This document shows, piece after piece, positions 1-64,000 of a DNA stretch of 64,000 bases; position 1 is the first letter of the stretch, and every line of letters begins with the position of its first letter. Below the pieces are notes generated by a model. The model was not told where the DNA came from, ran no database searches, and worked only from the letters and a program-made list of their open reading frames with translations. The position numbers and the translations under genes are program-made. This DNA comes from Rhodoferax potami (lineage in GTDB: Bacteria; Pseudomonadota; Gammaproteobacteria; Burkholderiales; Burkholderiaceae_C). Location of the stretch: assembly GCF_032193765.1 (NCBI RefSeq), contig NZ_JAVBIJ010000001.1:124001-188000 (forward strand), written 5' to 3'.

Positions 1-496
1 GGTCTTGCGGGGTGCCGTCCATCCACTCTTCCCGCCATTCTTGGTTGCGTTTGTCCCACGCACGGGCAAGGTGATCGAGTTGCGCAAGGGTCAACGTCGG
101 TGCAATTGCCAGCGCGGTGGGTGTGGTGCGGTCCAACACGGTTTGGAACCGTGTTTCCAGATAGCGAGAGAGCTGGCATACCTGCTCACCCGTCACGTTG
201 CTGGGGGCCGCCGCTTGCAGGTTCTTAAGCATGTCTGCGATCTGCGGGAGCTCCTCTTTTCGGTGCCAAGTTTGCAGCGCTTGCAGATCGCTACGTAGCT
301 TGAGGCTTTGCGGGCTGTCTAGGTCCAGGTAGCCGTCCAGCCACCAGTAGGACAAATCCGGCGCATTGTTATAGGCCAAACGGACTGCTCCACAGCCAGT
401 CAAAGTCGCCGCGACACTCAGCAGCCCGATAATGGCGAACCAGCGCCGGGCATTGCGCCAGAGGCGCGCTAACTTTTCAAGTTTCAATAAAGGCAT
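1..496 (-). CDS. DUF6279-like lipoprotein (3' end outside window)
   Basis: Reading the minus strand from the ATG at 496-494 gives MPLLKLEKLARLWRNARRWF, a hydrophobic stretch and the lipobox LTGC, then an Ala/Leu/Trp-rich helical protein (AYNNAPDLSYWWLDGYLDL follows closely). This matches the DUF6279 family of probable outer-membrane lipoproteins, function unknown. About 165 residues are visible and the frame stays open to the window edge. Its start codon overlaps that of glmU, which is read the other way. The family call is from recognition of the YNNAPDLSYWWLD signature; the lipoprotein call is from the lipobox. Confidence 0.75.
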   Translation of the reverse strand, partial: MPLLKLEKLARLWRNARRWFAIIGLLSVAATLTGCGAVRLAYNNAPDLSYWWLDGYLDLDSPQSLKLRSDLQALQTWHRKEELPQIADMLKNLQAAAPSNVTGEQVCQLSRYLETRFQTVLDRTTPTALAIAPTLTLAQLDHLARAWDKRNQEWREEWMDGTPQD

Positions 497-1946
497 GGCT
501 TTGACTTCTAGTTCCCCTCTTGCAAACGTCGAATCGTCTACTGCACCGGTGGATGTGGTCATTATGGCGGCGGGCAAAGGCACGCGCATGCGTAGCAAAA
601 TTCCCAAGGTCTTGCAGCGCTTGGCCGGCCGGCCGCTGTTGCAGCATGTGGTCGACACGGCTGCCGATTTGCAGGCCCGCCATGTGGTGGTGATCACCGG
701 GCATGGTGCTATCGAAGTTGAAGCAGCCTGCGCAGGCTTTTCGAGGGCTAGCGCCGATTTTTCTTTGAATTTCGTGCGGCAGGAGCCTCAGCTCGGCACA
801 GGGCATGCGGTGCAGCAGGCTGCGCCGGTACTGCCGGATGACGGTGTGGTGGTGGTCTTGTCCGGTGATGTGCCCTTGACCCAGTCCGACACGCTGTTTC
901 ACCTGATCCAGGCCAGTGGCGGCGACAAGCTGGCCTTGCTGACGCTGGAGCAAAGCAACCCGGCCGGCTATGGCCGTATCGTGCGCGACGCCGGTGGCGC
1001 GGTGCAGGCCATCGTGGAGCACAAAGACGCCAGCGAAGCGCAGCGCGCCATTACCGAGATTTACAGTGGAATCATGGCGGTGCCTGCTGCGCGGCTGAAG
1101 GCCTGGCTGGCGCGCCTGGACAACCGTAACGCCCAACAAGAGTATTACCTGACCGATGTCGTGAAGTTTGCGGTGGCGGATGGTGTCGGAGTGGTCGGAC
1201 ACAAAATCACCGATGCGGTGCAGGTCGCCGGCGTCAACAGCCCGGTACAACTGGCAGAGCTGGAGCGCGCCTACCAACTGCAGCAAGCGCACCGGTTGAT
1301 GGAAGAGGGCGTGCGCCTGGCGGACCCCGCCCGCATTGATGTGCGGGGCGATTTGCTCTGCGCCCATGATGTCAGCATCGATGTGAACTGCGTGTTTTCG
1401 GGGCAGGTGAGTTTGGGGGAGGGGGTCTCGATCGGCGCGAACTGCGTGATCGCGAATGCCGTGATCGAAGCGGGTGCCGTGATTCACCCTTTCACCCATA
1501 TCGATGGCGAGAAACAGGGCGTCAGTGTAGGTGCGGGTGCACTCATCGGGCCGTTTGCCCGCTTGCGCCCCGGCGCGCAGCTGGGGCCAGAGGTGCACAT
1601 TGGCAACTTTGTGGAGGTGAAAAACTCCACCATGGCCGCCGGTGCCAAAGCCAATCACCTCGCCTATTTGGGCGATGCTACGGTTGGTGAGCGGGTCAAC
1701 TATGGTGCTGGCAGCATTACCGCCAACTACGACGGTGCGAACAAACACCGCACGGTGATCGAGGCAGATGTGCACATCGGCAGCAACTGTGTGTTGGTCG
1801 CTCCGGTCACTATCGGGGCCGGGGGCACCGTGGGTGGTGGCTCCACCATCACCAAGAGCACCGAAGCCGGCGCATTGAGTGTGGCCCGCGGCAAGCAGGT
1901 GAGCATTGCCAACTGGAGCCGCCCAGTCAAAAAGCCGAAAGCTTGA
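495..1946 (+). CDS. glmU: bifunctional GlmU: GlcNAc-1-P uridyltransferase / GlcN-1-P acetyltransferase
   Basis: Makes UDP-GlcNAc from glucosamine-1-phosphate in the cytoplasm, feeding peptidoglycan and LPS. The 483-residue product has the N-terminal nucleotidyltransferase signature IMAAGKGTRMRSKIPKVL (about residues 23-40), LSGDVPL, the linker, and a C-terminal left-handed beta-helix of hexapeptide repeats ending in the acetyltransferase motif NHLAYLGDATVG...NYGAGSITANYDG. The start at 495 (MALTSSSPLANVESS) follows an AAAGG stretch. An upstream in-frame ATG at 432 would add 21 basic residues that are read through the neighbouring lipoprotein gene, so it was not chosen. glmS, the enzyme two steps earlier, lies 2.8 kb downstream. 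Confidence 0.95.
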   Translation: MALTSSSPLANVESSTAPVDVVIMAAGKGTRMRSKIPKVLQRLAGRPLLQHVVDTAADLQARHVVVITGHGAIEVEAACAGFSRASADFSLNFVRQEPQLGTGHAVQQAAPVLPDDGVVVVLSGDVPLTQSDTLFHLIQASGGDKLALLTLEQSNPAGYGRIVRDAGGAVQAIVEHKDASEAQRAITEIYSGIMAVPAARLKAWLARLDNRNAQQEYYLTDVVKFAVADGVGVVGHKITDAVQVAGVNSPVQLAELERAYQLQQAHRLMEEGVRLADPARIDVRGDLLCAHDVSIDVNCVFSGQVSLGEGVSIGANCVIANAVIEAGAVIHPFTHIDGEKQGVSVGAGALIGPFARLRPGAQLGPEVHIGNFVEVKNSTMAAGAKANHLAYLGDATVGERVNYGAGSITANYDGANKHRTVIEADVHIGSNCVLVAPVTIGAGGTVGGGSTITKSTEAGALSVARGKQVSIANWSRPVKKPKA

Positions 1947-1949
1947 TGC

Positions 1950-2717
1950 ATGGCGGAGCCGCTTTCCCACCAAGATCTGCAGCAGAGGGTTGACGCACTC
2001 GAAGCGGAGCTGGCCGCCAGCCGTGCGAGCTTGCAAGAATTTACCTACGCGGTATCTCACGATTTGCGGGCGCCTCTGCGGCACTTGGTGTCGTTTGCGC
2101 AGTTGCTGGAAGAAGAGGCCGGTTCGCAACTGCAAGGCGAGAGCGCTGATTTTTTGCGCACGATCTCTGCATCGGCCCGGCACATGGGCGAGCTGCTGGA
2201 TGCGCTGACAGGCTTGTCGCGTATCGATGGGTTGCCGGTGCAATGGTCGGATGTCGCGTTGGAGCCGGTGCTCAAAGATACCTGGGCAGAAGTACAAGCG
2301 ACGGACCCGGCACGGGAAGTGCCGGTGGCCTGGAGCGTTCCGTCTGGTGCGGTGCTGTCCACCGATCCCCAGTTGTTGCGCCAAGCCGTGTTGCAGGTGC
2401 TTGGCAATGCTTTCAAATTTACAGCGCGTACGCCACAACCGCAGGTTCAGGTCACGGTGGATTTAGAGCCGGGCGGCGACCTGGTGTGCCGGGTGGCGGA
2501 TAACGGTGCGGGTTTCAACCCTGCCATGCACGACAAGCTTTTTAAGGTATTTGGGCGCCTGCACACCGCCAAGCAGTTTCCCGGTTTGGGGGTAGGGCTG
2601 CTGAGTGCACAAAGGCTGTTGCACAAGGTGGGTGCAAGGGTGAGTTTGACCGCAATAGCACCATGCGGAGCGGTCGCCGAGATCCGGTTTCAAGGCGCAA
2701 AAGAAAGCCCGGTCTGA
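1950..2717 (+). CDS. orphan sensor histidine kinase without a sensor domain
   Basis: A 255-residue kinase with an H-box (FTYAVSHDLRAPLRHLVSF, about 31-49), an N-box (LGNAFKF), a G1 box (DNGAGF), an F-box (LFKVFGRLH) and a G2 box (GLGVGL). The resemblance is to the HisKA/HATPase_c kinase core of phytochrome-type kinases. The first 30 residues form a short coiled coil; there is no membrane segment, PAS or GAF domain, so input must come from a partner or the coiled coil. It starts 3 bases after the glmU stop and is probably cotranscribed. No response regulator is adjacent. Confidence 0.85.
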   Translation: MAEPLSHQDLQQRVDALEAELAASRASLQEFTYAVSHDLRAPLRHLVSFAQLLEEEAGSQLQGESADFLRTISASARHMGELLDALTGLSRIDGLPVQWSDVALEPVLKDTWAEVQATDPAREVPVAWSVPSGAVLSTDPQLLRQAVLQVLGNAFKFTARTPQPQVQVTVDLEPGGDLVCRVADNGAGFNPAMHDKLFKVFGRLHTAKQFPGLGVGLLSAQRLLHKVGARVSLTAIAPCGAVAEIRFQGAKESPV

Positions 2718-2726
2718 GCCGGGCTT
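2697..2726 (-). terminator. rho-independent terminator for the small secreted protein gene
   Basis: Stem AAGCCCGG (2705-2712) and CCGGGCTT (2719-2726) with a 6-nt loop. Read on the minus strand it is followed by TTTCTTTTG, so it ends transcription coming from 2960. The stem includes the stop codon of the kinase gene on the other strand. Confidence 0.7.
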
Positions 2727-2765
2727 GAAGCTTGACGGACCCTGTGTACGGGTCCCGGGCTTGGC

Positions 2766-2960
2766 TTACCAAGTCTTCACTTTGTCCAGCTCAGCGTAGG
2801 GGTCAGCCGCTGTGGTGCTCTTGGCATCTTTGGCAGCCTTGGCTGCGGCGGCCTGCTTTTCTGCAGCCTGGGTCGCAGTGGCAGTGTCTTGGGCCATGGC
2901 TTGGCCTGCGAAGGCAGCAGCCAATGTGAAAGCGATAGTGGCGATAGTGGTCTTGTTCAT
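2766..2960 (-). CDS. small secreted protein of unknown function
   Basis: A 64-residue product with a clear Sec signal peptide (MNKTTIATIAFTLAAAFAGQ, cleavage expected after AMA) and a mature part of about 41 residues that is very Ala/Lys rich (EKQAAAAKAAKDAKS) ending DPYAELDKVKTW. A longer in-frame extension exists, but the signal peptide and the AGGAA at the right distance fix the start at 2960. It is divergent from a LysR regulator. The arrangement mirrors the DUF4148/LysR pair at 31447-35284, so it may be controlled by that regulator (inference). Function not recognised. Confidence 0.75.
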   Translation of the reverse strand: MNKTTIATIAFTLAAAFAGQAMAQDTATATQAAEKQAAAAKAAKDAKSTTAADPYAELDKVKTW

Positions 2961-3052
2961 GATGAAGTTCCTTTCCAAAGTTGAAGATTCCGCTGCGGCG
3001 GTTTTCAGTCCGTCTGAACAGCATCGATGGGGCGGTAAATACTTGCGTCTCG

Positions 3053-3072
3053 TCGATGGGATGAACTGTAAA
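3053..3072. promoter_or_regulatory. 20-bp motif shared between the two LysR intergenic regions
   Basis: TCGATGGGATGAACTGTAAA lies between the divergent small-protein and LysR genes. 18 of 20 bases are repeated at 32098-32117 in the equivalent position of the second LysR locus. It could be the regulator binding site or promoter core; the role is inferred from conservation and location only. Confidence 0.45.
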
Positions 3073-3164
3073 ATTTCTGAATCCAAAGATAAACAATCAA
3101 AATAACATCGCGGCATTGCTGAAACGGAAACAATCGATCGCGTGTAACTCGCTAAAGTGACTCC

Positions 3165-4103
3165 ATGGACCGTTTGCTCTCAATGCGTGTGTTTCAAAAA
3201 GTCATCGACGAAGGGGGCTTTGCTGCGGCCGCCCGGGCCTTGGAGATGTCGCCGGCCGTCGTGACCCGGCTTGTGGCCGACCTCGAGGAGCACTTGGGCA
3301 CCCGCTTGTTGCATCGGTCGACCCGGCGTGTGTCATTGAGTGAGGCCGGCGACGCGTATCTGGCAAGGGTGCGCGCCATCTTGCAAGACATTGATGAAGC
3401 GGATGCCATTGCCCACCTTCACACCCAGGAGTTGTCAGGCGAGCTCAATGTGCTGTCTACGCCCGTGTTGGCGACCTATGTGTTGGCGCCACTGCTCGCG
3501 GGCTTCAGGGCGCAGTACCCCAAAATCACCTTGCATGTGCAAGTGGAGTCCTTCGAAGAGCCGCCAGTAGAAGCACACGACGTGACGCTGTTCACTGCGG
3601 ACGAGGCTTTTGACGGCACGATCGTGGCCAGAAAAATCGCGTCAACCCGTGGCATTCTGGTCGCGACCCCTGACTACTTGCGCCGCATGGGGATCCCTGT
3701 CAATCCGCAAGACTTGGTCAACCACCATTGCCTTGAACTCAAAGGCGGTATTGCGCGTCACCGGCGTTGGCATTTGCGCAATGAGCTGGACTTGAACGAA
3801 TCCATAGACCTGAATCTCACCCCAGTTCTCAGCTCCAACCATATTGAAACCTTGATTTCCGCCACGCTGGACGGTGCGGGCATCACCCCTTGCACGGTGG
3901 AGTTGGTTGCTCCATTTTTAGCCAGTGGTGACTTGGTGCGGGTGCTGTCTCCGTGGGTTGCAGGTCAGTTGCACCTCTATGCAGCCTTGCCCAGTCGGCA
4001 GTATTTGCCGAGGCGCACCCGGGTGTTTTTGGACTATCTGTCAGAGCAAACCGCATTGCTGCTGGCAGGAGCCCACGAGGCCTGCGGCGGCCAATGCCAG
4101 TGA
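3165..4103 (+). CDS. LysR-family transcriptional regulator
   Basis: A 312-residue regulator with an N-terminal winged helix-turn-helix (MDRLLSMRVFQKVIDEGGFA, AAARALEMSPAVVTRLVADL, about 1-60) and a substrate-binding domain. The MDRLxxMRxFxxVxxxGxFA start is typical of the CrgA/DsdC-like LysR subgroup. It is divergent from the small secreted protein gene at 2766-2960. A paralogue, closely similar over its full length once an IS insertion is removed, is at 32210-35284. The effector is not known. Confidence 0.92.
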   Translation: MDRLLSMRVFQKVIDEGGFAAAARALEMSPAVVTRLVADLEEHLGTRLLHRSTRRVSLSEAGDAYLARVRAILQDIDEADAIAHLHTQELSGELNVLSTPVLATYVLAPLLAGFRAQYPKITLHVQVESFEEPPVEAHDVTLFTADEAFDGTIVARKIASTRGILVATPDYLRRMGIPVNPQDLVNHHCLELKGGIARHRRWHLRNELDLNESIDLNLTPVLSSNHIETLISATLDGAGITPCTVELVAPFLASGDLVRVLSPWVAGQLHLYAALPSRQYLPRRTRVFLDYLSEQTALLLAGAHEACGGQCQ

Positions 4104-4117
4104 ATTGAACTCACGGC

Positions 4118-4609
4118 TTAGCGGGGCGCATGCATCGGCAGCTCTGCGCCAAATTTGCTGCGGTGTACGCTGAAGAACGCTTTCACGTTGCGCACATTGG
4201 CATCGGTGGTGAATAAGCGCTGGGTGAGGGCTTGGTAAGCCGGCATGTCCCAGGTGTGGACCACGAGGCAAAAGTCAGGGCCCGGGGACACCCGGTAGCA
4301 CTGCTGCACCGCGGCCTCTAGAGCCACTCTCTTCTCAAACGCTTCCAGTGCGCCAGTATCTTGCCGGTCTAACGAGACTTCCACGATCGCCGTGAGCCCG
4401 TGGCCCGTGTGGGCAGCCAGGGTTTGCGGGTTCAGCACGGCCACTTGCTTTTCAATCAAGCCGCTCTCACGCAAGCGTTTGACGCGGCGCAAGCAGGTCG
4501 GCGCCGAGGTGTGAACCCGGTCGGCCAAGACCTGATTGCTCAGGGATGCGTCTTTTTGCAGTTGCTCCAGCAACTGCAGATCGATGGCATCAAGTTCTAT
4601 TTCTTTCAT
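4118..4609 (-). CDS. Lrp/AsnC-family transcriptional regulator
   Basis: A 163-residue protein with an N-terminal helix-turn-helix (ELDAIDLQLLEQLQKDASLS, then NQVLADRVHTSAPTCLRRVK) and a C-terminal RAM/AsnC ligand domain (VVHTWDMPAYQALTQRLF). These regulators form octamers and respond to amino acids. It is convergent with the LysR gene (gap 14 bp) and divergent from glmS; the 135-bp AT-rich gap between it and glmS holds both promoters. Family assignment is secure; the amino acid sensed is unknown. Confidence 0.93.
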   Translation of the reverse strand: MKEIELDAIDLQLLEQLQKDASLSNQVLADRVHTSAPTCLRRVKRLRESGLIEKQVAVLNPQTLAAHTGHGLTAIVEVSLDRQDTGALEAFEKRVALEAAVQQCYRVSPGPDFCLVVHTWDMPAYQALTQRLFTTDANVRNVKAFFSVHRSKFGAELPMHAPR

Positions 4610-4744
4610 TGAATTAAGATTTCTGAAATAAAAACATATTGTCTTGTAAATGTGAAATTTAAAGTCAAAAAAATTTGAATTTCAATCGGTAATTTCTCAT
4701 CAAAACTCTACCATTCGCTCCATTGTTTGTTTTGGAGGTTTTCT

Positions 4745-6640
4745 ATGTGCGGCATCGTCGGCGCGGTTTCTACCCGGAATATTGTTCCCGTTTTGGTTCA
4801 GGGCTTGGAGCGCCTGGAGTACCGGGGTTACGACTCCTGCGGTGTTGCGGTGTACGGGCTGGGGGCACAAAGCGGCCTGCGCCGCGCGCGTAGCACGGCA
4901 CGGGTGTCCGAGCTGATGGAGCAGGTCGCGGCAGGCGATGTGCAAGGACATTTGGGCATTGCACACACCCGCTGGGCCACTCACGGTGCCCCTGTGGTGC
5001 ACAACGCCCACCCCCACTTCAGTCACGGAACCGGTGCAGATGCCGAGAGCAAGCCCGGCCGCATCGCGCTGGTGCACAACGGCATCATTGAAAACCACGA
5101 TGAACTCCGTGCCGCCCTCAAGGCCAAGGGTTATGTGTTTCATAGCCAGACCGATACCGAGGTGATTGCCCACTTGGTCGATAGCCTCTACGACGGTGAT
5201 TTGTTTGAGGCCGTGAAGGCCGCTGTTTTGCAGTTGCACGGAGCGTATGCGATTGCCGTGTTTTGCAAAGATGAGCCGCAGCGTTTGATTGGTGCCCGGG
5301 CGGGCTCGCCCCTGATTTTGGGCGTGGGCAAAGACGGACAAGAGCACTTTCTGGCGAGTGACGCAATGGCCTTGGCCGGTGTGACCGATCAGATCGTGTA
5401 CCTGGAAGAGGGTGATGTGGTCGACTTGCAGCTTGGCAAGTACTGGTTGCTCGACAAAGCGCACAAGGCGGTTGCACCTGCACAGCGCCCGGTCAAAACC
5501 GTGGTGGCCCACAGCGGCGCGGCTGAACTGGGCCCTTACCGCCATTACATGCAAAAAGAGATTTTCGAGCAGCCACGCGCCATTGCCGATACGCTGGAAG
5601 GCGTGGAAGGCATCGTGCCGGAGTTGTTTGACCAACAGGGCAACCACCAGCCTGGTGCCAATGCGGCCCGGGTGTTCCAGCAAATCGACAATGTGCTGAT
5701 CCTGGCGTGCGGCACTAGCTATTACAGCGGCTGTGCTGCTAAATACTGGATCGAGAGCATTGCCAAAATTCCATGCAATGTGGAAGTTGCCAGTGAATAC
5801 CGTTACCGGGACTCGGTTCCCAACCCCAAGACCCTGGTGGTCACCATCACTCAGAGTGGCGAAACCGCCGACACGCTGGCGGCCTTGCGCCATGCACAAA
5901 GCCTGGGCATGCAGCACACGCTCACCATTTGCAATGTGGCTACCAGCGCCATGGTGCGCGAATGCAGTCTGGCGTATGTAACGCGGGCGGGTGTGGAAAT
6001 CGGCGTGGCATCCACCAAGGCCTTTACCACCCAGTTGGCAGGTTTGTTTTTGTTGACCTTGTGCCTGGCCCAGGCAAAGGGCCGTTTGAGCGATGCCGAT
6101 GAGGCCCGCCATTTGAAAGCCATGCGCCATCTGCCGGCAGCGCTCCAGGCGGTGTTGGCTCTGGAGCCCCAGATCATTGCGTGGGCCGATGACTTTGCCA
6201 AAAAAGAAAACGCCCTCTTTTTAGGCCGTGGTCTGCATTACCCGATTGCTCTCGAAGGTGCGCTCAAGCTCAAAGAAATCACCTATATCCACGCAGAAGC
6301 CTATGCGGCGGGCGAACTTAAGCATGGGCCTTTGGCCTTGGTGACCAGTGACATGCCTGTCGTAACCGTGGCACCGAATGACGCCTTGCTTGAAAAGCTC
6401 AAGAGCAATATGCATGAGGTGCGCGCCCGCGGTGGTGTGCTCTACGTGCTGGCCGATGCCGATACCAAAATTGAGAGCGGCGAAGGCTTGCACGTCATCC
6501 GCATGCCGGAGCATTACGGCGAGCTTTCACCGTTGCTGCACGTGGTTCCCTTGCAATTGCTGTCGTATCACACCGCCTTGGCAAAGGGCACGGACGTCGA
6601 CAAGCCGCGCAACCTCGCCAAGAGCGTGACCGTCGAGTAA
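4745..6640 (+). CDS. glmS: glutamine--fructose-6-phosphate aminotransferase (isomerizing)
   Basis: Converts fructose-6-phosphate and glutamine to glucosamine-6-phosphate, the first step toward UDP-GlcNAc. The 631-residue protein begins [12 protein letters not shown], with Cys2 as the N-terminal nucleophile of the glutaminase domain; this requires the start at 4745, which follows GGAGG. Two SIS sugar-isomerase domains follow ([39 protein letters not shown]) and the conserved tail [11 protein letters not shown]. The last codons form the left attachment repeat of the island that follows. No glmS ribozyme is expected or seen upstream. Confidence 0.97.
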
Positions 6641-6641
6641 G
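6625..6641 (+). repeat. left attachment-site direct repeat (glmS 3' end)
   Basis: CGTGACCGTCGAGTAAG, matching CGTTACCGTCGAGTAAG at 16445-16461 in 16 of 17 bases (13 contiguous identical). It encodes VTVE-stop of GlmS, so insertion leaves the protein intact. Confidence 0.85.
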
Positions 6642-6642
6642 G

Positions 6643-6658
6643 TGGCTAGGGGGTAATT
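6643..6658 (+). repeat. left terminal inverted repeat of the island
   Basis: TGGCTAGGGGGTAATT sits 1 bp inside the left direct repeat. Its reverse complement, with one mismatch, is AATTACCCCCCAGCCA at 16421-16436 near the other end. These may be recombinase arm sites or transposon-like ends. Confidence 0.75.
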
Positions 6659-7041
6659 TACTTTCCCCTACCGTCCCTCTTTTCCACCCGTATTTGGGTC
6701 GTTTTAGAGCCTTCTAGGAGCTTGTAACCCTTGGCTTTCACCTTTGGGTCGTTCCACTTGAGCTTGTCCCCTACGATGGGGTGTTTGAAGTGGATTTCTA
6801 GCTCGTGATCTCGGGTTTTAGGAAGGAACCGACACTCGATCTTTTCGATCAAGCCCTGAAGGTAAAGCTGACGCTGTTCATCGGTCAATTTAGCCTTCTC
6901 TTTGATCTCTTCACCGAACATACCAACCCAGTCAACCCATTCCTTCTTTTCTGTTTCACCACGGAGCTTCAGACGGAGGTTAGTGATGTCCGTTTTGTAG
7001 AGGTCAGCTTGTTCGTTTAATTTCTTTGAAGTACCAAACAC
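6658..7041 (-). CDS. probable C-terminal fragment of a large serine recombinase
   Basis: 127 residues, rich in Lys/Glu, with KKLNEQADLYKTDITNLRLK, then EWVDWVGMFGEEI, LTDEQRQLYLQGLIEKIECRF, HELEIHFKHPIVGDKLKWND and KGYKLLEGSKTTQI. The coiled-coil followed by a beta-rich tail resembles the C-terminal end of site-specific serine recombinases; this is pattern recognition, not a database result. The catalytic and DNA-binding domains are absent. Its reading frame overlaps the 3' end of the truncated hsdR by 38 bp, which points to a deletion that fused the two genes. No convincing ribosome-binding site precedes the ATG, so it may not be translated. Confidence 0.45.
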   Translation of the reverse strand: MFGTSKKLNEQADLYKTDITNLRLKLRGETEKKEWVDWVGMFGEEIKEKAKLTDEQRQLYLQGLIEKIECRFLPKTRDHELEIHFKHPIVGDKLKWNDPKVKAKGYKLLEGSKTTQIRVEKRDGRGK

Positions 7042-8794
7042 AATGCTTTCTAGATTGTGTGACGATCATTCCACGTGATCGACCTTGAATTTCTTTGGAG
7101 CCCTTGTCGATCCAATGATCCAACATGATTTGAACTTTGCTACGAATTGTCATCTCATGAGAGTCGACGTAACGTACAAGCTCTAGCTTCCCTTTACCAG
7201 TAGGAATCTCAATGTCACCGTCTTTGGTTTGTTTTACTTTAAAGTAGCGTTTGTATGTTGTGTAGTTCTGGAGTACGTCTAGAGTGAAGCCTTCATGGAT
7301 GGACTGGTACATCGAATAGATGTGGAACGGAACAAACTTTCCGTCCTGTGTCTTCGTACCGAATAATTCGAGTGTCTTTTCTTTGGGTGTACCTGTGAAG
7401 CCAAAGAATGAGATGTGAGATTGTTTTCCACGACTCTGAATCTCTTGACGAAGCATCTCTTCATAGTCGAAGTCGTCGTCATCTTCGTCAGATTTGGACA
7501 GAGACTTCTTGAGTTCTTTCGACATTTCACCCGATTGGCTGGAATGAACTTCGTCGATGATCACGCCGAAGGTTCTGTTTCCTAGTGAAGCAATCGTTTC
7601 GGAAATGAACGGGAATTTCTGGATGGTCGTAATGACAATATCTTTACCTTGTTCCAAAAACTTTTTGAGCTCTTGTGAGCCGTGTTCAACCCCGTTGACT
7701 ACTCCATCAATCTTTTCAAGCGAGCGAATCGTATTCCGTAGCTGATCATCAAGTACTGTTCTATCAGTCACAACGATGATGGTGTCGAATAAGCGCTTGG
7801 TGTCACCCTTTGAACGATACAACGAAGTCAGAGTATGAGACAGCCAGCCGATTGAATAGGATTTTCCAGAGCCTGTCGTATGTTGAACAAGGTAGTTCTT
7901 TCCGACACCATCTTTCTTAAGTTGTCGTCTGAACTTACGAATCAAGTCCAGCTGGTGGTATCGAGGAAAGACTAGAACTTCCTTGACTACTGAATCGATC
8001 TTTTGAGTCTTGTCGTTGAAGAAGAATTCCTTCTCTTTTGACAGATGAACAAAGTTCTCGAGAACATCAATCAATGAAGAAGGTGGAAGTATTTCTTCCC
8101 ACAGATATTTGGTTCGGTACCCACTCTCTACAGACGGATTCTCAAGATCACGGTTGTACGGAAGGAAGAAGGTTTTCTGTCCCGCTAACCGAGTGGTCAT
8201 GGACACTCGGTTGTTATCGACACAGAAATGAACCATACAGCGCTTGAAGTGAAGCAACGGTTCTTTTGGGTCTCGATCGAATCGGTACTGATTCTCAGAG
8301 TGCTTGACGTTCTGTCCAGTTAACTGATTCTTTAGCTCCATCGTCACGATGGGAAGCCCATTGAGAAAGAGAACCATGTCAATGGAGTTCTCATTCTGTT
8401 CTGAATAGTGAAGCTGTCTAACTACCGTGAATTGATTAGATTGGTAGAGTTTTAGGTGATCTGGATTGAGGTCGCTCTTGGGCTCGAAATAGCAAAGATT
8501 CAGATAGACCCCACGGTCAACAACTTGATTTCTTAGGACATCGATAATCCCACGCTTTGAAATTTCCGAAGATATACGAGCGAGGATTTTGTTTTCGGTA
8601 TCAACATCATAGATTTCTTGTAGACGACCCCATTGCTCAGGTTGTGTATCTTTGATGAAATCAATGACTTGATCACGAATCAAGCAAAGATTACGGTCAT
8701 ATTCACTAAAGTGGAGAGTAGAGTAACCAACGCTCTTCAGATGGTCTTCGATATGCTCTTCAAACTTTTTTTCTGTAGGGCTTAGTCCGCTCAT
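7004..8794 (-). pseudogene. hsdR: type I restriction enzyme R subunit, 3'-truncated
   Basis: The 596-residue frame has the HsdR nuclease region (DMVLFLNGLPIVTMELKNQL, with D..ExK), helicase Walker A (HTTGSGKSYSIGWL), the DEVH box (VIIDEVHSSQSG) and motif III (FFGFTGTP). It reaches the start of the second RecA-like domain (MIVTQSRKHCVWYF) and then ends. Full-length HsdR is usually about 1000 residues, so roughly 400 are missing, including helicase motifs V and VI. Restriction activity is therefore unlikely (inference). The start overlaps the hsdS end by 4 bp (ATGA), showing an original hsdM-hsdS-hsdR operon. Confidence 0.85.
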
Positions 8795-10080
8795 ATCATT
8801 TTCTCCGTAACTTTTACCTTACCCGTAACGGCTGACGAAATGAGGGATTGTCTGTATTCACCAAGCAAGGATTTTCTTTTTTCTTCTAATTGAATGCTTC
8901 TGTCGAACTTAGAGATGTTTATTTGAAGATGTTCAACAATCGCCTTCTGTTCGTCAAGAGGGGGAAGCGTGATTTTTAATTCCACTAGCTCTGATGAGTT
9001 AATCGCTGGATAGCTCACACCATAAGAATTACCAATTACCTTTGATATGAACCACTCAGATTTAACCGTGAATGATAAAAAATCTTGATCCAGATATCCG
9101 CTTTGGTCTCTGAGAACACAGAAACCAGTAGAACAAATTACGTCATCGACTTCAGGGACAACTCCAATAGCCCTCAAATATGTTCTTACTGTAGAAATGA
9201 TTACGTCTTTAGGCTTGACAATTCTTCGTGCTCTTGACGGACTTTCTGAAAAGTTGATTTTTGGGGAAATGCTCACACCATCTAGATAATCAACATCACC
9301 AATTTCTATGTAATGAAATTCATAATTTGAATCTGTGTTCTCATCTAATGTTTCGGTGTTGTATGTGACTAAGTACTTTAATTTTTGTACTCCCCAATGT
9401 TTCGGAATTTCACCAATCCACTCGTCACCACTATCCTTCATCTCTACATTTGGATTGAGCCCTTTTGTCACATACTGATTGATCAATGAAGTTCGTTGCT
9501 CTTTGAGCAGTTCGATTTTTTTTTCGATCTTGTTGATCAATGAATCTATCTGGCTTGTTTTCTTATCAAGGTAGCAAGAAATAAGGTTTTGTTCTTCAAG
9601 TGGTGGTGAATAAACGTCGATTCCCATAAAGGTGTCATAACGAACAACCTTTCTAAGACCTGTGTAATAAGGTCTAAGCCCTTTATGGTCATCTATAGTT
9701 TGATAAAAGTAAGTCCAATATTTGGGATCGTTTCCTTCTCTTGTTGAGAAGACATCGTAAGCCGAGGTAATCATTCCGTGATCTTTGGAAAGACCGACCG
9801 TTCTAGGAGTTTCATCAAGGTCGAATAAGCAGAATATAAGTTGATCAGGATTGACGACTTGGTAACCCTCAAAGCTCTCAGGAAACTTACCACCACCATC
9901 CATGTCACGAGGTTTCACCCCTCCCTTACCCATTGTTAGTAAGGTGAACGATTCCCAGTTTTCACCAACAATCTCTTTCTTTTGGGTGAATACGTGTTTG
10001 TTTTTTAGGCTCTTCCAATGGCTTGGGGCTTTATCCATCCAAAAAGATTGAACATCTCTATAGCTCTCATAGTTATTCAT
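8791..10080 (-). CDS. hsdS: type I restriction-modification specificity subunit S
   Basis: 429 residues with two target-recognition domains and two conserved coiled-coil repeats: EEQNLISCYLDKKTSQIDSL...LINQYVTKGLNP after the first, and DEQKAIVEHLQINISKFDRS...SLISSAVTGKVKV after the second. Recognises the bipartite DNA target for the methylase. The start ATG at 10080 lies inside the last codons of hsdM (8-bp overlap), which supports translational coupling; longer in-frame starts lie wholly within hsdM. Intact, so modification may persist although hsdR is broken. Confidence 0.9.
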   Translation of the reverse strand: MNNYESYRDVQSFWMDKAPSHWKSLKNKHVFTQKKEIVGENWESFTLLTMGKGGVKPRDMDGGGKFPESFEGYQVVNPDQLIFCLFDLDETPRTVGLSKDHGMITSAYDVFSTREGNDPKYWTYFYQTIDDHKGLRPYYTGLRKVVRYDTFMGIDVYSPPLEEQNLISCYLDKKTSQIDSLINKIEKKIELLKEQRTSLINQYVTKGLNPNVEMKDSGDEWIGEIPKHWGVQKLKYLVTYNTETLDENTDSNYEFHYIEIGDVDYLDGVSISPKINFSESPSRARRIVKPKDVIISTVRTYLRAIGVVPEVDDVICSTGFCVLRDQSGYLDQDFLSFTVKSEWFISKVIGNSYGVSYPAINSSELVELKITLPPLDEQKAIVEHLQINISKFDRSIQLEEKRKSLLGEYRQSLISSAVTGKVKVTEKMI

Positions 10081-11785
10081 CAGCCATCTCCATCGACAAC
10101 TGTTGAATTTCATCATCAAGTGATTTCAGGTCTTTCGAGATTTCGTCCAAACTTCTTAGCGGTGTAAATTTGTAGAAGTATTTTGTGAAGTTGATTTCGT
10201 AACCGATCTTGTCTTTGGATCGATCCATCCAAGATTCTGGTAAGTGAGGCTTCACCTCACGCTCGTAATAGCTTTCAATGTCTTCAGACAACGAAACACG
10301 TTCGTTATCTCTTTTTGATGTATCGGGCTTTGGCTTTCCTTGACGATCTTTTTTGATTTCACCGTTTTCGATTAATGGTAGTTCAACTACAACCTTTGTG
10401 TAACCGAAGAAGTTGTTCGGATAAATCTTACAAAATTCACTTTCTTCGAATTTCTGATAGATGTTAAATAGCTCATCTTTCTGTTCTTCAGTGATGTACT
10501 TTCCTTTGTCCCCAAGGTTCTTTTTCAGCGAAGTCCAGAATGAGCTTCCATCAATCAACTGAACCTTACCTTTACGCTCCTTGGACTTTTTGTTAGTCAC
10601 AATCCAGATGTAGGTCGTAATACCTGTATTGAAGAACATACGGTCTGGGAGAGAAACAATACATTCCAACCAGTCGTTTTCAATTACCCATTTACGGATT
10701 TCAGATTCACCACTACCAGCATCACCAGTAAAGAGCGGTGAGCCGTTAAAGACGATACCAATACGTGAGCCCTCGGGGTTCATCTTGTGAATGAGGTGTT
10801 GGAGGAACAGGAGTGACCCGTCCGAAGTTCTTGGGGTTCCAACAAAGAAGCGACCATTCGGATCTTTAGCCTCTTCCGTTACAAACTCTTCTTCGGACTT
10901 CCAGCTCACACCAAAAGGTGGGTTGGTGATCATGTAGTCGAACTTACGACCCTGTAGCCGATCGTCAGATATAGAAGAACATGGACCGTGAATGTTCTCA
11001 GGGTTCTCGTCCATCATCAGTAAGTCGGACTTACAGATTGAATATGTCACATCGTTTAGCTCTTGACCGTATAGGTCGACTTTCAGATTTGGATTGATGT
11101 TTTCGTGTATCCATTCCTTACCAATGGTCAACATACCTCCTGTTCCACAACAGGGATCAAAAACGGAACGAATCTTTCCTTCACCTTGAAGGTCTTTACG
11201 GTCTCCTCCGAACACAAAGGAAACCAATAATTTCACAACGTCTCGTGGGGTGAAATGGTCTCCGCTTTCCTCGTTCGACATTTCAGAGAATTTACGAAGG
11301 AGCTCTTCATAGACCGAACCCATTTGGTGGTTGTCGATCTTGTCTGGGTGAAGGTCGAATTCAGTGAACTTATCAATCAGTAAGTACAACCGTTTATTTT
11401 TGTGTAGCTTCTCAACGAGCGGATTGATCGAGAAGTTTTCGATGATGTCTAGAACGTTCTTTGAGTAGCCCTGAACGTAGTTGTTGAAATTCATCAACAC
11501 GTTATTCGGGTCGCTCTTGATTCGTGACAGGTCGAATTTAGACGAATTGAAAAACGGGTAGCCAACTTGTCTCAAGATCACAGGAGTTGGGTCGGATAGC
11601 TGGTCTTTGTATTTTGTGTAGAGCTCAAAGACTTCATCCTTTTTCGGCTCTAGAACACAGTCCAGCCGTCTCATCACGACAAACGGAAGAATTACCCGTC
11701 CGTATTCGGAAGGTTTGAATAAGCCCCGAAGAACATCATCGGCTGATGACCAAATGAGTGAGGATAGGTTGGTTGTATTGTTCAT
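10073..11785 (-). CDS. hsdM: type I restriction-modification methyltransferase subunit M
   Basis: 570 residues. The N-terminal HsdM helical bundle (SLIWSSADDVLRGLFKPSEY, about 9-28) is followed by the AdoMet-binding motif I (FDPCCGTGGML, about 213-223) and the catalytic motif IV NPPFG of N6-adenine methylases. It methylates the HsdS-specified adenine and would protect the host. First gene of the leftward hsdM-hsdS-hsdR operon; the unknown gene at 11811-12536 lies 25 bp upstream and may be cotranscribed. Confidence 0.95.
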   Translation of the reverse strand: MNNTTNLSSLIWSSADDVLRGLFKPSEYGRVILPFVVMRRLDCVLEPKKDEVFELYTKYKDQLSDPTPVILRQVGYPFFNSSKFDLSRIKSDPNNVLMNFNNYVQGYSKNVLDIIENFSINPLVEKLHKNKRLYLLIDKFTEFDLHPDKIDNHQMGSVYEELLRKFSEMSNEESGDHFTPRDVVKLLVSFVFGGDRKDLQGEGKIRSVFDPCCGTGGMLTIGKEWIHENINPNLKVDLYGQELNDVTYSICKSDLLMMDENPENIHGPCSSISDDRLQGRKFDYMITNPPFGVSWKSEEEFVTEEAKDPNGRFFVGTPRTSDGSLLFLQHLIHKMNPEGSRIGIVFNGSPLFTGDAGSGESEIRKWVIENDWLECIVSLPDRMFFNTGITTYIWIVTNKKSKERKGKVQLIDGSSFWTSLKKNLGDKGKYITEEQKDELFNIYQKFEESEFCKIYPNNFFGYTKVVVELPLIENGEIKKDRQGKPKPDTSKRDNERVSLSEDIESYYEREVKPHLPESWMDRSKDKIGYEINFTKYFYKFTPLRSLDEISKDLKSLDDEIQQLSMEMADE

Positions 11786-11810
11786 GAAGATTCCTAAGTC
11801 TTGAATGAGG

Positions 11811-12536
11811 TCAGGGGAAGAGCCCCTTAGATGTGTTCGTTACAGAAGCTCGTGCTTTCTTGAGGTATCGGCTAACGGTCGCTTCCATGAGTTTTTTACT
11901 AGCCGTGTCTAACGGCTTTCCGCTCTTCAAGTAGTCAACGTACAGGTGCTTGTTGAGCGGAAGGAATTGACCTAGCTCCCAGAGCTTCATTTTTGGGTGC
12001 TCGATACGCTTGTCCCATACATTTAGAGCCGTCGTAAGCGCTTCGATGTTCGGTTGCCCCGTGAATTGGTACTTGGCTTTACTCGTTTTAGCGTAGCGTT
12101 TTCCTCTTTGACCTTTGTGGTTCTGGTCTAGAAGGCTTCTAAACCGCTGGAGGATGAATTTTTTGGGAAGGTTGAGGGGTACGCTGACCAACAGACGATC
12201 ACCCTCTATAGGGGCTTCCTCGTTCTTGGAGAGAAGTCTTACCGTTTCCTCGGCTGGTGGGTTCGAAAACAGCCTAGCCCCACGACCATCTTCAGTCCAC
12301 CAAGCCTTGAAGTCATTAGCCCTTACGTCACCAAAGTCCTCGTAGAGCTTCGACAGGGAGCCTTTACCGCTGGACTCACAGGTCTTCAGGTAGTCCTCGT
12401 TCCGCTTCAGGTACGACCACCAGACGTAGTAGATCGTCTTTTTCCAAGCCGATTCGTCCTTGACGTTCTTTCCACGACCAAAAGTTGGGTGTTGGTAGGG
12501 GAAGTGTCGTGGTCGTGAATTCTTGGTGGGATTCAT
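11811..12536 (-). CDS. island protein of unknown function, upstream of hsdM
   Basis: 241 residues, basic and Trp/Tyr rich, with KTIYYVWWSYLKRNEDYLK, FGDVRANDFKAWWTEDGRGA and RLFSNPPAEETVRLL. I think homologues occur beside restriction or replication genes in other mobile islands, but I cannot name a domain. The C-terminal half has a helical, possibly DNA-binding pattern (TASKKLMEATVSRYLKKARA). The ATG at 12536 was chosen; a TTG six codons upstream is also possible. It is read leftward ahead of the hsd operon, so it could be a regulator of that operon or a replication protein (speculative). Confidence 0.7.
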   Translation of the reverse strand: MNPTKNSRPRHFPYQHPTFGRGKNVKDESAWKKTIYYVWWSYLKRNEDYLKTCESSGKGSLSKLYEDFGDVRANDFKAWWTEDGRGARLFSNPPAEETVRLLSKNEEAPIEGDRLLVSVPLNLPKKFILQRFRSLLDQNHKGQRGKRYAKTSKAKYQFTGQPNIEALTTALNVWDKRIEHPKMKLWELGQFLPLNKHLYVDYLKSGKPLDTASKKLMEATVSRYLKKARASVTNTSKGLFP

Positions 12537-12557
12537 GTTTTCAATGTAACACAAAGC

Positions 12558-12741
12558 CTTAACACTTGAAATAGCGACTTTTCGACTGTTTGTTTTGTTG
12601 GTTTTGTCGAATTTTTCTCATAAAGCTCACCAATAACTTAACACTTTAAATGACGCATTTATTCTTGGTGGAGATGTTTATCAGATAAAGGAGTCTAATA
12701 GAAACATGAACAAAACGAGCATTTAGCTTAACAGTTCATTT
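12558..12741. repeat. three direct repeats between the island's divergent arms
   Basis: CTTAACACTTGAAAT (12558-12572), CTTAACACTTTAAAT (12637-12651) and CTTAACAGTTCATTT (12727-12741), spaced 79 and 90 bp apart in the AT-rich gap between the leftward hsd arm and the rightward arm. They could be operators of a shared regulator (for example the island RHH protein) or iterons. Role is inferred from repetition and position only. Confidence 0.55.
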
Positions 12742-12769
12742 TTTATTAAACACACGAAAGGAATTAAAT

Positions 12770-13087
12770 ATGACAGCATTTTCAAGCTTTTTCAAAGAGG
12801 ATTTCCTGAAAGAAAAAGTCAGCGAAACGAGGAACGATTTTCACCAAGCTAGGACTGAGTACGAGCTAGCTATGAGAAGAGAAATTCTTCATCGAGTTAA
12901 TCACTGTCCTTGTTGTTTTGACGGATTTTTCGAGAACGTGAAAGCTCGAATTCGAGAAGAGGCTCTTCAAAACAACTTCGAGCCCGATGTGATGGAGGTT
13001 CTAAACAGAATGTCCCTCACTCCTGTAGTCACTGATGAGGAGGACGAGGATGAAACAAGGGACGTGACTGGGGAATCAATCCATTAA
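12770..13087 (+). CDS. small acidic island protein with a CPCC motif
   Basis: 105 residues starting after AAAGGAA at a good distance. Helical N-terminal half (FLKEKVSETRNDFHQARTEY), then NHCPCCFDGFF, a helical segment and a very acidic tail (TDEEDEDETRD). The CxxC could bind metal or form a disulfide. It is the first gene of a rightward set of three ending at the terminator at 14158. Not recognised. Confidence 0.65.
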   Translation: MTAFSSFFKEDFLKEKVSETRNDFHQARTEYELAMRREILHRVNHCPCCFDGFFENVKARIREEALQNNFEPDVMEVLNRMSLTPVVTDEEDEDETRDVTGESIH

Positions 13088-13137
13088 GAAGCTGAGCCAA
13101 CAACCCTATCTCAGAAATTTTAGAAAAAGGAAATATT

Positions 13138-13545
13138 ATGAAAACCAGCAAGATGAACCCAACGGATCGTTTTGTCCAAAACATCATTTCAGCCGCTCAA
13201 GAATTCAATGATGCTATGTATGACAAAGATTTACGTGAAATCGAAATGTTCGAGCAGCTATTGGAAAGCGAAACGAAACTAGCTCGAGAATCTTTTGAAA
13301 AAGCAAAAAAGGAATATGAGGAAGTCTTCAAGAATTTCTTAATCAAACATGTTACGGGTGATGATTTTGAAGATTTTCACAAGAGAGCGTGGGAGGGTAC
13401 TGTTGAAAATCTTTATCCCGAAGTAGCCATATCGCTAATTGATGAGCTAGAAGTTTATGGAAACATAGTTACCGAGCACTATTGGTGGATTCAGGAAGGT
13501 CGTTACCTTGACGAAAACGGGGAATTGCTCAGTGAATACCGCTAA
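13138..13545 (+). CDS. acidic coiled-coil island protein, unknown
   Basis: 135 residues with an AAAGGAA ribosome-binding site. Residues about 30-60 form a charged coiled coil (EIEMFEQLLESETKLARESF, then EKAKKEYEEVFKNF), and the C-terminal part is acidic and aromatic (TEHYWWIQEGRYLDENGELL). It overlaps the next gene by 14 bp and is probably cotranslated with it. No known domain recognised. The similar layout of 12770-13087 (helical, acidic, similar length) hints at a related role. Confidence 0.65.
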   Translation: MKTSKMNPTDRFVQNIISAAQEFNDAMYDKDLREIEMFEQLLESETKLARESFEKAKKEYEEVFKNFLIKHVTGDDFEDFHKRAWEGTVENLYPEVAISLIDELEVYGNIVTEHYWWIQEGRYLDENGELLSEYR

Positions 13546-14137
13546 ACGAATCCGTAGGATTGAGTTGCTCATTCACCGTTTTGACAACGGAGGGTCTGTT
13601 ACACGATCCTCCATTGAGCGGGTGCTTGGTGCTACTGGATTAAGTAGGCTTGATACCGAATGGATGAATGAGAAAAGCAGTCGTAACTACAAACCCAAAG
13701 AGATTGTTGAATACTCAGAGCGAATTAGACGTGGTCTGATTTATTACGCTTTAGGTGATAAGCAATCACTCAAGGGTGACGGCTACAAAGCTAGAAAGTC
13801 ATTTCACAAGGCTGAATCGATTCTTGAAAATGCTGTTGAGTATTTGAGGGAGGTCGTCAGTACTGACTCTAGTTTGAGATTGTGGATTGATCGGGATGTA
13901 GGCTTTGGGATTGAAGTCGAACTTTGTCCCGTAGGTATCCCACGTCCTGTTTGGTCAACCAGCAACTACAAGAGTCAATGTTCTTTACCGAAAGTAACCA
14001 AGAGGGATTTGGCTAGAGAGATGTTACAGACCGAGTTGGAAAAACTTGTGGGTAGAGAACCATTGGAGCTAGTGAATCTTGGATTTGGGACAAAAAGATC
14101 ATTTGATATTTCGTCCTTTTCGGGATTCAAGTTCTAA
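13532..14137 (+). CDS. island protein of unknown function
   Basis: 201 residues from a GTG start at 13532 preceded by GGGGAA; an upstream TTG at 13508 is less likely. The N-terminus (AKRIRRIELLIHRFDNGGSV) is basic and could be a helix-turn-helix (GGSVTRSSIERVLGATGLSR). The middle is helical (KSFHKAESILENAVEYLREV) and resembles a repeat-type helical fold. It is the last gene before a strong terminator. No family recognised. Confidence 0.6.
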   Translation: MNTAKRIRRIELLIHRFDNGGSVTRSSIERVLGATGLSRLDTEWMNEKSSRNYKPKEIVEYSERIRRGLIYYALGDKQSLKGDGYKARKSFHKAESILENAVEYLREVVSTDSSLRLWIDRDVGFGIEVELCPVGIPRPVWSTSNYKSQCSLPKVTKRDLAREMLQTELEKLVGREPLELVNLGFGTKRSFDISSFSGFKF

Positions 14138-14157
14138 GTCCTAAAACGGACGTTTTT

Positions 14158-14189
14158 ACAAACCACCTTCGGGTGGTTTTTGTTTTTTT
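14158..14189 (+). terminator. rho-independent terminator
   Basis: Stem AAACCACC-TTCG-GGTGGTTT followed by TTGTTTTTTT, 20 bp after the stop of the 13532-14137 gene. UUCG tetraloop and a long T-run make this a textbook terminator. Confidence 0.92.
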
Positions 14190-14203
14190 ATAAATAGTTT
14201 TAC

Positions 14204-14310
14204 GAACGCTATACGAGAGCGTTCTTAGTGAATGTAAAGCCGTTGATAGCTTACTCGCTCTTCCAATACCGACTTTTAGAGAGGTCGGTAATCCTTAGTA
14301 CGTCTAAAAG
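14204..14310. other. cluster of inverted repeats upstream of the HUH gene (candidate replication origin)
   Basis: Three pairs of arms lie in 107 bp ahead of the HUH protein gene: GAACGCT/AGCGTTC (14204-14210, 14218-14224), ACCGAC/GTCGGT (14268-14273, 14284-14289) and CTTTTAGA/TCTAAAAG (14273-14280, 14303-14310). Rolling-circle origins are commonly such stem-loops located next to the rep gene. The origin call is an inference; the region could also be promoter and leader. Confidence 0.4.
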
Positions 14311-14320
14311 AAAGTAAACA

Positions 14321-14899
14321 ATGATTACAAATACAAACCAACTGAAAGACACTCTCCATAACCATAGGTACGGACATGAGATTGTTAGAAAGTCCCTATC
14401 GACCGAAAGAAATCTGAAGTTACAAGAACTGGACTGGATTACATCTAACCCTGACTGGACTGTATTCACGATAACCGTAACCTTCAAGAACCTAGTCCCG
14501 CTAGAAACTGGTCAAGGAATGAAGCTGGCTACCAAGTACGAATACAACAAGAAGGTTCTGACCAAGATTAGGAAAAGGCTCTGTCGGTTGACTAACTACT
14601 GGGACAAGGTTTTACCGATCACGGACTTCTACGTCTACGAATATGACCAAACCAGCTTTTTTAAGAAGGTTTCCAACAACCAGTCTCCCCATCACATTCA
14701 CGGAATTCTTCCAATCCCTAATCGGGTTTTACATAAGTTCTACAACGTTGAGACGGGTGAGCTGGATCCACGACTGGTGAAAGATTTGAAGTCGCTTCCC
14801 AAGGTTTCCACGTTCTTGATCGAACCGTTAAGACTGGATCACAAGGAAGCTTGGTTCAACTACATGTTGAAGGAAAAGATGATGAGCGAGCTGATGTGA
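14321..14899 (+). CDS. HUH-type endonuclease-like protein (Rep/gpII-like)
   Basis: 192 residues carrying three elements in the order expected of HUH nicking enzymes: a motif-I-like strand WTVFTITVTF (47-56), a metal-binding HUH motif HHIHGIL (124-130) and a candidate catalytic Tyr with following Lys in FNYMLKEK (Tyr181, Lys184). HUH Reps nick single strands at an origin and join covalently through Tyr. The protein is smaller than most plasmid Reps and lacks a helicase domain, as in inovirus and small-plasmid initiators. The upstream palindromes are a candidate target. The motif reading is direct; activity is inferred. Confidence 0.6.
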   Translation: MITNTNQLKDTLHNHRYGHEIVRKSLSTERNLKLQELDWITSNPDWTVFTITVTFKNLVPLETGQGMKLATKYEYNKKVLTKIRKRLCRLTNYWDKVLPITDFYVYEYDQTSFFKKVSNNQSPHHIHGILPIPNRVLHKFYNVETGELDPRLVKDLKSLPKVSTFLIEPLRLDHKEAWFNYMLKEKMMSELM

Positions 14900-14924
14900 G
14901 CCCTGAAAATTACGAACGTAAAAA

Positions 14925-14941
14925 ATCGTGACTTTCACGAT
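14925..14941. repeat. short inverted repeat after the HUH gene
   Basis: ATCGTGA-CTT-TCACGAT, 26 bp after the stop of the HUH gene and between convergent genes. Could be a weak terminator or a structural site; no T-run follows. Confidence 0.45.
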
Positions 14942-15002
14942 AGCTACCTAAAACAGTGTTTTGTGTGTTCATCAATCGGTCTTAGACCTTTTGCTACGGT
15001 GT

Positions 15003-15545
15003 CTAGGCTCGGTTGAGCTCGATGATGTAACCATCTGTCGTGACGATGTACGTTCGAGTCTCTTCCGTCCAGCTATCACCGTAGTCGAAGTCATGATCTT
15101 CGTAGTAGGGCTCTACAACGTATCGAGTTTCACCCGTAGGAAGAGTGAAAGCGGTGGCTGTCAGGTCTAATTTCTCATTGTCCAAGTTCACTTTGAGAGA
15201 GCAGCTCCCATAGCCCCTGATACTCCACTTTTCAAATACCAGAGCATGAGTTTCGAGCTTAGGAGCAACCCGTTGAGTGTTCTTTGACTCGCTGTAATTG
15301 ACGTCGATGTCAGTTAAATCGACTTCCTCGTCATCGACCGAAGCTCTATACCTAGGGTGCCCATCGGTAACTAGGAAGCCGTTCGCTTGAGAATCCCCCA
15401 TAAGTTGGTCATGTAGCTCTTCTAGGTTTTCCCAAAAACCATCATCACTCTGTTCAGCCGATACAAGCGCTACCAGTTCAGCGTCCGTGATGCTCACCGT
15501 GTTTGCTTCGTACATCTTTCCCGTCACGTAAAGGGTCTTAGTCAT
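15003..15545 (-). CDS. acidic island protein of unknown function
   Basis: 180 residues from the ATG at 15545, which has GGAGAA upstream. Acidic throughout (DDEEVDLTDIDVNYSESKNT) with beta-strand-rich C-terminal part (TRTYIVTTDGYIIELNRA). No signal peptide, membrane segment or catalytic motif visible. It is divergent from the RHH gene, which could regulate it. A charge and size like this suits DNA-mimic or anti-restriction proteins, but nothing specific supports that. Confidence 0.6.
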   Translation of the reverse strand: MTKTLYVTGKMYEANTVSITDAELVALVSAEQSDDGFWENLEELHDQLMGDSQANGFLVTDGHPRYRASVDDEEVDLTDIDVNYSESKNTQRVAPKLETHALVFEKWSIRGYGSCSLKVNLDNEKLDLTATAFTLPTGETRYVVEPYYEDHDFDYGDSWTEETRTYIVTTDGYIIELNRA

Positions 15546-15627
15546 TTGTGTTCTCCAGTTAGCGGACTTCACCGTTTACTAAATAGAAAACGAGAGTCGT
15601 TTTATTTATCCACCACGAAGGGAGCAC

Positions 15628-15822
15628 ATGACAACAAGAGCCCACCGTAACCAAATGCTGGGAATCAGAACTACACAAGACTTCGTCAACAAGTTCGACG
15701 GATTGTGTGATCGCTTGGGATACAACCGTTCCGAGATCATTAGGTACGTTCTGAAGCGCTTTTACAACGAGCACTTTAACAACCCCGAGAACTTCACCCG
15801 TGTCAGAAAGGAAATGTTTTGA
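15628..15822 (+). CDS. ribbon-helix-helix DNA-binding protein
   Basis: 64 residues with the Arc/CopG pattern: an N-terminal beta strand (RNQMLGIRTTQDF) followed by two helices (NKFDGLCDRLGYNRSEIIRY). Start after GAAGGGAG. Such proteins act as plasmid copy-number or partition repressors, or as antitoxin-type regulators. It is divergent from 15003-15545 and followed directly by small genes. It is a candidate for the regulator of the island's repeated operators. Confidence 0.7.
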   Translation: MTTRAHRNQMLGIRTTQDFVNKFDGLCDRLGYNRSEIIRYVLKRFYNEHFNNPENFTRVRKEMF

Positions 15823-16022
15823 TGGAACAACCAGAACTAATGTCGTTCATGGAGTGGAGAGAGCTTCACCCTGTTAAGAAAAAGAAGGAGAAAAAAGATG
15901 AGTCAAGAAGCCTTGAAGCAAACGGAGAAATTGGGATTACGAATGGTGAAGGACAAGGTACTCGACATCATCAGGAAATCTCCGTCCAAGGAGTTCATGT
16001 TTTCCCAAGTCCCGAACTCTAA
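15822..16022 (+). CDS. possible small lysine-rich protein
   Basis: Open frame of 66 residues starting at an ATG whose first base is the last base of the RHH stop (TGATG). The first part looks coding (MEQPELMSFMEWRELHPVKK) and then becomes low-complexity. From 15898 it overlaps another frame that looks more protein-like, so only the N-terminal part or neither may be real. Confidence 0.35.
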   Translation: MEQPELMSFMEWRELHPVKKKKEKKDESRSLEANGEIGITNGEGQGTRHHQEISVQGVHVFPSPEL

Positions 16023-16053
16023 AGACATCGTCATCGTTGTACGTCAGATGTGA
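15898..16053 (+). CDS. small basic protein (51 aa), unknown
   Basis: Starts at an ATG preceded by AAGGAG, begins MSQEALKQTEKLGLRMVKDK and ends VIVVRQM. It has a helical N-terminus and hydrophobic beta-like C-terminus, typical of a real small protein, and fits better than the frame it overlaps. Function unknown; possibly translationally coupled to the upstream gene. Confidence 0.45.
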   Translation: MSQEALKQTEKLGLRMVKDKVLDIIRKSPSKEFMFSQVPNSKDIVIVVRQM

Positions 16054-16103
16054 AAGCTGGCGCTGGGTCAGACCCAGCCGAAGCATCAAGTCGATTGACG
16101 TAA

Positions 16104-16391
16104 TCATCTATCTTTGACTGTGACTTCAGCGATTTCGATCTCAGGTAATGACAGAAGTCGAGCGTCTCGGATCTTCCGTTTTTTGTAAATTGAGAACACG
16201 CTTTCAGGTCCAAGAGAGAACCCTCTTGGACTCTTCCACCCCTCTGAAATGAGAAGTTGAGCTATGTCCTTGAAGGTCAATTTTTCAGCGTCTCTGAGCC
16301 TCAGTATTTCATTTGAAAGCGCTGTCTGATATTCTGTGTACGAACCGAGCCTTAGACCCTTGTGTCTAAGCCTTACAACGTAACTAACCAT
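16104..16391 (-). CDS. small HTH protein resembling the recombinase DNA-binding segment
   Basis: 95 residues from the ATG at 16391 (a GTG at 16442 is an alternative; neither has a strong ribosome-binding site). The central part, ILRLRDAEKLTFKDIAQLLI then SEGWKSPRGFSLGPESVFSI, has the spacing of the helix-turn-helix found in the middle domain of large serine recombinases (IA..L...G..SPRG....SV..I). It lies at the right end of the island. It could be an excision or directionality factor, a repressor, or a recombinase remnant. Confidence 0.5.
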   Translation of the reverse strand: MVSYVVRLRHKGLRLGSYTEYQTALSNEILRLRDAEKLTFKDIAQLLISEGWKSPRGFSLGPESVFSIYKKRKIRDARLLSLPEIEIAEVTVKDR

Positions 16392-16420
16392 AGGAGGAGT
16401 GGAAGAATGAACGGGTTCAG

Positions 16421-16436
16421 AATTACCCCCCAGCCA
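16421..16436 (-). repeat. right terminal inverted repeat of the island
   Basis: AATTACCCCCCAGCCA, the inverted partner of 6643-6658 with one mismatch in 16. It is separated from the right direct repeat by 8 bp. Confidence 0.75.
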
Positions 16437-16444
16437 GCCCACTC

Positions 16445-16461
16445 CGTTACCGTCGAGTAAG
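16445..16461 (+). repeat. right attachment-site direct repeat
   Basis: CGTTACCGTCGAGTAAG. Read in the glmS frame, TCC GTT ACC GTC GAG TAA spells SVTVE-stop, as in the intact glmS, with synonymous differences in the Ser and first Val codons. It ends 5 bp before the mobB start. Confidence 0.85.
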
Positions 16462-16466
16462 CCTGT

Positions 16467-16967
16467 ATGCGCATTTTCGGAATCGCCGGCTACTCCGGTA
16501 TGGGAAAGACCACGCTACTAGAGCTCCTGATTCCGGAAATCAAACAGCGTGGGTTGCGGGTGTCGTTGATCAAGCATAGCCACAAAGACATCGAAATTGA
16601 CCGACCGGGCAAGGACTCTTTCCGCCTGAGGGAGGCGGGTTGTACCGAAGTGCTGCTGCTCGGTCGCACCCGCTGGGCGCTGATGCATGAACTGCGTGGT
16701 GAGCCGGAGCCATCACTGGACTATTTGCTGACGCGATTGCAGGACTGTGACCTGGTGCTGGTGGAAGGCTTCAAGGAAGGAGTCTTTCCCAAGCTGGAAG
16801 TCTGGCGGGCCAGTGAGGGGAAAAGCACGTTGTGGCCACACTGGCCGGGCATTGTGGGTATTGCGAGCGACAGCCCGGTCCCCGATTGCACAGTGCCTGT
16901 GCTTGACCTGAAAAACGCAAGCGCTATCGCCGACTTTGTGTTGAATCAAGCGATAGCATTGCGCTGA
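16467..16967 (+). CDS. mobB: molybdopterin-guanine dinucleotide biosynthesis protein B
   Basis: 166 residues beginning MRIFGIAGYSGMGKTTLLEL, which contains the GxxGxGKT P-loop of MobB, followed by KHSHKDIEIDRPGKDSFRLR and DLVLVEGFKEGVFPKLEVWR, both typical of the family. A GTP-binding adaptor that assists MobA in adding GMP to molybdopterin for DMSO-reductase-type enzymes. Would be immediately downstream of glmS without the island. Convergent with dps. Confidence 0.93.
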   Translation: MRIFGIAGYSGMGKTTLLELLIPEIKQRGLRVSLIKHSHKDIEIDRPGKDSFRLREAGCTEVLLLGRTRWALMHELRGEPEPSLDYLLTRLQDCDLVLVEGFKEGVFPKLEVWRASEGKSTLWPHWPGIVGIASDSPVPDCTVPVLDLKNASAIADFVLNQAIALR

Positions 16968-17021
16968 CAGCACCCATCGCCGCAGCAGGGCGCTTGCGGC
17001 GCCCGGCGGGCGTGAGGGGGC

Positions 17022-17516
17022 TTACTCGGTGATGAGGCTGCGCAGCATCCAGGCCGTTTTTTCGTGGACGTCAATACGCTGGGTCAAGACATCTGCGGTG
17101 GGCTGGTCATTCGCGGCATCCACCACGGGGAACAGCTTGCGCGCAGTGCGCGCAGTGGCTTCTTGAGCGGCCAGCAGGTGGTGAATCATCTCGTTGGCTT
17201 TGGGCACGCCCTCGACCTCTTTGATACTGGCAAGCTTGGTGAACTCTTTGTAGGTGCCCGGCGCTGGAAAACCCAGTGCGCGGATGCGCTCGGCAATCAG
17301 ATCCAGCGCGGTCCACTGCTCGGTGTACTGCGCCATGAACATGGTGTGCAAGCTATTGAACTGGGGGCCTGTCACGTTCCAGTGAAAGTTGTGCGTCATC
17401 AGGTACAAGGTGTAGCTATCGGCCAAAAGACCTGACAAGCCTTCGGCAATTTTCTTTCGCTCGCGTTCGCTGATACCGATGTCGATCGACATCTTGGGTG
17501 CCACATTTTTAGCCAT
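17022..17516 (-). CDS. dps: Dps-family ferritin-like DNA-protection protein
   Basis: 164 residues. The Dps/bacterioferritin fold is shown by LMTHNFHWNVTGPQFNSLHT (His and ferroxidase ligands), EQWTALDLIAERIRALG and the C-terminal helix DVHEKTAWMLRSLI. Dodecameric Dps oxidises Fe(II) with peroxide and compacts DNA in stationary phase or oxidative stress. The start at 17516 (MAKNVAPKMS) is preceded by AGGAGC; upstream in-frame codons were rejected for lack of a ribosome-binding site. Confidence 0.92.
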   Translation of the reverse strand: MAKNVAPKMSIDIGISERERKKIAEGLSGLLADSYTLYLMTHNFHWNVTGPQFNSLHTMFMAQYTEQWTALDLIAERIRALGFPAPGTYKEFTKLASIKEVEGVPKANEMIHHLLAAQEATARTARKLFPVVDAANDQPTADVLTQRIDVHEKTAWMLRSLITE

Positions 17517-17665
17517 AAATAGCGCTCCTAAAAAACAGGTCCTCGCACAACAGTGCGCGGTGAACAAGGGTGATTCGCCCCGGGGGCAGTGTCTCAGTCT
17601 AGCGCGCTCACAGCAGGACAGTGCAAGACTGCACTAAAACCTGTGGTGCCACTCAAAGGCTGCGG

Positions 17666-19363
17666 TTAGATTGACAAAGCGGCGTCATGTGGCTCTTGCC
17701 GCGAGACTTGGAGGGCAGCGAACGCATCGGGCACCGAATGAAAGAACTCACCGGAGAGCTCAGTCCACAGGGGTGTGTGCACCAAACGGTCTTGTACCGG
17801 GCCTTTCACCTCCGCAAAATGCATGCGGATGCCGCGATCCTTGAGGTCCCGGTTCAAGTTGAGCAGTGCCGCCATGGCAGAGGTGTCTACCCGGTTCACC
17901 GCGGTCATGACCCACACCACATCTTGGGTGTCTGGCGCCTGGGCGAGTTCCAGTCCGAGGCGTTCTTCCACCGCTTGCAAATTACCGAAAAACAGACTCT
18001 CGTCGATCCGCAACATCAGTGTCCGGGGCAGTGTTTCGGTGGCGTATCGGTTCACATTCCGGAACGATTGTGTGCCGGGCAGGCGGCCGATGACTGCGAT
18101 ATGTGGAGAGCTAGTGCGCCACAAAAGAGTTGCCAGCGACAAGCCGATACCCACGGCAATGCCGGTTTCAAGCCCCAGAGCCAGCACCCCCGATGCGGTG
18201 CCCAGCCATGCAATCGCATCCGCTCGGTCATAGGCCCATGCCTGGCGCAAAGCGGAGAGGTCGATCATTCCCCAGGCCGCAATGATGATGTTGGCCGCCA
18301 GAATCGCCAATGGAACATGGTTCAACCAGTCGGTGCCCAGCAGCAAAACAGCCAGCATGCTGATGCCGGAGACAATGCCAGCCAAGGGAGTCTGTGCCCC
18401 CGACGCCACGTTGATGGCCGAGCGGCTCAGGCCGCCCCCGACCGGCATACCGCCACTGAAGGTTGCCGCGATATTCGCAGCCCCCAGCCCGAGCAGTTCC
18501 TGGTTGGCATCGATGCGCTCCCGCCGTTGGGTGGCCAATGCTTGTGCCATGGTGATGCCTTGCACCATGCCGATAAAGGCAATCAGAAAAGTCGGGCCAA
18601 CCAATGCGCTGAATACGGACGGGTGGGGCATCGAAAAGTCGAAAGATGCCCACTCCAGCGACACAGGGCCCACCACCGCGATGCGCTGGCCCGGGTCCAG
18701 GGCCAGCCCTTGCACTACCCAAGGGCAGACCAGTATCAACAACAAGGGAAACAAGCGTTGCCACATAGGCCAGCGCTTCAGACCTGCGCGCGCCAAGGCT
18801 AAGGCGACAACGGCGCCTACTCCCAGCAGGAGGGTTGGAACATGGATGTCGGGCACCCAAGCCCAAAGGCTATGCAAGAGCTGCCAGCTTGTATGTCCCC
18901 GGGCATCTATTCCGCCGATGAATCGCAGCTGGCTCAAGATGATGAGCAGTGCAGAGCCCGTGATAAATCCACTGACCACAGGCTTGCTCAGCAGTTGGGA
19001 CAAAAAACCCAAGCGAGCCAGCCCGCACAACGTAATCAGCACGCCAGAGCCCAAGCTCAGCCACACGGCCAGCTGAAGGTAGAGCGCGCTCCCAACGGGT
19101 GCCAAGGGGCCCAGCACACTGGCCGTCATGATGGCAGTAATGGCTACGGGCCCTACCGCCTGCACCATGCTGCTGCCGAACCATGCGTAAGCGATTGCCG
19201 GCAATATGCTCGCATACAGCCCGGCCTGTGGCGGCAGGCCAGCTAGCAGAGCATAGGCCAAGCTCTGGGGAATGACCAGAACGGTGAGCAACACACCCGC
19301 TATCAAATCGTCTCGCAGGTGCTGCCTCGGGTAGTGGGGAATCCAGTGGGGTGTCAAAGGCAT
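17666..19363 (-). CDS. SulP-family anion transporter with STAS domain
   Basis: 565 residues. Begins with PHYPRQHLRDDLIAGVLLTV and VIPQSLAYALLAGLPPQAGLYASI, the classic SulP signature, then about a dozen membrane spans. The cytoplasmic C-terminal STAS domain is at about 440-550 (LMLRIDESLFFGNLQAVEER; VWVMTAVNRVDTSAMAALL). Family members move sulfate, bicarbonate or other anions; substrate cannot be told from sequence. The start is uncertain (ATG at 19363 or GTG at 19408). Confidence 0.9.
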   Translation of the reverse strand: MPLTPHWIPHYPRQHLRDDLIAGVLLTVLVIPQSLAYALLAGLPPQAGLYASILPAIAYAWFGSSMVQAVGPVAITAIMTASVLGPLAPVGSALYLQLAVWLSLGSGVLITLCGLARLGFLSQLLSKPVVSGFITGSALLIILSQLRFIGGIDARGHTSWQLLHSLWAWVPDIHVPTLLLGVGAVVALALARAGLKRWPMWQRLFPLLLILVCPWVVQGLALDPGQRIAVVGPVSLEWASFDFSMPHPSVFSALVGPTFLIAFIGMVQGITMAQALATQRRERIDANQELLGLGAANIAATFSGGMPVGGGLSRSAINVASGAQTPLAGIVSGISMLAVLLLGTDWLNHVPLAILAANIIIAAWGMIDLSALRQAWAYDRADAIAWLGTASGVLALGLETGIAVGIGLSLATLLWRTSSPHIAVIGRLPGTQSFRNVNRYATETLPRTLMLRIDESLFFGNLQAVEERLGLELAQAPDTQDVVWVMTAVNRVDTSAMAALLNLNRDLKDRGIRMHFAEVKGPVQDRLVHTPLWTELSGEFFHSVPDAFAALQVSRQEPHDAALSI

Positions 19364-19482
19364 GCCGGATGCTAACCGGTGGGGCGGTGCTGTCTCTTTT
19401 GGTAACACAATGCAAATGCGTCAGCCTGCACCGGATGTGTGGCGTTGTGCGTTGAGTGCTTCACATTTATTTGAGGGTTTTT

Positions 19483-20928
19483 ATGCGTGTTCCTTTTCCC
19501 CTGGCGGCTGCCGCCTTGCTCGTGGTCACTCTATCTGCTGGGCCTGCTCAAGCGCAGGAGCAACGAAGCACGCTCGCCGACCAGCAAGAAGTGGCGGTAA
19601 CGATTTACAACGACAACCTTGCCTTGGTCAAAGATGTGCGCAAGGTACCGCTCAAGGCGGGCGCATCGGCGCTGGCGTTTCGCGATGTCAGTGCCCGTAT
19701 GCGCGCTGAGACTGCGCTGATGCGCAGCTTGTCTTCCCCGGGCGCCCTGCGCGTTCAGGAGCAAAACTTTGACTTCGACCTCCTCACGCCCCAAAAAATG
19801 CTCGAAAAGTATGTGGGCAAGCAGGTCAAAGTGGTGCGCACCCATCCGACCACGGGTGCTGAAACGGTAGAGACCGCGACCGTTCTGTCGGCCAACAACG
19901 GCGTCGTGCTGCAGATCGGTCAACGCATCGAAACTGGCGTTCCCGGTCGCTTGGTGTTTGATGATGTGCCGCCTAATTTGCGCGATCGCCCCACGCTGGT
20001 CATGAACTTACAGAACACCGGACCGGCTCAGCAGGATGTGGAGTTGAGCTATCTCACAGGCGGCTTGTCGTGGAAAGCAGATTATGTGGTCGAGCTCAAT
20101 GCGGCAGAAGATGCGCTGGATGTATCCGGCTGGGTCACCCTGACCAACACCAGCGGTGCAACCTATCGCAACGCCCGCCTGCAATTGGTGGCAGGCGACG
20201 TAAACCAAGTGGCCCCCGAAATGGCTACACGCGGACGCCCGCAGCTGATGGCGGCTACCGCCATGGCCAAAGCTGAGAGCGATGTGGTTGAGGAGTCACT
20301 CTTCGAATACCACCTCTACACCCTCGAGCGCCCCACCACGATTGCGGAGAATCAAACCAAGCAAGTTGCCTTGTTGTCTGCAGCGGGTGTTCCTGCACGC
20401 CGCGAGCTGGTGTTGCAGGGGTCGGATTACTACTACCAAGGGCTCTCGGGAGACCTGGGCACCAAGCTGAAGGTGGCGGCGTTTTTGGAGTTCGACAACA
20501 AAGAGGCTTCCCGCTTGGGTGTGCCTCTGCCCAAAGGCGTGGCGCGGGTCTATAAAAAAGACAAAAGCGGCAATGCCCAATTCATTGGCGAAGACCGCCT
20601 GGATCACACCGCAAAAAATGAGAAGGTCCGGCTGAAGCTTGGCAACGCTTTTGACGTGTCGGCAGACAAGAAGCAAACAGATTTCAAGCGGCTTTCCAAC
20701 ACCTCCAAATTTGGATTCGTTGCCGAGAGTGCCTATGAAGTCGTTCTGCGTAACGCAAAAAAAGAACCGGTAACTGTGACGGTGCAAGAGCCGATCCCCG
20801 GGGATTGGCAAATGCTGGCGGCCAGTCAGCCCCACACCAAGGTTTCGGCGAATATGGCTGTCTGGAAGGTGACAGTTCCTGCGGAAGGCAAAACAGTTTT
20901 GACCTACCGCACCTTGGTCCGGTATTGA
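19483..20928 (+). CDS. secreted DUF4139-domain protein
   Basis: 481 residues. Signal peptide MRVPFPLAAAALLVVTLSAG ending PAQAQ, then a DUF4140/DUF4139-like protein: TIYNDNLALVKDVRKVPL, LSYLTGGLSWKADYVVELN (the central GGLSWxADYV motif) and a beta-rich C-terminus. Members are exported proteins of unknown role in many proteobacteria. Start after TTGAGGG. A 12-bp perfect inverted repeat separates it from the chemoreceptor gene that follows. Confidence 0.88.
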   Translation: MRVPFPLAAAALLVVTLSAGPAQAQEQRSTLADQQEVAVTIYNDNLALVKDVRKVPLKAGASALAFRDVSARMRAETALMRSLSSPGALRVQEQNFDFDLLTPQKMLEKYVGKQVKVVRTHPTTGAETVETATVLSANNGVVLQIGQRIETGVPGRLVFDDVPPNLRDRPTLVMNLQNTGPAQQDVELSYLTGGLSWKADYVVELNAAEDALDVSGWVTLTNTSGATYRNARLQLVAGDVNQVAPEMATRGRPQLMAATAMAKAESDVVEESLFEYHLYTLERPTTIAENQTKQVALLSAAGVPARRELVLQGSDYYYQGLSGDLGTKLKVAAFLEFDNKEASRLGVPLPKGVARVYKKDKSGNAQFIGEDRLDHTAKNEKVRLKLGNAFDVSADKKQTDFKRLSNTSKFGFVAESAYEVVLRNAKKEPVTVTVQEPIPGDWQMLAASQPHTKVSANMAVWKVTVPAEGKTVLTYRTLVRY

Positions 20929-20936
20929 CCGTGGCG

Positions 20937-20982
20937 GGGCTTTGTCGGGATACTGCCCTTTTGATCTCTACCGACAAAGCCC
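20937..20982. promoter_or_regulatory. perfect 12-bp inverted repeat ending at the chemoreceptor start codon
   Basis: GGGCTTTGTCGG (20937-20948) and CCGACAAAGCCC (20971-20982) enclose a 22-nt loop; the ATG of the next gene is the next base. There is no purine-rich ribosome-binding site between arm and ATG. It may end the DUF4139 transcript or control initiation of the receptor. Confidence 0.55.
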
Positions 20983-22560
20983 ATGAAGTCACTCAGCATT
21001 GCTCTCAAGTTGTGGCTGCCCGCCATCTCCGTCAGCATCGCGCTGGTCGCCATGGCGAGTGGCTCCGCACTGAGGACCATCCGCTCGCAAGCCGTGACAG
21101 TCGCGGAGCAATCTGAGCAACAAAGCAAACTAGAGATGAGTGCCCGCTGGTATGGCGTGGCGCAAGCCCAAGCCTTGCGCGGTATAGGCGCTGTACTGGC
21201 GAGCGAGCCCGCAGGAGCCCAGTTTTTGCTCGCAGGGAAAGAGGCCGGTGCGCAGGAAGAGGCCCGCTTGGAGTCTGAGCTCGGCCGCCTGAGGCAAAGC
21301 GACGCCGAGCGCGCCGCCTTGCAAGAGGTCCAACGCAGGGCGAGCACCTTAAAAGCGGCGATTACCCGTGCCGAAGCCCTGAAAGCCACAGGCGACATGT
21401 CGGCGGCGCTCACGCACATCCAAAACGTGACCCAGACCGAGCTCACTGCCTTTCTGGCAGCCCAACAGGCCATGGTCAAGTTGACAGAGGAGGGGGCGAC
21501 TGCCTTGCGCGAAAAAGCAGGCGCAGAGCGGATGCGCACTGTCTGGTCCGTGGCCGGGATCATGGCTTTGATCGTGGTGTTGATCTCGTTGGGCACACGA
21601 TTGCTGCAGCGCAACGTCTGCGATCCCCTGGACGAGGTGGTCCGGGTGGCCACTGCCATCGGCAATGGCAATTTGAACGTCCGTATCCACACCGAACGCC
21701 AGGACGAAATGGGCGATGTGTTGCGCGCACTCGCGCACATGACCCGCTCTTTGGCGGACCTGGTGGGCCAGGTTCATAAATCGACCGGCAGCATCACGGT
21801 GGCGAGCTCCGAGATTGCGCATGGCAACCAGGACCTGTCCAACCGCACGGAGACTACCGCCTACAACTTGCAGCGCGCAGCGTCTTCCATGGCGCGACTC
21901 AATGGCTCGGTGCAGCAATCGGCCGAAGCTGCCCGGCAGGCCAATGCCATGGCCGGGTCTGCCTATTCGGTGGCGGAGAGTGGCGGCACTTCAGTCGCGC
22001 AAGTGGTGAGCACCATGCACGAGATCCACGGGTCGTCCCGCCAGATTGTGGACATCATCGGGGTGATAGACGGCATCGCGTTTCAAACCAACATCCTGGC
22101 CCTGAACGCCGCTGTCGAGGCGGCACGGGCAGGCGAGCAAGGGCGCGGCTTTGCCGTAGTGGCCAGCGAAGTGCGGGCGCTAGCCGGGCGCAGCGCCGAG
22201 GCTGCCAAAGAAATCAAATCCTTGATCGGCAGCTCGGTGGCGAATGTGGAGCACGGCTCCCGCTTGGTGGATGGCGCCGGGCAGACCATGCAAGAGGTGG
22301 TGAGTGCGGTGCAGCGGGTCAGTGGAATCATTGCCGACATCACGGCATCGAGCGCCGAACAAAGCCAAGACATGCATGAAGTCAACGAGGCGGTGGGCGA
22401 GCTGGAGCAAATGACCCAGCAGAATGCAGCGCTGGTCGAGCAGAGCGCTGCAGCCGCCGCATCACTGCGGGAGCAGGCTGCATTGTTGGATCAACTGGTC
22501 GGGCGGTTTACTCTGCCTGACGCGAGTGCTACAGCGCTTTTGCCTCACACCGCCTCTTGA
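20983..22560 (+). CDS. methyl-accepting chemotaxis protein
   Basis: 525 residues. Membrane spans at about 8-30 and 181-203 flank a small periplasmic four-helix-type sensor. A HAMP segment follows, then the cytoplasmic coiled coil whose tip is [20 protein letters not shown] and [20 protein letters not shown]. The [20 protein letters not shown] tip contacts CheA and CheW. Ligand unknown. No flagellar genes are in the window. Confidence 0.94.
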
Positions 22561-22670
22561 GTGCTTGCTTTCCGTCCGGCGCAAGGCTGGGCGTTTTTGC
22601 ACCAATGTGGTGCAAATAGATGGCGCATGGGCCTGATCAGATATTTTTCTAAGAATTTTAGAAAAAGGCC

Positions 22671-22697
22671 TAAATAACCCCCTAAATCTGCCGTTAA
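22671..22697 (+). promoter_or_regulatory. sigma-28 (FliA)-type promoter
   Basis: TAAA (22671-22674), 15-bp spacer, GCCGTTAA (22690-22697). The consensus is TAAA-N15-GCCGATAA, so 11 of 12 bases match with exact spacing. It lies 54 bp before the unknown gene at 22752. Confidence 0.7.
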
Positions 22698-22751
22698 GAA
22701 CAGTACGTCAACTCCTAAAAGCCACCGGAGGGGCCGCAAGGTCTACCCAAA

Positions 22752-23249
22752 ATGCAACTGCCAACCATTGAGCGAACCCCGAATATGCGCCCCGCCGGCG
22801 TAGACGCGGTGTCGTCTGGGGCAAATAGGGTTCTCCCAGTTGCTCCGGTCAACCCGCCTGCCGGTGTTACCAAGTCGATCGAGTCCAGTCCGGATGTGAT
22901 CGACAAGGTGAACCCCGCACTTAAGCCCCAAAACAGCGGAGACGCGCCCTACGAGAGTGTGGCCGACCCGATGAAGAAGGGCAGTGACGCGGTGGTGGAG
23001 AAAGATTGGACGATTCAACGGCCCGCGAAGGAAAAGGTGGAGGATCCTCCTCCCAAACCGATTTCACAAGTGCTGATGGACCATCTCAAAACTATGTGGA
23101 CTGCAAGCGCAAGCGCGGTGCAGATCGAGCAGGTCAAGAATCAGCTCACCACGCCACAGCCGGTGTCGCCGGCCGACGCGCCGGGACAGCTGGCCAAACA
23201 GGCGCTGGTCTACAGCCCCAGCAAAATCAAGAAAACAGAAGGCATGTGA
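22752..23249 (+). CDS. hypothetical protein, probably FliA-dependent
   Basis: 165 residues, Pro/Ala/Val-rich and likely unstructured at the N-terminus (MQLPTIERTPNMRPAGVDAV), with a more helical C-terminal part (PISQVLMDHLKTMWTASASA) and basic end. No signal peptide or membrane segment. An apparent sigma-28 promoter upstream and a chemoreceptor gene before it suggest a motility-linked role; the function itself is unknown. A 7-bp hairpin follows the stop. Confidence 0.7.
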   Translation: MQLPTIERTPNMRPAGVDAVSSGANRVLPVAPVNPPAGVTKSIESSPDVIDKVNPALKPQNSGDAPYESVADPMKKGSDAVVEKDWTIQRPAKEKVEDPPPKPISQVLMDHLKTMWTASASAVQIEQVKNQLTTPQPVSPADAPGQLAKQALVYSPSKIKKTEGM

Positions 23250-23253
23250 GCTG

Positions 23254-23271
23254 ACTCCACTCCGGTGGAGT
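23254..23271 (+). terminator. short hairpin after the 165-aa gene
   Basis: ACTCCAC-TCCG-GTGGAGT, 4 bp after the stop codon. No T-run, so termination is likely weak. Confidence 0.45.
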
Positions 23272-23308
23272 TCGCCCGGCCACCTTGGGGTGGTCTAACA
23301 TCTCGGAC

Positions 23309-24046
23309 ATGCATACATCCGCACTTGTCCTTTTTTCCGGCGGTCAGGACTCCACCACCTGCCTGGCTTATGCCCTCGAGCGCTACGAGCGCGTGGAAAC
23401 CATCGCTTTCGACTACCGCCAACGCCACAACGTGGAATTGACCGCGCGCTTAAATGTGTTGCGTGAGATAAAAGCGCGCTTTCCGCAATGGGCCACCAAA
23501 CTGGGCGAAGACCATTTGCTGGATCTGGCGGTGCTGGGTGAGGTGAGCGAGACCTCACTGACCCGCGACACCGCATTCAAGATGGAGGCCAACGGGCTGC
23601 CCAACACCTTTGTGCCCGGGCGCAACCTGCTTTTCATGACCCTCGCTGCCGCACTGGCCTACCGCCGTGGACTGCAAGTGATCGTGACCGGCGTTTGCGA
23701 GACTGATTTTTCGGGCTACCCCGACTGCCGAGACGACACCATGAAGGCCCTCCAGTTGGCCTTGTCGCTGGGCATGGACCAGCGCTTTCTGATTGAGACC
23801 CCGCTGATGTGGATCGACAAGGCCCAAACCTGGGAGCTGGCCCATGCGCTGGGCGAGCGCTCGGGCGAGCCCGGAGGCGGCAACGCCTTGGTGGACTTGG
23901 TGGTCGAGCACACCCACACCTGCTATCTGGGTGACCGCGCCCACCGCCAAGCGTGGGGCTATGGCTGCGGTACCTGCCCGGCGTGTGAGTTGCGGGCCAA
24001 AGGCTATGCCGGTTTTACAGACAAACTGAAGCGCGCAGCTGCCTGA
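23309..24046 (+). CDS. queC: 7-cyano-7-deazaguanine synthase
   Basis: Converts 7-carboxy-7-deazaguanine to preQ0 with ATP and ammonia in queuosine synthesis. 245 residues with the PP-loop [16 protein letters not shown] (about 8-23), the core [16 protein letters not shown] and a C-terminal zinc site (CYLGDR...[10 protein letters not shown]). The start at 23309 gives the usual [15 protein letters not shown] opening. No preQ1 riboswitch was recognised upstream. The 3' end overlaps the convergent ABC transporter gene by 43 bp. Confidence 0.95.
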
Positions 24047-25821
24047 GCGCCGGGGCTGGCTGCTTCTGCGGCTTGCGGGTTGGGCTCCAATATCCAGCGT
24101 TGGTTATGGAAGGCGGCAACACCCGGGCGGTGGGCAATGGATACCAGGGCACCGCCCTTTTCTGCCACTAAATCGCACATGCGTTGGTAGAGGACCGCCT
24201 CGGCAGCTTCGTCGAGGGCGCTGGTGGCCTCGTCTGCAAATAGCCATTGGGGTTTTTTGAGCAAAACACGGGCGATGGCCAAGCGCTGTTGCTCGCCACC
24301 AGAGAGCTTCTGGCTCCAGGCGTCTACGACATCCAAGGAATCCGCCAGATGGGGTAGCAAGGCATCGCGCAGTGCCTGTTGCAGTGCTGCGTTGGGGTAT
24401 TGCGGCGCCAAAGCGGGGTAGGCGAGGGCGTCACGCAAGGTGCCGTTCGGGAAATAGGCACGTTGGGGCAGAAACATGCTGTCCGCGGGCAGGGCCACCG
24501 CCCCTTCCGAGTAAGGCCAGATGCCTGCCAGGGTGCGGAACAGGGTGGACTTGCCGCTACCTGACGGGCCTTGCAGCAGAATCCGGTCGCCCGGCTGCGC
24601 GTGCAGGCGCGTGTGGTCCAGCAGCGTAGTGCCGCCCGGCAAAGAAATACGCAAGGGGCTGGTGTCCAGCTGAGGTGCATTTGCTACTGTATTTATAGCG
24701 GCTTGCGCACGCTCCGTGAAGGCTATCGCCTTAAAAGATTCTTCAAAACTCGTGAGGCGATCGGTGGTGGCGCGCCAGCTGGCGAGGCTGCTGTAGGTGT
24801 CGACAAACCAGCTCAAGGCGCCTTGCACCTGACCGAAGGCACCTGAAATCTGCGTCAGTTGGCCCAGCTGAATGGCGCCGCTGAAAAAGCGCGGGGCCGC
24901 CACCACAAACGGGAATACCACTGCGGCCTGCCCGAAAAAGCTGGTGAACCAGATCAGCCCTTTTTGGGCCTTGATCAGCGCCAGGTTGTTGCTGAGCACC
25001 CGGCTGAAACGCTCTGCCATTTGCTCCCGCACGACGCGCTCCCCACGATCCAGCGCAATCGATTCGCTGTACTCGCGCGCCCGGACCATGTGGTGGCGGA
25101 AATCGGCTTCCACCCGCTGTTGCTCGAAATTGAGCGGGATCTGCTTGCGCCCGATGTAGTGGGTGATCACGCTGCCCACCGCGCAGTACAGCACCGCCAT
25201 CCACACCATGAAGCCGGGAATCGAATAGTCCTGCCCCCCCAGCGTGAAGGCAAACGCACCGGAAAGCGACCACAAAATGCCCACAAAGCTGGCCAGGGTA
25301 ACGACAGAGTTCAACAGCCCCATGCTGAGCGAGATGGTGTAGCTGGTGAATTGGTTGATGTCTTCCTGAATCCGTTGGTCCGGGTTGTCGGTGTGGGCGC
25401 CGTGGACTGCGGGTGCAAAGCGGGCCAGTTCCATTTGGTAAAAAGCCTGATGCGACATCCACTTGTGCAGGTAGTGGTCGGTCATCCAGGCGCGCCAGCG
25501 CATTTCGAGCAATTGGGTCAGGTAGAACTTGTAGACCGCGATCACGATAAAGCCAAAAGCCAGGTAGGTGAATCGCCCGAGTTGCTCCCAGAATACGGCC
25601 GCATTCTTCTCTTGGAGCGAGTCGTAAAACAAGCGGTTCCAGTCGTTAAACACCACCGCCATGTAGACCAAGGCCAGGTTGAGGGCCACGATCGCTGCCA
25701 ACATGCCGCGGGCCTTCCATTTGTCCTCAGAAGAAAAGTAGGGCGTGGACAGAGCCACGGCGCGCTGGATAAATGCCCGGAACGCCGCCCATTTGGCGGA
25801 CGCAGATGCCACAAGTGCCAT
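24004..25821 (-). CDS. SbmA/BacA-like ABC transporter (fused permease and ATPase)
   Basis: 605 residues. An N-terminal membrane domain of about six spans ([21 protein letters not shown] is the family signature) is followed by an ATPase with Walker [19 protein letters not shown], signature [19 protein letters not shown] and Walker [13 protein letters not shown]. This domain order and signature fit the YddA/SbmA-BacA and ABCD-like group that moves peptides or vitamins. No substrate partner is nearby. The start at 25821 is preceded by an A/G-rich stretch. Confidence 0.9.
24678..24712 (+). repeat. TAGC-type interspersed repeat inside the ABC transporter gene
   Basis: CATTTGCTACTGTATTTATA followed by GCGGCTTGCGCACG. 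Similar to copies at 28499-28532, 38736-38767, 44818-44842, 60040-60064 and 61943-61973. It is in frame and encodes part of the linker [11 protein letters not shown] between membrane and ATPase domains. Confidence 0.5.
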
Positions 25822-26258
25822 GCAAAAAATCTCGGTTGAGGGAACAAGGCCGGCACCGCGCGGGGCGTTGCCGTGAGACCATGGGGCATATTAGCCGCGA
25901 AGTCCCGTGTGCCGCGGCTAAAGCCCTTGAAAGCCGCTGTGGTGGCCGTCGTCAGAGCGGCCGGACTCATCGACCTGGCGCTCGGTGTCTGCCGTTTCAG
26001 CGCGGCCTGAGTGCATTGACTCCGGGTTTCGCCGGTAGCCCACAAGCGCCCACCTGCGCCACGCTTGCGCATTGGCAGACAGATGGGCTTCGCCTGGTTT
26101 GTCCGAACCTTCACCGGCAAGCGGCTTGCGCGTGCGGGAGGTGAGGCCAGTGGATGAGTACGACATGGCCCTCAGGATAGACCGGCCCGTCGTGGCTGTC
26201 AGCCGGTTTTACATTGCTTTACCAAACCGGTTCTCGCGTTTACATCTGGCGAATACAG
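25822..26258. other. 437-bp gap with no supported gene
   Basis: Between the starts of the ABC transporter gene and the end of the nucleotidase gene. Open frames exist on both strands but their translations are Arg/Pro-rich shadows without ribosome-binding sites. A CCGGTTT / AAACCGG inverted repeat (26203-26209, 26224-26230) near the nucleotidase 3' end may act as a weak terminator. Part of the gap must hold the ABC transporter promoter. Confidence 0.6.
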
Positions 26259-27152
26259 CTAGTTGCGCACGCCGCTGGCGACATGTCCGCTAGGGACATG
26301 GCGGGCGGCGGATTCGATGTGGCCGGTCTGGTCGTCGAAGAAAAAGTCCGGCTCAAACTCGCGCAGGAACTCGCCTTTGTCCAGTCCGCCGAGGAACATG
26401 GCTTGGTCGACATCGATGTTCCAGTTCATCAAGGTCAGAATCGCGCGCTCATGGGCCGGTGCGCTACGGGCGGTGACCAGTGCCGTACGGATACGGATGT
26501 GCGGAATACGCGCTTGTTGCAGGCGGTGCAATGCGACCAGCAGGGGCTTGAAGGGGCCGTCCGGCAGCGGCTGGGCCACCTTGTCCATCTCGTGTTTTTG
26601 AAAGGCGGTCAGGCCGCCGCTCTGGTAGACCTGTTCGGCCTCGTCACTGAAGAGTACGGCGTCGCCGTCGAAAGCAATACGCACTTCATTGGGGTGGTCG
26701 GCGCTGGCGTGTGCGCTGTGCGGGTACACCTGCGCGGCCGGCACGCCCGCTGCAAGGGCGGCTCGTACATCGCTCAAGTGGGTGCTCAAAAACAGGTTGG
26801 CATGCAAGGGCTTGAGGTATCGCCAAGGTGCCTCACCGCGTGTGAAATTGCCACGCTGGATCGCAAGCCCGTAGTGCTGCGCAGAGCGAAACACCCGCAT
26901 ACCCGAGACCGGGTCGTTGCGCGACAAGATGACCACTTCCACCCGCTGCGAGTCCGGCTCATTGAACGCCAGCAGCTTCTTGACCAGTGAGAACGCGACA
27001 CCGGGCTTGGCCGGCACGTCCAGCCGCTGGCGCTGTAGCTGCATGTAGGCGTGGTCGTCGTTTTGTTCGAAAACCTGGTTTTCTTCTTCAAAGTCAAACA
27101 AGGCCCGGCTGGAAATGGCCACCACCAGCTTGCCGTCGAGGGTCAATCCCAT
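26259..27152 (-). CDS. cytosolic 5'-nucleotidase (PF06189-type)
   Basis: 297 residues beginning MGLTLDGKLVVAISSRALFD, with VEVVILSRNDPVSGMRVF, FDGDAVLFSDEAEQVYQ and DQAMFLGGLDKGEFLREFEP. These fit the bacterial 5'-nucleotidase family related to cN-I, which dephosphorylates nucleoside monophosphates. The SRALF and DGDAVLFSDE segments carry the conserved acidic residues. Follows the SPFH lipoprotein gene by 9 bp on the same strand, so the two are probably cotranscribed. Confidence 0.85.
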   Translation of the reverse strand: MGLTLDGKLVVAISSRALFDFEEENQVFEQNDDHAYMQLQRQRLDVPAKPGVAFSLVKKLLAFNEPDSQRVEVVILSRNDPVSGMRVFRSAQHYGLAIQRGNFTRGEAPWRYLKPLHANLFLSTHLSDVRAALAAGVPAAQVYPHSAHASADHPNEVRIAFDGDAVLFSDEAEQVYQSGGLTAFQKHEMDKVAQPLPDGPFKPLLVALHRLQQARIPHIRIRTALVTARSAPAHERAILTLMNWNIDVDQAMFLGGLDKGEFLREFEPDFFFDDQTGHIESAARHVPSGHVASGVRN

Positions 27153-27161
27153 GAGAAATCC

Positions 27162-27968
27162 TTATTTCGCATTCACGATGCCCTTGAAGTCGTAGGGCAC
27201 CACAATGGTTTGTACTTTGCCGTTCGCCACGCCCTCGGCGATCTTGAGGTTGGCCATGGCATTCATGTAGCCGATGGCGCCGGCATTGGCATTCAAGGCG
27301 GCGATGCGCTCGGCTTCTTTCTTCGCCGTTTGCACTTCCACCTCTTTGGTTTTGAGCTCGTTTTGGGCGCGCACCAGTTCGTTGGCGCTTTGCACAATCA
27401 CGTCAGCCGGGGTGATGGCGCGCACCTGCACTTGGGAGACGGCAATCTTGTCGCCCAGCTTTTCTTCGGTCAGGGTTTTGATGATGCTTTCGCGGATTTG
27501 CTGCTCCATCAGGGGCCGGTTGTCCGCCATCTTGAGCGACTCGTAGCCGCGTGCGACCTTGTAGGCCGCGTTACGCGCACTCAGGGCTACGTAGTTTTGC
27601 ATCAGCAGGATGTCTCCCCCCTTTTCCGAGATGCCGTGGAAGGTGCGGTTCTTGGTGGTCCAGAGCTCGGACACCGCCGAGGGGTTGACGTTGTAAACCA
27701 CTGTCATGTCGAAGTCTTTGACGGTGGAGTTGTCAGAGGCCAGCGGCGTCATGTTGTCGACGCCTACCGCCACATCCTGGATTTTGAAGGTGAGTATTTC
27801 GCCGACCACGGTCTGGTTGAACGAGCCGGGCAGGCGTTCGGTCGGGTCCACGGTTTTATCGAAATTGACGCGCAGGCCCACTTCGCCGGTTTCGATCCGG
27901 GTGCAGGCGCTGAGGCTCAGGGTGAGTGCGCCGACAACGAGCAGCAGTGGCAGGGAAAAGGGTCGCAT
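27162..27968 (-). CDS. SPFH/prohibitin-like lipoprotein
   Basis: 268 residues. Signal peptide with lipobox LSAC (residues 18-21), then an SPFH domain (TGEVGLRVNFDKTVDPTERL... FKIQDVAVGVDNMTPLASDN) and a C-terminal coiled coil (RAQNELKTKEVEVQTAKKEA). Membrane-scaffold proteins of this class form oligomeric rings with proteases or microdomains. Predicted to be lipid-anchored rather than spanning the membrane, which is less usual for the family. Confidence 0.85.
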   Translation of the reverse strand: MRPFSLPLLLVVGALTLSLSACTRIETGEVGLRVNFDKTVDPTERLPGSFNQTVVGEILTFKIQDVAVGVDNMTPLASDNSTVKDFDMTVVYNVNPSAVSELWTTKNRTFHGISEKGGDILLMQNYVALSARNAAYKVARGYESLKMADNRPLMEQQIRESIIKTLTEEKLGDKIAVSQVQVRAITPADVIVQSANELVRAQNELKTKEVEVQTAKKEAERIAALNANAGAIGYMNAMANLKIAEGVANGKVQTIVVPYDFKGIVNAK

Positions 27969-27998
27969 GTGAACTAAGCCTCCTGGGTTTTCTGTGTT

Positions 27999-30394
<2,396 letters not shown>

Positions 30395-30395
<1 letters not shown>

Positions 30396-31392
30396 TGCGA
30401 CTGCGCAGCAAGGCACTCGCGGGTTTGGCAGGCTTGGCAGGCTTGGCCCTGCTGGGTTGGTGGGGTGCCAATGTGTGGCTGGGGGGCGACTCGCCAACCG
30501 GCGACCAAAACGCGGGTACCGGTGCGATAGCCACCGGAGCCGCCCGCTCGCTGCAGGGCACCGCACCCGATGGCTTGCAAGCGGTGCAAACCATGGGGCT
30601 CCACGCTTTGCCCACGCAGTGCCGCGAAGCGGGCTGCACCGTGTTGCCTTACGCAGAACTCAAGCGTCTGTTTGATTACTACCTGAGCACCGTGGGCGAA
30701 CTCAGTGTGGAGGCTATCGGTGCGCAAATCCGCACCGTGCTAGCCCAAAACCTGAAGCCTGTGCAACTGCCCCAAGCCGAGCGCTTGTTGGAGCGGTACC
30801 TGTCGTTCAAAAAGGCGCTGGTGGTGGTAGAGCAGCAATTCGTCAAAACGCCTCCGAGCAACGCGGTACTCCGCGAGCGGTTTGAAGCCATGCGCGTGGT
30901 GCGCGCCCGTTTTTTCAGCGCGGAGGAGGCTCAAGCGATGTTCGGCGCCGAGGATCTGCATGACCTCGATGCACTCGCCCGGCTCGATATCGTGAACGAT
31001 GCACAGCTTTCCCCGCAAGACAAGCAGGCTCGCTTGGCCGCGCTGGACAAGCAGCTCCCCCTAGCCTGCGCGAAGACCGGGAGGCGCCACGCGCAGTCAT
31101 CAAGCTGGAAGCGCAGGTGGCCGCTTTGCGCGCGGCCGGCGCAGGGGAGGACGAGGTCTACCGCGCGCGCGCCAAAGCATTTGACAGTGCAGCAGCGGGC
31201 CGCTTTGCCGAACTGGACCAAGAAGAGCGGGCCTGGCAGGAGCGAATTGCCAGCTACCTGGCTGAGCGAAGCCGGCTTTTGCAGGGCGCAAGTGCGCTTG
31301 CGGACACTGAGCAAGCAGCAGCCGTGACAGCGCTGCAACAAGCCCGATTCACCGAGGCTGAGCGCAAACGGCTGGCGGCCTACGAGCCCTGA
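30395..31392 (+). pseudogene. lipase foldase (Lif), interrupted by a one-base frameshift
   Basis: Membrane-anchored chaperone for the preceding lipase; its ATG overlaps the lipase stop by one base (TAATG). N-terminal anchor GLAGLAGLALLGWWGANVWL, then the Lif fold: a Pro/Gly linker, RLFDYYLSTVGE (the conserved RxxFDYYLSxxGE motif) and helices with AEEAQAMFG. After LAALDKQLP the frame shifts at a run of five C (31057-31061); adding one C restores PSLREDREAPRAVIKLEAQV and a 332-residue protein ending at 31392. The break is either a real mutation or a homopolymer sequencing error. Confidence 0.85.
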
Positions 31393-31397
31393 ATGCA

Positions 31398-31431
31398 AAA
31401 AGCCCTCCAGCGCTGTACGCTAGAGGGCTTT
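31398..31431 (+). terminator. rho-independent terminator, probably bidirectional
   Basis: AAAGCCCTCCAGCG and CGCTAGAGGGCTTT pair around the loop CTGTA, 6 bp after the foldase stop. A-rich before and T-rich after, so it can also end the leftward DUF4148 transcript. Confidence 0.75.
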
Positions 31432-31446
31432 ACGGGTTAAACCAAA

Positions 31447-32007
31447 TTAGTTGGTTTGGGTAGCAGGGTACAGGTTAGGGTAGATGTCGTTGAGCTTGTG
31501 ACCGTTTGCTGCGGTGTACTCATCGCTTGCATCCTTGTCAGCCACGATATCGCCAGTGCGGAGTGCCTCGGCCAGTTCTGCACGCACTTGTGCGCGGGTC
31601 TTGCCAGTCACGGTTGCCTTGGCAGGGTAAGCGGCTGGGTTCAATTCATTGAGCTTTTTGAATGCACCGGAGCTGAACTCGTCAGCAGCAGCATCCTTTC
31701 CAGCCACGATGTCGCCAGTGCGTTGGGCTTCGGCCAGCTCTGCACGAACTTGTGCGCGGGTCTTGCCAGCAACGGCAGCCTTGGCGGGGTAAGCGGCTGG
31801 GTTCAATTCATTGAGCTTTTTGAAGGCTCCGGAGGTGAACTCGTCAGCAGCGGCGTCTTTTCCGGCAACGATGTCGCCAGTACGTTGGGCTTCAGCCAAT
31901 TCAGCGCGCACTTGTTCGCGGGTTTTGCCGACGTTGTCAGCAGCTTGTGCATGTCCGGTCAACAAGGCAGCAACAGCAAGAGCGATAGAAGCGGTAGCGT
32001 ATTTCAT
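31447..32007 (-). CDS. secreted DUF4148 protein with three tandem repeats
   Basis: 186 residues. Signal peptide MKYATASIALAVAALLTGHA (cleavage after QAA), then three repeats of about 53-55 residues, each starting GKTRxQVRAELAEAxRTGDI and containing KKLNELNPAAYPA. Repeats one and two are nearly identical at the protein level; the third has diverged (ASDEYTAANGHKLNDIYPNL). DUF4148 proteins are periplasmic proteins of unknown role common in Burkholderiales. Divergent from a LysR gene now broken by an IS. Confidence 0.85.
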   Translation of the reverse strand: MKYATASIALAVAALLTGHAQAADNVGKTREQVRAELAEAQRTGDIVAGKDAAADEFTSGAFKKLNELNPAAYPAKAAVAGKTRAQVRAELAEAQRTGDIVAGKDAAADEFSSGAFKKLNELNPAAYPAKATVTGKTRAQVRAELAEALRTGDIVADKDASDEYTAANGHKLNDIYPNLYPATQTN

Positions 32008-32097
32008 GATTCAGATCCTTCATCAGTTGTGGATTCCGGTCGGTAGGCACAGTGCCTGTCGTTACCGGTATCGACGGGGCGTTTCAGGTTCGTCACA

Positions 32098-32117
32098 TCG
32101 ATGGGTTGAACTTTAAA
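32098..32117. promoter_or_regulatory. second copy of the 20-bp LysR-locus motif
   Basis: TCGATGGGTTGAACTTTAAA, 18 of 20 identical to 3053-3072 and in the same position between a small exported protein gene and its divergent LysR gene. Confidence 0.45.
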
Positions 32118-32944
32118 GATCCAAGCACATCTGAAAAATACCTCCACAGACAGTGGTGCATTACGCCGTTTGAAATAATCGCGGCCTTGAATAGATTGAA
32201 AGGAGACCCATGGACCGACTAATGTCAATGCGGGTTTTCCAGAAAGTGGTGGACGAAGGTGGATTTGCAGCAGCAGCTCGCGCCCTCGACATGTCATCTG
32301 CCGGTGTCACCCGCCAGATCGCCGATCTGGAAGAGTTTTTGGGCGCCCGCTTGTTGCACCGAACGACAAGAAAAGTGTCTCTAAGCCCCGCCGGTGAGGC
32401 TTACCTGGGGCGAGTGCGCACTATTTTGCAAGACATCGATGAGGCGCATGAATTCACCAGCTCCCAGACCCATGAGTTGGCCGGAGAGCTGCGTTTGCTC
32501 TCGCCGCCGGCCTTGGCCTCGCACGTGATCAGCCCCATCATTGCCGGATTTACTGCCAAGTACCCGGGGATCTCCTTGCACATGGATGTGGAGTCCTATG
32601 ACGTGCCGCCCGTGGAGGATTACGACGTCACCATGCTCCCCACCGAAGGGGACTACGACGGCAATGTGATTGCAAGGCGCGTCTCCAGCACCCAGTCCAT
32701 TCTGGTGGCTTCGCCTGCCTATCTCAAGCGCATGGGGACCCCGCTCACGCCCGACGAGCTGATCCAGCATGATGTGCTGCGCCTCAAAACGCCGAGTGGG
32801 AGTTTTGACCAGTGGAAGTTGCTCAATACCGGAGCCAATGTCAAACGCAGTTTCGATTTGATACAGCTGTCGAACGCAAACGCGGCGTGGATTTGATACA
32901 CCGTTGTGTGGGGCGATTGTCTGTTTTGTCTTTGCTTGTCTTTC

Positions 32945-32974
32945 AAGCAGTCAGTGGCTCGCCACTGACTGCTT
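32945..32974 (-). terminator. 14-bp-arm palindrome after istB
   Basis: AAGCAGTCAGTGGC-TC-GCCACTGACTGCTT, just past the istB stop on the minus strand. A perfect stem, but with no T-run, so it may end transcription or play a structural role in the IS. Confidence 0.5.
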
Positions 32975-32981
32975 GGCGCCC

Positions 32982-34879
<1,898 letters not shown>

Positions 34880-35295
34880 TGCCAGTCCCATCCATGGTTC
34901 GGATGGCTTGGCACGTTAGTCGAGGTGTATCAATTCCTCACCGCGTTTGCGTGTCATTTTCATACTGCGCGTGACACCAACGACCACGAGGTCACGTTTC
35001 CCGTTAAACCCAAACTCTGGGTGAACCACAGCGACACTTTGGTCCGTGCCGCGATGGATGGTGCGGGTATCACCTCGGCGGCCGTGACGCTGGTGGCGCC
35101 GCAGTTGACCGACGGCACCTTGGTCCGCGTGTTGTCACCCTGGATCGGTGGGCATCTGTCGCTGTATGCAGCGTTGCCCAGCCGCAAGTTTTTGCCGGAG
35201 CGTACCCGCGTATTTCTGGAGTACTTGACCGAGCAAAGTCGTGCCCGCGCGGATGCGATGGTGAAGGCCTGCACCCGCTGCTAAGCGGGGCGGTG

Positions 35296-36684
35296 TCAGT
35301 CCCGGACTACGCGCAACAATTCTTCGCGGCTGGTCAGGCCGCTGCTGACCAGTCGCTCACCGTCTTCGCGCAGCGGCACCATGCCTTGTCGGGTGGCGGA
35401 GGTGCGGATGTCGGCTTCTGAGGCGTTGTGGTGGATCAACTCGGCAATCGTGTCATCGGCCACCAGCAATTCGAAAACACCGGTACGCCCGAGGTAGCCG
35501 GTATGGCCGCAGGCCTCGCAGCCTTTGCCCGCACAGGCCTTGCAGGTTTTGCGCACCAAACGCTGAGCCAGTACGCCGCGCAGCGAAGAGCTCAGTAAAA
35601 AGGGCTCCACCCCCATGTCGATCAAGCGGGTGACCGCACTAGCCGAGTCATTGGTGTGCAGTGTGGCCAGCACCAAGTGACCGGTCAGCGAGGCCTGGAT
35701 GGCGATTTGGGCGGTCTCGAAATCCCGGATTTCGCCGATCATGATCACATCCGGGTCTTGCCGCAATATCGCCCGCAGGGCTTTGGCAAACGTGAGGTCG
35801 ATCTTGGGGTTGACCTGCGTCTGGCCGACGCCCGGCAGCTCGTACTCGATCGGGTCTTCGACCGTCATGATGTTTTGGCGTGCAGCATCCAGCCGCCCGA
35901 GCGAGGCGTACAAGGTGGTCGATTTGCCCGAACCGGTGGGGCCTGTCACCAGAATGATGCCGTGGGGCTGGGCAATCAGGCCTTCAAAGCGGCGCAACAC
36001 ATCGCCCTGCATGCCCACCGCCTCCAGGCTGCGCTGGTCCTGGCTCTTGTCGAGCAAGCGCAGTACCGCCCGTTCGCCGTGGGCGCTGGGCAAGGTGCTG
36101 ACCCGCACATCGACGGCGCGGGTGCCGATGCGCAGCGAAATGCGCCCGTCTTGCGGCAAGCGCTTTTCTGAGATGTCCAGATCAGCCATGATCTTGAGCC
36201 GCGAGATCAAGGCCGCATGCAAGGCGCGGTGGGCTTGCACCACCTCGCGCAGGGACCCGTCTACCCGGAAGCGGACTGATGAGTTGCGCTCAAACGGCTC
36301 GATATGGATGTCACTGGCCCCGTCGCGTGCGGCTTGGGTGAGCAATGCGTTGAGCATACGGATGATGGGGGCGTCGTCTGCGGTTTCCAGCAGGTCCTCG
36401 ACCGCGGGCAGCTCTTGCATCATCCGCGTCAAATCGGCCTCACCCTGCACCTCGTTCATCACCGTGGCGGCGCTGGACTCGCCTTGGGCGTAGGCCATGC
36501 TGATGCGCTGGGCCAATTCCGCTGCATCCTGGGTTTGCAGGTGGTCGATGCGGTGCTTGCGCATCACCTCAGAAATGGCAGAGGCCGCGGTGTCTGCGTG
36601 AACCCAGAGGTACAGGCGGTCGTTGTCGTCCTCCAGCAGCAGCTGCTGGCTGCGCGCGAACGCATAGGGGAGCGGGTAGCGCAT
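35296..36684 (-). CDS. gspE: type II secretion ATPase GspE
   Basis: 462 residues. Walker A GPTGSGKSTTLYASLG, Asp box DPIEYELPGVGQTQVNPKID, Walker B DVIMIGEIRDFETAQIAIQ, His box and the tetracysteine zinc motif CKACAGKGCEACG. Drives pseudopilus assembly from the cytoplasm through GspL. Last gene of the gspG-to-E run; the following LysR gene is convergent with a 11-bp gap. The ATG at 36684 has AGGG upstream. Confidence 0.96.
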   Translation of the reverse strand: MRYPLPYAFARSQQLLLEDDNDRLYLWVHADTAASAISEVMRKHRIDHLQTQDAAELAQRISMAYAQGESSAATVMNEVQGEADLTRMMQELPAVEDLLETADDAPIIRMLNALLTQAARDGASDIHIEPFERNSSVRFRVDGSLREVVQAHRALHAALISRLKIMADLDISEKRLPQDGRISLRIGTRAVDVRVSTLPSAHGERAVLRLLDKSQDQRSLEAVGMQGDVLRRFEGLIAQPHGIILVTGPTGSGKSTTLYASLGRLDAARQNIMTVEDPIEYELPGVGQTQVNPKIDLTFAKALRAILRQDPDVIMIGEIRDFETAQIAIQASLTGHLVLATLHTNDSASAVTRLIDMGVEPFLLSSSLRGVLAQRLVRKTCKACAGKGCEACGHTGYLGRTGVFELLVADDTIAELIHHNASEADIRTSATRQGMVPLREDGERLVSSGLTSREELLRVVRD

Positions 36685-36693
36685 GTACAAGCC

Positions 36694-38805
36694 CTATTGC
36701 GCTGGGGCCAATAGAAGATTGCCGGGCTTGAGCAGCAAATTCGGGAGCACCGGCGCTTCATTGATCGGCAGGGTGGAGCTGGGCTCCGGCTGGCCGGATT
36801 GCTGCGTTCCGCGCATTTGCTCGTAGCGCTCATTGGACAAGGCTTGTGTTGCTGTTGCGTCGCGCACCACCACCGGCCGCAAAAACACCATCAGGTTGGT
36901 TTTCTTGCGGCTGCGTGCCTCGCTTTTGAACAGGTTGCCAAAGAAGGGCACATCGGCCAGGCCGGGCACCCGCTCTTGGCTACCAGCGTATTCGTCCTGC
37001 AGCAAACCGCCCAGCACCACGACCGCACCGTCTTCGACCAAGACATTGGACTCAATCGTCCGCTTGTTGGTGGTCGGGCCATTGGCCGCGTTGACGGTGG
37101 AGGCCAACACGCTGGACACTTCTTGAAAGATGGTCAGCTTGACGGTGCCGTTTTCACTGATTTGCGGTTTCACCTTCAGGGTCAGACCTACGTCTTTGCG
37201 CTCAATGGTTTGAAACGGATTGACGCTGCCGGAGCTTGCACCGGTGTTGGTGAACTGCCCGGTCACAAACGGCACGTTCTGTCCAATCACGATTTTGGCT
37301 TCTTCGTTGTCCAGCGTGAGCAGGTTGGGCGTGGACAGCACATTGCCACTGCCGGTTGCCTCTAGGAAGCGGGCCAGAAAACCCAGCACATAAATGCCGT
37401 TGGTTTTGTTGGCCACTCCCACGTTCAGGCCCTTGCCCGGGGCGACGGTGCCCCCTGCCCCCTGTGTCGCCAGGCTGATGATGTTGTTGCCCGCGGCCCC
37501 GAAATTGGTACCCAGCAGACCGATCGAGCTATCGCCTGCATTGCCCAGCGCGCCTTGCCATTGGATGCCGAACTCTGCTGCTTTGTCAGCGCTCACCTCG
37601 GCAATCAGGCTCTCTACAAACACCTGGGCGCGGCGCGCATCGAGCTTGTCGATCACCGCGCGCAACTGCCGGTACTGCGGCTCGCTGGCGGTGATGATGA
37701 GCGAATTGGTCGTCGGGTCCGCCTGGATTTGGCCGCCCGTGCTGGGTGCTTGCGCTGCGCCCAAGGTGGATGCGCCCGCACCCGCAGTGGGAGCTGCGCC
37801 GGTGGCAACCGGCGCACTGCCGCCCGAGCCTCCGTTAGCGCCCATCGCGGCGCGCAGGGTGGTCGCCAGCTGCGTGGCATTGGCATTCTTCAGGTACACC
37901 ACATAGATATTGCCTGCAGCGCCATTGACGCTGGCCACCGGTTGGTCGAGCTTGTCGATCAGGTTGATGGCCAGTGCCAGGCGTGCCTGATTGGCGGCCC
38001 GCACAATCAGCGCGTTGCTGCGCGGTTCGGCCACTACGGTGGTCTTGAAGCCGGTTTCCGCACCCCCAGCCGGGCTGGCGGCGGTGCTCTCCATCAGCCG
38101 CAGCACCAGCGGTGCGAGGTCGGTGGCGCTGGCATTTTTCAGTGGGATGATTTCAACGTCGGTGGCGTTCGGCACATCCAGTGCCGCCACAATCCGCGCC
38201 AAGCGGCGCAGGTTGTCGGCGTAGTCGGTGATGACCAGCGAGTTCGTCGCCGGGTTCACGTTGATCGGGTTGTTGGGGTTGATCAGCGGGCGCAGCACTG
38301 CCACCAGGTTGTTGGCGTTTTCGAACTGCAGTTTGATGATCTGGGTCACCAACTGGTTGCCCGGCGTGTTGGGGGCGCCGTTCTCGGTGGCGGAAACGCC
38401 GCCGCCGATCAGCTTGGCATCGGCCTCGGGGACCACTTTGTCCAAGCCATCCGATTGCACCACTGCGTAGCCCATGCTGCGAAGCACCGCCAAAAAGTGG
38501 TTGTAGGCGCGGGCGGGCGACATGGGGCTGTCAGAGACCAAGGTCATCGTGCCTTTGACCCGTGGGTCCACCACCACATTGCGCCCGGTCATGATGGCCA
38601 TGGTGCGGGCGACCGCCTCAATTTCAGCGTTGCTGAAGTTCAGCGTGATCGGCTCGCCCCGCTTGACTGTGGGCGCAGCATTGCTGGTCTGTGCCCAGGC
38701 CTGAGAGCCAAATGGGGCCATAGCGCCCATGCCAATTGCGCCAGTTGCTATTAATTGAATAGCAATGTGTGTGCTGCACAAGCGTCGATAAAGAGGAGTG
38801 GACAT
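36694..38805 (-). CDS. gspD: type II secretion outer-membrane secretin GspD
   Basis: 703 residues with a signal peptide, an N0 domain (ITLNFSNAEIEAVARTMAIM, about 53-72), N1-N3 repeats (LKNASATDLAPLVLRLM; YLKNANATQLATTLRAAMG), a Gly/Ala-rich linker (about 335-375) and the secretin core ending VPGLADVPFFGNLFKSEARS. Forms the multimeric channel for folded exoproteins. A TAGC-type repeat (38736-38767) encodes part of the signal peptide (IAIQLIATGAI). Confidence 0.96.
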   Translation of the reverse strand: MSTPLYRRLCSTHIAIQLIATGAIGMGAMAPFGSQAWAQTSNAAPTVKRGEPITLNFSNAEIEAVARTMAIMTGRNVVVDPRVKGTMTLVSDSPMSPARAYNHFLAVLRSMGYAVVQSDGLDKVVPEADAKLIGGGVSATENGAPNTPGNQLVTQIIKLQFENANNLVAVLRPLINPNNPINVNPATNSLVITDYADNLRRLARIVAALDVPNATDVEIIPLKNASATDLAPLVLRLMESTAASPAGGAETGFKTTVVAEPRSNALIVRAANQARLALAINLIDKLDQPVASVNGAAGNIYVVYLKNANATQLATTLRAAMGANGGSGGSAPVATGAAPTAGAGASTLGAAQAPSTGGQIQADPTTNSLIITASEPQYRQLRAVIDKLDARRAQVFVESLIAEVSADKAAEFGIQWQGALGNAGDSSIGLLGTNFGAAGNNIISLATQGAGGTVAPGKGLNVGVANKTNGIYVLGFLARFLEATGSGNVLSTPNLLTLDNEEAKIVIGQNVPFVTGQFTNTGASSGSVNPFQTIERKDVGLTLKVKPQISENGTVKLTIFQEVSSVLASTVNAANGPTTNKRTIESNVLVEDGAVVVLGGLLQDEYAGSQERVPGLADVPFFGNLFKSEARSRKKTNLMVFLRPVVVRDATATQALSNERYEQMRGTQQSGQPEPSSTLPINEAPVLPNLLLKPGNLLLAPAQ

Positions 38806-38808
38806 TCC

Positions 38809-39648
38809 TTAACCCAGTTGAATCAGAGACCGCGCGCCTTGGCGCTGTCCAATGATATTCAGCAAATTGGAGAGTGTGTCCTCACGGCCCTCCGCGGCGC
38901 GGGCTTCTCCGGTAAAGACCAGCCCTTGGGGCCCGATTTTTCCGGTCCCGCTGAGCTGCAGTGCCCCCTCAAGGGTCGAGAGCGTCATGGCTGTTTGCTC
39001 GCCGCCACGCAGGGTCACCCGGTAGCTGCCCACCGGGCGCAAGGTCGACAGGCTGGTGCTCATGTTCAGAGCGTCCAGCGCGAGCTCGCCGCCGAGTTGG
39101 GTGCCTGTGGCGTTCAACCGTACCGTCAGGCCCCGGGTTGCCAACGTCAATTGGCCTTGGGGCTGCAGCGTGTTCCAAGGGGTGCCGAGGCCGGTCAGCA
39201 GACCTGCCGGAATGCGCAAGCCTTGTGCCGGTAGCAAATCATCCGCTCGCAGCTGCACAGACTGCAGGCTGCCGTTCACATGCCAAATCCAGGGCGCGCT
39301 GAGGCAACAGTCTGCCCGCCACTCGGCGCGCACACCGGGGCCGCCGTCGTACCAGGCAGGGCGCAGGGTCCAACGCAGGTCACCGGGCAAGGCCTTGCTG
39401 CCCTCGGCACCACTGCGCAGGAGCACTTGGGCACTGCCATTCCATACGGTGCCGGTCGGGTTGTGCAAGCGCAGGGGTGCGTCTGCCCAGACCAAGCCGG
39501 AAGCCAGCCAGCGCGCCGGCGCAAATGCCAAGGCACCTGCCAGCACACCCAGCAAAACCCCCATCGCGGCCCAGCTCCACGGGCTACGCGTGGTGCCTGT
39601 GGTCAGCTGCCTTTGGGCGCGTCGCAGGATGTCGGGGCGGGTAGCCAT
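38809..39648 (-). CDS. gspN: type II secretion protein GspN
   Basis: 279 residues. One N-terminal membrane segment (WAAMGVLLGVLAGALAFAPA), then a periplasmic beta-rich domain typical of GspN (LHNPTGTVWNGSAQVLLRSG; CCLSAPWIWHVNGSLQSVQL). Optional component of the T2SS. A GTG one codon earlier is another possible start. Separated from gspD by 3 bp. Confidence 0.88.
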   Translation of the reverse strand: MATRPDILRRAQRQLTTGTTRSPWSWAAMGVLLGVLAGALAFAPARWLASGLVWADAPLRLHNPTGTVWNGSAQVLLRSGAEGSKALPGDLRWTLRPAWYDGGPGVRAEWRADCCLSAPWIWHVNGSLQSVQLRADDLLPAQGLRIPAGLLTGLGTPWNTLQPQGQLTLATRGLTVRLNATGTQLGGELALDALNMSTSLSTLRPVGSYRVTLRGGEQTAMTLSTLEGALQLSGTGKIGPQGLVFTGEARAAEGREDTLSNLLNIIGQRQGARSLIQLG

Positions 39649-39652
39649 CACA

Positions 39653-40126
39653 TCAGCCGCCCGGCAGAGTGAAGGTCACCGTGCCACTCCAGAGGCGGCC
39701 GTCACGACGCCATTGCGCCTGGGTCGGCAGCATGCGGGCCTCCACCCGCACCACTGCCAGCCAGCGGGCCAGGGTTTCCGCCTCCAGGCCTTTGAGGGTG
39801 ACGGTGGCTTGCTGGTTGAGTATCAGCAGGCTGGCGCGGGGTCCGAGGCCTGTCACCGCGGCTTGCAGGCCGGCTTGAGCCGCTTGCGGCGCCAGGGCCG
39901 GGCGACTTTGTAACGCGGTGGCTTGTGCCTGCAGCGTTTGCATTTGTTGGAGTTGGGCATCCAGCGTAGCCCGTTGTGCAGGGTAAGCTTTGACAGTGCG
40001 CCAAGCCGGGGCAATGGCGGTGGTCCACGTCAGGGCGGCCACTATCAAAACCACGGCGGCCGAGACCATTGTTTGCTCGCGGGGGGGGCGCTGGTTCCAC
40101 CAGGTGCGTAGGGTTTGGGTGTTCAT
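39653..40126 (-). CDS. gspM: type II secretion protein GspM
   Basis: 157 residues with a short cytoplasmic N-terminus (TWWNQRPPREQTMVSAAVVL), one membrane span and a periplasmic ferredoxin-like domain (LILNQQATVTLKGLEAETLA). Partners GspL in the inner-membrane platform. Overlaps gspL by 4 bp. Confidence 0.9.
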   Translation of the reverse strand: MNTQTLRTWWNQRPPREQTMVSAAVVLIVAALTWTTAIAPAWRTVKAYPAQRATLDAQLQQMQTLQAQATALQSRPALAPQAAQAGLQAAVTGLGPRASLLILNQQATVTLKGLEAETLARWLAVVRVEARMLPTQAQWRRDGRLWSGTVTFTLPGG

Positions 40127-41325
40127 GGGCTCAGCACCCAGGTGGTGCCCTCGGTCCGAAGGCGCAAGCCTTTGTTTTGCAGGCCGTCACGCAACGACGC
40201 CGGGGGCTCGGCATTACCGGAAGGAGGCGTTATTCGCAACTCGCCTGCTACGTATTCGATAGCGGATGGCGCAGTATCTGCTTGGGCTACCGTGCCAAAA
40301 GCCTCTAGAAGTCGTTCCATGTCGCGCGCCCGTGTCTGCCCGCCGGCCTGGCCCAGTGCTTCTACCGCGCGCTGCATTTGCAAAGGTGCATCGACCACTA
40401 CCGTGGTGGCCGGAAAGGTACTGAGCAGCACACTCTGGATCGCACTGCGCTGTTCGGTCAGCGCTTGGCGGGCTTGCCACGCCTGCAGGTTCAGGCCTAC
40501 CAGCTGCACCGCAGCGAGTACACCCAGCGCCCAACGGGCCGGCCGCCAGGCCGGTGCTTGCCACAGCGCTGTTGCCGTTTCAGTCACTCGCTGCAACAAG
40601 GCATGGCGGTTGGCAAATTCGCCTTGCGCAAGACTCCAGGGGCCGTTGGCGGCGGCGCGCAAGCGGTCCGCACGGTGTTGCACCGTGACCTCCCGGTGGG
40701 TTTGTGATTCTGCAAGTTCAGCGCACGCTGGCTCCGCAAACAGGGCAGCGCTGGCTTGCTGGGCAGGGGCTAGAAACGCGGCCGGGGCTTGTGCTGCGCT
40801 GCGGCGATGCACGCCTGCGCTATCGGCCCATGTCCACTCTGCCGTCTCGACTTCTCCTGTGAGCCAGAGTGCCGGCGGGGTATCGGAGGAGCCGGGTCCC
40901 CACTCGGGGACGATGCTGTGCAAGGTGTGCCCGGCTTGGCGCAGCTGTTGTATTTGTTCGTTGAGCCAGTGACGCTGGCATACCGCCACCCACCAGGGAC
41001 CGGTCTCGGCACTGGTGGCCTGTAGCGCAAAGTGCAGCTGCGCCGGATCATCCAGGAGCTGGTCTTCCAGCAGACCTTCGAGTACCGATTTGAGTTTGGC
41101 GGGTTGCCGGGCCTGACCCTCGCGGCCTAGCAGCCCAGGCGGCAGCGTGATGCGGTGCCAAGACAGGGCCGCTGCGGGCACGATCAAAACCGTAGTGTCC
41201 GCACCGGAGCCAACAGCGGGCACAGTGGGCAAACGCTGGTTGCTTTGCGGGCTATCGCTGCGGACCCAGTCCCATGCAGCCTGCGTTGCATGGGGTGGTG
41301 GGGGCATGACGAGGTGCTGACGCAT
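40123..41325 (-). CDS. gspL: type II secretion protein GspL
   Basis: 400 residues. Cytoplasmic actin-like part (DTTVLIVPAAALSWHRITLP; LKSVLEGLLEDQLLDDPAQL), one membrane span near 295-315 (WALGVLAAVQLVGLNLQAWQ) and a periplasmic domain. Recruits GspE to the membrane. The start at 41325 (MRQHLVMPPPP) lies just inside the gspK end; ATGs at 41349 and 41364 are alternatives. Confidence 0.9.
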   Translation of the reverse strand: MRQHLVMPPPPHATQAAWDWVRSDSPQSNQRLPTVPAVGSGADTTVLIVPAAALSWHRITLPPGLLGREGQARQPAKLKSVLEGLLEDQLLDDPAQLHFALQATSAETGPWWVAVCQRHWLNEQIQQLRQAGHTLHSIVPEWGPGSSDTPPALWLTGEVETAEWTWADSAGVHRRSAAQAPAAFLAPAQQASAALFAEPACAELAESQTHREVTVQHRADRLRAAANGPWSLAQGEFANRHALLQRVTETATALWQAPAWRPARWALGVLAAVQLVGLNLQAWQARQALTEQRSAIQSVLLSTFPATTVVVDAPLQMQRAVEALGQAGGQTRARDMERLLEAFGTVAQADTAPSAIEYVAGELRITPPSGNAEPPASLRDGLQNKGLRLRTEGTTWVLSP

Positions 41326-41332
41326 ATCGGCT

Positions 41333-42301
41333 TCATTGTACGGAGGCATCTTGCGGCGCCTCACGTTCTTTCCAGAGAGATTTCACCTGCAAACCTTCGC
41401 GCAGCACGGCGGTGCGCTCCTGGGTCGTGAGCGTGCCGATCCGCAGGCGGGTGCGGACCTCAAAGAACCGCGAGTTCACACTGACCAAATTGTCTTGAAA
41501 TGCCGATTGCGGCAAGCCCGATGCGGCAGGCGCGTCGCCCATGCTCCGAAGCGGGCTTTTTGCCCGGCTGTCGATGAGGCGTTGGGCACTGGCTCCGTCC
41601 ATACCGGGAATGATGGCTTGGAGCACCAGCGCCGTCGCCGTGTTGATATTGACCGTGCTGCGGTCCGGGAGGACCACGACATAAGGCCGTAATTGGGCCA
41701 GGCTGCGCTGCGAGACGCCCAGCCATGCCAGTTGGTCGAGGTTGCGCGGCAGCAAGGGGGTGTTGCTGGAGCTGGGGGGTCTTTCTTGGCCTGCTTTGGG
41801 GGCCTCCAGGCCGGCTTGCAAATTGTTGATCAACAGCTGCAATTCGGCCGGCGGGAGCTTGAGCAGATCAAACAGCCGGATAAACGCGTTGCGTGTCGGC
41901 TCATGGACCTGCTGGTCCAGCACCAGGTTAGTCACGTTCAGGCGTGCCTGCAAGTCGTTGATATTGCCGGAAAGGTAGGCGTTTTGCAGAACGTCGGTGG
42001 GTAATTCTTCCGCGCTGGCGGAGCCATTGGCCAAGAAAGTGTTGAGTCGGGCCTCTTGCAGGGTGATGGCCCAGGGTTCGCCCAGATGGTCGACCGTGCC
42101 GGATCGGGCGTCTTCCCGCAGAATCAGGCGCGCCCAGTCGGTGGTGCCCTGCAGGACCCAGTTCGCTTGCACACGGGCCCGCTCTGCCGCTTCGAGGTCA
42201 TAGGCGCGCGCTTGTTGCCAGAGCGCTGCTGTGCTGAGGGTGGCGACCAGCGCCATGAGTAACAAGGCCGTCAGGATGGCCGCGCCGCGCTGGACTTTCA
42301 C
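41333..42301 (-). CDS. gspK: type II secretion minor pseudopilin GspK
   Basis: 322 residues from a GTG at 42301 that overlaps the gspJ stop (GTGA). Begins VKVQRGAAILTALLLMALVA, a prepilin-type leader with G|AAIL cleavage, then the large GspK insert domain (NINDLQARLNVTNLV; VNINTATALVLQAIIPGMDG). Tip of the pseudopilus. A much longer open frame extends upstream into gspJ but is not the gene start. Confidence 0.92.
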   Translation of the reverse strand: MKVQRGAAILTALLLMALVATLSTAALWQQARAYDLEAAERARVQANWVLQGTTDWARLILREDARSGTVDHLGEPWAITLQEARLNTFLANGSASAEELPTDVLQNAYLSGNINDLQARLNVTNLVLDQQVHEPTRNAFIRLFDLLKLPPAELQLLINNLQAGLEAPKAGQERPPSSSNTPLLPRNLDQLAWLGVSQRSLAQLRPYVVVLPDRSTVNINTATALVLQAIIPGMDGASAQRLIDSRAKSPLRSMGDAPAASGLPQSAFQDNLVSVNSRFFEVRTRLRIGTLTTQERTAVLREGLQVKSLWKEREAPQDASVQ

Positions 42302-42990
42302 GGAGTGGCTCCCGACAGGGTTGGACGGGCCCAATCCCGCACGAGCGTGCCGGCCAGCGGATGGGGGGCGTCCAGCGTCAAGACAAGGCGTATCCCGTCG
42401 GGCAGGGCTGCAGCGTCCTGTGCACCGGCGCTGGAGAGGGGGTTGCTCCAGGCGCCTCCGCGGTAGTAAAACAATTGCCATGCAGACAGTGCGGTGATGC
42501 TGACCTCTGCCGGGCGGATGCTGCTGGCATTGCCCGCAAGTGCATTGACGGTGCTCGCCTGTGCGCCTTGCGCCCACGCAGTCGCTGCGCCCCAGGCAGC
42601 TTGCCAGCTTTCGCGGGTGCTGACAGGGCCTGACTGCCAACGCAGCCAGACGGCCCGGCCCGCGCGTTCTGCCCGTGTCCAGGCTACGACGTAAGCGCCA
42701 TCGCCTTGTTGGGCGCTGCGGCGGGTCAGGCGCAGGGCCCGGCCGTCCCAGTCCAGGCTGCGGGTTTGGGGGATCTCTTGCATGGCGTCAAGATCGGCGG
42801 TCCATTGGTTCAGGCCCGCCTCGGTGATAAGCACCGCATCGTTGTGGCTGCGATTGCCCTCCATGGCGCTTTGCATGCCCGCAAGGGCTTGCCACCCCAT
42901 GGTGGTCATGAGCGCCATGACGGCGAGCGCCACCAGGAGTTCGATCAGGGTGAAGCCAGCGCTTCCGGCGCTGCGGGAAAGGCGTTGCAT
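42298..42990 (-). CDS. gspJ: type II secretion minor pseudopilin GspJ
   Basis: 230 residues. Prepilin leader MQRLSRSAGSAG|FTLIELLVAL with Glu5, then the GspJ fold (DWDGRALRLTRRS; WTRAERAGRAVWLRWQSGP). One-base overlap with gspI. Confidence 0.93.
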   Translation of the reverse strand: MQRLSRSAGSAGFTLIELLVALAVMALMTTMGWQALAGMQSAMEGNRSHNDAVLITEAGLNQWTADLDAMQEIPQTRSLDWDGRALRLTRRSAQQGDGAYVVAWTRAERAGRAVWLRWQSGPVSTRESWQAAWGAATAWAQGAQASTVNALAGNASSIRPAEVSITALSAWQLFYYRGGAWSNPLSSAGAQDAAALPDGIRLVLTLDAPHPLAGTLVRDWARPTLSGATP

Positions 42991-43364
42991 TAGTAGCGCC
43001 CCAACACAGTGCTGAGCTGGAGCAGGGGGGCGCCGTCTTTGGCCACCCTAGCCTCTACCCGGCGAAAGTTCGGGTTGGGTGTGGACTGCACCAGAAGCCG
43101 CAATTCGAAGGATTGGCCCGCTTGCGCGCACTCTTGGGTGCTGTCGCTCACATCCGGGAGCTGACCGCTCAGGCGGTATTGCACCAGGGCATTTTCAGCA
43201 CAGAGCTGGGCCAGCACCCTGCTGCTCTGGCGCTCGGTACTCCGGGTCATGGTGGCGCTGGCGCGCAGCCCGGCGATCAGCGTGACAGCCACAATGGCCA
43301 GCGCAACCAACACCTCTATCAGGGTAAAACCCTGCGTGCCGGGCCAGCGGCGATGCCACTTCAC
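42990..43364 (-). CDS. gspI: type II secretion minor pseudopilin GspI
   Basis: 124 residues. Leader MKWHRRWPGTQG|FTLIEVLVAL, then the short GspI fold (LAQLCAENALVQYRLSGQLP). Starts inside the end of gspH (4-bp overlap). Confidence 0.93.
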   Translation of the reverse strand: MKWHRRWPGTQGFTLIEVLVALAIVAVTLIAGLRASATMTRSTERQSSRVLAQLCAENALVQYRLSGQLPDVSDSTQECAQAGQSFELRLLVQSTPNPNFRRVEARVAKDGAPLLQLSTVLGRY

Positions 43365-43852
43365 GGTGCTGCTCCCGAAGGTCCTGCGGGGGCCGCGTTG
43401 CGCACCTCAAAGGCCCGAAGGCCATCGGTGGTCACATACCGGCTGGGCCCTGCAGCGTCGCTGTTGCTGAGGCGAATGGTTTGTGGGCCTATGACAGGCT
43501 CGGGGCCCAAGACAACCGGTGTGTCGCTGCGGGCCTGCAGGGTGGTGGGGTCCCAGCGCTGGGGCCTGGTTTTGATGCCATCGGTGAACTCAAATCCGCC
43601 GGGCGTAGCCCGCCACTGCAAGCTGACTCCGGTGGCGCGGGATTCGGCCCGAGCCGCTTCGAGGAGTGCAACCAGGCGCTGCGACTCACGATCGAGCTGG
43701 GTCTGAGTGCTGTCCCGCAAGGCAAATGCGACCGCGGCGGAGGCCATGCCGGTGATGGCCACCACAATCATTAACTCCAACAACGTAAAGCCACGCGACC
43801 GGGTGCGTGGGCCTGCAGGGCTGGATGCGAGGCTAGTTGTTGATGTCGGCAT
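43361..43852 (-). CDS. gspH: type II secretion minor pseudopilin GspH
   Basis: 163 residues with a long leader ending RSRG|FTLLELMIVVAI. The start at 43852 (MPTSTTSLA) has GGAAAAG upstream and overlaps gspG by 20 bp. The mature part (LVALLEAARAESRATGVSLQ) matches the GspH pattern. Confidence 0.9.
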   Translation of the reverse strand: MPTSTTSLASSPAGPRTRSRGFTLLELMIVVAITGMASAAVAFALRDSTQTQLDRESQRLVALLEAARAESRATGVSLQWRATPGGFEFTDGIKTRPQRWDPTTLQARSDTPVVLGPEPVIGPQTIRLSNSDAAGPSRYVTTDGLRAFEVRNAAPAGPSGAAP

Positions 43853-44264
43853 CTTTTCCATCGCCGCCGGCTTGGCCATCCGCGCCGAATGACATCACAT
43901 CGACCTCGCTCTTCAGGCCGGGGTTGATATAGAGGTAGGCCCGGTTCCAGGGATCCATGGGCAGTTTGTCTATGTACGGGCGCCAGTTGGCCGGAATGAC
44001 GCCGACTGTCGGTTTCGCAACCAGTGCCTGCAGGCCCTGCTCGGCAGAGGGAAAGCGCTGGTTGTCGAGTTTGTAGAGCTTGAGCGCCTGGGTGAGGTTG
44101 GCAATGTCGGTTTTGGCGGCTGTGACCCGGGCGTCATCGGCGCGGTCCAGCACGTTCGGAACAATCAAGGCCGCCAATACGCCAATGATGACCAGCACGA
44201 CCATCAGTTCAATCAGGGTAAAGCCGCGTTGTGCGGCGCGGTACAAACGGATGTGTGGGCTCAT
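43833..44264 (-). CDS. gspG: type II secretion major pseudopilin GspG
   Basis: 143 residues. Leader ...AAQRG|FTLIELMVVLVIIGVLAA and the conserved GspG region (LYKLDNQRFPSAEQGLQALV; YIDKLPMDPWNRAYLY; SFGADGQAGGDGKDADINN, the calcium-binding loop). Main subunit of the pseudopilus and first gene of the leftward operon, divergent from gspC. Confidence 0.96.
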   Translation of the reverse strand: MSPHIRLYRAAQRGFTLIELMVVLVIIGVLAALIVPNVLDRADDARVTAAKTDIANLTQALKLYKLDNQRFPSAEQGLQALVAKPTVGVIPANWRPYIDKLPMDPWNRAYLYINPGLKSEVDVMSFGADGQAGGDGKDADINN

Positions 44265-44329
44265 GGGGACTTCTGGTCAGCAAAGTGGAAGGGGGGCCGG
44301 TAGGCGTCTCGGTCAATCATAATGCGCCC

Positions 44330-44797
44330 ATGCCTTATCCCGCTTCTGTGTGGCCTCCTCGTATGGCGGCTTTGTTGTTGTCCACTTTGGCAGCATTGAG
44401 CGCTGTCTATTGGGGCCTGCATTGGCGCTTGCCCGCGCAACAGGCAATGGCTGGGGTGGCGGAGCCCGCAGAGCAGGCGTTGGACGTTGGTGCGGTTGCC
44501 CGTGGCCTGGGCGCTGCCCCCGAGGGCGCGGCCCAGCCCGCAGTGGTGGCAGCCCCTGCGGCAGAGGCTTCGCGGTTTGTGCTTCAAGGGGTGCTGGGTG
44601 GCGATCGTGCGGGCGCGGCCTTGATCGCGATTGACAACAAACCTGCCAAGCCGTTTGCACTCGGGGCTGAATTGGCCAGCGGCTGGCAACTAACCCGCGT
44701 GGCCGGGCGCACGGTGACGATCGGTCGTCAAGGGGCCGAGCTGGAATTGAGCTTGCCCCCGCTGGCGCTACCCGCTGCCACCAAAAAAGCGCCCTAG
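44330..44797 (+). CDS. gspC: type II secretion protein GspC
   Basis: 155 residues. One N-terminal membrane segment (AALLLSTLAALSAVYWGLHW), Ala/Pro-rich linker and a homology-region domain (FVLQGVLGGDRAGAALIAID; LASGWQLTRVAGRTVTIG). It links the inner-membrane platform to the secretin. Shorter than typical GspC and without a PDZ or coiled-coil end. Divergent from gspG, so it has its own promoter in the 65-bp gap. Confidence 0.85.
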   Translation: MPYPASVWPPRMAALLLSTLAALSAVYWGLHWRLPAQQAMAGVAEPAEQALDVGAVARGLGAAPEGAAQPAVVAAPAAEASRFVLQGVLGGDRAGAALIAIDNKPAKPFALGAELASGWQLTRVAGRTVTIGRQGAELELSLPPLALPAATKKAP

Positions 44798-44824
44798 CCC
44801 GCATCCCGTATGCGCAGGTAGCTA

Positions 44825-46459
44825 TCATTTTTGTAGAAACATCCGGTACACCGGGTTGTGGGTTTCTTCTACATACGGATAGTTCAGGGTTTGTAAGAAT
44901 TTTTCAAACGCTTTGTCGTCTGCCTCTGGCACCTGCAAACCGACCAGGATGCGGCCGTAGTCGGCGCCCTGGTTGCGGTAATGGAAGAGGCTGATGTTCC
45001 AGCCCGGGCGCATCAGGCTCAGGAACTTCATCAGCGCGCCTGGCCGCTCGGGGAACACAAAACGCAACAGCCGCTCGTCCTGCGCGAGGCTGGAGATGCC
45101 GCCCACCATGTGGCGGATGTGCTCTTTGGCCAGCTCGTCGTGGGTCAGGTCCAGGGTCTTGAAGCCGTTTTTCTCAAAGTTCTTGGCCACCTTGGTGGAT
45201 TCGCCTTTGCTTTGGGTGGTGAGGCCCACAAACACATGGGCCCTGGCCGCGTCGCTGATGCGGTAGTTGAACTCGGTCACATTGCGTGTGCCGCCGGGTA
45301 GCTCGCCAATCAGCTCACAAAATCGCTTGAAGCTGCCGCGCTCTTCAGGGATAGTGACAGCGAACAGAGCTTCACGCTCTTCGCCCACTTCGGCCCGCTC
45401 GGCTACAAAGCGCAGGCGGTCGAAGTTCATGTTGGCGCCGCATAAGATGGCGGCATAGGTCTCACCCTTGGTTTTGTGGGTGGCTACATATTGTTTGATA
45501 GCCGCGACTGCCAGTGCGCCTGCCGGCTCGACAATGCTGCGGGTATCCACAAAGATGTCTTTGATGGCGGCGCACACGGCGTCGGTGTCCACCGTCACAT
45601 AGCCGTCGACCAGGTCATGGGCGATGCGGAAAGTTTCTTCGCCCACCAGCTTTACCGCGGTGCCATCGGAGAACAGGCCAACATCAGGCAGCGTTACGCG
45701 CTCGTGTGCGCCCACCGACTGGATCATGGCGTTGGAGTCGTTCATCTGCACCCCAATAACTTTGACGCCGGGTGCCACCGCCTTGATGTAGTTCGCCACA
45801 CCTGAGATCAGGCCGCCGCCGCCAATAGCCACAAAGACCGCATCAATACCCGGGCCGGTTTTGCTGCCGGTTTTGTGGCCCGACTTGGCGGCCTTGTCAG
45901 CCCCCAGCGTCTGCACTTGGCGCATGATTTCCATCGCCACCGTGCCCTGGCCGGCAATCACATCCGGGTCGTCAAAGGGGTGCACAAAGGTGAGTCCCTC
46001 TTTCTTTTGCAGGGCCAGCGCATGGTCGTAGGCGTCGGAATAGCTTTCGCCGAACAGCACCACTTCGCCGCCGAAGCCGCGCACGGCATCCACTTTGAGT
46101 TGGGGCGTGGTGGTCGGCATCACGATGATCGCGCGCACACCCATGCGGCTGGCGGACAAAGCTACACCTTGGGCGTGGTTGCCAGCCGAGGCGCAAATGA
46201 CGCCTTTGGCAATCTGCTCGGCAGGCATTTGGGCCATCTTGTTGTAGGCGCCACGCAGCTTGAAGCTGCGCACGGGCTGCTGGTCTTCGCGCTTGAACAA
46301 CACCGTGTTGTGCAGCCGCCGGCTGAGCGCGCGGGCGGGCTCTAGCGCTGTCTCTACCGCCACGTCGTACACACGGGCAGTGAGAATCTTCTTCAGGTAG
46401 TCGGCTGGGGTGAGCGGGGCTGGGGTATTCAGGGCTGAGGACGGGGTCTTGGTGCTCAC
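44825..46459 (-). CDS. ilvA: threonine ammonia-lyase, biosynthetic
   Basis: 544 residues. PLP lysine in KLRGAYNKMAQM (SFKLRGAYN), phosphate-binding GGGGLISG and two C-terminal ACT-like regulatory domains (ALFAVTIPEERGSFKRFCEL; RLLRFVFPERPGALMKFLSL), so isoleucine-regulated as in E. coli IlvA. Start set at the GTG 46459 with GGAG upstream; a long upstream extension overlaps the OsmC gene and is not conserved-looking. An Ala/Lys-rich insert (KAAKSGHKTGSKTGPG) interrupts the catalytic domain. Confidence 0.93.
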   Translation of the reverse strand: MSTKTPSSALNTPAPLTPADYLKKILTARVYDVAVETALEPARALSRRLHNTVLFKREDQQPVRSFKLRGAYNKMAQMPAEQIAKGVICASAGNHAQGVALSASRMGVRAIIVMPTTTPQLKVDAVRGFGGEVVLFGESYSDAYDHALALQKKEGLTFVHPFDDPDVIAGQGTVAMEIMRQVQTLGADKAAKSGHKTGSKTGPGIDAVFVAIGGGGLISGVANYIKAVAPGVKVIGVQMNDSNAMIQSVGAHERVTLPDVGLFSDGTAVKLVGEETFRIAHDLVDGYVTVDTDAVCAAIKDIFVDTRSIVEPAGALAVAAIKQYVATHKTKGETYAAILCGANMNFDRLRFVAERAEVGEEREALFAVTIPEERGSFKRFCELIGELPGGTRNVTEFNYRISDAARAHVFVGLTTQSKGESTKVAKNFEKNGFKTLDLTHDELAKEHIRHMVGGISSLAQDERLLRFVFPERPGALMKFLSLMRPGWNISLFHYRNQGADYGRILVGLQVPEADDKAFEKFLQTLNYPYVEETHNPVYRMFLQK

Positions 46460-46574
46460 AGGGCTACACTCCGGTGGGTGAGATAGGCGGTCATGGCGCT
46501 CCGCGCGGAGCGATTCATGGCATTGTAACGATGTAGAGAACAGCTCCGCGCGGGGCTTAGACAGGAAACACACC

Positions 46575-47024
46575 ATGGAATGCACCGTAAGTTGGACCGG
46601 CGGCCTCAATACCCGCTCAGGCATGGGCTTTGTGGCCGAGACCGGCAGCGGTCACACATTGATGATGGATGGCGCCCCCGATGCGGCCAAACCTGAAAAC
46701 GGCGGCCAGAACCTGGCACCACGCCCCTTGGAGACCGTGCTGGCAGGCACCGGTGGTTGCACCGCCTATGACGTGGTACTCATCCTAAAACGCGGCCGCC
46801 ACGATGTGCAGGGCTGCACCGTGAAGCTGACCGCCGAGCGCGCCGACTTGGATCCCAAGGTGTTTACCAAGATCCACATGCAATTTACCGTGACCGGCAA
46901 GGGAATCCCTGCCAGCGCGGTGGAGCGCGCCATTGCCATGAGTCACGACAAGTACTGCTCAGCCAGCATCATGCTGGCCAAAACAGCAGAGATCACTACA
47001 GGGTTTGACCTTATAGAGGTCTGA
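46575..47024 (+). CDS. OsmC-family protein (YhfA-like)
   Basis: 149 residues. OsmC fold with two redox Cys: LAGTGGCTAYDVVLILKRGR and SHDKYCSASIMLAKT. YhfA-type members are thiol-dependent hydroperoxide-related proteins; the exact role here is not established. Starts after ACAGGAAAC and is divergent from ilvA. Confidence 0.9.
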   Translation: MECTVSWTGGLNTRSGMGFVAETGSGHTLMMDGAPDAAKPENGGQNLAPRPLETVLAGTGGCTAYDVVLILKRGRHDVQGCTVKLTAERADLDPKVFTKIHMQFTVTGKGIPASAVERAIAMSHDKYCSASIMLAKTAEITTGFDLIEV

Positions 47025-47099
47025 TGACTTTTGCGGAAAAGCGCTAGATAATCGGAATTTCTCAATAGTCGTCTGACGACTTGTCGTGAGGTCCGAGGT

Positions 47100-48662
47100 A
47101 TGTCTAGAAGTTTTTGCGTAGTTTCTATAGCGTCTGCGCTCATCGGCGTAGCGAGCCTGACAGGATGCAGTTCGGTCATGCCCACAGGGGCATCTGCTGT
47201 TCCGGCACGATCCCCGCAGCTGTTTAAGACAGTCGCCCTGATCATGGGCGAACCTAACTTTTCTGTAGATGGCGCTTATCAAGAGCTGGAAGAGGGCTTG
47301 TACACCCAGCCGGAATTGCGCAATGGCACGCTGGTGATGGCGCCCTTGGGCGACATCGTCCCGTATCTGGGTGGGCAATACCGCTACTCGGTGGCTGAGG
47401 GGCGGGTCCAGCTGACCCTCGGAGACAAGACTTTGCTGGCGTCCGTCGGGCAACGCAATGCCACCGTCAATGGGGCCCCCGTGATCCTCGAGGCTGAGGT
47501 GGAAGAACGCAATGGAAGTGCTTGGGTGCCCGTGAGTTCCGTGTGGGAAGCCATGGGCGCCTTCGTGAAGTGGGATAAAGCCCGCCAGCGGCTCACCGGT
47601 GCCTTTGTACTGCCCGCGGGTGTCAAACTGGCTGACTTTGCGCGGGGTGGTCCTGTGACTGAAGAGACCCTGCTGTCCCAAAAGGCGGGGTTCTACGGAT
47701 CTGCAGACGGCGTCCGTATGGGCGACGTCATCGTGGGCTACCAAAATAAGGATGGCGGGTGGCCTAAGCTGGAAAAGACGGTCAGTCTTCTAACGCCGGT
47801 GAACAAAGAGGCCTTGACCGGGTTCCGAAGCAAATCCACGATCGACAACGATTCCACGACCAAACAGCTGGTTGCTTTGGCCAAGGTGCAGGCGGCTAGC
47901 GGCAAGTCCAGCCACAAAGAGTCATTTTTACGGGGCTTGGACTATCTATTAGCAGCGCAGCACCCGAGTGGGGGTTGGCAACAATTCTGGCCACAGCCCC
48001 AAGGCTACAAGGCGCGCATCACTTTCAATGACGACGCGATCGCCAACGTGTTGGAAATCTTGCGGGATGTCGCCGAAAGAAAGCCGGAGATGGCGTTTGT
48101 GGATGCCGCACGAGTGGCGAAAGCCCGTGATGCCTATAACAAAGGTCTGCAGTTGATTCTGGCCAGCCAAGTCCGGATTGATGGCAAAAAAACGGGCTGG
48201 GCTGCCCAGTACGACGAGTTGACCCTGAAGCCTGCCATGGGGCGCGCCTTTGAGTTGCCCTCTATCAGTGGGGATGAGAGCGTCAATGTGCTTCGCTTTT
48301 TGATGTCATTACCGCAACCGTCTTCTGAGGTGGTGGACGCTATCCAGAGTGGCATGGCATGGTTTGATGCAGCCAAAGTCTCAGGTATCAAGCTAATCCA
48401 GGTGAGTGACAAAACGCTGGAGTTCGGCTTTGACCGCCGTGTGGTGGCGGACGCTAGCGCACCGCCCCTCTGGGCGCGCTTTTATGACCTCGATTCCGGG
48501 CGCCCACTGTTCACATCTCGAGACGGTGTCAAGAAAGCGGCGTATGCCGATGTGAGTTACGAGCGTCGGGTGAAGTACAACTGGTACACCAGCGCTGCAA
48601 CCGAACTACTCACCAAAGAGTATCCCGCTTGGCTGGCCCGTCACAAAGTGGCTGCCCGCTAG
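47100..48662 (+). CDS. pectate lyase (PL10-type) with N-terminal copper amine oxidase-like domain
   Basis: 520 residues. Signal peptide with lipobox LTGC (about residue 23), then a stalk-type copper amine oxidase N-like domain (about 70-165, ATVNGAPVILEAEVEERNG), then the PL10 catalytic domain: IVGYQNKDGGWPKLEKTV, KSTIDNDSTTKQLVALAKV, ARITFNDDAIANVLEILRDV, PPLWARFYDL and ERRVKYNWY. Cleaves polygalacturonate by beta-elimination. The lipobox predicts surface or periplasmic anchoring; the type II system in the window could export it. Confidence 0.87.
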   Translation: MSRSFCVVSIASALIGVASLTGCSSVMPTGASAVPARSPQLFKTVALIMGEPNFSVDGAYQELEEGLYTQPELRNGTLVMAPLGDIVPYLGGQYRYSVAEGRVQLTLGDKTLLASVGQRNATVNGAPVILEAEVEERNGSAWVPVSSVWEAMGAFVKWDKARQRLTGAFVLPAGVKLADFARGGPVTEETLLSQKAGFYGSADGVRMGDVIVGYQNKDGGWPKLEKTVSLLTPVNKEALTGFRSKSTIDNDSTTKQLVALAKVQAASGKSSHKESFLRGLDYLLAAQHPSGGWQQFWPQPQGYKARITFNDDAIANVLEILRDVAERKPEMAFVDAARVAKARDAYNKGLQLILASQVRIDGKKTGWAAQYDELTLKPAMGRAFELPSISGDESVNVLRFLMSLPQPSSEVVDAIQSGMAWFDAAKVSGIKLIQVSDKTLEFGFDRRVVADASAPPLWARFYDLDSGRPLFTSRDGVKKAAYADVSYERRVKYNWYTSAATELLTKEYPAWLARHKVAAR

Positions 48663-48671
48663 AGCCATTGA

Positions 48672-49289
48672 TCAAATGCGCTCTGCCACCGTGGTCATGA
48701 CTTTGGCGGCTGCCCGCATAAGTTCTTTCACAGGGCGGGGTAGTTCCGCTGCTCCGGCAGCGGTTGCGTCATCCGCATGGCGCAGCTCGTCGCGCTGCAT
48801 TTGCGCCACGATGGCTCTGGATTCGTGGTCGCCCTCCGGTAGCGTCGACAGATGGCCCTCAAGGTGGGCGCCGACTTGTCGCTCCGTTTCAACGACAAAG
48901 CCCAGACTCCATTTGTCGCCCATGCGCCCCGCCAGCAGCCCCAAACCAAAGGCACCCGCGTACCAGAGGGGGTTTAACAAGGACGGACGTGAACCCAATG
49001 CATCAAGGCGCTGCGCAGTCCACGCCAAATGATCGGTTTCTTCAATGCAGGCCTTGGTGAAATGCTCACGCAAGCCTTTGTTAGGGGTTGTCAGCGCTTG
49101 TGCGGTGTAAAGAGCCTGCGCGCAGACTTCCCCCACATGATTCACCCGCATCAGACCCGCAGATTTCTTTCTGTCAGCATCGCTCAACTCTGTTTTAGAG
49201 TCAGGCGAGGTGGGAGATGCCTGCGAAGCGTGTGGGGTAGCGAACAGGGTGCGCAGGGCGGTATCGGCGGCGTTTAAAAGGGAATCCAT
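48672..49289 (-). CDS. coq7: 2-nonaprenyl-3-methyl-6-methoxy-1,4-benzoquinol hydroxylase
   Basis: 205 residues. Di-iron carboxylate motifs [31 protein letters not shown] and [10 protein letters not shown]. Ubiquinone biosynthesis hydroxylation step at the membrane; Coq7-type enzymes replace UbiF in many betaproteobacteria. The N-terminal 40 residues are a polar extension ([20 protein letters not shown]) before the conserved RVNHVGEV. Confidence 0.93.
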
Positions 49290-49542
49290 ACAAATGCTCG
49301 AGTTTTCGCGTCAAATCAAAGCCAAAGTCTATAGGGAGTGTGAAAAATCGCACTTGACGCTGGTAAAAGGCCCTGTTGCAAGTCAACAACGGTAACCCCA
49401 AGGAACCCACCCTTTTTATCGCTTTTCTTTGCCAAAGCCGAATCGGTCTGGTGCAATAGCTCCAACTTCCTGAACAAGGAGGTTGGCCCGGGGTTCCGAA
49501 CAATCGGTCCGGAGCTCTATGTTTAACCTTGGAGTATTTCTA

Positions 49543-50484
49543 ATGAAAAAGACTTTGATCGCTTTGGCCGTTCTGGCTGCTTCCGGCGCTTCTTTCGCAC
49601 AAGTTTCCATCACCGGCGAATACGCTTACGGCTGGAACACTTCCAACTCCTCTACCGGTGTTGAGAAGTCCGGTCTGGGCGTGGACACTTCCTTCGTGAA
49701 GTTCGCTGCTTCTGAAGACCTGGGTGGTGGCTTGAAGGCTGCTGCCGAAATGTCTTTGGACGGTTTCGCACGTGGTACAGCTACTGGCGGTGACAACTCT
49801 TTGACATTGACTGGCGGTTTCGGTCGCATCAAGCTGGCTAACGACAAGGGCGCTGACTACCTGTCCTCCGTTATCGGCGGCATCGCTGGTTTGGACGGCA
49901 AAGTGTACGGTGCTCGCACCATCAACGACTCTGTCGCTTACACATCGCCTTCTTTTGGTGGTCTGACCTTCGGTCTGTCCCACACAGAACACACAAACGC
50001 ACAAGGCTTGGGCGTGGGCGCTGCTTCCAACAACGACCAGCGTAGCAACAGCCTGTCTGCTTCTTACGCAGCTGGCCCATTGGCTGTGACTGGTGCTTTC
50101 ACTTCTTGGGACAATCAGTCCACCGAAGCAGCAGCTCCTAACAACGCTAAGACACGCGTTCGCGCAAAGGGTTCTTACAACTTCGGCGCTTTCACACTGG
50201 GCGCAGGTGTTGTTCAAGTTCAGCGTAACAAGGGCACTACAACCGAGTCCATCTTGGCTGTGACAGCTCCTTTGGGCGCTTTGACACTGGGCTTCGACGT
50301 TGGTTCTTCCAAGCGTGACGACTCCGGTACTGTTGCTAACGACATCACCAAGTCTGGCTACGGTCTGAAGGCCGTGTACGCTCTGAGCAAGCGCACTTCC
50401 TTGGTTGGTGCTTACACCAACTGGGATGAGGGCGGCACACAGCGCGCTAACCTGACAGAACTGTTGGTTTCCCACACTTTCTAA
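49543..50484 (+). CDS. trimeric outer-membrane porin
   Basis: 313 residues. Signal peptide MKKTLIALAVLAASGASFAQ, then a gram-negative porin barrel (VSITGEYAYGWNTSNSSTG) with terminal Phe (LLVSHTF). Codons are strongly biased (TCC, GGC, AAC, GCT), as in highly expressed genes. The leader contains a stem CCAACTTCCT/AGGAGGTTGG (49462-49486). A perfect 16-bp palindrome and terminator follow. The start was chosen at the signal peptide, preceded by TGGAG. Confidence 0.95.
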   Translation: MKKTLIALAVLAASGASFAQVSITGEYAYGWNTSNSSTGVEKSGLGVDTSFVKFAASEDLGGGLKAAAEMSLDGFARGTATGGDNSLTLTGGFGRIKLANDKGADYLSSVIGGIAGLDGKVYGARTINDSVAYTSPSFGGLTFGLSHTEHTNAQGLGVGAASNNDQRSNSLSASYAAGPLAVTGAFTSWDNQSTEAAAPNNAKTRVRAKGSYNFGAFTLGAGVVQVQRNKGTTTESILAVTAPLGALTLGFDVGSSKRDDSGTVANDITKSGYGLKAVYALSKRTSLVGAYTNWDEGGTQRANLTELLVSHTF

Positions 50485-50490
50485 TTTGAC

Positions 50491-50555
50491 GCTGGCCTAG
50501 GCCAGCTTTGAGCTAGCGAATAAACCCTGCGAGCGAAAGCTCGCAGGGTTTTTTT
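50491..50555 (+). terminator. palindrome plus terminator after porin 1
   Basis: GCTGGCCTAGGCCAGC (50491-50506, perfect 16-bp palindrome) is followed by the terminator AAACCCTGCGAGC-GAAA-GCTCGCAGGGTTT with a T-run (50522-50555). Confidence 0.9.
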
Positions 50556-50781
50556 CTTGAGCGGCGATTTCTGTATGGTGAAAATTTTTGATGTCTTGGT
50601 GCTAATACAACAAATCTTGAAAAACGAACGGTCGCTCTTTATTTTTCTTGATGTGTTTGCTGACTGAACTGCAAATTTTTGTTTCAATAGAACTTACTTC
50701 TTGCTAAAGAAGTAAGAAGCGTTGGAGGGGTGCCCAGCACTATCCGGCGATCCTCAAACTTAGATTGAAGAGACAAGTAAT

Positions 50782-51846
50782 ATGAAAAAAACCCTCATCG
50801 CATTGGCTGTTATGGCAGTGTCCGGCGCCTCGATGGCGCAAGTGACTATCACTGGTAACTACACCATCGGCTACAAGCAAAGCACGACTTCTCCCACCGC
50901 AAGTGCAGCGCAAGCCTTTACGCAAGCGGTTGCTGGCGGTAACGGCGGTAACGCGAATGGCGAAGCATCTGGCTTGGGTGTTGATACCTCTTTGGTCACC
51001 TTTACTGCGAAGGAAGACTTGGGTGGCGGTATGAACGTGGCGGCAGAAATGTCGCTTGACGGCTTCACCCGCGGCACAGCCACTGGCGGCGACTCGTCTT
51101 TGAAATTGACCACCAGTGTTGGTCGCATCACATTGCAAGCATACAAGCCTGCAGATTACCTCTCCGGATCGTTTGGTGTGGGCGGTGCCGGCATGGATAA
51201 CAAGGTGTTCCCTGCGCGTTCTTTTAAAGATGCCGTTGGTTTTGACACCAAATTGGGTCCTGTTATCGTGAGCATCTCTCACCAAGAGCAAGGTACTGCC
51301 AATGGAGTGGCGCCCACCGCTGGATTGGGATTGGGCCAAGGCGCTGCAGGTGCACAAGGTCAAGTTGGCCAGCGCTTGACCAGCGTGTCCGGCACTTACA
51401 TGACCGGCGCTTTGGTTGCCAACCTCAACTTCTTGAGCTACGACAACCGTACTGCAAATGCCAACACGTCTTACCGTGACGTGCTTCGCGCAGGTGCCAA
51501 GTACAACTTCGGCTCCTTCCAAGTTGGTGGCGGTTACAGCACCTTGACTACCATGTCCGGTGGTACGCTGAATTCTGCTGCTATCTCGGCCGCAGTGCCG
51601 ATCGGTGCTTTGACATTGGGTGCCAACTACGCGACAGAAACTGCGGATGGATTCGCTGCGCAACCGACATTGCTGGGTGTTATTCCAAAAGGTGGTTTGG
51701 ATCAAACTCGTAATGGTTATGGTCTGTCTGCCAAGTATGACCTGAGCAAGCGTACCAGCCTGATCGCCACATACGCTGACTGGCTGCCGTACGCCGGTGC
51801 CAAGCGCAACAACGAAACCAACCTGTTGCTGTCGCACTCCTTCTAA
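50782..51846 (+). CDS. trimeric outer-membrane porin, paralogue
   Basis: 354 residues with the same signal peptide type (MKKTLIALAVMAVSGASMAQ), VTITGNYTIGYKQS and the terminal Phe LLLSHSF. The central part has extra loops (about 25-50 and 170-200, Gly/Ala-rich) relative to the first porin. Probably arose by tandem duplication. Same palindrome and a terminator follow. Confidence 0.95.
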   Translation: MKKTLIALAVMAVSGASMAQVTITGNYTIGYKQSTTSPTASAAQAFTQAVAGGNGGNANGEASGLGVDTSLVTFTAKEDLGGGMNVAAEMSLDGFTRGTATGGDSSLKLTTSVGRITLQAYKPADYLSGSFGVGGAGMDNKVFPARSFKDAVGFDTKLGPVIVSISHQEQGTANGVAPTAGLGLGQGAAGAQGQVGQRLTSVSGTYMTGALVANLNFLSYDNRTANANTSYRDVLRAGAKYNFGSFQVGGGYSTLTTMSGGTLNSAAISAAVPIGALTLGANYATETADGFAAQPTLLGVIPKGGLDQTRNGYGLSAKYDLSKRTSLIATYADWLPYAGAKRNNETNLLLSHSF

Positions 51847-51853
51847 GCAATTG

Positions 51854-51918
51854 CTGGCCTAGGCCAGTATTAGCCAAAAGAAAAAACCCGCAGCGCATGC
51901 TGCGGGTTTTTTTTATGG
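51854..51918 (+). terminator. palindrome plus terminator after porin 2
   Basis: CTGGCCTAGGCCAG (51854-51867) repeats 14 bases of the element after porin 1, followed by AAACCCGCAGC-GCAT-GCTGCGGGTTT with a T-run. Confidence 0.9.
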
Positions 51919-51931
51919 GGTGTTTCAGCAA

Positions 51932-52780
51932 TCAAGCGTAGCGCTTGTTCCGCAGGTTGTGCTTCATCTCGCTGAGCAAAGGTTGGAGCTTTCCACCGCC
52001 TATGCGCAGGGCTACGCAGGTGGCCAAGATATCAATAATCATCAGGTGTAAAAGCCGCGAGACCATGGGGCTGTAGCGATCGAAGCCTTCGGGGTGGTCT
52101 GCACTCAGATGGATGTGGCCTGCACTGGCCAGCGGGGATCCGCTGGCGGTGATAACGATCGTAGTCGCCCCATTTTTGCGGGCAATATCGCAGGCATCCA
52201 TCAGGTCACGGGTTCGGCCCGAGTTGCTGATAACCACCACACAATCACCCGCGCCCAAGATCGACGCACTCATGACTTGCATGTGCCCATCGCTGTAGGC
52301 GGTGGTATTGATGCCCAAACGAAAGAACTTGTGTTGGGCATCTTGGGCCACGATGCCCGAGTTACCGACCCCAAAGAACTGAATTTGTCGGCCGGCGTTA
52401 TAGGCGTCGACCAGCGCTACCACGGCCTTTTCGATCGCCATGGTCGAAGCGTCGTTGCGATAGCGCAAGAAGGCGGCCACGGTGTTGTCAATGACCTTCA
52501 CCATGACGTCGCCTGTCTTGTCGTCGGCATCCACGCTGCGGTGAATGAAGGGCACGCCCTCGTTCACGGTGCCTGCGAGTTTGAGCTTGAAGTCAGATAG
52601 CCCGTCATAGCCCACACTGCGGCAAAAACGCACTACCGTGGGTTTGCTGACGTGGGCACGGTCCGCCAGTTCGCTGACAGGCAGCTTGGCAAAAGCGCGG
52701 GGGTCAGCGAGGCAGAGCTTGCCCACCCGCTGTTCGGCAGGTGCCAACGAGGGCAGTGAGGCTTTGATGCGGTCCAACAT
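51932..52780 (-). CDS. hexR: HexR-like RpiR-family regulator
   Basis: 282 residues. N-terminal helix-turn-helix of the RpiR family (ELADRAHVSKPTVVRFCRSV, about 37-56) and a C-terminal SIS sugar-phosphate domain (QFFGVGNSGIVAQDAQHKF; VVVISNSGRTRDLMDACDIA). HexR binds KDPG and represses zwf, edd and related genes. Directly downstream of zwf (6-bp gap), same strand. Confidence 0.93.
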   Translation of the reverse strand: MLDRIKASLPSLAPAEQRVGKLCLADPRAFAKLPVSELADRAHVSKPTVVRFCRSVGYDGLSDFKLKLAGTVNEGVPFIHRSVDADDKTGDVMVKVIDNTVAAFLRYRNDASTMAIEKAVVALVDAYNAGRQIQFFGVGNSGIVAQDAQHKFFRLGINTTAYSDGHMQVMSASILGAGDCVVVISNSGRTRDLMDACDIARKNGATTIVITASGSPLASAGHIHLSADHPEGFDRYSPMVSRLLHLMIIDILATCVALRIGGGKLQPLLSEMKHNLRNKRYA

Positions 52781-52786
52781 AGTCTT

Positions 52787-54253
52787 TTAGCTTTCTTCGC
52801 TCCAGCAGAAGCCGTCCCGAGCAATCATGGCGCTGGATGCACTGGGCCCCCAGGTGCCGGCCGCATACAAACGCGGGCCTGTGGTGTCTGCGGCCCAGTG
52901 CTCTAGCATGGGCTCGACCCAGCGCCAGGCCTCTTCTTGCTCATCGCTGCGCACAAAGAGGTTCAGGCGACCGTCGATCACGTCAAGCAGCAGGCGTTCG
53001 TAGGCCCCCACGCGCTCCGAGCCGAAGCGCTTGTCGAAATCGAGGTCAAGCTGCACCGGTGCCAGTGTTTGCGATGCACTGCTACGGGATTGCCGATTTT
53101 CCTGGCCCTGGGCCAGCAAGTGCAATTCCAAACCGTCTTTTGGTTGCAGGTTGATTACCAAACGGTTGCCCACGCCCTCGTTGGAGTTGAAGATGGCGTG
53201 CGGAGTGGGACGGAAGTTGATCACAATGCGGGCATCGCGGCCCGACAAGCGCTTGCCGGTGCGGATGTAGAACGGCACGCTTGCCCAGCGCCAATTGGCG
53301 ATCTCAGTGCGCAGAGCCACAAAGGTCTCGGTGTTGCTTTGTGGGCTCACGCCTGTCTCTTCACGGTAGCCGGGTACCTTCACACCACCGCTGGTGCCAG
53401 CGGAGTACTGCCCGCGCACCACATCTTGCTTGAGCGTTTCAGCGGTCCAGGGCTTAAGGGAGCGCAGAACCTTGAGCTTTTCATCGCGAATAGCGTCAGC
53501 CCCCGCGTTAATCGGTGGCTCCATGGCAATGGCACACAACAGTTGCAGCGCGTGGTTTTGCACCATGTCGCGCAGTGCGCCGGTGGTCTCGTAAAACGCG
53601 CCACGGCTCTCGACGCCCAAATCTTCGGCGATGGTGATCTGGATGTTGGCAATATGCTCGCGGCGCCAGAGTGGTTCGAACAGTGCATTGCCAAAGCGCA
53701 TCGCAAACAGGTTTTGTACCGAAGGCTTGCCCAGGTAGTGGTCGATGCGGTAGACCTGCTCTTCGGCAAAGAAGCGGCGCACCGTGGCGTTGATGGCGCG
53801 GTTGGATGCCAGGTCATGCCCCAGCGGCTTCTCCAGCACCACGCGGGTTTTGGGTGTGTTCAATCCGCTAGCGGCCAACTGTTCACACACATTGGTGAAC
53901 AAGCTGGGGGCGGTGGCGACATACATCACCACGCTGTCGGCATTGCGGTTGTTCAGGGTTTCGGCCAGGCGCGCATAGTCTTCGGACTTGGACAGGTCCA
54001 TGCGCACGAATTCGAGAATTGCAGCAAACCGCGCAAACTCCTCGGCACTCGGGCGCTTGGCCAGCTCCACCTTTTCGAAGCGCGATTGAATGAGCGCCCG
54101 GTATTGGTCATGGCTCAGGTCATCACGGCCAACCCCGATAATGCGTCCACCCTCCGGCAAGGTGCCGTGGCGGAACGCCTGAAACAATGCGGGCATGAGT
54201 TTGCGCCAGGCCAAATCGCCGGTGCCGCCGAACATGACTAAATCAAAGCTCAT
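52787..54253 (-). CDS. zwf: glucose-6-phosphate 1-dehydrogenase
   Basis: 488 residues. NADP-binding GGTGDLAWRKLMPALF at the N-terminus and the active-site signature YRIDHYLGKPSVQN. First step of the oxidative pentose phosphate and Entner-Doudoroff routes. Divergent from tal, with an inverted repeat in the 144-bp gap. Confidence 0.97.
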   Translation of the reverse strand: MSFDLVMFGGTGDLAWRKLMPALFQAFRHGTLPEGGRIIGVGRDDLSHDQYRALIQSRFEKVELAKRPSAEEFARFAAILEFVRMDLSKSEDYARLAETLNNRNADSVVMYVATAPSLFTNVCEQLAASGLNTPKTRVVLEKPLGHDLASNRAINATVRRFFAEEQVYRIDHYLGKPSVQNLFAMRFGNALFEPLWRREHIANIQITIAEDLGVESRGAFYETTGALRDMVQNHALQLLCAIAMEPPINAGADAIRDEKLKVLRSLKPWTAETLKQDVVRGQYSAGTSGGVKVPGYREETGVSPQSNTETFVALRTEIANWRWASVPFYIRTGKRLSGRDARIVINFRPTPHAIFNSNEGVGNRLVINLQPKDGLELHLLAQGQENRQSRSSASQTLAPVQLDLDFDKRFGSERVGAYERLLLDVIDGRLNLFVRSDEQEEAWRWVEPMLEHWAADTTGPRLYAAGTWGPSASSAMIARDGFCWSEES

Positions 54254-54275
54254 AAGACAAGTGGTACGTTTAGTA

Positions 54276-54307
54276 GTTACATAAAAGCTGACGTTGTAAT
54301 GTAACTT
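54276..54307. promoter_or_regulatory. inverted repeat between zwf and tal
   Basis: AGTTACAT (54276-54283) and ATGTAACT (54300-54307) with a 16-bp spacer. HexR sites are of the form TGTAnT...AnTACA; these arms carry GTAAC/GTTAC cores, so they are a candidate HexR operator controlling both directions. Confidence 0.5.
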
Positions 54308-54397
54308 TGTTTCATTGATAATTCAAGGCGAGAAACTGCAACTTTCTGCGCGTTTACCCTAAGTTTTTTTAACCTGCGGCTCTGCCGTCTGCATCCC

Positions 54398-55345
54398 ATG
54401 AACCAACTCGACGCCCTCAAACAATTCACCACCGTCGTAGCCGATACTGGCGATTTCAAACAACTGGACGCGTTCAAGCCCCAGGACGCGACCACCAACC
54501 CGTCGCTGATTTTGAAAGCCGTGCAAAAGGCGGACTACGCCCCCTTGGTGAAAGACACGGTCAACCAGTTCCGTGGCCGTGCCATGGACGAGATCGTGGA
54601 CCGTTTGTTGGTGCGTTTTGGTTGCGAAATTCTCTCTATCATTCCTGGCCGTGTGTCGACTGAAGTGGACGCGCGCCTGAGCTTTGACACCGCGGCAACA
54701 ATGGCCCGTGGCGAACGCCTGATCGAGCTGTACCAAGCGCAAGGCATTCACTCTGACCGCATCCTGATCAAAGTGGCGTCGACCTGGGAAGGCATCAAGG
54801 CCGCTGAGCAGTTGGAGCGCAAAGGCATCCACACCAACTTGACCCTGTTGTTCGCGTTCTGCCAAGCCGTGGCTTGCGGCGAGGCCAAGGTGCAGCTGAT
54901 TTCCCCGTTTGTCGGCCGTATCTACGACTGGTACAAAAAGAACGCCGGCGCAGCCTGGGTTGAGGCGGACAACGCGGAGTTGAATGACCCCGGCGTCAAG
55001 TCCGTAGCCCAAATTTACGCCTACTACAAAAAGTTTGGTGTCGCCACCGAAGTCATGGGCGCCAGCTTCCGCAACGTGGGTCAGATCACCGCCTTGGCCG
55101 GTTGCGACCTGCTCACTATCAGCCCCGATTTGCTGGCCCAGATGGCAGCGTCCGAGGCGCCTGTGACCCAGCACCTGAACGCCGATGCCGCCAAGACCGC
55201 CGATATCGAGCACGTCAGCTACGACGAAGCCAGCTTCCGCCTCGCCCTGAACAACGACGCCATGGCCACCGAAAAGTTGGCAGAAGGTATCCGTGCATTC
55301 TGCGTGGACGCTGTCAAGCTCGAGCAGCTGTTGCTGGCCGCTTAA
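54398..55345 (+). CDS. tal: transaldolase
   Basis: 315 residues, [20 protein letters not shown] start and the Schiff-base lysine in [11 protein letters not shown] (Lys near 131). Non-oxidative pentose phosphate pathway, TalB type. 21 bp before pgi, probably an operon. Confidence 0.97.
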
Positions 55346-55366
55346 GCGCACCAAGGACTCGCGAAC

Positions 55367-56935
55367 ATGGCACGTACCCGTTGTGACCGCACGCCCGCTT
55401 GGGCCCAATTGCAGGCTGCGTATGCAGCGACCGGCCAAGCGCTGGATGTGCGCCAAGCCTTTGAGGCCGACGCCCAGCGCTTCACCCGTTTGAGCCAAGA
55501 GGCGCCTTATGTGTTTGCGGACTTGTCCAAAAACCGTATCGACGCCAGCACCGAAGCACTGCTGATGGACCTGGCCCGCCAAAGCGGCCTGTCCGAGCAC
55601 CGCGATGCCATGTTTGCCGGCCAGAAAATCAACAACACCGAGCAGCGCGAGGTGTGGCACGTTTTGTTGCGAAATCCGCCCTCTGCGCAAGCGGAATATG
55701 CGGGAGCCGCTCCTGAATTCATAGCGGGTGAGCAGGCTAAGGTGCACGCTACGCTAGACGCGATGCTGGCCTACGCCGAGCAACTGCGTGCAGATACCGC
55801 CATTACCGATGTGGTGAACATCGGCATCGGCGGATCTGACCTCGGCCCTCAAATGGCGGTGTTGGCGCTGGATGCTTTTGCCACCAGCGGCAAACGCCTG
55901 CATTTTGTGAGCAATGTGGATGGCCACGAGCTGGCCGCCAAGCTGCCCCACTTGAAGCCCGAAAACACCGTTTTCCTGATCGCCAGCAAGACGTTCACCA
56001 CGATCGAAACCATGACCAACGCGGCCTCCGCGAAGGCCTGGTTCCTCGAGCAGGGCGGCACCAACATAGCCCGCCATTTCGCCGCACTCACCACCAACGT
56101 GGCGGCGGCCAATGCCTTTGGTATCACCACCACCTTTGGCTTTTGGGACTGGGTGGGCGGGCGGTACTCCATGTGGTCGGCCATCGGCCTGCCGATTGCC
56201 ATTGCCATCGGCGCGCAAGGCTTTCGCGAGCTGCTGGCGGGTGCCCATGCCATGGACGAGCACTTCCGCACTGCGCCCTTGGAGCAGAACCTGCCGGTGC
56301 GTTTGGGGTTGCTGGACGTCTGGTACCGCAACTTCCACGGCTTTAGCAGCCGCAGCATTGCGCCGTACCACAGTGCATTGCGCCGCCTGCCGGCCTATTT
56401 GCAGCAGCTGGAGATGGAGAGCAATGGCAAACGGGTGGACGCCAGTGGCGAAGCCTTGCCGTTCGATACCTGCCCGGTGCTGTGGGGCGAACCCGGCACC
56501 AATGGTCAACACGCCTACTTTCAGATGCTGCACCAAGGCACCGAGGTCGTGCCGGTGGAGTTTGTGGCCGTCAAAAAGGCGCGCCACCACCTGAAAGGCC
56601 ACCACCCGATGTTGCTGGCCAACGTGCTGGCGCAAGCCCAAGCCCTGATGCAAGGCAAAGACGATGCCGGTGGCCACAAGCATTTCACCGGCAACCGCCC
56701 CAGCACCTTCTTGCTGCTGGACGACCTGACGCCCGCATCGCTGGGTGCGCTGATTGCGATGCAAGAGCACCGCGTGTTTGTCAGTGGCAGCCTCTGGGGT
56801 ATCAACAGCTTTGACCAATGGGGCGTCGAGCTCGGCAAAGTGCTGGCCAAAGACATTGAGCCGCGTCTTCATAGCGGCGACGCCACGGGCCTTGATGGCT
56901 CCACCGCCGGTTTGCTGGCGCGTCTGCGCAGCTGA
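55367..56935 (+). CDS. pgi: glucose-6-phosphate isomerase
   Basis: 522 residues with VNIGIGGSDLGPQM (sugar-phosphate binding), GRYSMWSAIGLPIAIAIG, and HQGTEVVPVEFVAVKKARHH. Interconverts glucose-6-P and fructose-6-P. Stop abuts the start of the next gene. Confidence 0.97.
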   Translation: MARTRCDRTPAWAQLQAAYAATGQALDVRQAFEADAQRFTRLSQEAPYVFADLSKNRIDASTEALLMDLARQSGLSEHRDAMFAGQKINNTEQREVWHVLLRNPPSAQAEYAGAAPEFIAGEQAKVHATLDAMLAYAEQLRADTAITDVVNIGIGGSDLGPQMAVLALDAFATSGKRLHFVSNVDGHELAAKLPHLKPENTVFLIASKTFTTIETMTNAASAKAWFLEQGGTNIARHFAALTTNVAAANAFGITTTFGFWDWVGGRYSMWSAIGLPIAIAIGAQGFRELLAGAHAMDEHFRTAPLEQNLPVRLGLLDVWYRNFHGFSSRSIAPYHSALRRLPAYLQQLEMESNGKRVDASGEALPFDTCPVLWGEPGTNGQHAYFQMLHQGTEVVPVEFVAVKKARHHLKGHHPMLLANVLAQAQALMQGKDDAGGHKHFTGNRPSTFLLLDDLTPASLGALIAMQEHRVFVSGSLWGINSFDQWGVELGKVLAKDIEPRLHSGDATGLDGSTAGLLARLRS

Positions 56936-58162
56936 TTGCAGACGCTTAGCCTGCCTCAAGCCCGCGCGCTGCACTTGGCAGCCCAGGGCCTGTTGCAGCC
57001 GCTTGCACGCCCCGCACAAGAAGGCGATGTAGCGGCCTGTGTGCAGCGCATGGGCTTGCTGCAGATTGACACCATCCATGTGGTGGCGCGCAGCCCGTAT
57101 CTGGTGTTACACGCCCGCTTGGGCGACTACCCGCCGGCATGGCTGGAAGACGCGTTAGCCAACGGCGCCTTGTTTGAAACCTGGGCCCACGAAGCCTGTT
57201 TTGCCCCCGCTGATGATTTGCACTTGCACCGCGCCTACAACCGCGAGGGGCGCACGCATTGGGGCATCTCCCATGCCCAGAAACTCGCTGCGGCCCAGCG
57301 CCCGCAGCTGGATGCCTTGCTGGATCAGATCCGCACCCAGGGGCCGGTGAAGTCTTCTGACTTCGTGCGGCTTGAGGGCAAAGGTGGCGCTTGGTGGGGT
57401 TGGAAGGACGAAAAGCGTTGGCTGGAAGCTCTGTTTGCTCTGGGCGAGCTGATGATCGCGCGCCGTGACCACTTTCACCGCGTCTACGACCTGAGCGAGC
57501 GGGTGGCACCTGCACTGCGCCAGCCCGCACCCGCATTGCCGCCGGACGAGCTCGCAGCCGCGTGGGTAGAGAAGGCTGTGGCTGCACTGGGGGTTACCCA
57601 AGCGCGGTGGATCAACGATTATTTCCGGACCAAGCCGCGCTTGCAGGATGCGCACTTGGAGGCTCTGGTGCGTGCGGGGCGTATTCAGCGAGTGGCTGTT
57701 GAGGGGTGGGCTGCGGCCGGCTATGTGCACACCGACCATACCGGCCTGCTACAGCAGGCGCTGGCGGGCGACTTGGTGGCCAGCCACACCGCACTCTTGT
57801 CGCCGTTTGACCCTGTGGTGTGGGACCGCGAGCGGGCCTCGACCTTTTTTGATTTTGACTACAAGCTGGAGTGCTACACCCCCGAGGCGCAGCGTGTCTA
57901 CGGCTACTTTGTCTTGCCGATTTTGTGCCGCGGCGAGCTCATAGGCCGGCTGGATGCCAAAGCGCACCGGGCAGAGGGCGTGTTTGAAGTGAAGTCACTC
58001 CACGCCCAGCCCGGTGGCGTGTGGACTGAGCAGCAAGTGCAAGAGGTCGCCGCTGCCATCCGCCGCTGTGCCGCATGGCACGGTACCCCGCAGGTGCGCA
58101 TTGGCCGCACGCAGCCTGCCAAGTTGGCGGCCGCTTTGCGGCGAGCCCTCAAGCGCGCTTGA
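56936..58162 (+). CDS. YcaQ-like winged-helix DNA glycosylase
   Basis: 408 residues of the HTH_42 family (winged-helix repeats). The QxD segment RMGLLQIDTIHVVARSPYLV matches the catalytic motif of YcaQ (AlkX), which removes alkylated bases and unhooks interstrand crosslinks. SPFDPVVWDRERASTFFDFD is also family-typical. Starts with TTG immediately after the pgi stop; no clear ribosome-binding site, so translational coupling is likely. Confidence 0.85.
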   Translation: MQTLSLPQARALHLAAQGLLQPLARPAQEGDVAACVQRMGLLQIDTIHVVARSPYLVLHARLGDYPPAWLEDALANGALFETWAHEACFAPADDLHLHRAYNREGRTHWGISHAQKLAAAQRPQLDALLDQIRTQGPVKSSDFVRLEGKGGAWWGWKDEKRWLEALFALGELMIARRDHFHRVYDLSERVAPALRQPAPALPPDELAAAWVEKAVAALGVTQARWINDYFRTKPRLQDAHLEALVRAGRIQRVAVEGWAAAGYVHTDHTGLLQQALAGDLVASHTALLSPFDPVVWDRERASTFFDFDYKLECYTPEAQRVYGYFVLPILCRGELIGRLDAKAHRAEGVFEVKSLHAQPGGVWTEQQVQEVAAAIRRCAAWHGTPQVRIGRTQPAKLAAALRRALKRA

Positions 58163-58295
58163 CGCCGGGTTTAAGCCAGTGCGGCGCGGCCTGCCGGCGA
58201 TAACCCTTACATCGGGGCGGGCATAGCGTTGCGCGCGTGCACTCATGAGTGGTGTTTGAGACTATCTGGTCTTTATTCATACCCAGGAGGCTTTT

Positions 58296-59267
58296 ATGGT
58301 GACTCGGCGCGATTTCTTTGTCGGTGGCGGTGCGGCAGTGGCGGCTTATGCAGCCGGATCCTTTTTGCCCTTGGGCGCCCAATCGGCCCCCAACTTCGGC
58401 GCACCCAGTGTGGTGCAGGTGGGCTTTCGCAAGCAAAAGCTGGGTGACTTTGAAGTCATTGCCCTGAACGATGGTGTCACCCGCCGCCCCTTGGCCGCTG
58501 AGTTTGTGCGCAACGCCCCCTTGGGCGAAGTGCAAGAGCTGCTGAAATCGCAAAACCTGCCCACCGAATACTTGGATGTGCCGTACACCGCCTTCCTGGT
58601 CATCGCTGGCAACCGCAAAGTGCTGCTCGACACCGGTTTCTCGGACAACGGCGGCCCCACTACCGGCCGCCTGGTCGCCAATTTGAATGCTGCGGGCTAC
58701 AAGGTGGAAGACATTGACACCGTGATCCTGAGCCACTTCCATGGCGACCACATTTTGGGTGTGCGCAACAAGGCGGGCCAATTGGTGTACCCCAACGCCA
58801 AGATCATGGTCCCGTCCGTTGAGCACGCGTTCTGGATGGATGACGCCCGCATGGCCGCAGCACCTGACGCCATGAAAGGCGCTTTCCAGACCGTGCGCCG
58901 CATGCTGGGTGGCCTGAACGACAGCCAGATGGTGAAGTTTGAAGCCGGCACCGAAATTGTGCCCGGCATCAAGAGCGTGGCGGCATATGGCCACACCCCC
59001 GGTCACACGCTGTTTATGGTGGAGAGCAAGGGTGAAAAGTTCGCCTACGTGGCCGACATCACCAACGTGCCCCAGCTGTTTGCGCGCAACCCTGATTGGG
59101 CGGTGCAGTTCGACATGAATGCCGAAGAGGCCCGCGTGGCCCGCCGCAAGGTGTTTGACATGATCGTGAACGACAAGGTCATGGCGGGCGGCTTCCACTT
59201 CCCGTTCCCGGCGTTTGGCCGCGTCGAGAAGCTGGGTAATGGCTTTGAATTCAAGCCTGTCGCTTGA
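58296..59267 (+). CDS. exported MBL-fold metallo-hydrolase
   Basis: 323 residues. Twin-arginine-like start TRRDFFVGGGAAVAAYAAGS, then a metallo-beta-lactamase fold with LSHFHGDHILGV (HxHxDH) and AYGHTPGHTLFM. Likely Tat-exported hydrolase of unknown substrate. Starts after CCAGGAGG. Confidence 0.9.
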   Translation: MVTRRDFFVGGGAAVAAYAAGSFLPLGAQSAPNFGAPSVVQVGFRKQKLGDFEVIALNDGVTRRPLAAEFVRNAPLGEVQELLKSQNLPTEYLDVPYTAFLVIAGNRKVLLDTGFSDNGGPTTGRLVANLNAAGYKVEDIDTVILSHFHGDHILGVRNKAGQLVYPNAKIMVPSVEHAFWMDDARMAAAPDAMKGAFQTVRRMLGGLNDSQMVKFEAGTEIVPGIKSVAAYGHTPGHTLFMVESKGEKFAYVADITNVPQLFARNPDWAVQFDMNAEEARVARRKVFDMIVNDKVMAGGFHFPFPAFGRVEKLGNGFEFKPVA

Positions 59268-59320
59268 TACGCTGATCGACCGTAGATTGCTGCAATAGCG
59301 GATCTTTTGAGCCGTTTCCG

Positions 59321-59354
59321 GCCCCGCCAGCGCTATGCTGGCGGGGCTTCTTTA
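59321..59354 (+). terminator. rho-independent terminator
   Basis: GCCCCGCCAGC-GCTAT-GCTGGCGGGGC followed by TTCTTT. Lies after the metallo-hydrolase gene and before the HAD gene. Confidence 0.85.
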
Positions 59355-59371
59355 TTTGGAACCTTTAAGCT

Positions 59372-60022
59372 ATGAATGTGGTGTTTGACTTTGGCGCTGT
59401 GCTGTTTACTTGGCGCCCGGTAGATTTGATGATGGAGTGCTTTCCCCAGCGCGCCGCGACCCGTGCCGAGGCAGGGCACCTGGCCCATGAGGTATTCGGC
59501 CATCACGAGTGGCAAGCCTTTGACCGGGGCACGATCGCCATGGCAGACGTGGTGGCCCAAGTGGCTAAGCGCGTGGGTGTAGATGCCACGGTGCTCGGCA
59601 CGCTGGTCGAGAGCATCGGCGAGCGGCTGACCCCCATGCCGGAGTCGGTAGCCCTGTTCAAGAGTTTGGTGGCCTTGCGCGCGCAACGCGCAGCAACCGA
59701 AGGCGAGCCCGTGCGGCTCTACTACCTCTCCAACATGCCAGTGCCGTATGCCCGCACACTGGAGCGCATGAACCCCTTCCTCAGTGAATTCGACGGCGGC
59801 ATTTTTTCAGGCGACGAACTGCTCATCAAACCCGAGCCCGCCATCTACCAGCGCCTGCAAAAGCGCCACGCCCTCGAGCCCGCCAAGACGGTCTTTCTGG
59901 ACGACCTGCTCCCCAACATCCAGGCCGCGCAGGCCGAAGGCTGGCACGGCATCCACTTCCACACCGCGCAACAGGCCGCGCAAGAGCTGCAAGCCCTGGG
60001 TTTAAGCGAAATCAGCCTCTAG
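59372..60022 (+). CDS. HAD-family hydrolase (YihX-like)
   Basis: 216 residues. Motif I FDFGAVLFTW (Asp6, with Gly in place of the second Asp, as in the YihX group), motif II LYYLSNM, motif III Lys in IKPEPAIYQRLQ and motif IV FLDDLLPNIQAAQAEGW. Substrate unknown; YihX is a sugar-phosphate phosphatase. Confidence 0.87.
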   Translation: MNVVFDFGAVLFTWRPVDLMMECFPQRAATRAEAGHLAHEVFGHHEWQAFDRGTIAMADVVAQVAKRVGVDATVLGTLVESIGERLTPMPESVALFKSLVALRAQRAATEGEPVRLYYLSNMPVPYARTLERMNPFLSEFDGGIFSGDELLIKPEPAIYQRLQKRHALEPAKTVFLDDLLPNIQAAQAEGWHGIHFHTAQQAAQELQALGLSEISL

Positions 60023-60073
60023 CGCTCATAGAAATTACGCAAGTTGCTATCAAAAGCGTAGCAAGAGAGACGT

Positions 60074-60112
60074 AAAAAAGCCCCGCAAGGCAAAACCGAG
60101 CGGGGCTTTTTA
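60074..60112. terminator. bidirectional terminator between HAD gene and groEL
   Basis: AAAAGCCCCGC and GCGGGGCTTTT enclose 13 nt, with A-run and T-run on the two sides. Serves the convergent HAD and groESL transcripts. Confidence 0.85.
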
Positions 60113-60155
60113 TTAGGTTTGCAGTCGAGAGCAATAACGCCACATCGACGCAGCA

Positions 60156-60235
60156 TGAGGTGCCAGGCCAAGGCGCAAGGGCGCAGACAGTACCTACGGT
60201 ACGGCAAGCCCTTGCAACGCCGGCGTGGCGCCTCA
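60156..60235. repeat. 80-bp imperfect inverted repeat (REP-like)
   Basis: TGAGGTGCCA at the left end pairs with TGGCGCCTCA at the right, CAAGGGC with GCCCTTG inside, and GTACC-TAC-GGTAC at the centre. Located between the shared terminator and groEL. It looks like a palindromic extragenic repeat unit; whether it recurs cannot be told from this window. Confidence 0.55.
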
Positions 60236-60247
60236 GGCAAGGAGCAA

Positions 60248-61909
<1,662 letters not shown>

Positions 61910-61978
61910 TTAAGTGAAATATGCCGCTAGCCCACATGAAGCATGCGCGACTAGCTATTTATTTGATAGCGCGGTGAA

Positions 61979-62269
61979 TTACTTCTCGACGACTGCGAAC
62001 AGGTCGTCTTCTTTCATGACCAGCAGCTCATCGCCATTGACCTTGACGGTCTGGCCGGAGTACTTGCCGAACAACACGCGGTCGCCGACCTTCACGGTCA
62101 GGGCCTTGGTTTCGCCCTTGTCGTTGGTCTTGCCGGGGCCGACAGCCAACACTTCACCTTGGTCAGGCTTCTCAGCTGCGTTGTCAGGGATGTAGATGCC
62201 GGAAGCAGTCTTGGTTTCGGTTTCGACGCGCTTAACAATCACGCGATCTGCCAAAGGACGCAGGTTCAT
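61979..62269 (-). CDS. groES: co-chaperonin GroES
   Basis: 96 residues, [20 protein letters not shown] with mobile loop [20 protein letters not shown]. Lid of the GroEL chamber. First gene of the operon; the start follows AGGAGA and lies 84 bp downstream of a CIRCE operator. Confidence 0.97.
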
Positions 62270-62353
62270 GAGAAATCTCCTAGATATGGAAACAAGAAAC
62301 ACCAGGGGCCGCCCACTTGGGCAAGCTCCCGAGAACTAACGCGGCTGGTGCTG

Positions 62354-62380
62354 TTAGCACTCAAGTCCGACGAGTGCTAA
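62354..62380. promoter_or_regulatory. CIRCE operator (HrcA binding site)
   Basis: TTAGCACTC-N9-GAGTGCTAA, a perfect copy of the consensus. HrcA bound here represses groESL until heat shock. Confidence 0.95.
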
Positions 62381-62408
62381 TGATAAGGGCTTTTGACCTG
62401 ATTTCAAG
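62380..62408 (-). promoter_or_regulatory. groESL promoter
   Basis: Read on the minus strand: CTTGAAA, then CCCTTATCAT; as sigma-70, TTGAAA-16-TATCAT. Its -10 end touches the CIRCE. The CTTGAAA box also fits sigma-32, so dual control is possible. Confidence 0.6.
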
Positions 62409-62561
62409 AGTCCCCCCGCTTGCGAGGGGGTTACGTTGGTATGGCACTTTTCGCAGGTCACAGCAAACGGCGACCGCTTTCAAGGCCGCGGCTTACACTA
62501 GTTTTGGGGCCGGATGGCCCAGCGGGGGACGCATGGAGTCTGGTTTTCAGCAGGGAGTTCT

Positions 62562-64000
62562 ATGAGCGAGCATTTTGATGTGCTGATCGTCGGCGCAGGC
62601 ATTTCAGGGATCGGCATGGCGTGCCATTTGCAGAAAGAATCGCCGGGCAAGCGATACGCCATCCTGGAGCGGCGCAGCGCCATTGGTGGAACCTGGGATT
62701 TGTTTCGCTACCCCGGTGTGCGGTCCGATTCCGACATGTTCTCTTTTGCCTATGCCTTTCGGCCCTGGATGTCGCCCAAGGTGCTGTCCGAAGGCCGACT
62801 GGTGCGCGAGTACGTCAAGGAGACCGCAGAGGAATATGGCGTGGACCGCCACATCCGCTTCGGCCTCAAAATCCTCAAGGCCGATTGGTCCAGCAATCAG
62901 AACCTCTGGACGATCACGGCCCTGCAGGAGTCCACCGGGGAGACCATCAGCTACGCCTGTAACTTCTTTGTGAGCTGTACCGGCTATTACGACTACGACC
63001 AAGGGCATCTCCCGGTGTTCCCGGGCTTGGATCGCTTTAAGGGGCAGACCATTCATCCGCAGTTTTGGCCCGAAGACCTGGACTACCGGGGCAAACGGGT
63101 GGTGGTGATTGGCAGTGGGGCCACGGCGGTCACGATTGTTCCGGCCATGGTGGCCCAAGCTGCGCACGTCACCATGTTGCAGCGCACACCCACCTACTAC
63201 TTCATCGCACCCACACTTGAAAAGGCGATTGCAATGCTGGGGCGTTTCCTGCCTGCGCGCTGTATCTATGGGACCTTGCGTAGTGTCTATATCGCTTTGC
63301 AGCGTGCGCTCTACAAGGGCGCCAAGCGCTGGCCCGACGCCATGCGAAAGTTCATGTTGCGCCCCATCCAGAAAATGCTGGGGGACACCGTGGACATGCG
63401 CCACTTCACACCCAGCTACAACCCGTGGGACCAACGCATGTGTGTGGTGCCCGATGGCGACCTGTTCAAGGCCATCAAGTCGGGCAAGGCGACTATCGTC
63501 ACCGACGAAATTGCCACATTTACCGAGCATGGCATTTTGCTCAAATCAGGTGAGACGCTGGAGGCGGACATCGTGGTGACTGCGACCGGCATACGCCTCA
63601 AGACCTTCGGTGGCATGGACATCACCCTGGACGGTGCACCGGTGGCGACCCACCAGCTGCTGAGCTACCGCGCGGTGCTGATGCAGGACCTGCCCAATAT
63701 GGCCTTCATTTTTGGCTACACCAATGCCTCGTGGACGCTCAAGGCAGACATCGCTTCGCGCTACGTGTGCCGGCTGCTTAATTACATGGATAGCGAGGGC
63801 ATTGCCTGCGCAACCCCGCGCGCACCCGAAGGGCAACTGGGCGAAGGCAATGTGATGAGCTCACTGACCTCGGGCTATATCCTGCGGGATGTGAGCGAGC
63901 TGCCACGCCAAGGCCGCAGCGGCCCATGGCGCGTGACCCATGCCTACGAAGTCGACAAAACCCTGCTGCTGAACGAGTCGATAGACGATGGCGCGTTGGA
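62562..64000 (+). CDS. EthA-like flavin monooxygenase (3' end outside window)
   Basis: 479 codons visible, still open at the window end. MSEHFDVLIVGAGISGIGMA is the FAD-binding GxGxxG (about 11-16), then AIGGTWDLFRYPGVRSDSDM and a second Rossmann motif VVVIGSGATAVTIVPAM for NADPH. FxGxxxHxxxW appears as FKGQTIHPQFW. Close in pattern to mycobacterial EthA, a Baeyer-Villiger monooxygenase. Start follows CAGGGAG. Divergent from groES. Confidence 0.93.
   Translation, partial: MSEHFDVLIVGAGISGIGMACHLQKESPGKRYAILERRSAIGGTWDLFRYPGVRSDSDMFSFAYAFRPWMSPKVLSEGRLVREYVKETAEEYGVDRHIRFGLKILKADWSSNQNLWTITALQESTGETISYACNFFVSCTGYYDYDQGHLPVFPGLDRFKGQTIHPQFWPEDLDYRGKRVVVIGSGATAVTIVPAMVAQAAHVTMLQRTPTYYFIAPTLEKAIAMLGRFLPARCIYGTLRSVYIALQRALYKGAKRWPDAMRKFMLRPIQKMLGDTVDMRHFTPSYNPWDQRMCVVPDGDLFKAIKSGKATIVTDEIATFTEHGILLKSGETLEADIVVTATGIRLKTFGGMDITLDGAPVATHQLLSYRAVLMQDLPNMAFIFGYTNASWTLKADIASRYVCRLLNYMDSEGIACATPRAPEGQLGEGNVMSSLTSGYILRDVSELPRQGRSGPWRVTHAYEVDKTLLLNESIDDGAL

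Follow-up and report, generated by a model that had tools for sequence, protein, structure and literature searches.

The low-G+C segment of 9.8 kb that adjoins the 3' end of glmS in Rhodoferax potami is very probably a damaged member of a family of glmS-specific elements, in which a large serine recombinase (LSR) would join an attP site to the end of glmS, defence genes are exchanged as cargo, and of which this copy has been crippled by one deletion. This assignment builds on the anatomy of its attachment sites, an empty site, the recombinase found in relatives, the exchangeable cargo and backbones that are near-identical across genera. The segment is contained in a stretch of 64,000 nucleotides, referred to as the window, and its features are compiled in Table 1.

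The borders of the block (6626-16461) are defined by composition and by repeats. Its G+C content amounts to 43% compared to 57-59% in the chromosome (0.431 within the block, 0.574 in the left and 0.593 in the right flank) and it is enclosed by direct repeats of 17 bp that differ by one mismatch, CGTGACCGTCGAGTAAG at 6625-6641 and CGTTACCGTCGAGTAAG at 16445-16461, with an inner inverted repeat (6641-6658, GGTGGCTAGGGGGTAATT; 16421-16438, AATTACCCCCCAGCCAGC) in which 16 of 18 positions are complementary. Both measures bear out the AT-rich block with direct and inner inverted repeats that had been described in the initial annotation. When one mismatch is allowed, the core GTNACCGTCGAGTAAG is found at just these two sites across the 4.0 Mb genome, and the same search with its reversed sequence as control returned zero sites. 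The proposed location at the 3' end of glmS is supported by Pfam, which detects SIS and GATase domains in the target gene and MobB in the gene that follows the block. In G399, a genome of the same genus whose GlmS is 99% identical, the site is empty and contains a single copy of the core, with a mobB copy of 95% identity directly after glmS; the block is thus not ancestral.

Table 1. Features of the glmS-associated element and its borders (window coordinates).
Feature	Position	Strand	Evidence
glmS, target gene; attachment core made up by its final codons (SVTVE stop)	4727..6640	+	SIS, GATase domains; flanks element in relatives
Left direct repeat (attL core), 17 bp	6625..6641	+	single copy in G399 empty site
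Left arm of inner inverted repeat, half of attL contributed by element	6641..6658	+	repeat alignment, dyad tests
LSR C-terminal remnant, about residues 462-584 of 584; ORF start 7041	6658..7017	-	match to L004 LSR
hsdR, 3'-truncated; reading frame runs on to 7004	7018..8794	-	Pfam HSDR_N, SWI2_SNF2, ResIII
hsdS, specificity subunit	8791..10119	-	Pfam Methylase_S
hsdM, methyltransferase subunit	10073..11785	-	Pfam N6_Mtase, HsdM_N
orf247, core gene of element superfamily, possibly DNA-binding	11811..12554	-	
orf247 upstream region, multiple TGTTAA boxes	12537..12756	-	
orf105	12770..13087	+	no Pfam match above cut-off
orf135	13138..13545	+	no Pfam match above cut-off
orf209, homologues in L004 and L010 at same position	13508..14137	+	cluster C21
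HUH-type Rep-like endonuclease (putative), 192 aa, HIH motif, single Tyr in WxxYxxKxK	14321..14899	+	
orf189, also in L004, L008, L012	15003..15572	-	cluster C17
Small ribbon-helix-helix-like protein, conserved in relatives	15628..15822	+	weak RHH_1 match below cut-off
orf112, at end opposite recombinase; directionality factor candidate, guessed from its location	16104..16442	-	
Right arm of inner inverted repeat, half of attR contributed by element	16421..16438	+	repeat alignment, dyad tests
Right direct repeat (attR core)	16445..16461	+	repeat search
mobB, host gene after glmS in empty-site genome	16467..16967	+	Pfam MobB

The inner repeats would constitute the two halves of a dyad-symmetric attP. 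Upon joining of the element ends, 16-21 of 29 positions match as a dyad in all eight elements compared to means of 7.3-9.2 in base-shuffled sequences, with the eight cases not being fully independent since the window and the locus of Sheuella amnicola (L004) are close relatives. Host arms match at 3-12 of 29 positions. If the centre is left free over 14 bases in each direction, the best solution in eight of eight elements is located between the A and the C of GTnAC and the next best matches at most 13 positions. A short core common to attL and attR, dyad-symmetric joined ends and one core in the empty site, as expected for an element inserted by an LSR, are thus all found here. We have considered a palindromic crossover dinucleotide as origin of the two orientations in which elements are encountered, but did not adopt this idea because of the described position of the symmetry centre. 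The inverted order of genes relative to the att core, which distinguishes the window, L004 and G101 from other members, is not explained by a fixed crossover.

The recombinase itself has left a trace at the glmS-proximal end. The ORF at 6658-7041 on the minus strand, which by itself has no credible match in Pfam, is 98-99% identical to the C-terminus of an intact LSR of 584 residues in S. amnicola (L004:14131-15885), which bears out the serine recombinase tail that had been suspected. The LSRs of L004 and L007 contain Resolvase, Recombinase and Zn_ribbon domains according to Pfam, whereas the window only holds the 3' remnant. In the genome of the window, we found no intact LSR of the family but only this remnant and two LSRs of 27-30% identity. 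A profile search at E 1e-60 in 399 genomes of the order, where the window's own genome scores below threshold, yielded two matches, each interrupted by internal stop codons, and one of them (G101) has a broken frame and is cut by a contig end. A wider search identified 858 homologues, a lower bound because scoring was restricted to the 8000 candidates with the most words in common. Among the 120 listed of these at least 858 proteins, the C-terminus reads VTVE in 44 and TVE in 2 more, and VTVE terminates 0 of 226 Orf247 and HUH proteins; in one subgroup, the end of the LSR gene falls within its own att core.

The distribution of relatives underlines the preference for glmS. Their loci were collected by virtue of orf247 and not of glmS, and glmS is the target in the window and in eight flanked relatives found in this way, including L012. 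The element resides at its 3' end in seven of seven LSR loci whose glmS-side end is contained in the fetched DNA (L004, L005, L007, L008, L013, L030 and L045), a count without L006 and L011, which run off their contigs. Intact members are present, for example, in S. amnicola NBD-18 and Zwartia panacis. From the LSR set A9, we have dropped the protein of L009, which is of another kind (20% identity), and left out L011, which is truncated at its contig end. We also did not count L061 as an island, where GGGGGT follows glmS at a different spacing, and in G414 (L083), glmS was the only query protein matched, with none in the 3.4 kb that follow it. The initial annotation had proposed to search for islands with these end sequences between glmS and the next gene, and predicted that complete relatives would carry a full serine recombinase beside the left end. 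The end architecture is indeed common to such relatives and the full LSR is present at one end, but it is not next to glmS in all: the remnant in the window copy is, and in some relatives the LSR occupies the far end. Most family members combine one LSR with a small serine or tyrosine recombinase, the latter, a protein of about 200 residues, being present in three of nine LSR-bearing relatives (L011, L013 and L030, assigned by Pfam in L013 and L030). Of the 35 other orf247 loci, 24 likewise contain a gene assigned to one of two tyrosine-recombinase clusters (C1, C5), with domains scanned in members of L014. Between the window and Sheuella, the backbone is 92-98% identical in DNA and the best-matching 976 bases of glmS show about 72% identity, and such near-identical backbones in different genera point to transfer between them. 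In the literature searched, we found no description of a glmS-specific element family.

The cargo occupies a slot between orf247 and the recombinase and is exchangeable: this slot is filled by a type I system in the window and by restriction systems of type II or type III in relatives. Of the type I restriction-modification system reported previously, HsdM and HsdS are present, whereas HsdR is truncated and the system is broken. HsdR extends over 596 residues compared to 1038 in EcoR124I and covers positions 1-542 of the 674 positions of TIGR00348 with a score under the cut-off of the model. Its reading frame enters the LSR tail at 7017/7018, where one deletion has cut off both proteins. Lost with this deletion were approximately the N-terminal 460 residues of the LSR and the C-terminal part of HsdR, together with any small recombinase that lay in between. 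The window copy should not be able to move without a related LSR acting in trans, and its type I system should modify DNA but not cleave it.

The core genes comprise a Rep-like HUH protein, the orphan Orf247, a conserved core protein without recognized fold, and a clamp loader, with the last found in six of eight complete elements; the HUH protein is likewise absent from two of the eight. Residues H125, H127 and Y181 of the HUH protein are invariant across 48 sequences, and the combination of an HxH metal motif and a conserved tyrosine on an HUH fold suggests an HUH endonuclease. Its best structural match, obtained with VIA-align, is SIRV1 ORF119 (PDB 2x3g, 20% identity), which we take to be a viral Rep, although of a different type of replicon. 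With Foldseek alone, there was no match at E 0.001, no HUH protein among the top rows and no 2x3g among the best 50 matches listed, and a sequence search of the PDB gave no credible match. Upstream of orf247, the TGTTAA box was chosen by eye and k-mer count from the same 33 regions that were used to test it. The product of orf112 has no Pfam match in the window copy, its L004 orthologue shows a weak, sub-cut-off similarity to Sigma70_r4, and orthologues are located at the same element end in relatives, with none found in L013.

Since relaxases and Reps have the HUH fold in common, the fold and motif of this protein would also fit a relaxase and the element might be an integrative mobilizable element that is transferred by the conjugation machinery of another element. 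We consider this unlikely in light of the described similarity to a presumed viral Rep rather than a relaxase and of the fact that no coupling protein was recognized among the proteins scanned. The idea draws some support from integrative mobilizable elements with unusual mobilization proteins, described in PMC5357655 and PMC5704250, and from ECC transfer, which according to PMC6222049 was seen with a conjugative plasmid present. Resemblance to phages extends to the clamp loader (phrog_168) and the sliding-clamp C-terminal domain of relatives, both similar to T4-type replication proteins, and to the phage-type tyrosine integrases of other orf247 elements. An origin as phage satellite or defective prophage nevertheless appears very unlikely, as no structural, packaging or capsid gene was recognized in the proteins scanned, no relative was confirmed when viral contigs were scanned for the patterns of Orf247 and the HUH protein, and tblastn searches with both in 50,697 phage records found none.

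The initial annotation had likened the island to staphylococcal cassette chromosomes (SCC), some of which carry restriction cargo. This likeness holds with respect to operation, in 3'-end insertion, direct repeats, dyad-symmetric att sites, restriction cargo and the recombinase, for which the SCC protein CcrB is the top NCBIfam model in all three LSRs tested (2e-27 for L004), with CcrA, CcrC and XisF also among the nearest models. It does not extend to membership, because the target is glmS instead of rlmH and the Ccr scores remain far below their cut-offs (at best 96 bits vs 900 for CcrB, 86 vs 700 for CcrA and 54 vs 900 for CcrC, with XisF close behind CcrB at 66-78 bits). According to PMC6222049 and PMC7581432, SCC/ECC are likewise inserted by an LSR into the end of a conserved gene, on its 3' side, and have a proposed replication module, and the former paper also describes direct repeats and dyad symmetry. 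In contrast to the CcrA/CcrB pair of SCC/ECC, the glmS family mostly relies on one LSR and a small serine or tyrosine recombinase, and it contains genes for an HUH Rep and a clamp loader. A general domain scan of window ORFs detected no Cch/Cch2-type helicase, and the PDB matches of the LSR are phage-type LSRs. A true SCC-type element that has moved into Betaproteobacteria is thus highly improbable. With phiC31, A118, TP901-1 and SPbeta YokA, the family LSR shares Resolvase, Recombinase and Zn-ribbon domains, a profile match to the known structures of this group and a dyad-symmetric attP, whereas the glmS target, the defence cargo, the HUH Rep and the lack of recognized phage structural genes set the family apart.

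Although the 3' end of glmS is the usual target of Tn7 (PMC2359905), a Tn7-like element or remnant at attTn7 can be dismissed with near certainty, as relatives carry a full LSR at one end, the core lies within the coding end of glmS, where crossover regenerates this end, and no Tns protein was recognized among the scanned proteins of window and relatives, which cover part of their ORFs. The previously expected absence of tnsABCD from relatives thus holds within this scope, but not that of a tyrosine recombinase, which accompanies the LSR in the three relatives described above. The island BCEGI-1 of Bacillus cereus ATCC 10987 also immediately follows glmS, and the passage on it in PMC2359905 discusses Tn7-type transposition; the text of the paper nowhere uses the terms recombinase, integrase, direct repeat or restriction.

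For the glmS-specific LSR element, we infer a mechanism of excision, replication and transfer. In intact members, the LSR would join the 3' end of glmS to attP, whose core corresponds to the last glmS codons (VTVE stop). Since the core copies these codons, GlmS stays intact after insertion. The LSR would excise the element as a circle with the help of a directionality factor, perhaps encoded by orf112, and the HUH Rep nickase, Orf247 and in most relatives the clamp loader may replicate this circle, while the host would gain from the restriction or defence system residing in the slot.

Collectively, our results allow for a broader reading, which as a whole we regard as possible but somewhat doubtful. 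According to this reading, the elements form an as yet unnamed Orf247 superfamily in Proteobacteria, many of them aquatic, which would self-replicate by an HUH nickase and a clamp loader with sliding clamp, use swappable integration modules, either glmS-specific Ccr-like serine recombinases or tyrosine integrases, carry one exchangeable anti-phage system each, need neither phage particles nor self-encoded conjugation genes to spread, and represent the Gram-negative equivalent of SCC. The glmS-specific family would illustrate the cassette-chromosome strategy, with its serine recombinase, regenerated 3' end of a conserved gene and swappable restriction cargo, outside Firmicutes and at a locus that is best known for Tn7. 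Our study names a natural family of glmS-specific recombinases with a predicted attP and it brings to light two components of small integrative elements, a conserved core protein and a clamp-loader module. It also describes a concrete vehicle in Proteobacteria for restriction systems and, in some related orf247 elements, for Zorya systems.

The island between glmS and mobB, whose identity as flanking genes is assigned by Pfam, is a glmS-specific integrative element of the large serine recombinase (LSR) type with a slot for restriction cargo and a gene for an HUH Rep-like protein, and its copy in the window has been crippled by a single deletion. The low-G+C block bounded by direct and inner inverted repeats that was described in the initial annotation is real, with a G+C content of 0.431 compared to 0.574 and 0.593 in the flanks and with terminal repeats that have no further copy in the 4.0 Mb genome. 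No tRNA was found in the window and no Rfam family reaches its gathering score inside the block. An ancestral block had been named as a refuting case, and this block is not ancestral, since a genome of the same genus (G399) with a 99% identical GlmS carries glmS, one core and mobB without the island and thus displays the empty site.

Features of the island and of related loci (L004, Sheuella amnicola; other L numbers, loci in relatives)
Feature	Locus	Position	Strand	Remark
Low-G+C block	window	6626-16461
Direct repeats (att core)	window	6625-6641, 16445-16461		17 bp, one mismatch
Inner arms	window	6641-6658, 16421-16438		inverted, 16/18 complementary
LSR remnant, truncated hsdR, hsdS, hsdM	window		-	outwards from glmS
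Start of LSR DNA homology	window	7017	-	preceded immediately by in-frame HsdR
orf247	window	11811-12554	-	follows hsdM
Region with TGTTAA boxes	window	12537-12756		upstream of orf247
orf105, orf135, orf209	window		+
Small hairpins (by eye)	window	14138-14320		upstream of HUH gene; possible nick site or terminators
HUH gene	window	14321-14899	+
orf189	window		-
Ribbon-helix-helix-like protein, small ORFs	window		+
orf112	window		-	last island gene, farthest from glmS
Segments shared with Sheuella	window	6617-7017, 11815-12747, 13685-16459		92-98% DNA identity
LSR, 584 aa	L004	14131-15885
Third att core (GTTACCGTCGAGTAG)	L004	near 13417		7292 in glmS orientation
Clamp and clamp loader	L005	7893-9262
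Zorya type I genes	L010	10862-16252		immediately after orf247
Zorya type I genes	L020	10766-18998		immediately after orf247

The defect in the window resides at the glmS-proximal end. There, a 127-residue open reading frame, which by itself shows no credible Pfam match, is 98-99% identical to the last approximately 123 residues of the Sheuella LSR, a protein with Resolvase, Recombinase and Zn_ribbon domains, which bears out the possible serine recombinase tail noticed initially. The type I restriction-modification cargo proposed at the same time is present but broken, as HsdR is truncated to 596 residues covering positions 1-542 of the 674 in TIGR00348 (EcoR124I comprises 1038 residues). Since the homology to the LSR directly adjoins the HsdR frame, one deletion explains both the headless recombinase and the tailless HsdR. 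No second copy of the family LSR was found in the genome, the only other matches being two LSRs at 27-30% identity to it.

The ends of the element show the anatomy expected of the attP of a serine recombinase. When joined, the right and left arms form a dyad matching at 20 of 29 positions in the window, 19 in L004, L005 and L007, 16 in L008, 21 in L045, 17 in L030 and 20 in L013, compared to means of 7.3-9.2 after base-shuffling and 3-12 for host arms, although the eight elements with both ends visible are not eight independent cases, the window and L004 being close relatives. With the centre left free by 14 bases in either direction, the position between GTnA and C is best in 8/8 elements and other centres reach at most 13; the symmetry is preserved in L013 and L030 despite quite different arm sequences. 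The inner inverted repeats recognized earlier are the two halves of this dyad-symmetric attP. The left repeat contains GTG, with the host base found in G399, and the right repeat GTT, which places the crossover to the right of this position. Among 120 listed of at least 858 LSR homologues, 44 end in VTVE and two more in TVE, so that their gene terminates within the same core that ends glmS; this VTVE ending is found in none of 226 Orf247 and HUH proteins. Another 57 of the 120 end in RGK and are 78-100% identical to the Sheuella LSR, which belongs to this group and whose tail is shared by the window remnant; LSRs of the TVE group are 49-55% identical to it. The gene order is inverted relative to the core in the window, L004 and the genome G101. 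In L004, the additional core is located between the restriction-modification cargo and a small serine recombinase, an arrangement that would fit a former stacking of two elements.

The prediction that complete relatives at glmS would carry a full serine recombinase was borne out, with the LSR located in some of them at the end far from glmS. An alignment of Orf247, used as query against genomes, yielded 44 loci, nine of which contain the family LSR (L004, L005, L006, L007, L008, L011, L013, L030 and L045), while L009 was dropped as its LSR is a different one. Although these loci were found without use of glmS, this gene is the neighbour in 7/7 cases where the glmS-side end is contained in the fetched DNA, excluding L006 and L011, which run off their contigs. 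The same junction is found in L012, whose contig stops before any LSR, and in the genomes G101, G414 and G006. Across the order, an LSR profile search was positive in 2/399 genomes, both matches containing internal stop codons. A strong glmS match is present in 27 of 31 genomes (that of the window and 30 relatives), with the 3' end visible in 24, where we find three clear island ends, including the window's own, and a doubtful one (L061); no island end of this type was seen at the other 20. A search of the protein database with the LSR profile, capped at 8000 candidates, gave no fewer than 858 matches at E 1e-60; Orf247 and the HUH protein have 394 and 106 relatives there.

Orf247 is also encountered with other partners, at L014 and further loci away from glmS; the clusters, whose L014 members were identified, comprise a 424-residue class tyrosine integrase (15/44 loci), a minimal tyrosine recombinase (25/44), a phage-type clamp loader (21/44) and a DUF6641 protein (18/44). 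In L005, a 14 kb integrative element, a gp45-type sliding-clamp domain adjoins an RFC/T4-like clamp loader. A distant orf247 relative in L085 (Bradyrhizobium barranii plasmid pBb144S4a, 210114-222807) is located near replication genes, about 2.5 kb downstream of one of the CyRepA1 family. Upstream of orf247 in the window and 32 loci, oriented TGTTAA boxes, a motif chosen from the same data, were counted 52 times with 8.8 expected, and they occur in 26/33 loci of serine- and tyrosine-recombinase elements alike.

The initially suggested resemblance to staphylococcal cassette chromosomes holds for the mode of operation, as judged from features in the excerpts of PMC6222049 and PMC7581432 on these and their enterococcal counterparts, but the element is not a member since it differs in target site and recombinase cut-off. 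For three LSRs tested, the top NCBIfam model is CcrB (E 6.9e-24 to 2.1e-27) followed by CcrA or XisF, all scoring far below their cut-offs, and PDB relatives comprise the SPbeta YokA, A118, TP901-1 and phiC31 integrases; a Ccr-like label would, from these sequence scores, be a lead and not a phylogeny. An island behind glmS is reported for Bacillus cereus in the excerpt of PMC2359905, and among the papers listed from open-licence PubMed Central no title or abstract start describes this glmS-specific LSR element family.

Seven of the eight complete elements contain a restriction or candidate defence gene in the slot that separates orf247 from the recombinase end, with L007 (a helicase-nuclease matching the candidate system PDC-S37) and L013 (a C5 methylase as the only recognized gene, next to an unrecognized 793-residue protein) as weaker cases. 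The others carry the broken type I system of the window, Bpu10I with a C5 methylase (L004), type III (L005), type-III-like by Pfam (L030) and BfiI with two methylases (L045), and in L008 the two proteins scanned, one a DUF2167 protein, included no recognized defence gene. At four other loci, the position directly after orf247 is taken by Zorya (L010 and L020), by type I genes in L032 and by a IIG-like protein in L012. Between the window and Sheuella, the shared backbone is far more similar than glmS itself, which is about 72% identical over its best 976 bases, whereas the cargo in between differs, pointing to transfer of the element between genera and to exchange of its cargo.
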